In this document: positions 1 through 38,245 of the stretch, piece after piece
Layout: every line of letters starts with the position of its first letter
How positions within the stretch are numbered: the first letter of the stretch is position 1
Assembly: GCA_031289955.1 (NCBI GenBank)
Contig: JAITOL010000102.1
Coordinates: 1 to 38,245, forward strand
Length of the DNA stretch: 38,245 nt
Direction of reading: 5' to 3'
From: Synergistaceae bacterium
GTDB lineage: Bacteria; Synergistota; Synergistia; Synergistales; Synergistaceae
Program-made: the position numbers and the translations under genes
Notes under the pieces: model-generated
What the model saw: the letters and a program-made list of their open reading frames with translations, nothing else
The model's database searches: none
What the model was told of the DNA's origin: nothing

Positions 1-345
1 AGCAAATTGCTTAAAATGCGCCCTGTCTGGCAAAACGACGGTCGTATCGGCGTCGTTATGACAAGCGGCAATAACGATCCGGAGGAATGGCGCGAGGTCA
101 TCGGCAACAAACGCCGCAAGGACGATATGGCATATATGTTCAAGGACAACGGCTCGCCGCTTAAAATCGCCATTGTGGTCGATATGTGGCTCACTGGTTT
201 TGACGTGCCGTCGCTCGCGACGATGTACGTTTATAAGCCTATGGCCGGTCACAACCTCATGCAGGCCATAGCGCGCGTGAACCGCGTCTTTTCTCATAAA
301 ATCGGCGATAGAGTTCCGCGTTTATACGGACGAAATATCGCCTGA
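1..345 (+). pseudogene. Type I restriction enzyme R subunit (HsdR) fragment, cut at left edge and truncated downstream
   Basis: The reading frame is already open at base 1 and ends at a TGA at 343-345. It carries superfamily 2 motor motifs typical of the second RecA-like domain of HsdR: a stretch reading VVDMWLTGFDVPSL (motif V) and QAIARVNRVF (motif VI). In intact HsdR proteins motif VI is followed by several hundred more residues, including a helical domain that contacts the methylase. Here only about 18 unrelated residues follow before the stop, so the gene is broken. The break lies near base 290-300. The other frame stays open to about 382 without a recognisable product. HsdR normally translocates and cleaves unmethylated DNA together with HsdM and HsdS. 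Whether an intact amino-terminal part lies to the left cannot be seen. Confidence 0.7.
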
Positions 346-362
346 AAAATGTTTGACCTGTC

Positions 363-391
363 TTGACATTCAGCGATTAGACTGATATCCT
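363..391 (+). promoter_or_regulatory. Sigma-70 type promoter of the hrcA-grpE-dnaK-dnaJ operon
   Basis: A consensus -35 box TTGACA (363-368) is followed after exactly 17 bases by TATCCT (386-391), which matches four of six -10 positions. Transcription would start near 398, so the CIRCE element at 411-437 lies in the first bases of the transcript. This is the usual arrangement for HrcA-repressed operons. Confidence 0.75.
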
Positions 392-410
392 AATCCCGAT
401 CACTGAGCGC

Positions 411-437
411 TTAGCACTCAATATGTTCGAGTGCTAA
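411..437. promoter_or_regulatory. CIRCE operator (HrcA binding site)
   Basis: The inverted repeat TTAGCACTC (411-419), a 9-base spacer, then GAGTGCTAA (429-437) is a perfect match to the canonical CIRCE element. HrcA binds it as a dimer and represses the operon. HrcA needs chaperone help (GroE in Bacillus) to be active, so heat stress lifts repression. It sits 39 bases before the preferred hrcA start. I see no other CIRCE in the window. Confidence 0.97.
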
Positions 438-476
438 TAGCGGGTCTGAGGCATTGTGATCCTTGGGGGCGTTGAC

Positions 477-1529
477 ATGCTGACCGAAAGACAATTGGAA
501 GTTTTGCTGTCCGTCGTTCACGAATTCATCGAGAGCGGCGAGCAGGTGGGGTCACGCACGCTCTCCAAGCGTTACCTGAAGGGCCGCAGCGCCGCCACGA
601 TAAGAAACGAGATGGCCGACCTCGAGGAAATGGGTTATCTCATGCAGCCTCATACGTCGGCGGGGCGCGTTCCAACGACAATGGCGTACAGGATTTTCGT
701 CGACACGGTGCTCCAGCGCAGACCCCGCGGAGAGCAGGGGCGCGGCACGTGGATGGTCAGGCTGCGCGAACATCGCGACGGGCTCAGGGGGGCTTTGGGC
801 AGCGCGTCGGAGCTGCTGTCGCAGCTTTCCAGCTACGTCGGCATGGCGGCTGTGACCCAGCTCAAACAGGCCAGGCTCAACAAGATAGATTTTGTCCGCG
901 TGGACACGTCGCATTTTCTTCTCCTCGTGATACTGGAGGGGGGCGTCGTCCATCACAGGGTGGTGAACATGCCCTACGATCTCTCGCAGGACGCGCTCGA
1001 GGATCTCGCCCGCAAGATCAACACGCTGTCGGGGTACGAGTGGAAAGAAGTGAGCGAAGCGTTGCAGAGTTACATCTTCAAGGGTCTTGGAAAGTATACG
1101 GATTCATGCAGGAAGGCTCTGGATGAGCTCGACGCTCTCCTGGCCGGAGAGCGGACGACGCTTTTCACAGGCTCGCTGGCGAACCTCTTCGACATACCGG
1201 ATTTTCAGGATATAGTTCGCTTTAGGGCGCTTTTTTCCGTGCTGGAGCAAGAGGGAGAGCTCGCTAAACTCCTGGCTCAGTATGGCAAGAAGGACGGCAT
1301 CGGAGTGATAATAGGGGAGGAAAACCAGGTTCCGGAGCTGGAGGACTGCTCTGTAGTATTCTCGAGTTCCAGCACGGAGGGCGCCCGCACGATGCTCGGC
1401 GTCATAGGCCCCAAGCGGATGAACTACGAACGCGTTATAGCGGCGCTCGACAGGGTGCTGTGCGATATAGATATGGACGGATTGACTGATAATCCGGACG
1501 GCGAAGGAGATGGGCACGATGAGCGTTGA
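477..1529 (+). CDS. hrcA: Heat-inducible transcriptional repressor HrcA
   Basis: HrcA represses class I heat-shock operons by binding CIRCE, and a perfect CIRCE lies just upstream. The protein has an amino-terminal winged-helix DNA-binding domain (opening MLTERQLEVL, with GSRTLSKRY and AATIRNEMADLEEMGYL in the recognition region) followed by the GAF-like HrcA core. The frame is open from a GTG at 456, but the ATG at 477 matches the family start and has a weak GGGGG Shine-Dalgarno at 465-469, so I use 477 (350 residues, normal length). It is the first gene of the operon and overlaps the start of grpE by about 11 bases. It is expected to be autoregulated. Confidence 0.96.
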   Translation: MLTERQLEVLLSVVHEFIESGEQVGSRTLSKRYLKGRSAATIRNEMADLEEMGYLMQPHTSAGRVPTTMAYRIFVDTVLQRRPRGEQGRGTWMVRLREHRDGLRGALGSASELLSQLSSYVGMAAVTQLKQARLNKIDFVRVDTSHFLLLVILEGGVVHHRVVNMPYDLSQDALEDLARKINTLSGYEWKEVSEALQSYIFKGLGKYTDSCRKALDELDALLAGERTTLFTGSLANLFDIPDFQDIVRFRALFSVLEQEGELAKLLAQYGKKDGIGVIIGEENQVPELEDCSVVFSSSSTEGARTMLGVIGPKRMNYERVIAALDRVLCDIDMDGLTDNPDGEGDGHDER

Positions 1530-2085
1530 AGATGAAAAAAACGAAACGTGTACTCCGTCGGCCGAGGAAGACGAGGTCGGGGTATGCGAACTGGAACAGG
1601 AGGACGCGGGGAGTTTGATGGAAAAACTTGAGGGCGCGCGTTCGGAAGCCGCCCAATATAAGGACGAAGCTGCCCGCGCGAAGGCCGATTTTTACAACTA
1701 TAGAACGAGGGTCGAGCGCGATAGGGCTCGCGACAGGATGCTTGCGGCGGAAAACGTCGTCGTCGAGCTGCTTCCCGTTCTGGACAATCTTGAACGCGCG
1801 CTTGGCGCGGAGGCCGACAAGGAATCCGCAATGTACAAGGGCGTCTCGATGGTTCAGAAACAGTTCTTCGGGGTCATGCAAAATCTGGGGCTCAAGGTCA
1901 TAGAAGCGAACGGGGCCTTCGACCCGTCGCTCCACGAGGCGATCATGACGACAGACGTGGAGAACGACGAGCGCGACGGGGCTATAGCGGAGGTTCTCGG
2001 CGTCGGTTATATGCTCGGCGATAAAGTGTTGCGCGCGGCGCGCGTCAAGGTTGGGAGAAAAATCCTCAAAACGGATGATAAATAA
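1519..2085 (+). CDS. grpE: Nucleotide exchange factor GrpE
   Basis: GrpE is the cofactor that releases ADP from DnaK and so resets the folding cycle. The protein is 188 residues: a Glu-rich, poorly ordered start, a long helical dimerisation stalk (about residues 35-100, containing KADFYNYRTRVERD) and a carboxy-terminal beta domain with FDPSLHEAIM, the DnaK-contact region of the family. An ATG at 1510 is also in frame, but the AAGGAGA Shine-Dalgarno at 1504-1510 is correctly spaced for the ATG at 1519. The start overlaps the end of hrcA, suggesting translational coupling, and dnaK begins 40 bases after its stop. Confidence 0.95.
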   Translation: MSVEDEKNETCTPSAEEDEVGVCELEQEDAGSLMEKLEGARSEAAQYKDEAARAKADFYNYRTRVERDRARDRMLAAENVVVELLPVLDNLERALGAEADKESAMYKGVSMVQKQFFGVMQNLGLKVIEANGAFDPSLHEAIMTTDVENDERDGAIAEVLGVGYMLGDKVLRAARVKVGRKILKTDDK

Positions 2086-2125
2086 CGGAAACCATATATT
2101 TCTCAAGAGAAGGAAGGGAGCCTGA

Positions 2126-3973
2126 ATGGCTAAAATAACAGGAAAGGTAATTGGAATAGATCTCGGCACCACGAACAGCTGTGTTGCCGTCAAGGAAGGG
2201 GATAACATAACCGTCATCCCGAACGCGGAGGGCAACAGGACGACTCCGTCGGTCGTGGCGTTCACGAAAGAGGGCGAGCGCCTTGTGGGGCAGCTGGCGA
2301 AGCGCCAGGCCATCGTCAATACGGAACGCACCATCATATCCATCAAGAGGAAGATGGGTTCCGACTACAAGGTCAAAATCGACGACAAGTCGCACAGCCC
2401 GCAGGAAATATCCGCGATGGTACTTCAGAAGCTGAAGCGCGACGCGGAGGAATATCTCGGAACGACGGTTTCTCACGCGGTCATCACCTGTCCGGCCTAC
2501 TTCACCGACGCTCAGCGCCAGGCTACGAAGGACGCCGGGACGATTGCCGGGCTGGAAGTGCTCCGCGTCATCAACGAACCGACCGCCGCCTGTCTCGCCT
2601 ACGGCGCCGATAAAGAGGGAGAGCATAAGATACTTGTCTTCGATCTCGGCGGCGGCACATTCGACGTATCGATACTGGACGTCGGCGACGGCGTCTTCGA
2701 GGTTCTCGCCACTTCCGGCGACAACATGCTCGGAGGCGACGACTGGGACAACAAGGTAGTCGAGTGGATGGAGGCCGAATTCAAACGCGCCGAGGGCATA
2801 GACCTCAAAAACGACAAGATGGCGGTTCAGCGTCTCCGCGAGGCGGCGGAGAAGGCTAAGGTCGAGCTTTCGTCCATGGCCGAGACCACCATATCCCTGC
2901 CGTTCATAACCGCTGACCAGAACGGGCCGAAGCATCTCGAACTGACGCTCACGAGGGCCAGGTTCGAGGATCTGACGAGAGACCTTCTCGAACGGGTCGT
3001 CAAGCCTACTCAGTCCGCGCTGAAGGATGCGGGCCTGACGGCTTCCGAGGTCGATAAAATACTTCTCGTCGGCGGTTCCATCCGTATGCCGATGGTGCAG
3101 AAGAAGGTCAGAGAACTTCTGGGGCACGAGCCGACAAAGGGCATCAACCCGGACGAGTGCGTCGCGATAGGCGCCGCGCTTCAGGGCGCGGTTCTCTCGG
3201 GCGAGCACAAGGATATAGTGTTGGTCGACGTAACGCCGTTGTCGCTCGGCCTCGAGACGATGGGCGGAGTCTTCACGAAGATAATCGACCGCAACACGGC
3301 CATTCCGTCGTCCAAGAGCCAGGTTTTCACGACTGCTGCGGATAATCAGCCCCAGGTCGAAGTTCACGTTCTGCAGGGCGAGCGCGCCATGGCCGCTGAC
3401 AACGTAACGCTCGGCAAGTTCACGCTCGACGGGATTCCTCCGGCGCCGCGCGGCATACCGCAGATAGAGGTTACGTTCGACATCGACGCCAACGGAATAG
3501 TCAATGTGACCGCTAAGGACAAGGGAACCAGCAAGGTTCAGCACATCACGATCCAGTCGTCCCGCCTGACGGACGCCGACATAGATAAGATGAAGCATGA
3601 CGCCGAAAGCCATGAGGACGAGGACAAGCGCAAGAAGGAGCTCATAGAGGCCAGGAATGAGGCCGATTCGCTGGTCTACAACGCCGAAAAGTCTCTCAAG
3701 GATCTGGGCGATAAGGTTGCCGAGAGCGAAAAGGCGGCGGTGGAGGGCAAGATAAACCTGCTTCGCGAGGCCATAAAGTCGGAGGATGTATCGAATATCA
3801 ACACCGCGCGCGACGAACTGATGACGGCTATGCATCCGATAGCCGAAAAGCTCTACGCGGACGGCAGCGCGGCGGCTTCCGCCGCCGAACCGGAGCGGAA
3901 TGACGGCGCGTCGTCCTCAGACGATGGCGCTACCGTCGACGCGGATTTCAGCACATCCGACGGGAATAACTGA
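2126..3973 (+). CDS. dnaK: Chaperone protein DnaK (Hsp70)
   Basis: DnaK is the ATP-driven chaperone that binds and releases unfolded segments of proteins in the cytoplasm, with DnaJ and GrpE as partners. It is 615 residues with the full family layout: nucleotide-binding domain with [12 protein letters not shown] (phosphate loop 1, about residues 10-21), [11 protein letters not shown] (connect 1), [12 protein letters not shown] (phosphate loop 2), LVGGSIRMP (adenosine motif), the linker [11 protein letters not shown], the beta-sandwich substrate domain and the helical lid, ending in an acidic tail. A strong AAGGAAGGGAG Shine-Dalgarno lies at 2110-2120. It is the third gene of the HrcA-controlled operon. 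The tail ends [12 protein letters not shown], a variant of the usual acidic end. Confidence 0.98.
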
Positions 3974-3997
3974 AAATAGTCGAAGAGGTGAGCGGCG

Positions 3998-5122
3998 GTG
4001 GCTGCACCAGGCAAAAAAGACTACTATGAAATATTGGGCGTGCCTAAGGGCGCCACTGCGGACGAAATAAAGCGAGCTTACCGGAAGCTGGCCCGTAAGC
4101 ATCACCCGGACGCAAACCCGGGAAACGCGGACGCCGAGGCTAAGTTCAAGGAGATCAACGAGGCGAACGACATACTGAGCGACCCTCAGAAGAGGGCTCA
4201 GTACGATCAGTTCGGATTTGTGGGGGACGTCCCGCCGCCTGGTTCCGGTTTCGGCGGCGGAGGCGACCTGTTCGGCGACCTGTTTGAAAACCTGTTCGGC
4301 GGAGGGGCTTCGAGGGGAGGAAACCCCAACGGGCCGCGAAGGGGCTCCGACCTGGAGATGTCCATCCGCATAACGCTCGAAACCGCGTTCCGGGGGGTTT
4401 CACGCGAGGTTGAGATTCCTCGCGAGGAAAACTGCCCCCACTGCGACGGAACCGGCGCCGAGCCGGGCTCAAATGTCACGACCTGTTCGGCGTGCGGCGG
4501 AAGAGGGCAGGTCGAACGTGCCGCAAATACGCCATTCGGCCGCATGGTGCAGGTCGTGCCTTGCGCGGCGTGCGGCGGCAAAGGCAATATCATAGAGAAG
4601 CCCTGCAAGGATTGCAGAGGTTCGAAGCGGGTGAGACGAAGCCGCAAGTTGGATGTCAAAATCCCGCCTGGCGTGGACACCGGGACGCGGCTTCGCATAT
4701 CCGGAGAGGGGGAGGCGGGCAGGAACGGAGGCCCGCAGGGCGACTTGTTCATACTGCTCGAGGTTACCCCTGATTCGAGGTTCCAGCGCGACGGAGCGGA
4801 CCTGCACGTCAGGGTCGACATAGAGATCCCGCAGGCTGTTCTGGGGGCGTCGGTGTCGATTCCGACGTTCGATGGAATGGAAAAACTGGACGTTCCGGCC
4901 GGCACTCAGCCGGGCTCGGTGCTGAGGATAAAAAACCGCGGTATGCCGCGTCTTCGCGGAAGCGGCAACGGCGATATGCATATCCACGTGCGCGTCAACG
5001 TGCCCAAGAATCTTTCGTCGAAAGGGAAGCAGCTCATGGCGGAGCTCGCGTCGGAGATGAAGGTCGATGTGGCGGATGGCAAGGGACTCCTCGACAGGAT
5101 AAAGGACAAGTTCTCCGGTTAA
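3998..5122 (+). CDS. dnaJ: Chaperone protein DnaJ (type I Hsp40)
   Basis: DnaJ delivers substrates to DnaK and stimulates its ATPase. The 374-residue protein shows all type I parts in order: a J domain with HHPDANPG around residues 30-37 (the HPD triad), a Gly/Phe-rich linker (about 75-110), a zinc-binding region with four CxxCxGx-type repeats (CPHCDGTG, CSACGGRG, CAACGGKG, CKDCRGSK) and the carboxy-terminal peptide-binding beta domains. The start is GTG at 3998, preceded by GAGGTG at 3985-3990. It follows dnaK by 24 bases and is the last gene before a hairpin terminator candidate, so it probably ends the CIRCE-controlled unit. Confidence 0.97.
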   Translation: MAAPGKKDYYEILGVPKGATADEIKRAYRKLARKHHPDANPGNADAEAKFKEINEANDILSDPQKRAQYDQFGFVGDVPPPGSGFGGGGDLFGDLFENLFGGGASRGGNPNGPRRGSDLEMSIRITLETAFRGVSREVEIPREENCPHCDGTGAEPGSNVTTCSACGGRGQVERAANTPFGRMVQVVPCAACGGKGNIIEKPCKDCRGSKRVRRSRKLDVKIPPGVDTGTRLRISGEGEAGRNGGPQGDLFILLEVTPDSRFQRDGADLHVRVDIEIPQAVLGASVSIPTFDGMEKLDVPAGTQPGSVLRIKNRGMPRLRGSGNGDMHIHVRVNVPKNLSSKGKQLMAELASEMKVDVADGKGLLDRIKDKFSG

Positions 5123-5164
5123 TGCCTATCCGCGTGACGCGCGTCTGAATAATGTTGTAGAATG

Positions 5165-5209
5165 GAGAGAGGACACGGGAGATTGCGTTCCTCTCTCTTT
5201 CGTTTTCTT
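5165..5209 (+). terminator. Candidate rho-independent terminator after dnaJ
   Basis: A 9-bp inverted repeat, GAGAGAGGA (5165-5173) with TCCTCTCTC (5189-5197), encloses a 15-base loop and is followed by TTTCGTTTTCTT. The stem is uninterrupted, but the loop is large and the T tract is broken by CG, so termination may be partial and allow read-through into prmA. Confidence 0.6.
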
Positions 5210-5228
5210 GTGAAGGGTGGTGTGCGCC

Positions 5229-6119
5229 TTGGGGAGCTATTGGTGGTACATAACGGTGTTGCTGCGCAACGGCGGCGGATGTCCGGAGGAAAACGAGGAG
5301 ATACTATACTCGGCGGCCGAACTGTCGGGAAGCATAGGTACGGAGGTACAGGGTCTGCCGGACGGAACGAGAATGCGGATTTATTATCGTTCCGACGAGG
5401 ATCTGTCTTACTGGAGAGGACATCTGCTCGACGCTCTCGAACCATGGCCTGACGTCAGGCTCGAGGATATGGGCAAGATAGAGAACCAGCCCTGGTCGCG
5501 ACAGAGCGAGGACGCTTTTCCTCCGCTCGACGTGGGCAAGGGTATCGTAGTGCTCGCCCCGTGGCACAAGGGCCATGAGTCGAGCGGCAGGATCCCGATA
5601 TACATTAACCCGGGAAGCGCGTTCGGCACCGGGTATCACGAGAGCACACAGGCCGCGCTCGAACTGTTCGAGCGATGCCGCGAGAATATCGGCGCTGTTT
5701 TCCCCCGCGTCATGGATGTGGGGGCGGGATCGGGGATACTTACCATCGCCGCGATCAAAATGGGGGCTGATTTTGTCAGAAGCCGGGACATAGACCCGTC
5801 GGTCATAGATGAAATCAGAAACAACCTGGAGCTGAACGGCATAGACGCGGGCGCGGTGGAGCTCGACAGCGGAAACCTCCTCTCGGGCGTCAATGGCCCT
5901 TTCGACCTGCTCTTTGCCAATATTTTATTGGACCCGCTTTTGGAAATGCTGCCTCATGTCAGGGACGTGCTCGCTCCGGGCGGGATAGCCATATTCTCCG
6001 GAATGACGGGGAAAGAACGCGGCGCGTTTATGGAGGAACTTTCGGGAATAGGCCTCGAAGTTATGGACGAAATGACGAAAGAGGACTGGTGGGGTGTCGC
6101 TGCCAAAAATCCGGCTTGA
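5229..6119 (+). CDS. prmA: Ribosomal protein L11 methyltransferase PrmA
   Basis: PrmA adds methyl groups to ribosomal protein L11 using S-adenosylmethionine. The family hallmarks are visible: NPGSAFGTGYHESTQ before the methyltransferase fold, the SAM-binding VMDVGAGSGILTIAA, and FANILLDPL, where N-I-L is the usual post-I motif IV. The frame opens at GTG 5217. I prefer the TTG at 5229 (protein then starts MGSYWWYITV, 296 residues) because AAGGGTGG at 5213-5220 sits 8 bases before it and the family begins with a Trp-rich strand; GTG 5220 is the alternative. The end overlaps rsmE by 26 bases. The position directly after dnaJ matches the conserved order in Bacillus and clostridia. Confidence 0.9.
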   Translation: MGSYWWYITVLLRNGGGCPEENEEILYSAAELSGSIGTEVQGLPDGTRMRIYYRSDEDLSYWRGHLLDALEPWPDVRLEDMGKIENQPWSRQSEDAFPPLDVGKGIVVLAPWHKGHESSGRIPIYINPGSAFGTGYHESTQAALELFERCRENIGAVFPRVMDVGAGSGILTIAAIKMGADFVRSRDIDPSVIDEIRNNLELNGIDAGAVELDSGNLLSGVNGPFDLLFANILLDPLLEMLPHVRDVLAPGGIAIFSGMTGKERGAFMEELSGIGLEVMDEMTKEDWWGVAAKNPA

Positions 6120-6822
6120 ACGCTGCTACAGGGCGGGGGATGGGTTGTGGCGTCTCGACGACGCCCAGGCCCGTCATCTCGTCCGCAGTCTGCGTTCCTA
6201 TGAGGGCGCCGCTGTAGAGGGGCTTCTTCCCGACGGGGGGGGGACGAGGTTTCTCATGAGGCTCGAGCGGGACGGCGGCGAATACTTTCTGCGAACCGTC
6301 AGTGAGGAGCCGGAGGTTTCGGACGGGGTCGCGATAACGCTGCTGATAGGGCTGCTGAAATCGTCTCAGTTCGACGTTGTCCTGAGCGGGGCCTCCGAGT
6401 TGGGGATAAAGAGGATAATACCGGCGCTCTGTGAACGCTCGATACCCAGGATAGAGCCTGCCGAAAGGGCCAAAAAACTCGCGCGCTGGCGGAAGATACT
6501 GGACGAGGGAACCTCGGTCTCCGGTTCCATTTTCCCAACCGCGATAGACTCTCTTTGCGCGTTTTCCGAAATTGACTGGAACCTCATGCCGGACGCGAGA
6601 TACGCCGCTGTGATTTCGAGGGACTCCCGGCCCATATCGGAGGCTCGCGCATATGGCGTCGAAGTCGCGTTCGCCGTGGGGCCGGAGGGCGACTGGAGCG
6701 ACTCGGAAACATGCGTTCTCATGGAACACGGCTTTATTCCTGTTACGCTGGGAAACAGGATTATGAAGGCTTCAACAGCTGTCATAGCCGGATGCGGATG
6801 GTTTCGCCTGTCATGTTTTTAA
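6094..6822 (+). CDS. rsmE: 16S rRNA (uracil1498-N3)-methyltransferase RsmE
   Basis: RsmE methylates N3 of U1498 in helix 44 of 16S rRNA. The 242-residue protein has an amino-terminal PUA-like RNA-binding domain (about 1-70) and a SPOUT-type carboxy domain. Family motifs are FAVGPEGDWSDSE and TLGNRIMKASTAVIA, the knotted SAM-binding loops. The usual form of the last motif is closer to LGxRILRxETA, so KAST in place of RxET is a mild divergence. The start is GTG at 6094 with GAGGA at 6081-6085. It lies inside the end of prmA by 26 bases, implying co-translation. Confidence 0.88.
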   Translation: MSLPKIRLERCYRAGDGLWRLDDAQARHLVRSLRSYEGAAVEGLLPDGGGTRFLMRLERDGGEYFLRTVSEEPEVSDGVAITLLIGLLKSSQFDVVLSGASELGIKRIIPALCERSIPRIEPAERAKKLARWRKILDEGTSVSGSIFPTAIDSLCAFSEIDWNLMPDARYAAVISRDSRPISEARAYGVEVAFAVGPEGDWSDSETCVLMEHGFIPVTLGNRIMKASTAVIAGCGWFRLSCF

Positions 6823-6847
6823 CCGGAGTCGCGAATGGCGTTTTCTC

Positions 6848-8212
6848 ATGGATAATATAAATATGTCGTGTTGTTCTCATCTGATAGGAAAAACTTTTTC
6901 TGTTACGACGCTCGGGTGTCGCGTCAATCACTATGAGGCGGAGGCTGTGGCCGGCGCTCTGGAGAACCGCGGAGCCGTTCTCGTGGAGGCGTCCCCCGAT
7001 ATAGTGATAACAGTCACCTGTTCCATTACGTCGACGGCCGACGCGAAGACCAGGAAGGCGCTTCGCCGGGCCCGGAGGGATCATCCGGATTCCGTCATAG
7101 TGGCCTGTGGCTGCTGGGCGCAGGCGGCGACGGAGTCGGACGCCGTGTCCGCCGGCGTTGACATTCTGGTTGGCAACCGCGTAAAACATGTGATAGTCGA
7201 TGCTCTTGAGCGCTGGTACGAATCGCCCGGCATTTTTATAGAGAGAAAAACGGATGTGGTTTCGAGCGTGGAATGGGACGCGTTGTCGCTGGACAGGCCC
7301 CGTATGCTCACGAGGGCTTTCATAAAGGTGCAGGACGGTTGCGACAGATCCTGCAGCTACTGCGCGGTGCCCTCTCTGCGTGGCGCGCACGTATCGCGCG
7401 ATCCGGACGACGTTGTGAGGGAAATTTCGCGCGTAGCCTCTTTCGGGACTAAAGAGGCGATACTGACAGGCATACAGCTTGGCAGCTACGGCCTCGACGG
7501 AGTGACGCTCGCCGGGCTGATTAGGAAAATTTCCGACGCTGGAGCGGTGACGAGGCTGCGGCTGGGTTCGCTCGAGCCGTTTTCAGTGACGGAGGAACTG
7601 CTTCAAGCTGCGTCGGACTCCGAGATATTCTGCCGCCATCTGCATCTGCCGCTCCAGAGCGGCGACGACGGAGTGCTCCGCGCAATGAGGCGAGGATATG
7701 ACGCGGCGGATTTCATCCGTATTGTGGATATGGCAAGACGTTATTTGGGGGACGACGCGCATATATCCACAGATCTCATTGTCGGTTTTCCGGGCGAGAG
7801 CGACGACGCGTTCGAACGCAGCCTCGCCCTTCTCGGCGAAGTCGGGCTGGGCAGGATACACGTTTTCCCATACTCGCGAAGAAACGGAACTGACTCGTCC
7901 GCCATGGAGGGCGTTCCCGGAAATGTCCTCAGGGAGAGAATGAATCGCGCGCTTCGCGTTGCGGACGGTTTGCTCGAAGCATACGCCGCGAAATTGATCG
8001 GCAGGGAGGATCGTGTGCTCGTGGAAGAGGTGGGAGAACGAGCGTCTTCCGGCTGGAACACGAGGTACGTGCGGGTTTACGCAAGAACTGAAAGTACGGG
8101 AAACTGCTTAATAGGAAATGAGCTAGTCGTGAGACCCAAATATTCGAATGGTAGTATACTCTTGTGCGAGGGCGTCGACGGGGAAAAAATAATTATGTAC
8201 CCCGATGAATAG
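6848..8212 (+). CDS. mtaB: tRNA (N6-threonylcarbamoyladenosine(37)-C2)-methylthiotransferase MtaB
   Basis: A radical-SAM methylthiotransferase of the MiaB/MtaB group, expected to turn t6A37 into ms2t6A in tRNAs reading ANN codons. The 454-residue protein has the amino-terminal UPF0004 domain with its cluster cysteines (TLGCRVNHYE, TCSIT, ACGCWAQ), the radical-SAM cluster motif CDRSCSYCAVP, and a carboxy-terminal TRAM-like region (about 385-454). The cysteine spacing and the TLGCRVN form favour MtaB over MiaB or RimO. Its position after rsmE equals yqeV in Bacillus. The start is ATG 6848, or possibly ATG 6863; no strong Shine-Dalgarno is visible for either. Confidence 0.88.
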   Translation: MDNINMSCCSHLIGKTFSVTTLGCRVNHYEAEAVAGALENRGAVLVEASPDIVITVTCSITSTADAKTRKALRRARRDHPDSVIVACGCWAQAATESDAVSAGVDILVGNRVKHVIVDALERWYESPGIFIERKTDVVSSVEWDALSLDRPRMLTRAFIKVQDGCDRSCSYCAVPSLRGAHVSRDPDDVVREISRVASFGTKEAILTGIQLGSYGLDGVTLAGLIRKISDAGAVTRLRLGSLEPFSVTEELLQAASDSEIFCRHLHLPLQSGDDGVLRAMRRGYDAADFIRIVDMARRYLGDDAHISTDLIVGFPGESDDAFERSLALLGEVGLGRIHVFPYSRRNGTDSSAMEGVPGNVLRERMNRALRVADGLLEAYAAKLIGREDRVLVEEVGERASSGWNTRYVRVYARTESTGNCLIGNELVVRPKYSNGSILLCEGVDGEKIIMYPDE

Positions 8213-8253
8213 CGCTCGCGTTTATGAGATACGAGAAGGACGTGTGAAGTCAG

Positions 8254-9828
8254 TTGAGCGGCGAATATACCATCGGCATTGATCTGGGCACGAGGTATGC
8301 CCAGCTTGCAGTGGACATACCTGGGCGGGGAGTGCAATTCATCCCGAACAGATGGGGAGATGTCAGGACGCCATCGATGGTGGCTTTTACCAAGAATGGT
8401 CTTGTAGCTGGGCAGGACGCGGCCCGCATAGCCATTACAGAGCCGGACGCCGTGTGGTGGGACATGAAACGGCATCTGGGATCCGATTGGGTGGCGCGCG
8501 TCGGTGGACGCACGTACACTCCGGAAGAGCTTCTGCTCCCGCTTCTCTCCATCTTGCGGGAGGATGCGGAGGCTCATTTGCGGACATTCATTTCGTCATG
8601 CGTATTGGCAGTCCCCGCTCACTTCAGCTTTCCTGAAAGAGGCGCCCTTGCCAGGGCCGCCAGGCAGGCGGGTTTCGAAAAAATCCGAATAGTGAACGAG
8701 CCCACCGCCGCGGCGCTTACCACGGGCATAAACGGCCGTTTTCTGATAATAGATTTCGGAGCGGGCACCCTCGACATGTCGTTAGTCGAGGGGGAGGCCG
8801 GGGTCTTTCAGGTTGTGGAGAGTCAGGGGCGCAGGGATATAGGGGGGCTCGACATAGACAGGCTGCTGGCGGAGTGGCTGTGCCGAGGCGCGGGGCTACC
8901 TATCTCCAGGCCTGGCGACCCTAGAGCGTCTTTAATGATGCGGGAAGCAGAGGCGGTCAAAATAGAGCTTTCAGGCGCGAATAACGTCGTCTGGCAGGCG
9001 CCGGCCGGTCTTGCGGGCGTCGATAAATCCATCAGAATATCGCGCGCCGAGTTCGAGTCACTGATATACCCTCTTATGGAAGAGATACTCAAGATGGTGG
9101 AGAAGATGTGGAAAAAATATAATCCACAGCGCCTTCTTACGGTCGGAGGCAGCAGCAGGATCCCTCTTCTGCGCCGGCTTCTGGCCTCGCGTGTTCGGGA
9201 ACCGGATCACATGAGGATATGCCCGGAGGACGCAGTCGTCACCGGAAGCGCAATGTACGCGTATCAGGGGAAGGAGCGCCTGTTGATCGACGTTTTGAGC
9301 CGCAGTCTCGGGATAATGAACTCCGACGGCGGAGTTGTTCCTCTGCTTCGCAAGGGCTCTCCGCTTCCCGCCGAGGCGCGGCAGACGTTCACAGCGTGCG
9401 GAAGCGGCGCCATAGAAGTGACGATAGTTCAGGGGGAGCGCAGGGTTCGGAGCATAGGCCGCGTTCTTCAGACGCTGATGATAGAAAATGTCTCCGACGG
9501 GGAGCGCGTCGAGGTGTTCTTCAGTGTCGACGGCGGCGGTTTGCTGCATGTCGAGGTAAAGCGCGACAAGACTACGAGCCGGAAGACCATATCGCTCGAG
9601 AGCGACGAGTCGGTCGGCGCCCCGTGCGATCTTCTGGCGGAGATTCGCGTAAGGGAAGACAGACTGGCCAGGTTGTCATTGTCGTTCCCCGATAATTTTC
9701 AGTTGAGATTGTCCGATGTGACGCGCGATGCGCGGTTGCTCCGCAACGAGGACGCGTCGTTGCGATGGCAGGCTCTCGAGGTATTGGACAGAATGATATC
9801 CGAGCTCGAACAGGTGGCGTCGCCATGA
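8254..9828 (+). CDS. Divergent Hsp70-family protein (second DnaK paralogue, lid-less)
   Basis: A 524-residue Hsp70-type ATPase clearly different from the DnaK at 2126. The nucleotide-binding fold is complete: IGIDLGTRYAQLAV (residues 7-20, with TRYA where DnaK has TTNS), Lys72 in WWDMKRHLG at the catalytic-lysine position, EPTAAAL (149-155), IIDFGAGTLDMSLVE with Thr172, and TVGGSSRIP (296-304). The interdomain linker is altered (LLIDVLSRSLGI, lacking the TPLSLG of DnaK). After a beta-sandwich of normal size the carboxy end is only about 75 residues, too short for the DnaK helical lid. The TTG at 8254 is the only start upstream of the first motif, as a stop lies at 8245. It shares an ATGA overlap with a J-domain gene, so the two probably form a dedicated ATPase/co-chaperone pair. 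Substrate unknown. Confidence 0.85.
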   Translation: MSGEYTIGIDLGTRYAQLAVDIPGRGVQFIPNRWGDVRTPSMVAFTKNGLVAGQDAARIAITEPDAVWWDMKRHLGSDWVARVGGRTYTPEELLLPLLSILREDAEAHLRTFISSCVLAVPAHFSFPERGALARAARQAGFEKIRIVNEPTAAALTTGINGRFLIIDFGAGTLDMSLVEGEAGVFQVVESQGRRDIGGLDIDRLLAEWLCRGAGLPISRPGDPRASLMMREAEAVKIELSGANNVVWQAPAGLAGVDKSIRISRAEFESLIYPLMEEILKMVEKMWKKYNPQRLLTVGGSSRIPLLRRLLASRVREPDHMRICPEDAVVTGSAMYAYQGKERLLIDVLSRSLGIMNSDGGVVPLLRKGSPLPAEARQTFTACGSGAIEVTIVQGERRVRSIGRVLQTLMIENVSDGERVEVFFSVDGGGLLHVEVKRDKTTSRKTISLESDESVGAPCDLLAEIRVREDRLARLSLSFPDNFQLRLSDVTRDARLLRNEDASLRWQALEVLDRMISELEQVASP

Positions 9829-10829
9829 CGCGGGACGCCGAGTTCAGGACGCTGGGACTATCGCCGGACGCCAGCTGGGAGGAGGTAAAAAAAGCCTTTC
9901 GCCAGATGGCGCGCGCCTACCACCCCGATGTAGCGGGGCCGGATGGCGCGCGCAAGTTTGCCGAAATAACCGAGGCTTACATGGCCTTGAAGGAGCTGAC
10001 GTCGCCTGGCGCCGGCAAAATATCGCGTCCGCGCCATGCCAGGCGCGAAGCTCCGGTCGAGGAGACCGGGCAGAAGGAGTCCATATTCCGCAAATTCTGG
10101 AGGAGGCTCTTTTCGAAGGAGAGCGCCAAAGCGGAGGACGCTTATCAGGACGACGTCATTCCGCCCGCTCGCGTGCGTTTTATAGGGGGCGTCATCTCAA
10201 GGGCCGAGTCGGAGATGTACAACATTCTCTCGAAGCGCGACGAGTTTGTGACGAAGAGCAGGACTGACGCTATAATTCGTCGTTTGAGGAGCCGTCATCC
10301 GGGAGTGGTGCTGCTGGCGCTCCGTCAACTTTCCATATACAACGTAAAAGATGAGATTGCCGTCGCGGTGATAGATCATTTCAAACGCAATATGCCCGTG
10401 TCGGAGGTGCTCGATCGAGTGATGGACGTCTTCTCGAATACCCCGAGACGGGAGGAATTTTCCCGGGCGGTTCTCGGGCATCTTTATAAATTTTCCGAAA
10501 CGGACGCCATGACAGTCTTAAATCGCTTCAAACGCTGGAAATTGGCATCCAATTTCATACAGCCGTTTTTGTCTCACAAATCATCCTCCATTGTGGCCGC
10601 GGCCCTGTCATGCTGGCCGCGGGATTGTGAGGCATGCGACAGGGCGGAGCTTGCGGGTCTCCTCAGAAAAGATGAGGAGGCGATACTGATCCCACTGCTG
10701 CGTATACTCAGGAAGGGAAAACTGCCGACGTGGGCTGGCTGTCGTCTCGAAAAACTCATGAAGGAACACCCATCCCCCGCCGTAAGAGTGTGGGCTTCAG
10801 CTATTGTGCGAGATCAAAACCTGAGTTAA
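9825..10829 (+). CDS. J-domain protein with helical-repeat carboxy-terminal region
   Basis: The 334-residue protein begins with a compact J domain (about 1-58) including the HPD triad at residues 33-35 (AYHPDVAG), so it should stimulate an Hsp70 ATPase. There is no Gly/Phe region and no zinc domain. A basic linker (about 62-105) is followed by some 200 residues of alternating hydrophobic helices (for example HPGVVLLALRQLS and HKSSSIVAAALSCW) that look like degenerate HEAT-type repeats. The frame runs upstream to 9765, but the ATG at 9825 overlaps the Hsp70 stop as ATGA and has AGGTGG at 9812-9817. The coupling makes the neighbouring divergent Hsp70 its likely partner. HEAT assignment is by eye only. 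Confidence 0.8.
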   Translation: MTRDAEFRTLGLSPDASWEEVKKAFRQMARAYHPDVAGPDGARKFAEITEAYMALKELTSPGAGKISRPRHARREAPVEETGQKESIFRKFWRRLFSKESAKAEDAYQDDVIPPARVRFIGGVISRAESEMYNILSKRDEFVTKSRTDAIIRRLRSRHPGVVLLALRQLSIYNVKDEIAVAVIDHFKRNMPVSEVLDRVMDVFSNTPRREEFSRAVLGHLYKFSETDAMTVLNRFKRWKLASNFIQPFLSHKSSSIVAAALSCWPRDCEACDRAELAGLLRKDEEAILIPLLRILRKGKLPTWAGCRLEKLMKEHPSPAVRVWASAIVRDQNLS

Positions 10830-10832
10830 AAT
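10804..10832 (+). promoter_or_regulatory. Putative promoter of rpsU-yqeY
   Basis: TTGTGC (10804-10809) is separated by 17 bases from TAAAAT (10827-10832). The -10 box matches five of six positions and the -35 box three. It lies across the end of the J-protein gene and would start a leader of about 138 bases near 10839. Confidence 0.5.
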
Positions 10833-10838
10833 ATATTT

Positions 10839-10957
10839 GAAAGTGTCACCCTGGCAGGGAGACGCCGCTGTTTGAGTTTTGTGTATGCCGGGCGCGTATA
10901 GGATGCGCTTTGAGAAGCGTTCCAACGGCGCCTGAAGCGAAATAGGCGGCGTGACAC
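10839..10957 (+). ncRNA. Candidate structured 5' leader RNA of rpsU
   Basis: The long untranslated stretch before rpsU folds by eye into nested helices. P1 pairs GTGTCAC (10843-10849) with GTGACAC (10951-10957). P3 pairs GCCGC (10864-10868) with GCGGC (10946-10950). P4 pairs 10889-10895 with 10928-10934 (7 bp, one G-U). P5 is a 9-bp hairpin at 10901-10923 with a TGAG loop and one bulged T. A short CCCT/AGGG hairpin fits between P1 and P3. P1 ends directly before the very strong AGGGGAGGGGGG ribosome-binding site. CGCCG at 10863-10867 can instead pair with CGGCG at 10926-10930, giving a possible switch. It may be an autoregulatory S21 leader or another cis-acting RNA; I cannot match it to a known riboswitch class. 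Confidence 0.45.
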
Positions 10958-10976
10958 AGGGGAGGGGGGACAAAAG

Positions 10977-11162
10977 ATGACCAGCGTAACTCGGCGCGAT
11001 AACGAGTCTATCGAGGATGCTCTGAAACGTTTCAAGCGTGAGCTTCGTAAGGTGGGGGTGCTCAGAGAGGCCAGGAAACATGAGCACTATGAAAAACCCA
11101 GTGAAATAAAAAAGCGCAAGAAGGCGGCTTCAGTCCGAAACAAGCACAGGAGGCCCGAATAA
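10977..11162 (+). CDS. rpsU: 30S ribosomal protein S21
   Basis: A 61-residue, strongly basic protein with the S21 pattern: SIEDALKRFKRELRKVGVL, then HEHYEKPSEIKKRKK and a Lys/Arg-rich end. S21 sits near the anti-Shine-Dalgarno end of 16S rRNA on the small subunit. A very strong AGGGGAGGGGGG precedes the ATG. The stop overlaps the yqeY start by one base (TAATG). rpsU followed by yqeY is a conserved pair in Bacillus and clostridia. The long leader suggests its expression is controlled at the RNA level. Confidence 0.96.
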   Translation: MTSVTRRDNESIEDALKRFKRELRKVGVLREARKHEHYEKPSEIKKRKKAASVRNKHRRPE

Positions 11163-11620
11163 TGCCCTCCCCGCTCGCGGAACTGATCCAGAAGGACATG
11201 GTTTCCGCCATGAAGAGCCATGACGCGCTCAAACTCTCCGTCCTCAGGATGCTGAAAACAGCGATACAGCTGGCATCCACTGAAAAAGGCCGAGAGGGCG
11301 AGCTTACGGACGAAGACATTCAGGTTTTGATACGCCGCGGCATCAAACAGCGCGAGGAAGCTGCCGAAGTCTATAAGAACGGCGGGGCTTCCGACCGTGC
11401 CCAGGGCGAGCTGGACGAGGCCAGGATACTTACATCCTATCTGCCTGCGCAGTTGGGCGACGAAGAGCTCGAAAGCGTCGTAAGGAAGATAGCCGCGTCG
11501 AGCGGGGCGTCCTCGCAAAAAGATATGGGCCTCGTCATGAGCGCCGCTATGAAAGAACTCTCCGGGCGCGCTGACGGTAAAAGGGTCAAGGACGCGGCGC
11601 GGAGGATTCTTGCGGGCTGA
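11162..11620 (+). CDS. yqeY: GatB/YqeY domain protein
   Basis: A 152-residue all-helical protein of the YqeY family, which resembles the tail domain of the GatB subunit of the tRNA-dependent amidotransferase; its exact role is not settled. Recognisable parts are the opening LIQKDMVSAMKSHD, LRMLKTAIQ, the central IKQREEAAEVYKNGG, ILTSYLPAQL, and the final DMGLVMSAAMKELSGRADG with VKDAARRIL. The start codon overlaps the rpsU stop by one base, so translation is coupled. A strong terminator follows at 11650. Confidence 0.93.
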   Translation: MPSPLAELIQKDMVSAMKSHDALKLSVLRMLKTAIQLASTEKGREGELTDEDIQVLIRRGIKQREEAAEVYKNGGASDRAQGELDEARILTSYLPAQLGDEELESVVRKIAASSGASSQKDMGLVMSAAMKELSGRADGKRVKDAARRILAG

Positions 11621-11649
11621 TGTGTCTTCAACATCGTTAGAGATAGCTG

Positions 11650-11684
11650 CGGGGATCGGACTTTGTCCGTTCCCCGTATTTTAT
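11650..11684 (+). terminator. Rho-independent terminator after yqeY
   Basis: The hairpin CGGGGATCGGAC (11650-11661), loop TTT, GTCCGTTCCCCG (11665-11676) pairs over 12 positions with one T:T mismatch and is followed by TATTTTAT. It ends the rpsU-yqeY unit and separates it from the next gene pair. Confidence 0.88.
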
Positions 11685-11694
11685 GCCTCATATG

Positions 11695-11723
11695 GGTCAA
11701 TTAACGTAACAATAGTATATAAT
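11695..11723 (+). promoter_or_regulatory. Putative promoter of the 11774-14670 gene pair
   Basis: A perfect TATAAT (11718-11723) lies 50 bases before the GTG start. The -35 region is weak (GGTCAA at 11695-11700 with 17-base spacing). The preceding terminator at 11650 means this pair must have its own start of transcription, which supports the box. Confidence 0.5.
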
Positions 11724-11773
11724 TGCGTGAAGTGTCAGATTTATTCAACGAAATAATCGCGGGGTGATATCGA

Positions 11774-12952
11774 GTGGCGACGGGCGAGTTTTCGATATTG
11801 GCTGAGTACGAGGTTGACGATGATCTTTCTCTTCTTCTCGCGAGAGGCGAAGGCGTGCCGAGGCTCGGAATATTCAATCTAAACAGCGAGAAAAAGAAAT
11901 ATGTGCCGCTGTCCTGGATAGAGGATCCCTCCCGTACACTCAAGATAAAAGTGGGCCGCACCACGAAAGAATATCAGATGAAGCTCATAGAGGAGGGGGT
12001 CTCCTCTTTGATAGAGAGGGGCGCGGAAGCGCTGTCGCTGAACTCCCTCGCCTGGCGGGGAGTGCAGCTTCTGGGAGATCTCATACACATACCGAAAGCC
12101 GCGAGAAGCGACGCCGATCTAAGCCTGATAGCCGATAATAAAAGGGATACTCTCTGGTACGCTTATACGCCCAAAAAGGGTAAATGGCGGGTTCATCCCT
12201 GTTTCTCCGTCACGGAAAAAGAACGTGGCATTCTCTCTGCCGCCATGGAGGACGGCAAACCGTGGCCGACTCCCGCCCTATCCATGGAAAACGGGTCGCT
12301 GCCCTTTACGATGCGCAACGTTCCTGTCGTCAAGGAGCTTGCCCTGGGCAACCCGGCGAGGTGGAGCGAATTCATGCTTCCGGTGGCGAAGGCGATGCTT
12401 CTCGGTTTCAGCGACTGGTCGAGCGACGGCGAACACCTGTTCACAGACGCTCTGTGGAAATATCTGCCTAAGCAGAATTACAGATCCGAGGAGACCATCA
12501 CGGCGATCGCCTCATCGGGCAGAACGTTTATGAACAAGTTAATCGCTTATCTCAGGCTTTGGCCCATGCTGGAACATGTGCAAGCCGAGAAGGTTCCGGA
12601 CGCTACGAAAACGCTCGAGGAGCGCGGAATGAAAAAGCGCGAGCGTTTCGAGATGATAGCGCCGAACCTCGGCGACAAGCAGTTCCGTGTGACGAGGCTC
12701 GTGGACGAGGAATCTTCCGGCGTCTCGTTCGGCATAGTGCCTACGACAAGGCTGCCAGGCGAGCAGGACAGGATAATAACGTTCTCAGGCGAGGACTGGG
12801 CCACATGTCTGGACGCGTGCGCGCTGGGAGGGGAGGCCGATCCCCAGTATACGTGCAACTCGGCGCTTGCTGGGATAGAGACGAAGAACTGGTACATCCG
12901 GCTGGTAGAATGTCTTTCGAAGGCGCCTGAACCGGAGGACGAGGAGGAATAG
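11774..12952 (+). CDS. Conserved-looking hypothetical protein, first gene of a two-gene cassette
   Basis: I do not recognise this 392-residue protein. It begins at GTG 11774 with GGGGTGAT at 11761-11768. It has no signal peptide or membrane segment, so it should be cytoplasmic. It looks like a globular mixed alpha/beta protein: a strand-rich start (LGIFNLNSEKKKYVPLSWI), a helical middle (about 75-105 and 215-270), then a Lys/Arg-rich patch around residue 285. The late part (about 300-380) is strand-rich, with ITFSGEDWATCLDACALGG and scattered cysteines. The last residues are an acidic tail, PEPEDEEE. Codon use resembles its neighbours, so it does not look recently acquired. Only 5 bases separate it from the next gene, so they are surely co-transcribed. 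Function unknown. Confidence 0.8.
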   Translation: MATGEFSILAEYEVDDDLSLLLARGEGVPRLGIFNLNSEKKKYVPLSWIEDPSRTLKIKVGRTTKEYQMKLIEEGVSSLIERGAEALSLNSLAWRGVQLLGDLIHIPKAARSDADLSLIADNKRDTLWYAYTPKKGKWRVHPCFSVTEKERGILSAAMEDGKPWPTPALSMENGSLPFTMRNVPVVKELALGNPARWSEFMLPVAKAMLLGFSDWSSDGEHLFTDALWKYLPKQNYRSEETITAIASSGRTFMNKLIAYLRLWPMLEHVQAEKVPDATKTLEERGMKKRERFEMIAPNLGDKQFRVTRLVDEESSGVSFGIVPTTRLPGEQDRIITFSGEDWATCLDACALGGEADPQYTCNSALAGIETKNWYIRLVECLSKAPEPEDEEE

Positions 12953-12957
12953 CAGCT

Positions 12958-14670
12958 TTGAACGGTTATGTCGACAACGCCATTGCGGCGATAGCTGAGA
13001 AATGGAAGGACAATAAGGAAATTTCTACGCTCGCGAAGCAGATGGAAGTGCTCGGGAAGAATATGGCGCACCTGCGCGACGCGCATGACTCGGAGGGCCG
13101 CAAGAAAGCCCGCATAGTATGGCAGAAGGCGGCCTCCCAGTACTGGGATCTGCTCTGGGCCATCGTGGAGGCTAAAATAGACGCAGGCCCGCCGGATGAC
13201 CTCGAGTTCGACGAGTGCGAAAGGCTTCTCATAGACTACGGACACCTCTCGTCGCAATATACGACCCCAAACCCGGCGTTCGAGGAGCAGCTCGGCGAGC
13301 CCTCTGCCGTCGACATGTATCAGTACAACAGGCTGACGGACTATATCAAGGAAAACTACTCGCTCATATTCGGAAAACCGTACAAGGGGCCGTCCGGCGG
13401 CGTGACGCTGGACGAAAAACTCAAGCGCTTCAACAACGATCTCAAAGTCACAAAAACGAGACGCCGCATAGCGATACACACTCTGATAGCCAAGACCGAC
13501 CTCATAGAAAAGTCCGAGCTCGAGGACACTCTGAAAAACCTCGACGAAGGCTTGAGGGACGCGGTCGAAAGCGACATGCGCACAAAGCGTATCCGAGAGG
13601 CGGACAACGCGGAGCGCTCCGTCATAAAGGAACACTGCAAGCAATATGAGATAGCGGAACGCACATTCTGGTATCTCATGGACAATCTCGAACGCAGGCT
13701 GACAAAAGCCGACGAGCCAAAGGCCGAGGCCGCCCCGGCCGAAACCGCCGGTCAGCCGGCGTCCGAAACGCCGCCAACTCATACCGATGCGTTCGACCCG
13801 TTCGAGGAGATAGAGGCCGATGCGGACATCAAGCCGGTCCTGAAGCTCCCGGAACCTGTGGCCTCCCCGGAGGACATTCAGGAAGACCCGATGGAGGATA
13901 TCGATTCGGAGGCGACCGCCGAGTCGATGAGGGAGGCGCCGTCCCCGGAACCTGAGGCGCCCGATCAGACGCTCAAGATAATCCAGAATGTACTTTCGCT
14001 GCACGACAAGACGAAATTCCTGGCAGGTCTCATAGTCCACGTCACGAACGAGGCTGAACGCTGGAAGACGCGCACTGAGATGGCGTCGAAAAAGTACAAG
14101 GGACAGGGGCTGCCTGCCCTGAAACTGGAGCTGCGCGAGGGCATAAACCACAAGAAGGATTTCATGATGCTCGCCGCCCGCACCGCCAGAATAGACACAT
14201 CGCCGCTCTGCCAGAACAAAAACAAGCCGGTTTCGATGTCCAGGTCGGGGGAGATAATGATGGATCTCACCCCTCTCGATCCCGACATGCTGCGCGCGTC
14301 GAGGATAAGAATGTACGGAATACCGCGCGTAATTCTCGTCCCCGGCCAGGGGCTCGGGGTCTACGACTGGGAGGATAACAGCCTGATAATCCCGATATTC
14401 GACGCCGTCTCCGACGTAAAGGATTTCTGTTTCGCCCTTGCCGCGTTCCGCTGGGACAACGACGAGGACAGAACGCTGAAGGACACCTACTCGCTCTTGA
14501 AGGCGAACAAGGGCAAGGGCATCCGCGCGCTCCAGGAGGCGTTCATGAACGACTACTTCCTCTGGATCTCGAAGGAGCGCAAGGGCTACCGCATTTTGCC
14601 CAGGGATGTGTCGAAGTGGTTCAAGACGTTCTTCAAGCAGAAGTCCGGGGTGGAGGGCGCTAAAAAATAA
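12958..14670 (+). CDS. Large hypothetical protein with acidic linker, second gene of the cassette
   Basis: I do not recognise this 570-residue protein. It starts at TTG 12958 with AGGAGG at 12942-12947 inside the end of the previous gene. Three parts are visible. Residues 1-250 are strongly helical and charged, probably partly coiled coil. Residues about 250-340 form a Pro/Glu/Ala-rich, low-complexity linker. Residues about 345-570 form a compact domain with PRVILVPGQGLGVYDWED, FCFALAAFRWDND, DYFLWISKERKGYR and VSKWF. The last domain has the look of a conserved bacterial domain, but I cannot name it. No signal peptide or membrane segment is seen. It is followed by convergent lepA. It probably acts with the product of 11774. 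Confidence 0.8.
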   Translation: MNGYVDNAIAAIAEKWKDNKEISTLAKQMEVLGKNMAHLRDAHDSEGRKKARIVWQKAASQYWDLLWAIVEAKIDAGPPDDLEFDECERLLIDYGHLSSQYTTPNPAFEEQLGEPSAVDMYQYNRLTDYIKENYSLIFGKPYKGPSGGVTLDEKLKRFNNDLKVTKTRRRIAIHTLIAKTDLIEKSELEDTLKNLDEGLRDAVESDMRTKRIREADNAERSVIKEHCKQYEIAERTFWYLMDNLERRLTKADEPKAEAAPAETAGQPASETPPTHTDAFDPFEEIEADADIKPVLKLPEPVASPEDIQEDPMEDIDSEATAESMREAPSPEPEAPDQTLKIIQNVLSLHDKTKFLAGLIVHVTNEAERWKTRTEMASKKYKGQGLPALKLELREGINHKKDFMMLAARTARIDTSPLCQNKNKPVSMSRSGEIMMDLTPLDPDMLRASRIRMYGIPRVILVPGQGLGVYDWEDNSLIIPIFDAVSDVKDFCFALAAFRWDNDEDRTLKDTYSLLKANKGKGIRALQEAFMNDYFLWISKERKGYRILPRDVSKWFKTFFKQKSGVEGAKK

Positions 14671-14698
14671 ACGACGCGCGGCTTCGCCGTTATTTATC
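14662..14698. terminator. Possible bidirectional terminator between the cassette and lepA
   Basis: AAATAAACG (14665-14673) pairs with CGTTATTT (14688-14695), leaving one bulged A, and a short GC stem can form inside the loop. A/T-rich flanks on both sides would give a U-tract in either direction. It covers the stop codons of both convergent genes, which lie only 19 bases apart. Confidence 0.4.
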
Positions 14699-16510
14699 CT
14701 CGTCCCCCGACACGTCCATGAACGCCATGAATGCCTCCTGCGGGATGGAGACCCGTCCGAGCTGTTTCATGCGTTTTTTGCCTTCTTTTTGTTTTTCCAG
14801 CAGTTTGCGCTTTCTCGTGATGTCGCCGCCGTAACACTTGGCGAGCACGTCTTTTCGAAGAGCTTTTACGTTGACGCGCACTATGACTTTTTTGCCGATT
14901 GCTGCCTGTATGGGAACCTCGAAGAGCTGCCTTGGGATCAGCTCTTTCAGTTTCGTCGCGACAGAATGTCCCCTGTGATACGCGGCGTCCTTGTGACAGA
15001 TGAAGCTGAACGCGTCGACAGGCTCGTCCTGAATCAATATGTCGACCTTGACCAGGTCGGACGGTTTGTACCCTATATGTTCGTAGTCGAGCGACGCGTA
15101 GCCGCGCGTCGCGGATTTGAGCCTGTCATGGAAGTCGAGTATGAACTCCGCGAGCGGCAGGTCGTAGACGAGCCTCACCCTTTCCGGAGTGATGTAGTCC
15201 ATGCCCGTATACGTTCCGCGCTTTTCCTGACATAGCTGTATGCAGGAGCCGACGTAGCCGTCGGGCAGAAAGAGCGTCACCCTTATAAACGGCTCCAGAA
15301 CTTCCTCCTGCCGCGTCAGGTCGGTTGGAAAATCCGACGGGCGATGCGCTTCTATCATGCTTCCGTCCGTTAGCTTTATCTGATAGATGACGTTGGGAGG
15401 CGTCGCGACCAGCTCGACATTGAACTCGCGGTACAGACGTTCTTTGGCTATCTCCATATGGAGCAGGCCGAGGAAGCCGCATCGGAAGCCGAAGCCAAGC
15501 GCGGCCGACGACTCGGGCTCGAACGTTATGGCGGAGTCGTTTATCTGAAGTTTTTCGAGAGCCTCGCGCAGCGCGTTTATCTCCTCACGCTCGATCGGGT
15601 AATAGCCGCAGAAGACGACCGGTTTCACGCGCCTGTATCCGGGCAGGGGAGACGGCGCGGGGTTTTTGGCGTCAGTTATCGTGTCGCCCACGTTCGCGTC
15701 GGAGAGGGATTTTATGCCGGCCACGATGTAGCCGACCTCTCCCGGGCCGAGGCTGTCGATCGGCTGCATTGCCGGCGTGAAGACACCCGTCTCCTCGATG
15801 TCGAACACCTCGCCCGTCGCCATGAACGATATGGCTTTGCCGTTGCGGATGGTTCCGTCGACGACGCGGACGTAGCTGATGACCCCCTTGTAGTTGTCGT
15901 AGACAGAATCGAATATCAGAGCGGTGAGCGGGGCGTTCGGATCTCCCGACGGAGGCCGGATGTCCGTCACGATGCGCTCTAAAATCTCTCCCACGCCGGT
16001 GCCGTCCTTCGCGCTCGCGAGGACGGCGTTCGACGCGTCGAGCCCTATCACTTCCTCTATCTCCTTCACTATCCGCTCGGGCGAGGCAGACGGCAGGTCG
16101 ATCTTGTTGAAGACCGGCACGAGATCGAGGTTCTGCTCGACTGCGAGATACGCGTTGGCCACGGTCTGGGCCTCGACTCCCTGTGCGGCGTCGACGACTA
16201 GTATGGCGCCCTCGCAGGCAGCGAGCGAGCGCGAGACCTCGTAATTGAAGTCGACATGTCCCGGCGTGTCGATCAGGTTCAATATATAATCGTTTCCGTC
16301 GCCAGCCCTGTAGCTCATTCGCACGGGAACGAGCTTGATGGTGATCCCTCGCTCGCGTTCGAGCTCGAGCGTGTCGAGAACCTGCGACTTCATGTTGCGG
16401 CTCTCGACGGTGTGCGTGGTCTCTATCAGCCTGTCCGCAAGCGTCGACTTTCCGTGATCCACGTGCGCGATGATGCTGAAATTTCGTATGCGATCCTGTT
16501 CGGCGCTCAT
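14690..16510 (-). CDS. lepA: Elongation factor 4 (LepA), ribosome-associated GTPase
   Basis: LepA is a translational GTPase related to EF-G that acts on the ribosome in initiation, biogenesis or back-translocation (the role is debated). The 606-residue protein has the G1 motif [10 protein letters not shown], switch motif [30 protein letters not shown], and the LepA-specific carboxy-terminal region ([16 protein letters not shown]). The length is typical. It starts at ATG 16510 (reading leftward), with AGGTGG about 5 bases before it. It has its own promoter candidate at 16545-16572 and converges with the preceding gene pair. Confidence 0.97.
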
Positions 16511-16544
16511 TCGTCCACCTCTTGGAGATTCTATTCAGGAGTTA

Positions 16545-16572
16545 ATTGTATCCAATCTTCAGGAATAAGCAA
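16545..16572 (-). promoter_or_regulatory. Putative promoter of lepA
   Basis: On the minus strand TTGCTT (16572-16567) and TACAAT (16550-16545) are separated by 16 bases, about 35 bases before the lepA start codon. The boxes match four and five of six consensus positions. They lie in DNA where the rest of a decayed PIN toxin gene would be expected. Confidence 0.5.
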
Positions 16573-16612
16573 TGAAAATATTGTGCTGTTTGCGTGTTCG
16601 ATACGTACTCTA

Positions 16613-16723
16613 TTAGTACGAACACAATATCACATCGTGTTTCGCAATAAGAGCTGAAAAGAATTTGTCGCTATGTTCCGAAGGAAAAAATATAGCCGAA
16701 ATTAATATATTTGTGTCAAGCAT
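16613..16723 (-). pseudogene. Truncated PIN-domain toxin (VapC-like) remnant
   Basis: The reading frame starts at ATG 16723, overlapping the antitoxin stop by 8 bases, as is common in toxin-antitoxin operons. It encodes only 36 residues, opening MLDTNILISAIFFPS, the typical first strand of a PIN ribonuclease with its first metal-binding Asp (residue 3), and ending VILCSY before a TAA. Intact PIN toxins are about 130-140 residues. A one-base shift at the stop would continue as LIEYV, resembling the usual next helix, but it then fades into unrelated sequence and stops. The toxin lacks its other acidic residues and should be inactive. Confidence 0.7.
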
Positions 16724-16994
16724 TACCTCCACTACGTTCCACCCACATCTCTTTTCTAACTTCCTTCACCATGTCCACGACATCCTGCTCGTTTCTGAGG
16801 CCCAGACGTTCCGCTTCGCCGGTGAAGGCGTTCTGTGTTTCCTTCAGTGCTATCATCGCCGCGTTCGCTATCACTATTTTATTGCCTTCATCTATGAACA
16901 CTACTTTATCGCCGCTCCTGATTCCAAGTTTGCGCCGCATCTCTATCGGGATAGTCACCTGTCCCTTGGAGGTCACTCGCGATATATCCAGCAT
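16716..16994 (-). CDS. AbrB/SpoVT-type DNA-binding antitoxin
   Basis: A 92-residue protein with a swapped-hairpin AbrB DNA-binding domain at its start: VTSKGQVTIPIEMRRKLGI followed by GDKVVFIDEGNKIVI (about residues 7-42). The rest is helical and charged, the part that in such antitoxins wraps the PIN toxin. The frame can be read from a GTG at 17003, but the AGAGGTG Shine-Dalgarno lies there and fits the ATG at 16994. It is normally half of a vapBC-like toxin-antitoxin pair and represses its own promoter. The toxin gene downstream is broken, so this is now an orphan. Confidence 0.88.
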   Translation of the reverse strand: MLDISRVTSKGQVTIPIEMRRKLGIRSGDKVVFIDEGNKIVIANAAMIALKETQNAFTGEAERLGLRNEQDVVDMVKEVRKEMWVERSGGNA

Positions 16995-17047
16995 GTCTTT
17001 CACCTCTTTTTCTTATAAGTATTACTTTCATTACATATATATGAGAT

Positions 17048-17076
17048 ATTATATACTCTTTCGCGGGTGTTAAAAG
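17048..17076 (-). promoter_or_regulatory. Putative promoter/operator of the antitoxin gene
   Basis: On the minus strand a perfect TATAAT (17053-17048) lies about 54 bases before the antitoxin start, with a poor -35 (CTTTTA, 17076-17071) at 17-base spacing. The -10 box is embedded in the imperfect palindrome GAGTATATAATATCTC, a plausible site for autorepression by the AbrB-type protein. Confidence 0.4.
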
Positions 17077-17198
17077 ACGCAATGAATGAAATTTGATCAT
17101 AAGCGTGGGCCGCGGCTTCAACTTCGGATTGTTTGCGACTTTTATTAAAAGTGATCCTCGGTTATAATGACACGGAATTTTGATTACGTACATTCATC

Positions 17199-17227
17199 GT
17201 TTGCGCAACAGGTTGCCGACGTATAAT
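17199..17227 (+). promoter_or_regulatory. Putative promoter of the pseudopilin gene
   Basis: A perfect TATAAT at 17222-17227 lies upstream of the gspG-like start. A TTGCGC at 17201-17206 gives a short 15-base spacer; at 17-base spacing the -35 is poor. A second TATAAT occurs at 17163-17168. The first box overlaps an in-frame ATG at 17226, which argues that the ATG at 17265 is the true start. Confidence 0.45.
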
Positions 17228-17264
17228 GTCCCGGAATTGGGACGAAGGAGGTTCAGGTCTTCAG

Positions 17265-17690
17265 ATGAACAGAAAAGCCGGGTTTACTCTCGTGGAGATA
17301 ATGGTCGTCGTCGTGATAATCGGCCTGCTTGCGGCTCTCATAGGGCCGCGTCTTATCGGCCAGAGCGAAGCGGCGAAAGTCACCGCGGCGCGCGCGCAGA
17401 TAAAGAACCTACAGCAATCGCTCGAACTGTTTCACCTCAACAACGGATTTTTCCCAACGACGGAGCAGGGGCTCTCCTCGCTTGTCGTGAAGCCCACTAT
17501 GCCGCCCGAGCCTAAAAACTACCAGAGGGGCGGGTATCTCAACTCGAAAACCGTTCCCAGAGATCCGTGGGGCAACGATTATCTTTACATCTGTCCGGGA
17601 GAGGACGGCGATTATGATATCATATCGTTCGGCGCCGACGGCAGAGAAGGCGGAGGAGAAGGCGCCGCGGACATAACGAACTGGAATTGA
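17265..17690 (+). CDS. gspG: Type II secretion-type major pseudopilin (GspG-like)
   Basis: The 141-residue protein has a class III signal: MNRKAG is a short basic leader, cleaved before Phe7 by prepilin peptidase, and the mature protein begins FTLVEIMVVVVIIGLLAAL with Glu5, needed for assembly. The rest matches GspG closely: FPTTEQGL, VPRDPWGNDY, and a final DITNW region where GspG binds calcium. GspG forms the periplasmic pseudopilus that pushes proteins through an outer-membrane secretin, so this suggests a diderm cell. No other secretion gene is nearby. Shine-Dalgarno AAGGAGG (17245-17251) is a little far (13 bases) from the ATG; the in-frame ATG at 17226 has no good site. Confidence 0.88.
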   Translation: MNRKAGFTLVEIMVVVVIIGLLAALIGPRLIGQSEAAKVTAARAQIKNLQQSLELFHLNNGFFPTTEQGLSSLVVKPTMPPEPKNYQRGGYLNSKTVPRDPWGNDYLYICPGEDGDYDIISFGADGREGGGEGAADITNWN

Positions 17691-17708
17691 CCACGGAGGG
17701 ACACATAT

Positions 17709-18269
17709 ATGAGAGACGGAGAAAAAATCGAGCGAATGCTCGACGTAATCAAGGACGAGATTCTGCCGTTGACGGAGTGCGAGGTAAAGCGCGGCAATCA
17801 TGTGTTCGGAGGAGCGATCCTGAGATCCGATACGTTGACTTCGGTGATGGTCGGTTCCAACAACAGGATCGAAAGTCCCCTTTTTCACGGTGAAATAGAC
17901 ACGCTGAACAGATTCTTCAAATTGCCCGTCCGCCCTCAGACGAACGAGCTCATATTCCTCGCCACTCACGATCCGTGCCCGATGTGCGCCGCCGCGATAG
18001 CGTGGGCAGGCTTCAGGGAGGTATGGGTTCTTTTCGGTTACAGGGATGTGGAGTGCGATTTCGGGATGCCGGTCGATCTCGAGATGTACAGGGAGATATT
18101 CGGGGCGAACGGGATCACGAGCGAAAACAAGTTTTTCACGAAACACTCCATAAAAGAGGCACTGGCTGAAGTGTCGGATCCGGACAAGTTTTCGCCCGTC
18201 ATAGAAGAGATAGAAAAGCGCTACGCGGCGCTCGAGGTCTCCGATTTCGACTATCCGGGACTGGAGTAG
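17709..18269 (+). CDS. Cytidine/cytosine deaminase-fold enzyme
   Basis: The 186-residue protein carries the zinc-deaminase signature: FHGEIDTL with His60 as zinc ligand and Glu62 as proton shuttle, and HDPCPMCAAAIAWAGF with Cys90 and Cys93 as the other ligands. The H-G-E form, instead of H-A-E or C-A-E, is the one seen in yeast cytosine deaminase. It should therefore deaminate a free base, nucleoside or related ring, but the substrate cannot be read from the sequence. The carboxy third (about 120-186) is an acidic extension. ATG 17709 has CGGAGGG at 17693-17699. It starts 18 bases after the pseudopilin stop, so both are probably in one transcript, and a strong terminator follows. Confidence 0.8.
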   Translation: MRDGEKIERMLDVIKDEILPLTECEVKRGNHVFGGAILRSDTLTSVMVGSNNRIESPLFHGEIDTLNRFFKLPVRPQTNELIFLATHDPCPMCAAAIAWAGFREVWVLFGYRDVECDFGMPVDLEMYREIFGANGITSENKFFTKHSIKEALAEVSDPDKFSPVIEEIEKRYAALEVSDFDYPGLE

Positions 18270-18290
18270 TTTTTATACATTCTTGATTCA

Positions 18291-18335
18291 ACGGCGGAGG
18301 CGCGACGCAAATCGCGCCTCCGCCGTCATTTTGCA
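18291..18335 (+). terminator. Strong hairpin terminator after the deaminase gene
   Basis: A perfect 15-bp stem, ACGGCGGAGGCGCGA (18291-18305) with TCGCGCCTCCGCCGT (18312-18326), encloses the 6-base loop CGCAAA and is followed by CATTTTG. The T tract is short, but the stem is very stable. It ends the pseudopilin-deaminase unit. Confidence 0.8.
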
Positions 18336-18374
18336 TTGTCAAATTGTAAACGTGCGGGAAATATGGATTCATAG

Positions 18375-18409
18375 TATAATCAAAATATGTGATAAGTGTA
18401 CCGGAGGTC
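18375..18409 (+). promoter_or_regulatory. Putative -10 box and ribosome-binding site of uvrB
   Basis: TATAAT at 18375-18380 has no convincing -35 box at the proper distance. GGAGGT at 18403-18408 is spaced 10 bases before the GTG at 18419, deciding that start over the in-frame GTG at 18389. I see no LexA-type palindrome here. Confidence 0.45.
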
Positions 18410-18418
18410 TATTTTTTA

Positions 18419-20497
18419 GTGGAAAATGACAGAAGCGAAAAATTCGAGCTTGTCGCTCCCTGGCCTTTATCCGGCGATCAGCCGGAGGCAATGGAGAAGC
18501 TGTGCGCGGGGTTTGAAGCGGGGAACCGCATGCAGACTTTGCTCGGCGTGACCGGAAGCGGCAAGACGTTTACGATGGCGAACATCATCGCCCGCCTCGA
18601 ACGCCCAACGCTCGTCATGGCTCCAAACAAAACCCTGGCGGCTCAGCTTTACAGCGAGTTCAAAGATTTTTTCCCCAATAACGCCGTCCACTATTTTGTG
18701 AGCTACTACGATTATTACCAGCCGGAGGCGTACGTTCCCGCCCAGGATATATATATAGAAAAAGACGCGTCCATCAACGAGAGGATAGAGAAACTGCGCC
18801 TCGCCACGACAAAGGCGCTCATAGAGCGCAGGGACGTCGTGGTTGTGGCGAGCGTCTCGTGCATCTACGGCCTTGGCAAGAAGAGAAATTATGAGGAGGC
18901 CGTATTCCGATTCGCTGTGGGCGATATATGGCGTATGCGCGACTTTATGATGAGGCTGCTCGACAACTATTACGAGCGCAACGATATGGCGTTCGCCTCC
19001 GGGGTGTTCCGCCTGCGCGGCGACGTGATCGAGCTTTATCCGTCCTACAGCGACACGGCCCTTCGGATATCGTTCTTCGACGAGGAGATAGAGCGCATAG
19101 ACGAGATCGACCCGGTATCCGGCAAGACGCTGCTCTCCACCCGCACCGCTGCGATATTTCCGGCAAAACACTACGTGACCACCGACGACGCCGTGCTCGA
19201 AGCCAAGGTGAAGATAGAGGCCGAGCTTGCGGAATGTGTGGAATCGTTGAAGGCGCGGGATATGTTCCTGGAGGCCGAGCGACTGGCGAGCCGGACCAGA
19301 TACGACCTCGAGATGCTGAGCGAGGTCGGCTACTGTTCGGGCATCGAGAATTACTCGAGATTCCTCGATGGGCGCCTGCAGGGGGAAGCGCCGGGAACCC
19401 TCATGGACTTCTTCCCGGAAGATTTTCTTCTCTTCCTCGACGAGTCTCACATGACGATCCCTCAGATAAGAGGGATGTATAATGGCGACAGGGCGCGCAA
19501 GGAGGTGCTGGTCGAGCACGGTTTCAGGCTCCCGTCGTGCCTCGACAACAGGCCGCTCAAATGGGACGAGTTCGGCGGATTTATGAAAAACGTCCTATAC
19601 GCGTCGGCAACGCCGGGCGACTACGAGATCGAACATTCGTCGGTGATAGCGGAACAGCTCATTCGTCCCACCGGCGTGCCGGATCCTGATGTGGAGATAC
19701 ATCCTGCCACGGGTCAGGTCGACGATCTGCTGGCTGAGCTCAGGGACGTCATCTCCCGCGAGGAGCGCGCGATTGTGACGACCCTCACGAAGCGTTCGGC
19801 GGAGGATCTAGCGAAATACTACGCCGAACTGGGGCTGAAAGTTCAATACCTTCACTCGGAGATGGACACATTCGAACGAGCCGAGGTGCTGCGCGATCTG
19901 CGGCTTGGCGTCTATTCCGTCGTCATAGGGGTCAACCTGCTGAGGGAGGGCATAGACCTGCCGGAGGTTTCGCTCGTCGCGATAACGGAGGCGGATCGGG
20001 AGGGGTATCTGAGATCGTTCCGCTCGCTGATACAGACGATAGGGCGGGCCGCCAGGAACGACGCCGGGCGTGTCATACTCTACGCCGACAGAATAACGGA
20101 CAGCATAGATATGGCGATGAGGGAGACGATGCGCAGGCGAACAGCTCAAATCCGCTACAACGAGGAGCATGGCATAACGCCGCGAACCATTCTGAAGGCG
20201 GTGAAGAACCTTCTGCCGCCCGAGCTGACGGAGGACGCGTCCGGCGAGGCCATAGTAATCGCGCCGGATGGAGAGAGCGTTCCGCGTTCCGCGAACAAGC
20301 ACGAAGTCAGGGAACTGGAGCGCCGCATGTGGGAGGCTGTCGAACGCCTCGATTTCGAGATGGCGGCCGAGCTGAGGGACACGATAAAGGGTTTGAGGGA
20401 TCAGAATGATGGAAAATATGGATTTTCAGTGGATCAAAATAAGCGGCGCTCGTCAGCACAATTTAAAAAACATAGACGTAGAGCTGCCAAAAAATAA
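18419..20497 (+). CDS. uvrB: Excinuclease ABC subunit B (UvrB)
   Basis: UvrB is the damage-verifying helicase of nucleotide excision repair. It receives DNA from UvrA and recruits UvrC. The 692-residue protein shows Walker A GVTGSGKT (43-50), the beta-hairpin region [12 protein letters not shown] that clamps DNA, helicase motif DESH in place of DEAD, motifs V and VI ([15 protein letters not shown]-like and IGRAARN) and the UVR domain near the end ([23 protein letters not shown]) that binds UvrC. After the UVR domain there is an extra basic tail of about 27 residues ending HRRRAAKK. That tail is read from DNA that also encodes the start of UvrA (89-bp overlap). The start is GTG 18419. Confidence 0.96.
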
Positions 20498-23267
20498 ACT
20501 TGTGCTTTTGACCGGGCCGTCGGGGTCCGGCAAGTCGTCGCTCGCTTTCGACACGATATACGCGGAGGGGCAGAGGCGCTATGTCGAATCCCTGTCGTCC
20601 TACGCGAGGCAGTTTCTCGGAATGCAGGACAAGCCGGACGTGGACGAAATATCGGGCCTTTCTCCCGCCATATCCATAGAGCAGAAGGGCGCGAACCACA
20701 ACCCGCGTTCGACCGTTGGCACTGTGACTGAGATTTACGATTACCTGCGCCTGCTCTTCGGGCGCGCCGGCACGCCGCACTGTCCGGTGTGCGGCAAGCC
20801 TGTCCTCCGGCACAGCCTCGACGAGATAGTGGATCGCATTTTCAACGAGTACGACGGACGCCCGATAGAATTGATGTCCCCTCTAGTCCGGGCCAAAAAG
20901 GGAGAGTACCGCAACCTGCTCGTCCAGCTGAAGTCTCAGGGTTACATGAGGGTACGCATCGACGGAGAGACGTACTGGTTGGAGGAGGAGGTGCCACTCG
21001 ACAAGAAAAAACGGCACACGATAGAGGTGGTTATAGACCGTCTCAAAGTGAGGGACGACAACAAATCCCGCATAGCCGAGGCCGTGGAGATGGCGCTGAA
21101 ACTCTCTGACGGTTTCGTGCTGGTTCGCTCGGAGGGATCGAACGATCTGGAGCTCACGGAAAAATATATATGTCCGGACTGCCAGGTCAGCCTGCCGGAG
21201 ATAGAACCGAGGCTTTTTTCCTTCAACAATCCGTTAGGGGCGTGCCCCGAATGTTCGGGTTTGGGTTTTCACCAGCATTTCGCGCCGGAGTTTGCCGTCA
21301 TAGGAAGCATGTCGGTGGAGGAGGGGGCGTTCCTTCCCTGGCGCGGCTACAAGTACATGATAGAGCGGGCCAGGATGATATCCGGCAGGCACGGCTGGAA
21401 TCTGACGGCGCCGTTCGACTCGATGCCGGACGAGGCCAAACAGGTGTTGCTCTACGGTTCGGACGAAAAGCTCACTCTGATTTTTGTCGATAAATCTGGG
21501 TCGAGCGAGTATCAGGGCAGATACGAAGGGTTGATTCCGTGGCTCACGAGGCGTTTCGACGAGACCGAATCCGAAAACTGGCGCGACGAAATGGTTCGTT
21601 ACAGGGCCGAGGATATATGCGGCACATGCGGCGGAAAACGCCTGAAGCCGGAGGCGCTGGCGGTGAAGCTCGGCGGGCTGAATATCGCCGAATTGACCAA
21701 TATGTCCGTCGAGGCTCTGATGCCGGCGCTCGAAACGCTCGTCCTCTCGGACAGCCAGCAGAAAATAGTAGGACTCGCGTTGTCGGAGGTTCAGAAAAGG
21801 CTGTCGTTCCTCGTGGACGTCGGGGCGGGCTACCTGTCGCTTTCCCGCAGGGCGGACACTCTGTCCGGCGGAGAGAGCCAGAGAATACGCCTCGCGACGC
21901 AGATTGGGTCGAAGCTCACCGGCGTGCTCTATGTCCTGGACGAACCCACGATAGGTCTGCATCCTAAGGACACGAACAGGCTGCTCGACACTCTCTCGGC
22001 CATCAAGGGAATAGGCAACACCGTCATAGTGGTCGAGCACGACCGGGACGCCCTGAAATATGCCGACTACGTCCTCGAGCTTGGCCCGGGGGCCGGAGAG
22101 AATGGAGGGCATGTCGTCATTCAGGGCACGCCCGAGAAAATCGAGGCGTCGGATTCCCTGTCCGGCGCGTTTCTCCGCGGCGAGGTGACAGGGATAATCA
22201 AGGCCAGGGACGGAAGGCGCAAGCCGAACGGCTGGATTAAGATCACCGGGTGTCGGGAGAACAATCTGAAGAACATAGATATTTCCGTGCCCAAGGGCGT
22301 GCTGGCGTCAATGTGCGGTCTGTCCGGCTCGGGCAAGAGCACTTTTTTATATGAAATACTATATAAGGGCCTGCGCATGAAACTGGACAAGGAATACCGC
22401 GACAGGCCCGGAAAGTTCGGCTCGATAACCGGCGCAGAGGGCGTGCGCAACGTCGTCCTCGTGGATCAGAGCCCGATCGGGCGAACGCCGCGCTCCAATC
22501 CGGCGACATATACCGGCGTCTTCACGCCGATTCGCGAGTTTTTCGCCTCGCTTGCCGAGTCGAGGCTTCGCGGATACAACCCGGGGCGCTTCAGCTTCAA
22601 CGTAAAGGGAGGGCGCTGTGAAGCCTGTTCGGGAGACGGAGTCACAAAAGTATCGATGCTTTTCCTTCCCGATGTCTACGTAAATTGTGATATTTGCCGC
22701 GGCAAGAGGTATAATAGAGAGACTTTGGAAGTCACATACAAGGGGCTTTCGATCGCGGATGTCCTGAATCTCACGGTCGATGAGGCTGGAGAGTATTTCA
22801 GGGATCTGCCTAAAATCGCGTCTCGCATGTCCGTTATAAAGGAAGCGGGGCTCGGTTATATAAAACTGGGGCAGTCGGCGACGACTTTGTCCGGCGGAGA
22901 GGCGCAGAGAGTCAAACTGGCCACGGAGCTGGGCAAACGCTTCAGGGGGAACGTGCTTTATTTGCTCGACGAACCTACTACCGGGTTGCATTATACCGAC
23001 GTAAAGCACCTTCTCGTATTGCTTCATAAACTCGTGGATCAGGGTAATTCCGTGCTGATGATAGAGCACAATATGGACGTATTGTTGTCCTCCGACCATC
23101 TGATAGACCTGGGGCCGGAGGGGGGAGAGCGCGGAGGGGAAATAGTGGCTTGCGGGACGCCGGAGCAGGTGGCGAAATCCCGTCGCGGTTATACCGGAGC
23201 GTATCTCAAAGGATATATGGACGAACTGAAGATGGATGGACGCGGTAAAAATGAATCGGCGCGATGA
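20409..23267 (+). CDS. uvrA: Excinuclease ABC subunit A (UvrA)
   Basis: UvrA is the dimeric ABC ATPase that first recognises DNA damage and loads UvrB. The 952-residue protein has both ATPase halves: Walker A GPSGSGKS (36-43), signatures [14 protein letters not shown] and [14 protein letters not shown], and Walker B followed by DEPTIGLH and DEPTTGLH. Zinc-binding cysteine pairs include CPDCQ with CPECSGLG, and the carboxy-terminal CEACSGDG with CDICRGKRY. ATGs at 20406, 20409 and 20418 are possible; GAGGGA at 20395-20400 best fits 20409. The first 29 residues are encoded within the end of uvrB. The stop overlaps the next gene by 32 bases, giving a tightly coupled uvrB-uvrA-rlmB run. Confidence 0.96.
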
Positions 23268-24042
23268 CGGCTCGACACGTGAAATCGACAAGGATTACTG
23301 CTGGGGAAGGAATCAGGTCTTGTCCCTGTTGGAGGACGATCCCTCGAGGTGTCTCAAAGTTTTTATCGCGCAAAATGCGCAAAGCTCATTTTCAGGAAAG
23401 GTAATGGGGCTGTGCAGGGCGTCGAAGGTTCCATATTCCCTCGTGGATTCCCGCGCTCTCGATTCTATGCTCGAAGGGGAAAACCATCAGGGAGTGGCGA
23501 TGAGCGTCTCGCCGGTTCCGATGCTGGATATCCAGGACGCGATCGCGCTCTTGCCTCCGCCTCCGGAACCGGCAATGGCCGTGCTGCTTGATCATGTGCA
23601 GGATCCCAGGAATGTGGGGGCTGTCGTGCGAAGCGCTGAGGCTGCGGGGGCGGCATTTGTGGCGCTTCCAACCAGGAGGGGCGCGCTTCCGACCGGAACT
23701 GTCGCCAAGACGAGCGCCGGGGCTTCATTGAGGCTTCCGATAGCGTCGGTGGGAAACGTGGCTATCGCGGCAAGAAATATACAGGAAGCGGGGCTCTGGG
23801 CTGTGGGGCTCGACGAGAGCGCGGACGGGTCGATATACGATTCCCCTCTTCCGGCGAGATGCCTTCTGGTAGTTGGAAACGAGGGAGATGGCCTCACTAA
23901 GACGACGCGCGGAGCGTGCGATGAGATCATGCGCATACCGATGGAGGGGAAAACGGGGAGCCTCAACGCGTCGGTGGCGGTATCGATATGTATGTTCGAG
24001 TGGCTGAGGGTCAATAGGAAGAATGTCAAACCTACGGAGTGA
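23236..24042 (+). CDS. rlmB: TrmH/SpoU-family rRNA 2'-O-methyltransferase (RlmB-like)
   Basis: A SPOUT-class methyltransferase of 268 residues, probably the one that methylates the 2'-OH of G2251 in 23S rRNA. The amino part is an L30e-like substrate-binding domain (YCWGRNQVLSLLE to about 85, with ENHQGVAM). The catalytic part has the three SpoU motifs: LDHVQDPRNVGAVVRSAEAAGA, VVGNEGDGLT and a final SLNASVAVSI. Ala replaces the usual Val in the last motif (SLNVSVA). ATG 23236 overlaps uvrA by 32 bases; ATG 23251 is the alternative. Neither has a strong Shine-Dalgarno, suggesting coupling to uvrA translation. A related tRNA or other rRNA target cannot be excluded. Confidence 0.85.
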   Translation: MDAVKMNRRDDGSTREIDKDYCWGRNQVLSLLEDDPSRCLKVFIAQNAQSSFSGKVMGLCRASKVPYSLVDSRALDSMLEGENHQGVAMSVSPVPMLDIQDAIALLPPPPEPAMAVLLDHVQDPRNVGAVVRSAEAAGAAFVALPTRRGALPTGTVAKTSAGASLRLPIASVGNVAIAARNIQEAGLWAVGLDESADGSIYDSPLPARCLLVVGNEGDGLTKTTRGACDEIMRIPMEGKTGSLNASVAVSICMFEWLRVNRKNVKPTE

Positions 24043-24048
24043 AAAGAT

Positions 24049-25182
24049 ATGAGCGCAATGGTAACAAAGAGCAAGGTTCTGATAGTCGACGATACCGATC
24101 TCAATATCGATATACTCGTGGACGCCCTGAGCGACAGATATAATCTCTTTACGGCGCTTGACGGGGAATCGGCGCTGGCTCAGGTTAAGGCCAAATCTCC
24201 GGATATCATACTGCTCGACGTGGTGATGCCTGGGATGAGCGGTTACGACGTCTGCACGAAGCTGAAGGCCAACCCGGCGACTGTCGACATACCGGTCATC
24301 TTCCTCACCGCCATGACTGATATAAACGACAAGGCCAGGGGCTTCGAGCTCGGCGCTGTGGACTACATGGTGAAACCGTTCGCGATTTTGGAGGTGCAGG
24401 CCCGTCTCGACGTTCACCTGTCGCTGCTCAACGCCAAAAAAGCCCTCAAACAGCAGAACGAGCTCCTGGAAATCAAGGTAAGGGAGCGCACCCAGGAGCT
24501 ATCCGTCACGCAGAACGTAATAATAGAGGCCATGGCGAGCCTCGCTGAAACGAGAGATCAGGAGACGGGCGACCACGTCATGAGGACTCGGTTCTACGTC
24601 CAGCTCTTGGCGGTACAGCTCACTTCGCATCCCAGGTTCAAGGATTATCTGCAGCTGCTCGACCCGGACGAACTCGGCACTGCAGCTACGCTTCACGACA
24701 TAGGCAAGGTCGGCGTGCCGGATCACATATTGCTCAAGCCGGGCCGTCTTACGCCCGAGGAGTTCGACGAGATAAAAAAACATACGCTCTACGGGCATAA
24801 TATACTGAACAAACTCGTAAAACGGCTGCCGAACAACGCGTTCCTCAAGCTGGCGGACGAGATAGCGTGGACGCATCACGAGAAGTGGGACGGAAGCGGT
24901 TATCCCAGAGGGCTCAAGGGCGACGATATCCCCATCCCGGGACGCCTCATGGCGATAGCGGACGTCTATGACGCGATAATAAGTCCCCGCGTTTATAAAG
25001 GCCCAATGTCGAGCGACGAGGCCATGGCGTTCATATTGTCGCAGGCCGGCACGCACTTCGACCCGGACATTGCGACCGCTTTCTACGATCTGAGCGAGAC
25101 GTTCCAGTTCGTGGCGAAGGAGCTGGCCGACGAAATGATGGTAAATGAAGTGAAAAATGAAAATACGGAGGATGCTGGATAA
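24049..25182 (+). CDS. Response regulator with REC and HD-GYP domains (c-di-GMP phosphodiesterase type)
   Basis: The 377-residue protein joins an amino-terminal receiver domain (residues 7-120; DD at 14-15, phospho-acceptor Asp57 in IILLDVVMPG, Lys109) through a helical coiled linker (about 125-160) to an HD-GYP domain. The catalytic His-Asp are 216-217 (LHDIGK), followed by HHEKWDGSGYP (276-286) with the GYP triad intact, so it should hydrolyse cyclic di-GMP. No membrane segment is present, and no partner histidine kinase is seen nearby. It starts 6 bases after the rlmB stop and may be co-transcribed with the repair genes. It is the last gene before the independent rpoB promoter. Confidence 0.92.
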   Translation: MSAMVTKSKVLIVDDTDLNIDILVDALSDRYNLFTALDGESALAQVKAKSPDIILLDVVMPGMSGYDVCTKLKANPATVDIPVIFLTAMTDINDKARGFELGAVDYMVKPFAILEVQARLDVHLSLLNAKKALKQQNELLEIKVRERTQELSVTQNVIIEAMASLAETRDQETGDHVMRTRFYVQLLAVQLTSHPRFKDYLQLLDPDELGTAATLHDIGKVGVPDHILLKPGRLTPEEFDEIKKHTLYGHNILNKLVKRLPNNAFLKLADEIAWTHHEKWDGSGYPRGLKGDDIPIPGRLMAIADVYDAIISPRVYKGPMSSDEAMAFILSQAGTHFDPDIATAFYDLSETFQFVAKELADEMMVNEVKNENTEDAG

Positions 25183-25272
25183 GAAAATAGCGGAGGTTGG
25201 TTTCAAACATACACTTAAATCAAACTCAGCAAAACCACGTACTAAAAAATCATAAAAAAACCTACAGCTTAT

Positions 25273-25301
25273 TTGACAATTGCTGGAATTCTTAGTATAA
25301 T
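25273..25301 (+). promoter_or_regulatory. Consensus sigma-70 promoter of rpoBC, with A-tract upstream region
   Basis: TTGACA (25273-25278), a 17-base spacer and TATAAT (25296-25301) match the consensus at all 12 positions. A-tracts at about 25242-25260 resemble an UP element. Transcription would start near 25308, leaving a leader of about 50 bases. This is the best promoter in the window and fits a highly expressed operon. Confidence 0.93.
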
Positions 25302-25342
25302 ATCCCGCTGTACATGTCGTATTTTAGAAAATTCTTCACGTA

Positions 25343-25357
25343 GGGAGGTATTCTCCC
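25343..25357 (+). promoter_or_regulatory. Ribosome-binding site of rpoB inside a small hairpin
   Basis: GGGAG (25343-25347), part of the GGGAGG Shine-Dalgarno, can pair with CTCCC (25353-25357) across the loop GTATT, ending one base before the ATG at 25359. The 5-bp stem would hide the ribosome-binding site and could modulate rpoB translation. Confidence 0.5.
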
Positions 25358-25358
25358 A

Positions 25359-28300
25359 ATGCTGGTTACAGCCCCTTTGGAGAAAGCGCAGGAACGTATA
25401 ATTTTCGGCACGGAAAAGGATTTGTTACCTCTTCCAGATTTGGTAGAAGTTCAAAAAAACTCACACGATTGGTTCTTCCAAAAAGACACAGACCCGATGA
25501 TGCGGGAAAAACAGGGGCTTCAGGAGTTATTTTGGGAAATATTTCCCATAAAGAGCTATGACGGTTCGTTTGCGCTTGAATTTGTCAGTTATAAGGTCGA
25601 GCCCGAGACTATCAGCCTCGAAGAAGCGAGAAGCCGCGACCTCACGTGGTCGAGGCCCATACGCGCCACCATACGCCTGCGTAACGTCAAGAGCGGAGAG
25701 ATAAAAGAGGAGGAAATTTACCTCGGGGACTTTCCCATAATGACGAGCCGCGGCACGTTCATAATCAATGGAACGGAGCGCGTCGTGGTAAACCAGCTCG
25801 CCCGTTCGGCGGGGGTCTACTTCAGCGCCGAGCGCACGCCCGGCCAGGAGGTATTTTCCGCTAAGGTGATTCCGGACAGGGGAGCATGGATGGAGTTCGA
25901 CCTCCCTAAAGGCGAACCGCCTCTCAAGGTGGAGCCCATATCGGTCAAGGTCGACAGCAGAAAGAAAATACCGGTAACTATGCTCCTCAAGGCGTTCGGG
26001 ATCGGCTCAGATGAGGACATTCTGAAGATGTTCGACGCCGGGGAGATCGAGAGGGACATGTCCGAGGATGACGTAAAGGGCATGCTGCTGGCGGAGACCA
26101 TAGCGTCGCCCGACGGAACCATTCTCATCAAAAAGAACGAACGCCTGTCGAAGGAGCATCTCGAAACGCTCTGGAACCAGGGCAGAACGAAGATATGGGT
26201 CTGGGATGTCGATCCTGTGATCGCGGCGACCCTGGAAAAGGACGGAGTCTCGAATACGGACGACGCCATAATGGAGCTCTTTCGCAGACTGAGGCCCAAC
26301 GAGCCAGCGAGGATGGAGAACGCCCGCGAATATATTCACAGCATCTTCACGGACACGAGGCGCTACAGCCTTGGCCGGGTGGGCCGTTACAAGGTGAATC
26401 GCAGGCTCGGCATAGAATTATCCGAGGGCGAGCGCCTGCTGACGAGCGCCGATATAGTGGCGATATCGCTCGAGTTGCTGCACCTCAAAAACGACGAGGC
26501 TTACGAGGGCGAGGACGACATAGACCATCTCGGCAACAGGAGGGTTCGCGCCGTAGGGGAACTTCTCCAGAATCAGGTGCGCATAGGCCTGCTTCGAATG
26601 GAGCGCATAGCCAAGGAGCGCATGACGACGATACCGGATCTAGCCACATCCATGGCGAAGGATCTCATCAACGTGCGTCCTGTTTCAGCCGTCTTGAGGG
26701 AATTTTTTGGTTCAGGCCAGCTCTCGCAGTTCATGGATCAGACAAACCCATTGGCGGAGCTGACTCACAGGCGCAGGCTTTCCGCGTTGGGGCCTGGAGG
26801 GCTGTCGCGCGAACGCGCCGGGTTCGAGGCGCGCGACGTTCACTACACCCATTACGGCCGGGTTTGCCCGATAGAGACGCCCGAAGGGCCGAACATAGGC
26901 CTCGTCACGTCCCTGGCGACTTACGCCCGCATCAACGATTACGGTTTCCTCGTGAGGCCCGTGCGGCGGGTCGTGGGAGGCCATATTTCGGATGAGGTCA
27001 TTTACCTCTCGGCGGACGAGGAGTATGGTTTCAACGTGGGTCGCGCGGACACTCCCGTGAGCCCCGATGGAGAGCTTATCGGGCACACGATTCACGTCCG
27101 TCACAAGAGCGACGTAAAAGAGGTCGAGCCCGACGAAGTTCAGTATCTGGACATATCGCCCAAGCAGATAGTCTCCGTGTCGACCGCGTTGATTCCGTTC
27201 CTCGAACACGATGACGCCAACAGGGCTCTCATGGGCTCGAACATGCAGCGTCAGGCGGTTCCGCTCGTGAAGGCGGAGGCGCCTCTTGTCGGGACGGGCG
27301 TCGAGCACCGCATCGCCCGCGATTCGGGCTCATGCATTGTGTCGACCCGAGCCGGCGTCGTGTCGTATCTCGATTCCGACAGGATAGAGATAACGTCCGG
27401 CAAGCGCAAGGACGTATACAAGATGACGAAGTTCCGCCGCTCGAACCAGGGCACGATAATCCACCAGCGCCCGATAGTCGACGCCGGAGAAACGATAGAG
27501 GCCGGTCAGATAATCGCCGACGGTCAGTCGTGCGACGGAGGGGAGCTCGCGCTCGGCCGGAACGTGCTCGTCGCGTTCGTGTCGTGGGAGGGCTACAACT
27601 TCGAGGACGCTATACTCCTGAGCCAGCGTCTCGTCAAAGAGGACTTCTACACGTCCATACATATAGAAGAGTACGAGGTGGAGGCCAGGGAGACTAAACT
27701 CGGGGCCGAAGAGATAACGCGCGACATCCCTAACGTCGGCGAAGACGCGCTCAGAAACCTCGACGAGGACGGTATAATCCGGGTCGGGGCCGAGGCGAGC
27801 GCCGGAGACATACTCGTGGGGAAGGTGACGCCCAAGGGCGAATCCGATCAGACTCCAGAGGAAAAACTGCTTCGCGCGATATTCGGCGAGAAGGCGCGCG
27901 AGGTGCGCGACACGAGCCTTCGCGTTCCGCACGGAGAGGGCGGCAAGGTCGTCACCGTGAAACGCCTCACCCGCGCTGAAAACAGCGAGGACATGAGCGC
28001 CGGCGTGAACGAGGTCATAAAGGTATACATAGCCCAGTTCAGGAAGATAACAGAGGGAGACAAGATGGCCGGACGCCACGGCAACAAGGGCGTCGTAAGC
28101 CGCATCCTTCCCGAGGAGGACATGCCCTACCTCTCGGACGGCACTCCGGTGGACGTTGTCTTGAATCCGCTCGGCGTTCCCTCGCGAATGAACCTCGGCC
28201 AGGTTTTGGAGACCATAACCGGTTTCGTGGCTTATCATAACGGCTGGAAAGTTTCGACCCCGGTCTTTATGGCTGCCCACGAGGACGAGATACTCTCTCA

Positions 28301-29063
28301 TCTCGACAAGGTGAGGGAGACGAAGTACCCCGAACTGACCAAGGACTGCAAAATAACGCTCTACGACGGCAGAACAGGCCTTCCCATGGACGGCAAAGTA
28401 ACGGTCGGGATAATGTACATGCTCAAGCTGATACATCTTGTCGATGACAAGATTCACGCGCGCTCGATAGGCCCATACAGCCTCATAACGCAGCAGCCGC
28501 TGGGAGGAAAGACCCAGTTCGGCGGGCAGCGTTTCGGCGAGATGGAAGTGTGGGCTCTGGAGGGATATGGTGCGGCGCACATGCTGCAGGAGATGCTCAC
28601 GGTCAAATCCGACGACATCCACGGCAGGCTTCGCACCTACGAGCGGATCGTGAAGGGACAGAACCTGATAAAGCCCGGAGTGCCGGAGAGCTTCCGCGTG
28701 CTCATAAAGGAGCTCCACGGTCTCGGGCTCGATGTGGAGATCAAATACAGCGACGGTTCGTTCGGCGAGCTGATAATGAGCGACGAAGACGCAACGGGAC
28801 ACCGCACGGCGTCTCTGCGCCCCGACGCTTCCGTCGAGCGCGACGCCGAAGGGGAGGACAGCCTGTTCGAATCGAGCGAGCGGCCGAGCATTTTCGCCTC
28901 CGGAACCGAATACAGCGGGATCGATCTCACAATTACCGACGCCCCGCCGCGCCCCAAACAGGAGGACGATCTTTTCACGTCGGACAGCCCGTTCCTGGAG
29001 AGCGAAGAGAGCGACAAGGAAGACGGCAAGGAAGACTTTGAAGAAGAGGAGGATGGCGAGTAA
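25359..29063 (+). CDS. rpoB: DNA-directed RNA polymerase subunit beta
   Basis: The beta subunit forms one half of the RNA polymerase active-site cleft. The 1234-residue protein contains the rifampicin-binding cluster (about 451-482, with [19 protein letters not shown]), followed by [17 protein letters not shown], the catalytic-core [10 protein letters not shown], and the carboxy-terminal [24 protein letters not shown]. Residues matching E. coli Asp516, His526 and Ser531 are kept, while Ser522 is Ala. Residues about 244-284 contain a module ([13 protein letters not shown]...WVWD) that recurs in RpoC. The last 90 residues or so, after the conserved end, form a long acidic tail (ending EEEEDGE). 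Its stop overlaps the rpoC start by one base (TAATG). Confidence 0.98.
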
Positions 29064-32000
29064 TGGCTGAACATCGGCATATCTCAGGCGTTCGGATGAA
29101 GCTCTCCTCCCCGGAGAGAGTGCGGGAGCTCTCGAGCGGAGAGGTCAAAAAACCTGAAACCATAAATTACAGAACGCTTCGTCCGGAGAAGGACGGGCTC
29201 TTCTGCGAGAGGATATTCGGTCCTACTCGCAGCTTCGAGTGCGCCTGTGGAAAATACAAGCGCAGCGGCCCGAAGTTCAGGGGAGTCGTCTGCGACAGAT
29301 GCGGCGTCGAGGTGACGGACAACCGCGTCAGGCGAGAGAGAATGGGACATATAGAGCTCGCCGCTCCCGTGGTGCACATCTGGTATCTGCGCGGGATTCC
29401 GAGCAGGCTGAGCCTTCTTTTGGGCACATCGACGAAGGATCTCGAAAAAGTCGTATATTTCGCGCCAACGAGAAAGCGCGAACAGAAATATAAGGTGGTG
29501 GCCGACGGCAAGCGCACGGATCTGGTGCGCCGCGGCGACCTCATAACTGCCGGCGAGGAGAGGATACACCGCCATTACGACCCGAAGTTCAAGGCCGAAG
29601 AGGCGTATCGCATCGTGAAGGTCGAGGATATTCCTGTGGAGACCGGAGATGTGGTGAGCGCTGACCGCGTGAAGCGAATAAAGGAAGAATTCGGCGAAGG
29701 GCTCTTCCAGGTCGAACCGGCGTATAGGGTTGTCCGCGAACCGAGGGACGACTCGGGCGACGTATTTCCCGAAAGCCAGCTCGAGCGGATGAGAGAGCTT
29801 CTGCCGGACGGCGAGTTTGTGCGGGTCAATATGCAGAACCAGCCCGCGTTCCTCGTCACGTCGGTCATACATCTTCCTTTCGGCAAAGGCGACGTCGTCG
29901 CCGAGAACGAATATTGGCTCTATCATCAGAAATATCCCGGACGCTTCTCTGTGCAGCCCGAAACAGAGACCGTGGAGGATCCATGCTCCATCGTAATAGA
30001 CAGCGGAGACTCGCCGTTCGAGCGTTCCGACATAATTCTGGAGCGCGAGGAAAAGCTTTGCGCGGCGTACGACAAGGGGTTTTCGGGCGGCATCGGCGCG
30101 GAAGGCGTGTTTTCCCTTCTTCAGAAAGTCGATCTTTCCGACCTCGTCAGCACGCTTCGCGAGGAGATAGCGGAAAGCTCCGGGCAGAAGAAGCGCAAGC
30201 TCGTCAAGCGTCTTCAGATAGCGGAGGATTTCCGCAAGAGCTCGTCGCGTCCGGAGTGGATGGTGCTCTGCGTCCTGCCTGTGATCCCTCCGGATCTGCG
30301 CCCTATGGTGCAGCTCGACGGCGGAAGGTTCGCCACAAGCGACCTGAACGACCTCTACAGGAGGGTCATAAACAGGAACAACAGGCTGAAAAAACTTCAG
30401 GAGCTGCGCGCTCCCGACATCATCATACGCAACGAGAAGCGCATGCTTCAGGAATCCGTCGACGCCCTCATAGACAATGGCAGGCGCGGAAAGGCGGTGC
30501 TCGGAGCGGGCAACAGACCTCTGAAGAGCCTCACCGACCTTCTTCGCGGCAAAAAGGGGCGTTTCCGCCAGAACCTTCTCGGCAAGCGCGTCGACTACTC
30601 GGGCCGTTCCGTCATCGTAATCGGCCCAAACCTGAAGATATATCAGTGCGGACTGCCGAAGCAGATGGCGCTCGAGCTGTTCAAGCCGTTCGTCATGAAC
30701 AAACTTGTCGAAAACGGCATGGCGCCGAACGTCAAGAGCGCCAGGCGCTTCATCGAACGCGGCCGCGACGAGGTGTGGGCCATACTAGAGGGCATCATAA
30801 AGGATCACCCCGTCATGCTGAACCGCGCCCCGACGCTCCACCGATTGGGCATACAGGCATTCGAGCCGGTTCTGATAGAGGGAAAGGCCATTCGTTTGCA
30901 TCCGCTGGTTTGTACGGCGTTCAACGCCGACTTCGACGGAGACCAGATGGCCGTCCACGTGCCTCTTTCCATAGAGGCTCAGACCGAGGCGAGGATTCTG
31001 ATGCTCTCATCGAACAACCTGCTCTCTCCCGCGAGCGGAAAGTCGGTCGTGACCCCGACGCAGGACATGCTGCTCGGCATCTACTATCTGACGAGCATGT
31101 GGGACGGCAAGGAGGGCGATGGGCTGTACTTCATGGATCCCGAGGATGTGGATTCCGCGCATGACCATTTGAAGGTTCACGTAAACGCCTGTATAAACGT
31201 AAAAGTTCAGCCGGGGTGGCACATATCCCCCGATGAGGTCGACGAGAGGGGTTACATAAAGACTTCTCCTGGGCGTATTTTCTTCAATGAAGCTCTGCCG
31301 AAGGAACTGCGCTTTATAAACCGCTCCGTAACCAAGAAGGACTTGAGCGCGCTGCTGGACGAAACATACGACAAAATAGGGCAGCACGCCATGGTCGCGA
31401 TGCTCGACTCGATAAAAGTGCTCGGTTACAGGTGGTCCACTCGCAGCGGCATCAGCCTCGGCATAGGCGATATAACCGTGCCGCAGGAGAAAAAAGAGAT
31501 AGTCGATTCCTCCCTCGAAAAGGAAGTCGACCTTTCGGATCAGCACAACCTCGGTCTTCTGGACGACGAGGAATATATGAGGGAGAAGGACTTCATCTGG
31601 TCGGATGCCGGACGCAAGATAGCGGACAGCATCATGGATCACATGGAAAGGTCGAACCCCCTTCGCATGATGGTCGATTCCGGCGCCCGAGGCACGAGGG
31701 GACAGGTCGCGCAGATGGCCGGCATACGAGGCCTCATGGCCGATCCGTCGGGCCGCATAATAGACTACCCGATAGTAGCCAATTTCCGCGAGGGGCTCAA
31801 CATGCTCGAATATTTCATCTCGACCCACGGCGCCAGAAAAGGTCTCGCGGATACGGCCCTTCGTACGGCGAAGTCCGGTTATCTAACGAGAAGGCTCGTC
31901 GATGTGGCTCAGGATTTGATCATAACTGAGGACGACTGCGCGACGGATAAAGGTATAGAGGTCTGGCCCCTCACGACGGAGGATAAGGTCATAATATCGC

Positions 32001-34072
32001 TCGCCGAGCGCCTCACGGGAAGGATACTTCTCGAAGACCTCAACAATCCCGAGACTAACGAGCTGCTGCTGTCCGGCGGAAGTGAGATATCCTCCGAGAT
32101 GGCGTCCAGGATAGAAGATGCCGGAATAAAATCGGTCTGGGTCAGGAGCCCGCTCACGTGCGGGCTGCGTCACGGAATCTGCCGCACATGCTACGGAAGG
32201 GATCTCGCGACGCGCAAGAAGATAGCGTTGGGAGAAGCTGTGGGAGTCGTGGCGGCGCAGAGCATCGGCGAACCGGGCACCCAGCTCACGATGAGAACAT
32301 TCCATACCGGGGGAGTCCGCCAGTTCACCGGCGAGGACATAACTCAGGGCCTTCCGAGGATCGAGCAGTTGTTCGAAGTCCGCCGCCCCAAGAAGGTGGC
32401 CATGCTTGCGGACCGCGACGGCGTGATAATGGAGATACGCGAGACGGAGGGCAAGCGCAAGATAATAGTCGAGACCGAGAACCAGGACGGCACGGAAGAG
32501 CGCATCAGCTGGAATGTGCCGGCGGCTCAGAGCCTTAAGAGCGACATCCAGGTCGGGGCTGAAATAAAGAAGGGCCAGGAGCTGACGGAAGGCTACAAAG
32601 ATCCGCAGCAGCTTCTGGAGGTCGAATGTCTCGAAGTGGTGCAGCGTTATCTCCTGGACGGTATTCAGGAAGTTTACAGGACGCAGGGCGTCTCCATAAA
32701 CGACAAGCATATCGAGACCATCCTTCGAAAGGTAGCTCCGGTGAACAGGGTCCGCGTGGCCGAGGAGGGCGACAGCGCCTTTGTGGCCGGAGAGCTCGTC
32801 TGGAAAGAGGACTTTGACAAAGAGGTCGAGAACATCAATCGCGACAATGAGATTTATATGACGGAGGCGGTCGGGTTCCTCTCTGATAAAGTTTTGCTCG
32901 ACCTCATCGGCAACGGAGTCGCCGACCTCGCCAACAAGTATAGGGGCGTCGCGTTGACCGAGAGCGTCATCCTCGACATACTGACCCCCGGTCGCGCCGT
33001 CTCGGAGCTGATAGTACAGGATGGCCCGGAGAATCTGAGGGTCATCGTGGGCGAGGCTGCTTTCAGGCACTCGCTGGAGTCGCTGTTGCTGATGGAGGAC
33101 TTCGAGGACGGCGAAACGGTCGCGGTTCCCGCGAACAAAACGCTGTCTCCATCGGATCTGTCCGCTATGGTGAAAGTGAAGCCTCAGCCGTTGCTCGTGT
33201 GCGACACGGAAGCTCTGGCCTCGCTGGAGGAGAGTCGTTACCTCGCGGAGGATATAGTGGCCGATGGAGAGGTAATAGCGAAGAAGGATTCCACGCTTAC
33301 GAAAGACAGCCTCTCCATCCTGCGCGACGGTTTCGTCAAGTCCGTCAAGGTCTGGAAGGCTACGGAGAGCATCAACATACAGGACGCGATGCACCACATC
33401 CTGATAGATCATTACTTCTGCAAGCCGCTATCTCAGGCGATAGCCCTCGACGGAAACGCGCTCGACTCCATCCCCGCGATGGTCGACGGCGGCATAGTCC
33501 GCGGTCTCGTCGAGGGCAGCATCGTGGCGATAGACCTCGAAGGTTCCATACTGACCCACGATAAGCTGGTGCAGCAGGTTCTGAGGGAGAAGGCCTTCAG
33601 CAAGGTCATTCTGGAGGATGTCATCGACACGGACGGCAAGATCGTAGTGGACTCCGGCAGCGAAATCAATCAGGACACGATCGACCGTATCGTGGAGGCC
33701 AAACCGGATCATATCATGGTGAGGGTGCAGTCCGCGCCAACCGAGATAAAGCGCATCGTCCAGCGCGTGTCGTACATACGCCGGTTGAGAGAGGCGCCGG
33801 AGAGCCGCCCGGTCGTGCATGGAGTCACGAAAGCCGCGCTTGCGACGGACAGCTTCCTCTCGGCCGCGTCGTTCCAGCAGACCGCTCAGATTCTGTCGGC
33901 CGCCGCTGTGAGGGGAGAGGTCGACGAGCTGCAGGGCCTCAAGGAGAATGTCATAATAGGTCTTTTGATTCCGGCGGGAACCGGCATCGAGCGCTACACG
34001 AAGCTTCAGATTTCGGAGAAGCCGGGCGAGGCGGAACCCGCGGAGGCAGCGGAGACCGAAGAAACGGCCTAG
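29063..34072 (+). CDS. rpoC: DNA-directed RNA polymerase subunit beta' with two repeat-built insertions
   Basis: The beta' subunit carries the catalytic magnesium triad [10 protein letters not shown] (Asp623, 625, 627). Zinc site 1 is Cys60, 62, 77 and 80; zinc site 2 is Cys959, 1033, 1040 and 1043. At 1669 residues it is far longer than the roughly 1200-1400 usual in Bacillus or E. coli. Two insertions explain this. One, about residues 142-306, holds four units of about 40 residues that resemble the adjoining native segment at 307-345. The other, about 1262-1578, lies between the region around ENINRD and [21 protein letters not shown], and holds at least four units resembling a native RpoC segment at 983-1029. 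Large insertions in the first position are known from Thermus and Thermotoga. It is co-translated with rpoB. Confidence 0.98.
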
Positions 34073-34114
34073 CCGGGGAATTACACAGTGAGAAGGTTCT
34101 TGATAGAATAAAGT

Positions 34115-34153
34115 ATCGGGCGAGGGAGCGCGTATATCCCTCGCCCGATGTTT
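34115..34153 (+). terminator. Hairpin terminator candidate after rpoC
   Basis: A perfect 13-bp stem, ATCGGGCGAGGGA (34115-34127) with TCCCTCGCCCGAT (34137-34149), encloses a 9-base loop and is followed only by GTTTGG. The poor T tract makes efficiency uncertain, but its place 43 bases after the rpoC stop fits the end of the rpoBC operon. Confidence 0.7.
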
Positions 34154-34197
34154 GGGAATCCTTGAGTAACCAAAGATGTGAATGGGGGTGTGTGTGC

Positions 34198-35634
34198 TTG
34201 GAAATGGCGGACTGGCAGATTTATTTGCTGATGGCGGCGGCAATATCCGGCGTCGCCTCGTTTGTGATGTGCGTCGTCATTCTGTCGAGGGTTAAAAGCG
34301 GCGGGGACGACCTGTCGGATATATGGAAAAGCCTCGACGAAACGAGCGAGGAGATCACAAATGAGACGAGGGCGCTCCGCTCGGAATTGTCCCTTCAGAT
34401 GGTCAACTCCATAAAAGCGCTCGGCGATACGCTGAACGAATCCGGCAAATTCGCCGCCGACAGCGCCAACGTGAGAATGATGGATCTGAGCGGCCAGCTC
34501 GACATGAGACAGAGGAGTTTCCAGGAGGCGATAACGGCCGGAATGGCCGGGATCATAAGCGCCGAACAGGCGTCGCTCAAACAACTGACCGACATGCTGA
34601 ACCAGAAACTCACGGAATTTTCCGGGACGATAACTGAGATGATAAAAGGCGCCGACGAACGCCTCGCCTCCTTTTCCCTGCAAAACGAGCAGAAGCTGGA
34701 AGGCATCCGAAATACGCTCCAGGAACGTCTCGAGGAGATGCGAGCTACGGTCGACGAAAAATTGCAGCATACTCTCGAAAGCCGCATAGCGGAGTCTTTC
34801 AAGGTCGTGAGCGAACGCCTCGAACAGGTCTATAAGGGGCTCGGCGAGATGCAGACGCTGGCTCGCGGCGTCGGCGACCTGAAGAAAATTCTCTCGAACG
34901 TGAAAACGCGCGGCATTATGGGCGAAATTCAGCTCGGCGCCATACTGGAGGAGACGCTCTCTCCCGGCCAGTACGTCAAAAACTATTCCCCGAGACCTGA
35001 GAGCAGGGAAGTGGTGGAGTACGCCGTAAAACTGCCGGGCGACGACGAGAACCCGGTCTATCTGCCGATAGACGCGAAATTCCCTGCCGACGCTTACGCG
35101 GCGCTCCAGGAAGCCTACGATTTGGGCGACTCATCCAAGGTGGAGGAGGCCGCGGCGAACCTGCGGCGGGTATTGAACCAGTGCGCGAAAGATATCTTGG
35201 GCAAATATATCGACCCTCCCGTTACGACCGATTTCGCGATAATGTTCCTGCCGTTCGAGGGCCTTTACGCCGAGTCTGTGCGGCGCGGGATTACGGAGGA
35301 GATCCAGCGGACCTACAGGGTGAGCGTGGCGGGCCCGACCACGATGGCGGCCCTCTTGAACAGCCTGCAGATGGGTTTTAGGACATTCGCTATCCAGAAG
35401 CGATCCGGCGAGGTATGGCAGATATTGAGCGCGGTAAAATCGGAGTTCGATAAATTCGAATCGGTGCTAAAGTCCGCTCAAAGCAGGCTCGACCAGGCAA
35501 ACGACGAGCTCGAGAAACTGGTTGGCGCGCGCACGCGCCAGATACGGCGCAAACTGCGCGATGTGACGAAACTGCCGGAGCTGGATGGAGTATCGCTCCT
35601 CGAAACTGAGAACGGCGACGACGAAGAAGAGTAA
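34198..35634 (+). CDS. rmuC: DNA recombination protein RmuC homologue
   Basis: RmuC family proteins are membrane-anchored, coiled-coil proteins with a nuclease-like core, linked in E. coli to suppression of inverted-repeat rearrangements; the activity is not firmly known. The 478-residue protein has one membrane helix (IYLLMAAAISGVASFVMCVVI, about 8-28), a long coiled coil (about 40-240), then the RmuC core: TRGIMGEIQLGAILEE, LPIDAKFPADAY, KYIDPPVTTDFAIMFLPFEGLYAE and GPTTMAALLNSLQMGFRT. The frame opens at TTG 34162. I use TTG 34198 because GGGGGTG at 34184-34190 is 7 bases before it; ATG 34204 is nearly as likely. Confidence 0.88.
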   Translation: MEMADWQIYLLMAAAISGVASFVMCVVILSRVKSGGDDLSDIWKSLDETSEEITNETRALRSELSLQMVNSIKALGDTLNESGKFAADSANVRMMDLSGQLDMRQRSFQEAITAGMAGIISAEQASLKQLTDMLNQKLTEFSGTITEMIKGADERLASFSLQNEQKLEGIRNTLQERLEEMRATVDEKLQHTLESRIAESFKVVSERLEQVYKGLGEMQTLARGVGDLKKILSNVKTRGIMGEIQLGAILEETLSPGQYVKNYSPRPESREVVEYAVKLPGDDENPVYLPIDAKFPADAYAALQEAYDLGDSSKVEEAAANLRRVLNQCAKDILGKYIDPPVTTDFAIMFLPFEGLYAESVRRGITEEIQRTYRVSVAGPTTMAALLNSLQMGFRTFAIQKRSGEVWQILSAVKSEFDKFESVLKSAQSRLDQANDELEKLVGARTRQIRRKLRDVTKLPELDGVSLLETENGDDEEE

Positions 35635-35739
35635 CGCAGGATCTCCGCGCAATATGAAAAAAACCCGGTGGAGTTTCTGGGAATATAGTGGTAAACTCGG
35701 ACGCGTCGCTGATTTATATAACATGGGTTGGTGTTCGAT

Positions 35740-36036
35740 ATGGATATGGTAAAAGCACTCGAAACGATAATGCTGGTCTGTTTCGGCGCGGCATGGCCGG
35801 CGTCGATTCTGAAATCATGGAGAAGCCGGACCACAAAGGGAAAGAGCCTGTTTTTCCTGCTGGTAGTATTATCCGGCTATGCGGCCGGTATAGCGAAGGT
35901 TCTTCTGACGGAAGGCCCGACCGGATTTCTCCTCATTCCTTACGGATTTAACGCGCTGATGGTCTCGACTGATACGGCGATATACTTCAAAAACGCCTCT
36001 CTCGACAAAGCCTCTGAAAAAGATAAAACGAGATGA
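35740..36036 (+). CDS. Small PQ-loop / SemiSWEET-like membrane protein
   Basis: A 98-residue protein with three predicted membrane helices: about 4-24 (ETIMLVCFGAAWPASILKSW), 36-56 (SLFFLLVVLSGYAAGIAKVLL) and 64-86. The pattern FGxxWPxSxxKSWRSRTTKGKSLxFLxLxxxGY is characteristic of a family of single-triple-helix-bundle proteins related to SemiSWEET sugar transporters, which work as dimers. The transported compound is unknown. The ATG at 35740 is chosen over TTG 35728 and ATG 35746; no start has a strong Shine-Dalgarno. It ends 4 bases before the amidohydrolase gene, so they form a two-gene unit, suggesting import or export linked to that enzyme's substrate or product. Confidence 0.75.
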   Translation: MDMVKALETIMLVCFGAAWPASILKSWRSRTTKGKSLFFLLVVLSGYAAGIAKVLLTEGPTGFLLIPYGFNALMVSTDTAIYFKNASLDKASEKDKTR

Positions 36037-36040
36037 GATT

Positions 36041-37645
36041 ATGCTGAACGATCTTTTGATCAAAAACGGGCTCATTGTAGATGGAACGGGGAATACGGCA
36101 TATAAAGGCTGCGTCGGTATTATCGGCGAGAATATCGCTTACGTGGGAACTGACGAGCAGCCGGCTAAGGCGGCGTATGACGCGGACGGCGCCGCTGTGT
36201 GTCCCGGCTTTATAGATATACATACTCACGCGGATATGGGAATACTGTTGTGTCCCTCCGCTGAGAATTATGTGAGGCAGGGCGTATCGAGCGTCGTCAC
36301 CGGGAACTGCGGGATGTCGCTTGCTCCGTCGAACGATTTTTATGTCGGGGAGCTTCAGGCGTATATTGCGTCGTTTGTCCCGGATGAGATTAAAAAAATC
36401 TGGAGATGGAACACCTTTGCGGAGTTTCTGGATAGCGTGGATGCCGTTTCTCCAGCGGTCAACATAATCCCTCTTGTCGGGCATGGGACGATAAGGATAG
36501 CGTGCGAGGGTTTCAAAAAATCACCGGCCGCCGGCGAACGGTTCGCCGCGATGGAAACGCTCCTGGAGGCGTGTCTGGATCAGGGGGCGTGGGGAATGTC
36601 CACCGGCCTCATATATCCCCCGGGCAGCTACTCTGACGCTGATGAACTGGCGCGCTTTTGCGAGATTCTCGGAAGGCGCGGGGCTGTTTATACGACGCAT
36701 CTGCGCAGCGAGGGTACATTGCTTGTCGAATCGGTCGAGGAGGCAATCGCGTTCTGTGAAAAATATGGCGTCCCCCTTCAGCTATCGCATCATAAAGCCG
36801 CTTCCCCAAAGGTATGGGGCCTGGTGAACAAAACTCTTGAAATGATGCGGGCCGCAAGAAACAGAGGCGTCGACGCGCGTTGCGATGTATATCCATATGA
36901 TCGCGGCTGTACGACAATCACCGCGCTGCTGCCGAATCACGCGCTGGAAGGCGGAATTGGAGCGTTGCTGAACCTGCTGCGCAATCCCTCGTCATCCCGA
37001 GCGCTCGCCGATTATATCGCCGCAGGCGGCGGCGAAAATGAGGAGATATCGATCAGGGATTTGAACTGGAGCGATATCACGATTATCTCGTGTCCGGCGA
37101 TGCCGGAGTGCGAGACGAAAACCATCGATGAGATTGTGCCGTCCGGCGGCAAAATGGAAAGATTGGCCTGTTTCCTCGATTGGATGTTGGCCGTAAAAGC
37201 GACAGGCATGATGGTTTTACGATCGATGTCCATGGCGGATGTGGACGTTGTCGTCACCGACCACGACTCCATTATAGCGTCCGACTCGTGGATATCGGAT
37301 CCATCGACGCCGGAGATGTGCCATCCCCGTAATTTCGGCACGTTTCCTCAATTTATCAGGCGATATGTTTGCGAGCACCGCGCCCTCTCCATCGAGGACG
37401 CCGTGCGCAAGATTACATCCGAACCGGCGCGGCGGATCGGCTTAAGCGATAGGGGAATCATCGCGCGGGGCAAAAAAGCCGACATTCTGGTTTTTAGGCC
37501 TGAGGAAATAGACAATTTGCCGACCTTTGATGAACCTAAGAAGTTCGCGAAGGGTTTTCATCAATTATGGATAAACGGGAAATCCGTACTGGAAGGAGAC
37601 TCTCTCTCAGGCAACCGACCGGGCCGGGTCTTGCGCAGAGTTTAA
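36041..37645 (+). CDS. N-acyl-D-amino-acid deacylase (D-aminoacylase) family amidohydrolase
   Basis: A 534-residue member of the metal-dependent amidohydrolase superfamily. Metal ligands typical of D-aminoacylases are visible: HTHAD (His61, His63), GNCG (Cys90), TTHLRSEG (His220), LSHHKA (His250), and VTDHDSIIASDS, whose last Asp is residue 415. Family members release D-amino acids from N-acyl-D-amino acids; related ones act on dihydropyrimidines or acylated D-Glu/D-Asp. The carboxy end has the usual beta-sandwich return (RGKKADILVFRPEEI). ATG 36041 lies 4 bases after the PQ-loop gene. A role in using D-amino-acid conjugates or peptidoglycan-derived compounds is plausible, but substrate choice cannot be read here. 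Confidence 0.87.
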   Translation: MLNDLLIKNGLIVDGTGNTAYKGCVGIIGENIAYVGTDEQPAKAAYDADGAAVCPGFIDIHTHADMGILLCPSAENYVRQGVSSVVTGNCGMSLAPSNDFYVGELQAYIASFVPDEIKKIWRWNTFAEFLDSVDAVSPAVNIIPLVGHGTIRIACEGFKKSPAAGERFAAMETLLEACLDQGAWGMSTGLIYPPGSYSDADELARFCEILGRRGAVYTTHLRSEGTLLVESVEEAIAFCEKYGVPLQLSHHKAASPKVWGLVNKTLEMMRAARNRGVDARCDVYPYDRGCTTITALLPNHALEGGIGALLNLLRNPSSSRALADYIAAGGGENEEISIRDLNWSDITIISCPAMPECETKTIDEIVPSGGKMERLACFLDWMLAVKATGMMVLRSMSMADVDVVVTDHDSIIASDSWISDPSTPEMCHPRNFGTFPQFIRRYVCEHRALSIEDAVRKITSEPARRIGLSDRGIIARGKKADILVFRPEEIDNLPTFDEPKKFAKGFHQLWINGKSVLEGDSLSGNRPGRVLRRV

Positions 37646-38017
37646 AGGTGGATCGCTGGATTCATTATGCTTGATACTGTCGAAACATTGGTTCTCGCTG
37701 AATGGAATATTCAATATTTTTTAAATAGGATGATAATAGGAAGCCATATAATATAAATAGGATTCAAAAAACCACTGCTCATACGTATGAGAGGTATTGA
37801 AAATACAATAAGAACATAGAACATAATACATGTACTAATATCGACAATGAAATTATGTTCGATACGTCCCGACCTTACTAAATACAAAACTACTGTTAAT
37901 GTCGACGCAGTAATCACACATATAGTAAGCGCATAATTTCTCAAAAATATATCCCTTAGGGACGGTCTCCAGCCCCAAAATTATTTGCATATACATAATC
38001 AACTGAAACCTGCTCTG
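37646..38017. other. AT-rich stretch at the right end
   Basis: After the amidohydrolase gene, composition drops sharply from GC-rich to clearly AT-rich (about 37670-37960). It holds one weak minus-strand ORF, described separately. I see no clear terminator, promoter, tRNA or attachment-site repeat. The change in composition and strand suggests a junction with acquired DNA. Confidence 0.6.
37711..37944 (-). CDS. Possible small membrane protein, AT-rich, unrecognised
   Basis: A 77-residue minus-strand frame from TTG 37944, strongly hydrophobic, with three likely membrane helices (about 4-23, 35-54, 58-73) and a basic end FKKY. The frame is open upstream to about 37987 without an ATG or GTG, and I see no clear Shine-Dalgarno. 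It could be a real small membrane protein, the end of a broken larger one, or chance coding in AT-rich DNA, which often reads as hydrophobic. It lies 73 bases downstream of the next minus-strand ORF, so they might share a transcript. No function is proposed. Confidence 0.3.
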   Translation of the reverse strand: MRNYALTICVITASTLTVVLYLVRSGRIEHNFIVDISTCIMFYVLIVFSIPLIRMSSGFLNPIYIIWLPIIILFKKY

Positions 38018-38230
38018 TTAATAACTTTTCCCCGGCGATTGCGGATACCATGTTCCGATAGCCCTGCGTATCGCCTCGTCCTCGTCCCGTATCGCCTGTT
38101 GCCTTGCCGCCTCGATGGCCGTCGCCTCGCGAACCGCCGCAATATATCTCGCGGTATAGACTGCCCCCCCGCTTGCTGCCAGCGCCGCCGTGAGTATTAA
38201 AACCAACAGTTTCTTGCTTATAGTAATCAT
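38018..38230 (-). CDS. Small membrane-anchored protein with charged helix, possibly phage-derived
   Basis: A 70-residue minus-strand protein starting at ATG 38230 with GAGGAT about 9 bases before it. An amino-terminal basic and hydrophobic segment (KKLLVLILTAALAASGGAVY, about 6-25) is a membrane anchor or signal peptide. It is followed by an Ala/Arg/Glu-rich amphipathic helix (about 28-58) and a short end YPQSPGKSY. The layout resembles small phage lysis-associated (spanin-like) or phage accessory proteins, but no signature proves this. It is preceded on its strand only by the window edge, so its upstream partners cannot be seen. Confidence 0.5.
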   Translation of the reverse strand: MITISKKLLVLILTAALAASGGAVYTARYIAAVREATAIEAARQQAIRDEDEAIRRAIGTWYPQSPGKSY

Positions 38231-38245
38231 TCCGCATATATCCTC

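Follow-up and report, generated by a model that had tools for sequence, protein, structure and literature searches.

A divergent Hsp70 and an adjoining J protein with a HEAT-like scaffold form a Synergistota-restricted pair, probably a client-specialised chaperone system

Organisation of the locus

The window, meaning the whole analysed stretch of 38,245 nucleotides from a Synergistaceae bacterium, carries two overlapping plus-strand genes. These are a divergent Hsp70 gene at positions 8254–9828 (TTG start, 524 aa; ORF call, Pfam and AlphaFold) and a J protein gene at 9825–10829 (ATG at 9825, 334 aa; ORF call and Pfam), which share an ATGA at 9825–9828. The TTG start of the Hsp70 gene is kept in close relatives. 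A preliminary description had placed this ATGA-joined pair between mtaB and rpsU, and the order hrcA-grpE-dnaK-dnaJ-prmA-rsmE-mtaB-Hsp70-J-rpsU-yqeY was confirmed. On the same strand, the block comprises the canonical dnaK (2126–3973; Pfam HSP70, 806 bits), mtaB as upstream neighbour (6848–8212; assigned from its translation and an order recurrent in relatives), rpsU for S21 as downstream neighbour (10977–11162; Ribosomal_S21, 1.1e-19) and yqeY (11162–11620; assigned from its translation and the order in relatives). In a search that reaches close relatives only, the same gene block was found in six further MAGs, one block being cut by a contig end; in three of the six, yqeY was undetected at its usual place.

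It had also been stated that the pair has neither a CIRCE nor a GrpE of its own. This is correct, though a perfect CIRCE operator, the HrcA site, sits before hrcA at 411–437 on the plus strand (0 mismatches; chance expectation of the scan 0.01 at up to 3 mismatches), together with a sigma-70-like promoter, TTGACA-17-TATCCT, at 363–391 on the same strand, assigned by consensus match. Because of these two sites, a gap of 41 bp between the end of mtaB and the start of the Hsp70 gene, and a plus-strand scan of this gap that gave no convincing terminator, the pair is probably part of the CIRCE-led hrcA operon. The absence of an own CIRCE is therefore uninformative in the window.

Downstream of yqeY, two proteins of 392 and 570 aa (11774–12952 and 12958–14670) have no Pfam or NCBIfam match and 57–80% identity in close relatives. 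At 7–345, an ORF resembles, as judged by eye, a portion of HsdR, the type I restriction subunit.

The divergent Hsp70

The Hsp70 has the NBD-linker-SBD-beta architecture and the actin-type ATPase motifs of the superfamily, with a Pfam HSP70 score of 247 bits (cut-off 20.6), and Foldseek matched its model to DnaK and BiP with E-values down to 3e-43. In residues, the domains are the NBD (about 1–338), the linker (341–349), the SBD-beta (about 351–448) and a C-terminal three-helix bundle (460–522). Its identity to the window's own DnaK is about 30%, and it falls below the cut-offs of the DnaK models (TIGR02350, 223 vs 822.6; PRK00290, 222 bits vs 648) and of the HscA model (TIGR01991, 219 vs 708.6). 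No isc genes were found among the neighbours of the pair, in the window or at the loci of relatives.

To describe the protein at the residue level, positions were mapped onto E. coli DnaK in an alignment with 28 relatives. As had been noted before, the catalytic residues are retained: the window Hsp70 has D8, T11, K70, E171, D194, T199, G341, G342 and R345, and about 27 of the 28 relatives keep the ATP-site residues, family f9 being the exception. R167, N170 and D393 are important for J-domain binding in DnaK; all three are present in the window Hsp70 and retained in most members. Several other positions are altered. The phosphate-1 loop is changed from GTTN to GTRY (T12 to R family-wide, N13 to Y), phosphate-loop G197 is A in most members, and Y145 is lost. 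T12R and the frequent G197A could slow hydrolysis.

In the case of the linker (ERLLIDVLS, equivalent to DnaK 388–396; plus strand, 9274–9300), the TPLSLG form is indeed lost as letters (window DVLSRSLG, P396 to S), as had been reported; the allosteric core LL(I/L)DV is retained. The linker is the best-conserved stretch of the protein: mean identity to the window is 71% there (339–350), 52% in the NBD, 40% in the SBD-beta and 33% in the C-terminal helices. The substrate arch is remodelled, with M404 and A429 replaced family-wide, and SBD loop 427–437 has lost N432-Q433 and carries a deletion of two residues. The HscC-type insertion of 4–8 residues in loop L1,2 of the SBD-beta is absent from the alignment. 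AlphaFold predicts the NBD, a complete SBD-beta and three C-terminal helices (460–475, 480–498 and 501–522; plus strand, 9631–9819). The lid, which had been thought lost, would thus be reduced rather than absent, as judged from a single-chain model of moderate confidence in this region.

Both genes have dN of 0.11–0.30 against dS of 1.5–2.2, the latter close to saturation. Since dN is far below dS, these are not chance ORFs, and both appear to be under strong purifying selection. In close pairs, the Hsp70 (dN 0.11–0.14) is under tighter constraint than the J protein (0.19–0.30).

The J protein

Three parts can be distinguished in the J protein: an N-terminal J domain with HPD, a basic linker and a C-terminal HEAT-like solenoid. 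Pfam recognised DnaJ at residues 8–57 and nothing else above threshold, the zinc finger and DnaJ_C being missing; together with the HPD motif, which is invariant among the J proteins compared, this corresponds to a class C J-domain protein. In the AlphaFold model, the J domain is followed by a linker of poor order and by a solenoid made up entirely of helices, in which pLDDT is mostly above 90. The HEAT-like assignment of the solenoid (residues 114–330; plus strand, 10164–10814) is based on this model, on Foldseek matches to alphaRep, TOG and AP2-type repeats with weak E-values, and on HEAT Pfam models, which matched in 5 of 33 relatives and in the J protein of family f11 (HEAT_2, 8.6e-26). 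No ribosome-binding domain or Zuo1-type domain was detected, and plasmids gave no match beyond the J domain.

Distribution and gene neighbourhood

The J search covered 188 Synergistota genomes, and profiles of the J C-terminus and the Hsp70 were run on 392 genomes, of which 204 belong to other phyla (labels: f, family; g, genus; G, genome; L, locus; C, contig). The 73 genomes with Hsp70 orthologues all belong to Synergistota, and almost all of these orthologues score 430–782 bits. Below them came the f11 paralogue and the DnaK proteins of any phylum, with 331 bits at most, so that the 204 genomes of other phyla held nothing comparable; the only scores near this gap were two NBD-only remnants in G103 (337–344 bits). 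The J C-terminus occurred in 115 Synergistota genomes and elsewhere gave marginal matches only (E about 3e-4, two in other phyla). Many other Synergistota genera have neither gene.

Both genes were present in 68 genomes, the J gene only in 47 and the Hsp70 gene only in 5. Contig breaks probably account for two of the 47 (G040, G158) and three of the five (G038, G100, G113), which leaves about 45 of the 115 J-positive genomes without the Hsp70, and G094 and G101 without the J gene. Strict co-occurrence therefore fails, and the two genes do occur apart in relatives, an outcome that the preliminary description had named among those that would speak against it. The pair is not exclusive, and the word ‘dedicated’ is weakened.

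Linkage is nevertheless recurrent across lineages. Adjacency and order are kept in seven families (f1, f3, f4, f5, f6, f7 and f9), with a 4-base overlap in about half of the pairs. A J gene adjoins nearly all full-length Hsp70 genes (exceptions G094 and G101), and nearly all full-length loci read mtaB-Hsp70-J, with G101 as the exception for mtaB. A branched-polyamine synthase (BpsA) gene lies between mtaB and the Hsp70 gene in f3 and f9. In most families rpsU follows downstream, usually after a gap that contains a HIT gene where checked; the lineage of the window has no such gap. The expected location is kept in part: rpsU is missing from the site in g31, g32, g40, g41 and others with mtaB-Hsp70-J, and f11 has Hsp70-J-HIT-rpsU without mtaB.

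Two apparent Hsp70-J fusions (871 aa in G124, 691 aa in G018) were rejected, since they are extended open frames that overlap in a different frame, and a role in defence was dropped, a single weak PADLOC hit being all that pointed to it.

Loss and decay

In g38, g39 and g48 the Hsp70 is lost and the J gene kept; in g48 the order J-HIT-rpsU is preserved, and in g38 the J gene is at another place (L072, L084, L108, L109). The g38 J gene is followed by one for a conserved, probably secreted protein of 214–224 aa, with no Pfam match in the one tested. NBD-only Hsp70 remnants were found in g45 and g47. In the case of G103 and G105, only the NBD of the Hsp70 is left, and no J gene adjoins it (L113 4553–5863, L098 4176–5429, L076 14651–15835), and G103 carries two J copies elsewhere, one directly beside smpB (L076 5371–7095). 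In lineages that lost the Hsp70, DnaK is probably the partner of the J protein.

Family f9 shows a different pattern. Its Hsp70 (L078 7437–9411; L110) is changed at the equivalents of K70, E171, D194 and T199, and its J protein has shrunk to about 140 aa and retains a disrupted vestige of the C-terminal part. To judge from these substitutions and truncations, the two proteins decay jointly in f9.

Phylogeny and origin

In the trees, the divergent Hsp70s form their own clade (support 100/100) on a long stem, and HscC falls outside it in a larger tree. Clustering with ordinary recent DnaK duplicates, which would have spoken against the preliminary description, was not seen: apart from sharing a gene block with dnaK-dnaJ, the pair offers virtually nothing in favour of an ordinary recent dnaK-dnaJ tandem duplicate, which is rejected by this clade, its spread over several families, the low identity to the local DnaK and a J protein without zinc finger and DnaJ_C domains.

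A likely relative was found in f11, a lineage that lies deep in Synergistota and does not belong to the window's order. Here a cluster BpsA-DnaK2-J(HEAT)-HIT-rpsU (L115 7809–11902; also L116 and L117) lies apart from the dnaK operon, and its DnaK-like Hsp70 (570 aa) has canonical GTTYS and TPLSLG and 55–58% identity to the window DnaK. In a tree without long-branch rows, the f11 protein and the G266 DnaK2 fell together with the divergent Hsp70s, opposite all ordinary DnaKs (99/99.8). This f11 grouping was not seen in the larger tree including HscC, HscA and other long rows, and a long-branch artefact is possible. Because shared neighbours, architecture and tree agree, common descent of the pair and the f11 DnaK2-J(HEAT) is likely, the long stem keeping it short of proof; the f11 row of DnaK-like Hsp70, J-HEAT, HIT and S21 likely represents the ancestral state. 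The pair would then probably derive from an ancient DnaK2-J(HEAT) pair beside HIT-rpsU that is still DnaK-like in f11, with the strong divergence of the Hsp70 occurring later, in the Synergistales-level order of the window.

Two further Hsp70s were observed. G266, of another phylum, has a DnaK-like Hsp70 beside a 263-aa J protein (L122 1948–4629) in a flagellar context without rpsU, the J protein being weakly similar to the J-HEAT C-terminus; among 65 other-phylum genomes with at least two Hsp70s, this pair, already in the query, was the only J-HEAT pair found. In the genome of the window itself, contig C167 (L085 1639–5339) encodes a third Hsp70 (568 aa, 37% to DnaK), not close to the divergent clade; the protein encoded after it, of 659 aa, has no Pfam match.

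A client-specialised Hsp70 system and its alternatives

Altogether, this is a real, selected and Synergistota-restricted Hsp70-J system, a variant of the specialised Hsp70-JDP kind. Co-location across Synergistota and the exclusion of a recent duplicate uphold the proposed specialised machine, and its exclusivity does not hold. We consider it probable, with reasonable though not high confidence, that the pair is an Hsp70 system driven by ATP, targeted by its J protein and specialised for particular clients, comparable with HscA-HscB and HscC-DjlC and belonging to neither. The conserved ATPase residues, J-docking residues, linker and HPD, and the one apparent transcription unit, are in line with this, as far as sequences can tell. 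The HEAT-like solenoid of the J protein would bind and position a limited set of clients and present them to the Hsp70, in which the J domain, to judge from the docking residues and HPD, may trigger ATP hydrolysis. The client would be held in the modified groove with its small lid and freed after nucleotide exchange, either intrinsic or via the GrpE of the same operon. With its remodelled arch and small lid, the Hsp70 is expected to accept a smaller or altered range of peptides than DnaK and to bind them more quickly and less tightly; lid-less DnaK shows quicker peptide binding and release (cited in PMC7083937). By analogy with HscA and HscC (PMC8215388), a narrower client range is expected.

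The preliminary description had suggested a ribosomal or modification-related client from the neighbouring genes. As the neighbours vary across loci, this suggestion is weakened. In its general form, which gives the pair a role in translation, for example with nascent chains or in the assembly of the 30S subunit (S21), as a bacterial counterpart of yeast RAC (Ssz1-Zuo1), we regard it as unlikely. A link to translation is possible and is hinted at by the rpsU linkage in most families, which in f11 is independent of the dnaK operon, by J-HIT-rpsU in g48 after Hsp70 loss and by the J gene beside smpB in G103; most members have a net positive charge in the J linker and solenoid, and Ssz1 is likewise a lid-less Hsp70 with a J partner (PMC7083937). 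However, gene order may merely reflect an old stable block, and the rpsU linkage is unreliable as a hint to the client because it is broken too often, as in g31, g32, g40, g41 and others, with the J gene elsewhere in g38. The missing ribosome-binding domain, and catalytic residues and a canonical linker core that are kept here and not in the non-hydrolysing Ssz1, also argue against it.

A second alternative, likewise doubtful, puts the function chiefly in the J protein, as an adaptor with a HEAT scaffold that can use DnaK, and makes the Hsp70 a dispensable, drifting partner or regulator. The survival of the J protein in about 45 genomes without Hsp70, and its persistence in G103 and G105, which have NBD-only forms of the Hsp70, fit this idea. 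However, the Hsp70 is the more constrained of the two in close pairs, and across families other than f9 it retains the ATPase residues and the linker.

Somewhat less likely is a general stress backup, that is, an extra DnaK-like system under HrcA/CIRCE with no special client. Such a role would fit the likely co-transcription of the pair with the CIRCE operon, in the window as in many relatives; it would not fit the family-wide remodelling of arch, loop 427–437 and lid. In addition, no CIRCE was seen before the pair in several genera in which it lies away from hrcA-dnaK, and the f11 pair is outside the dnaK operon.

A more far-reaching proposal is a bacterial ribosome-associated machine convergent with RAC/Ssb, in which the HEAT J protein docks the reduced-lid Hsp70 on ribosomes or 30S precursors, with one Synergistota origin and several losses; its probability is slightly lower again. 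We retain the client-specialised Hsp70 system as the best explanation.

Relation to known systems and meaning

Three bacterial Hsp70 types, DnaK, HscA and HscC, are distinguished in a review (PMC8215388). E. coli HscC-DjlB/DjlC resembles the present pair in a diverged Hsp70 with a shortened lid near its own class C J proteins. DjlB and DjlC are, however, tail-anchored membrane proteins (PMC8215388), whereas the J protein here has a HEAT-like solenoid; HscC also has the loop L1,2 insertion (PMC8215388) absent here. HscA-HscB of Fe-S assembly is likewise a client-specialised Hsp70 with a dedicated J protein, but in HscA the phosphate-1 loop is canonical, Met404 of the arch is present and the lid is complete; all three are altered in the window Hsp70, which also has no isc neighbours. 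Ssz1-Zuo1 shares a reduced-lid Hsp70 with a J partner. Unlike Ssz1, which has no ATP hydrolysis and a detached linker (PMC7083937), the Hsp70s of this family, f9 excepted, have conserved catalytic residues and linker core, and judged by these they would be neither non-hydrolysing nor of non-canonical linker type.

DnaK2 paralogues such as Myxococcus MxDnaK2 are similar in DnaK duplication and specialisation, and the f11 protein of 570 aa is of this kind; the window Hsp70 is too diverged for PRK00290. Among 23 Synergistetes genomes, a survey of DnaK duplication counted 17.4% with two dnaK genes (PMC11019930), and as the window Hsp70 lies below the PRK00290 cut-off, it would not pass the family model of that survey. 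As in other class C (type III) J-domain proteins, only the J domain is common with DnaJ. In the open-licence literature we found neither the Hsp70-J pair itself nor a HEAT-like J C-terminus beside a paired Hsp70. By the linkage of a J gene to the Hsp70 gene across lineages, the genes appear to form a specialised pair.

If this reading is true, the pair would be a further, phylum-restricted bacterial Hsp70 type with its own J architecture. The DnaK-like relative in f11 would provide a before-and-after pair for studying Hsp70 specialisation, and the Hsp70-less J lineages together with the catalytically altered f9 would offer natural experiments for telling which of the two partners is responsible for the function.
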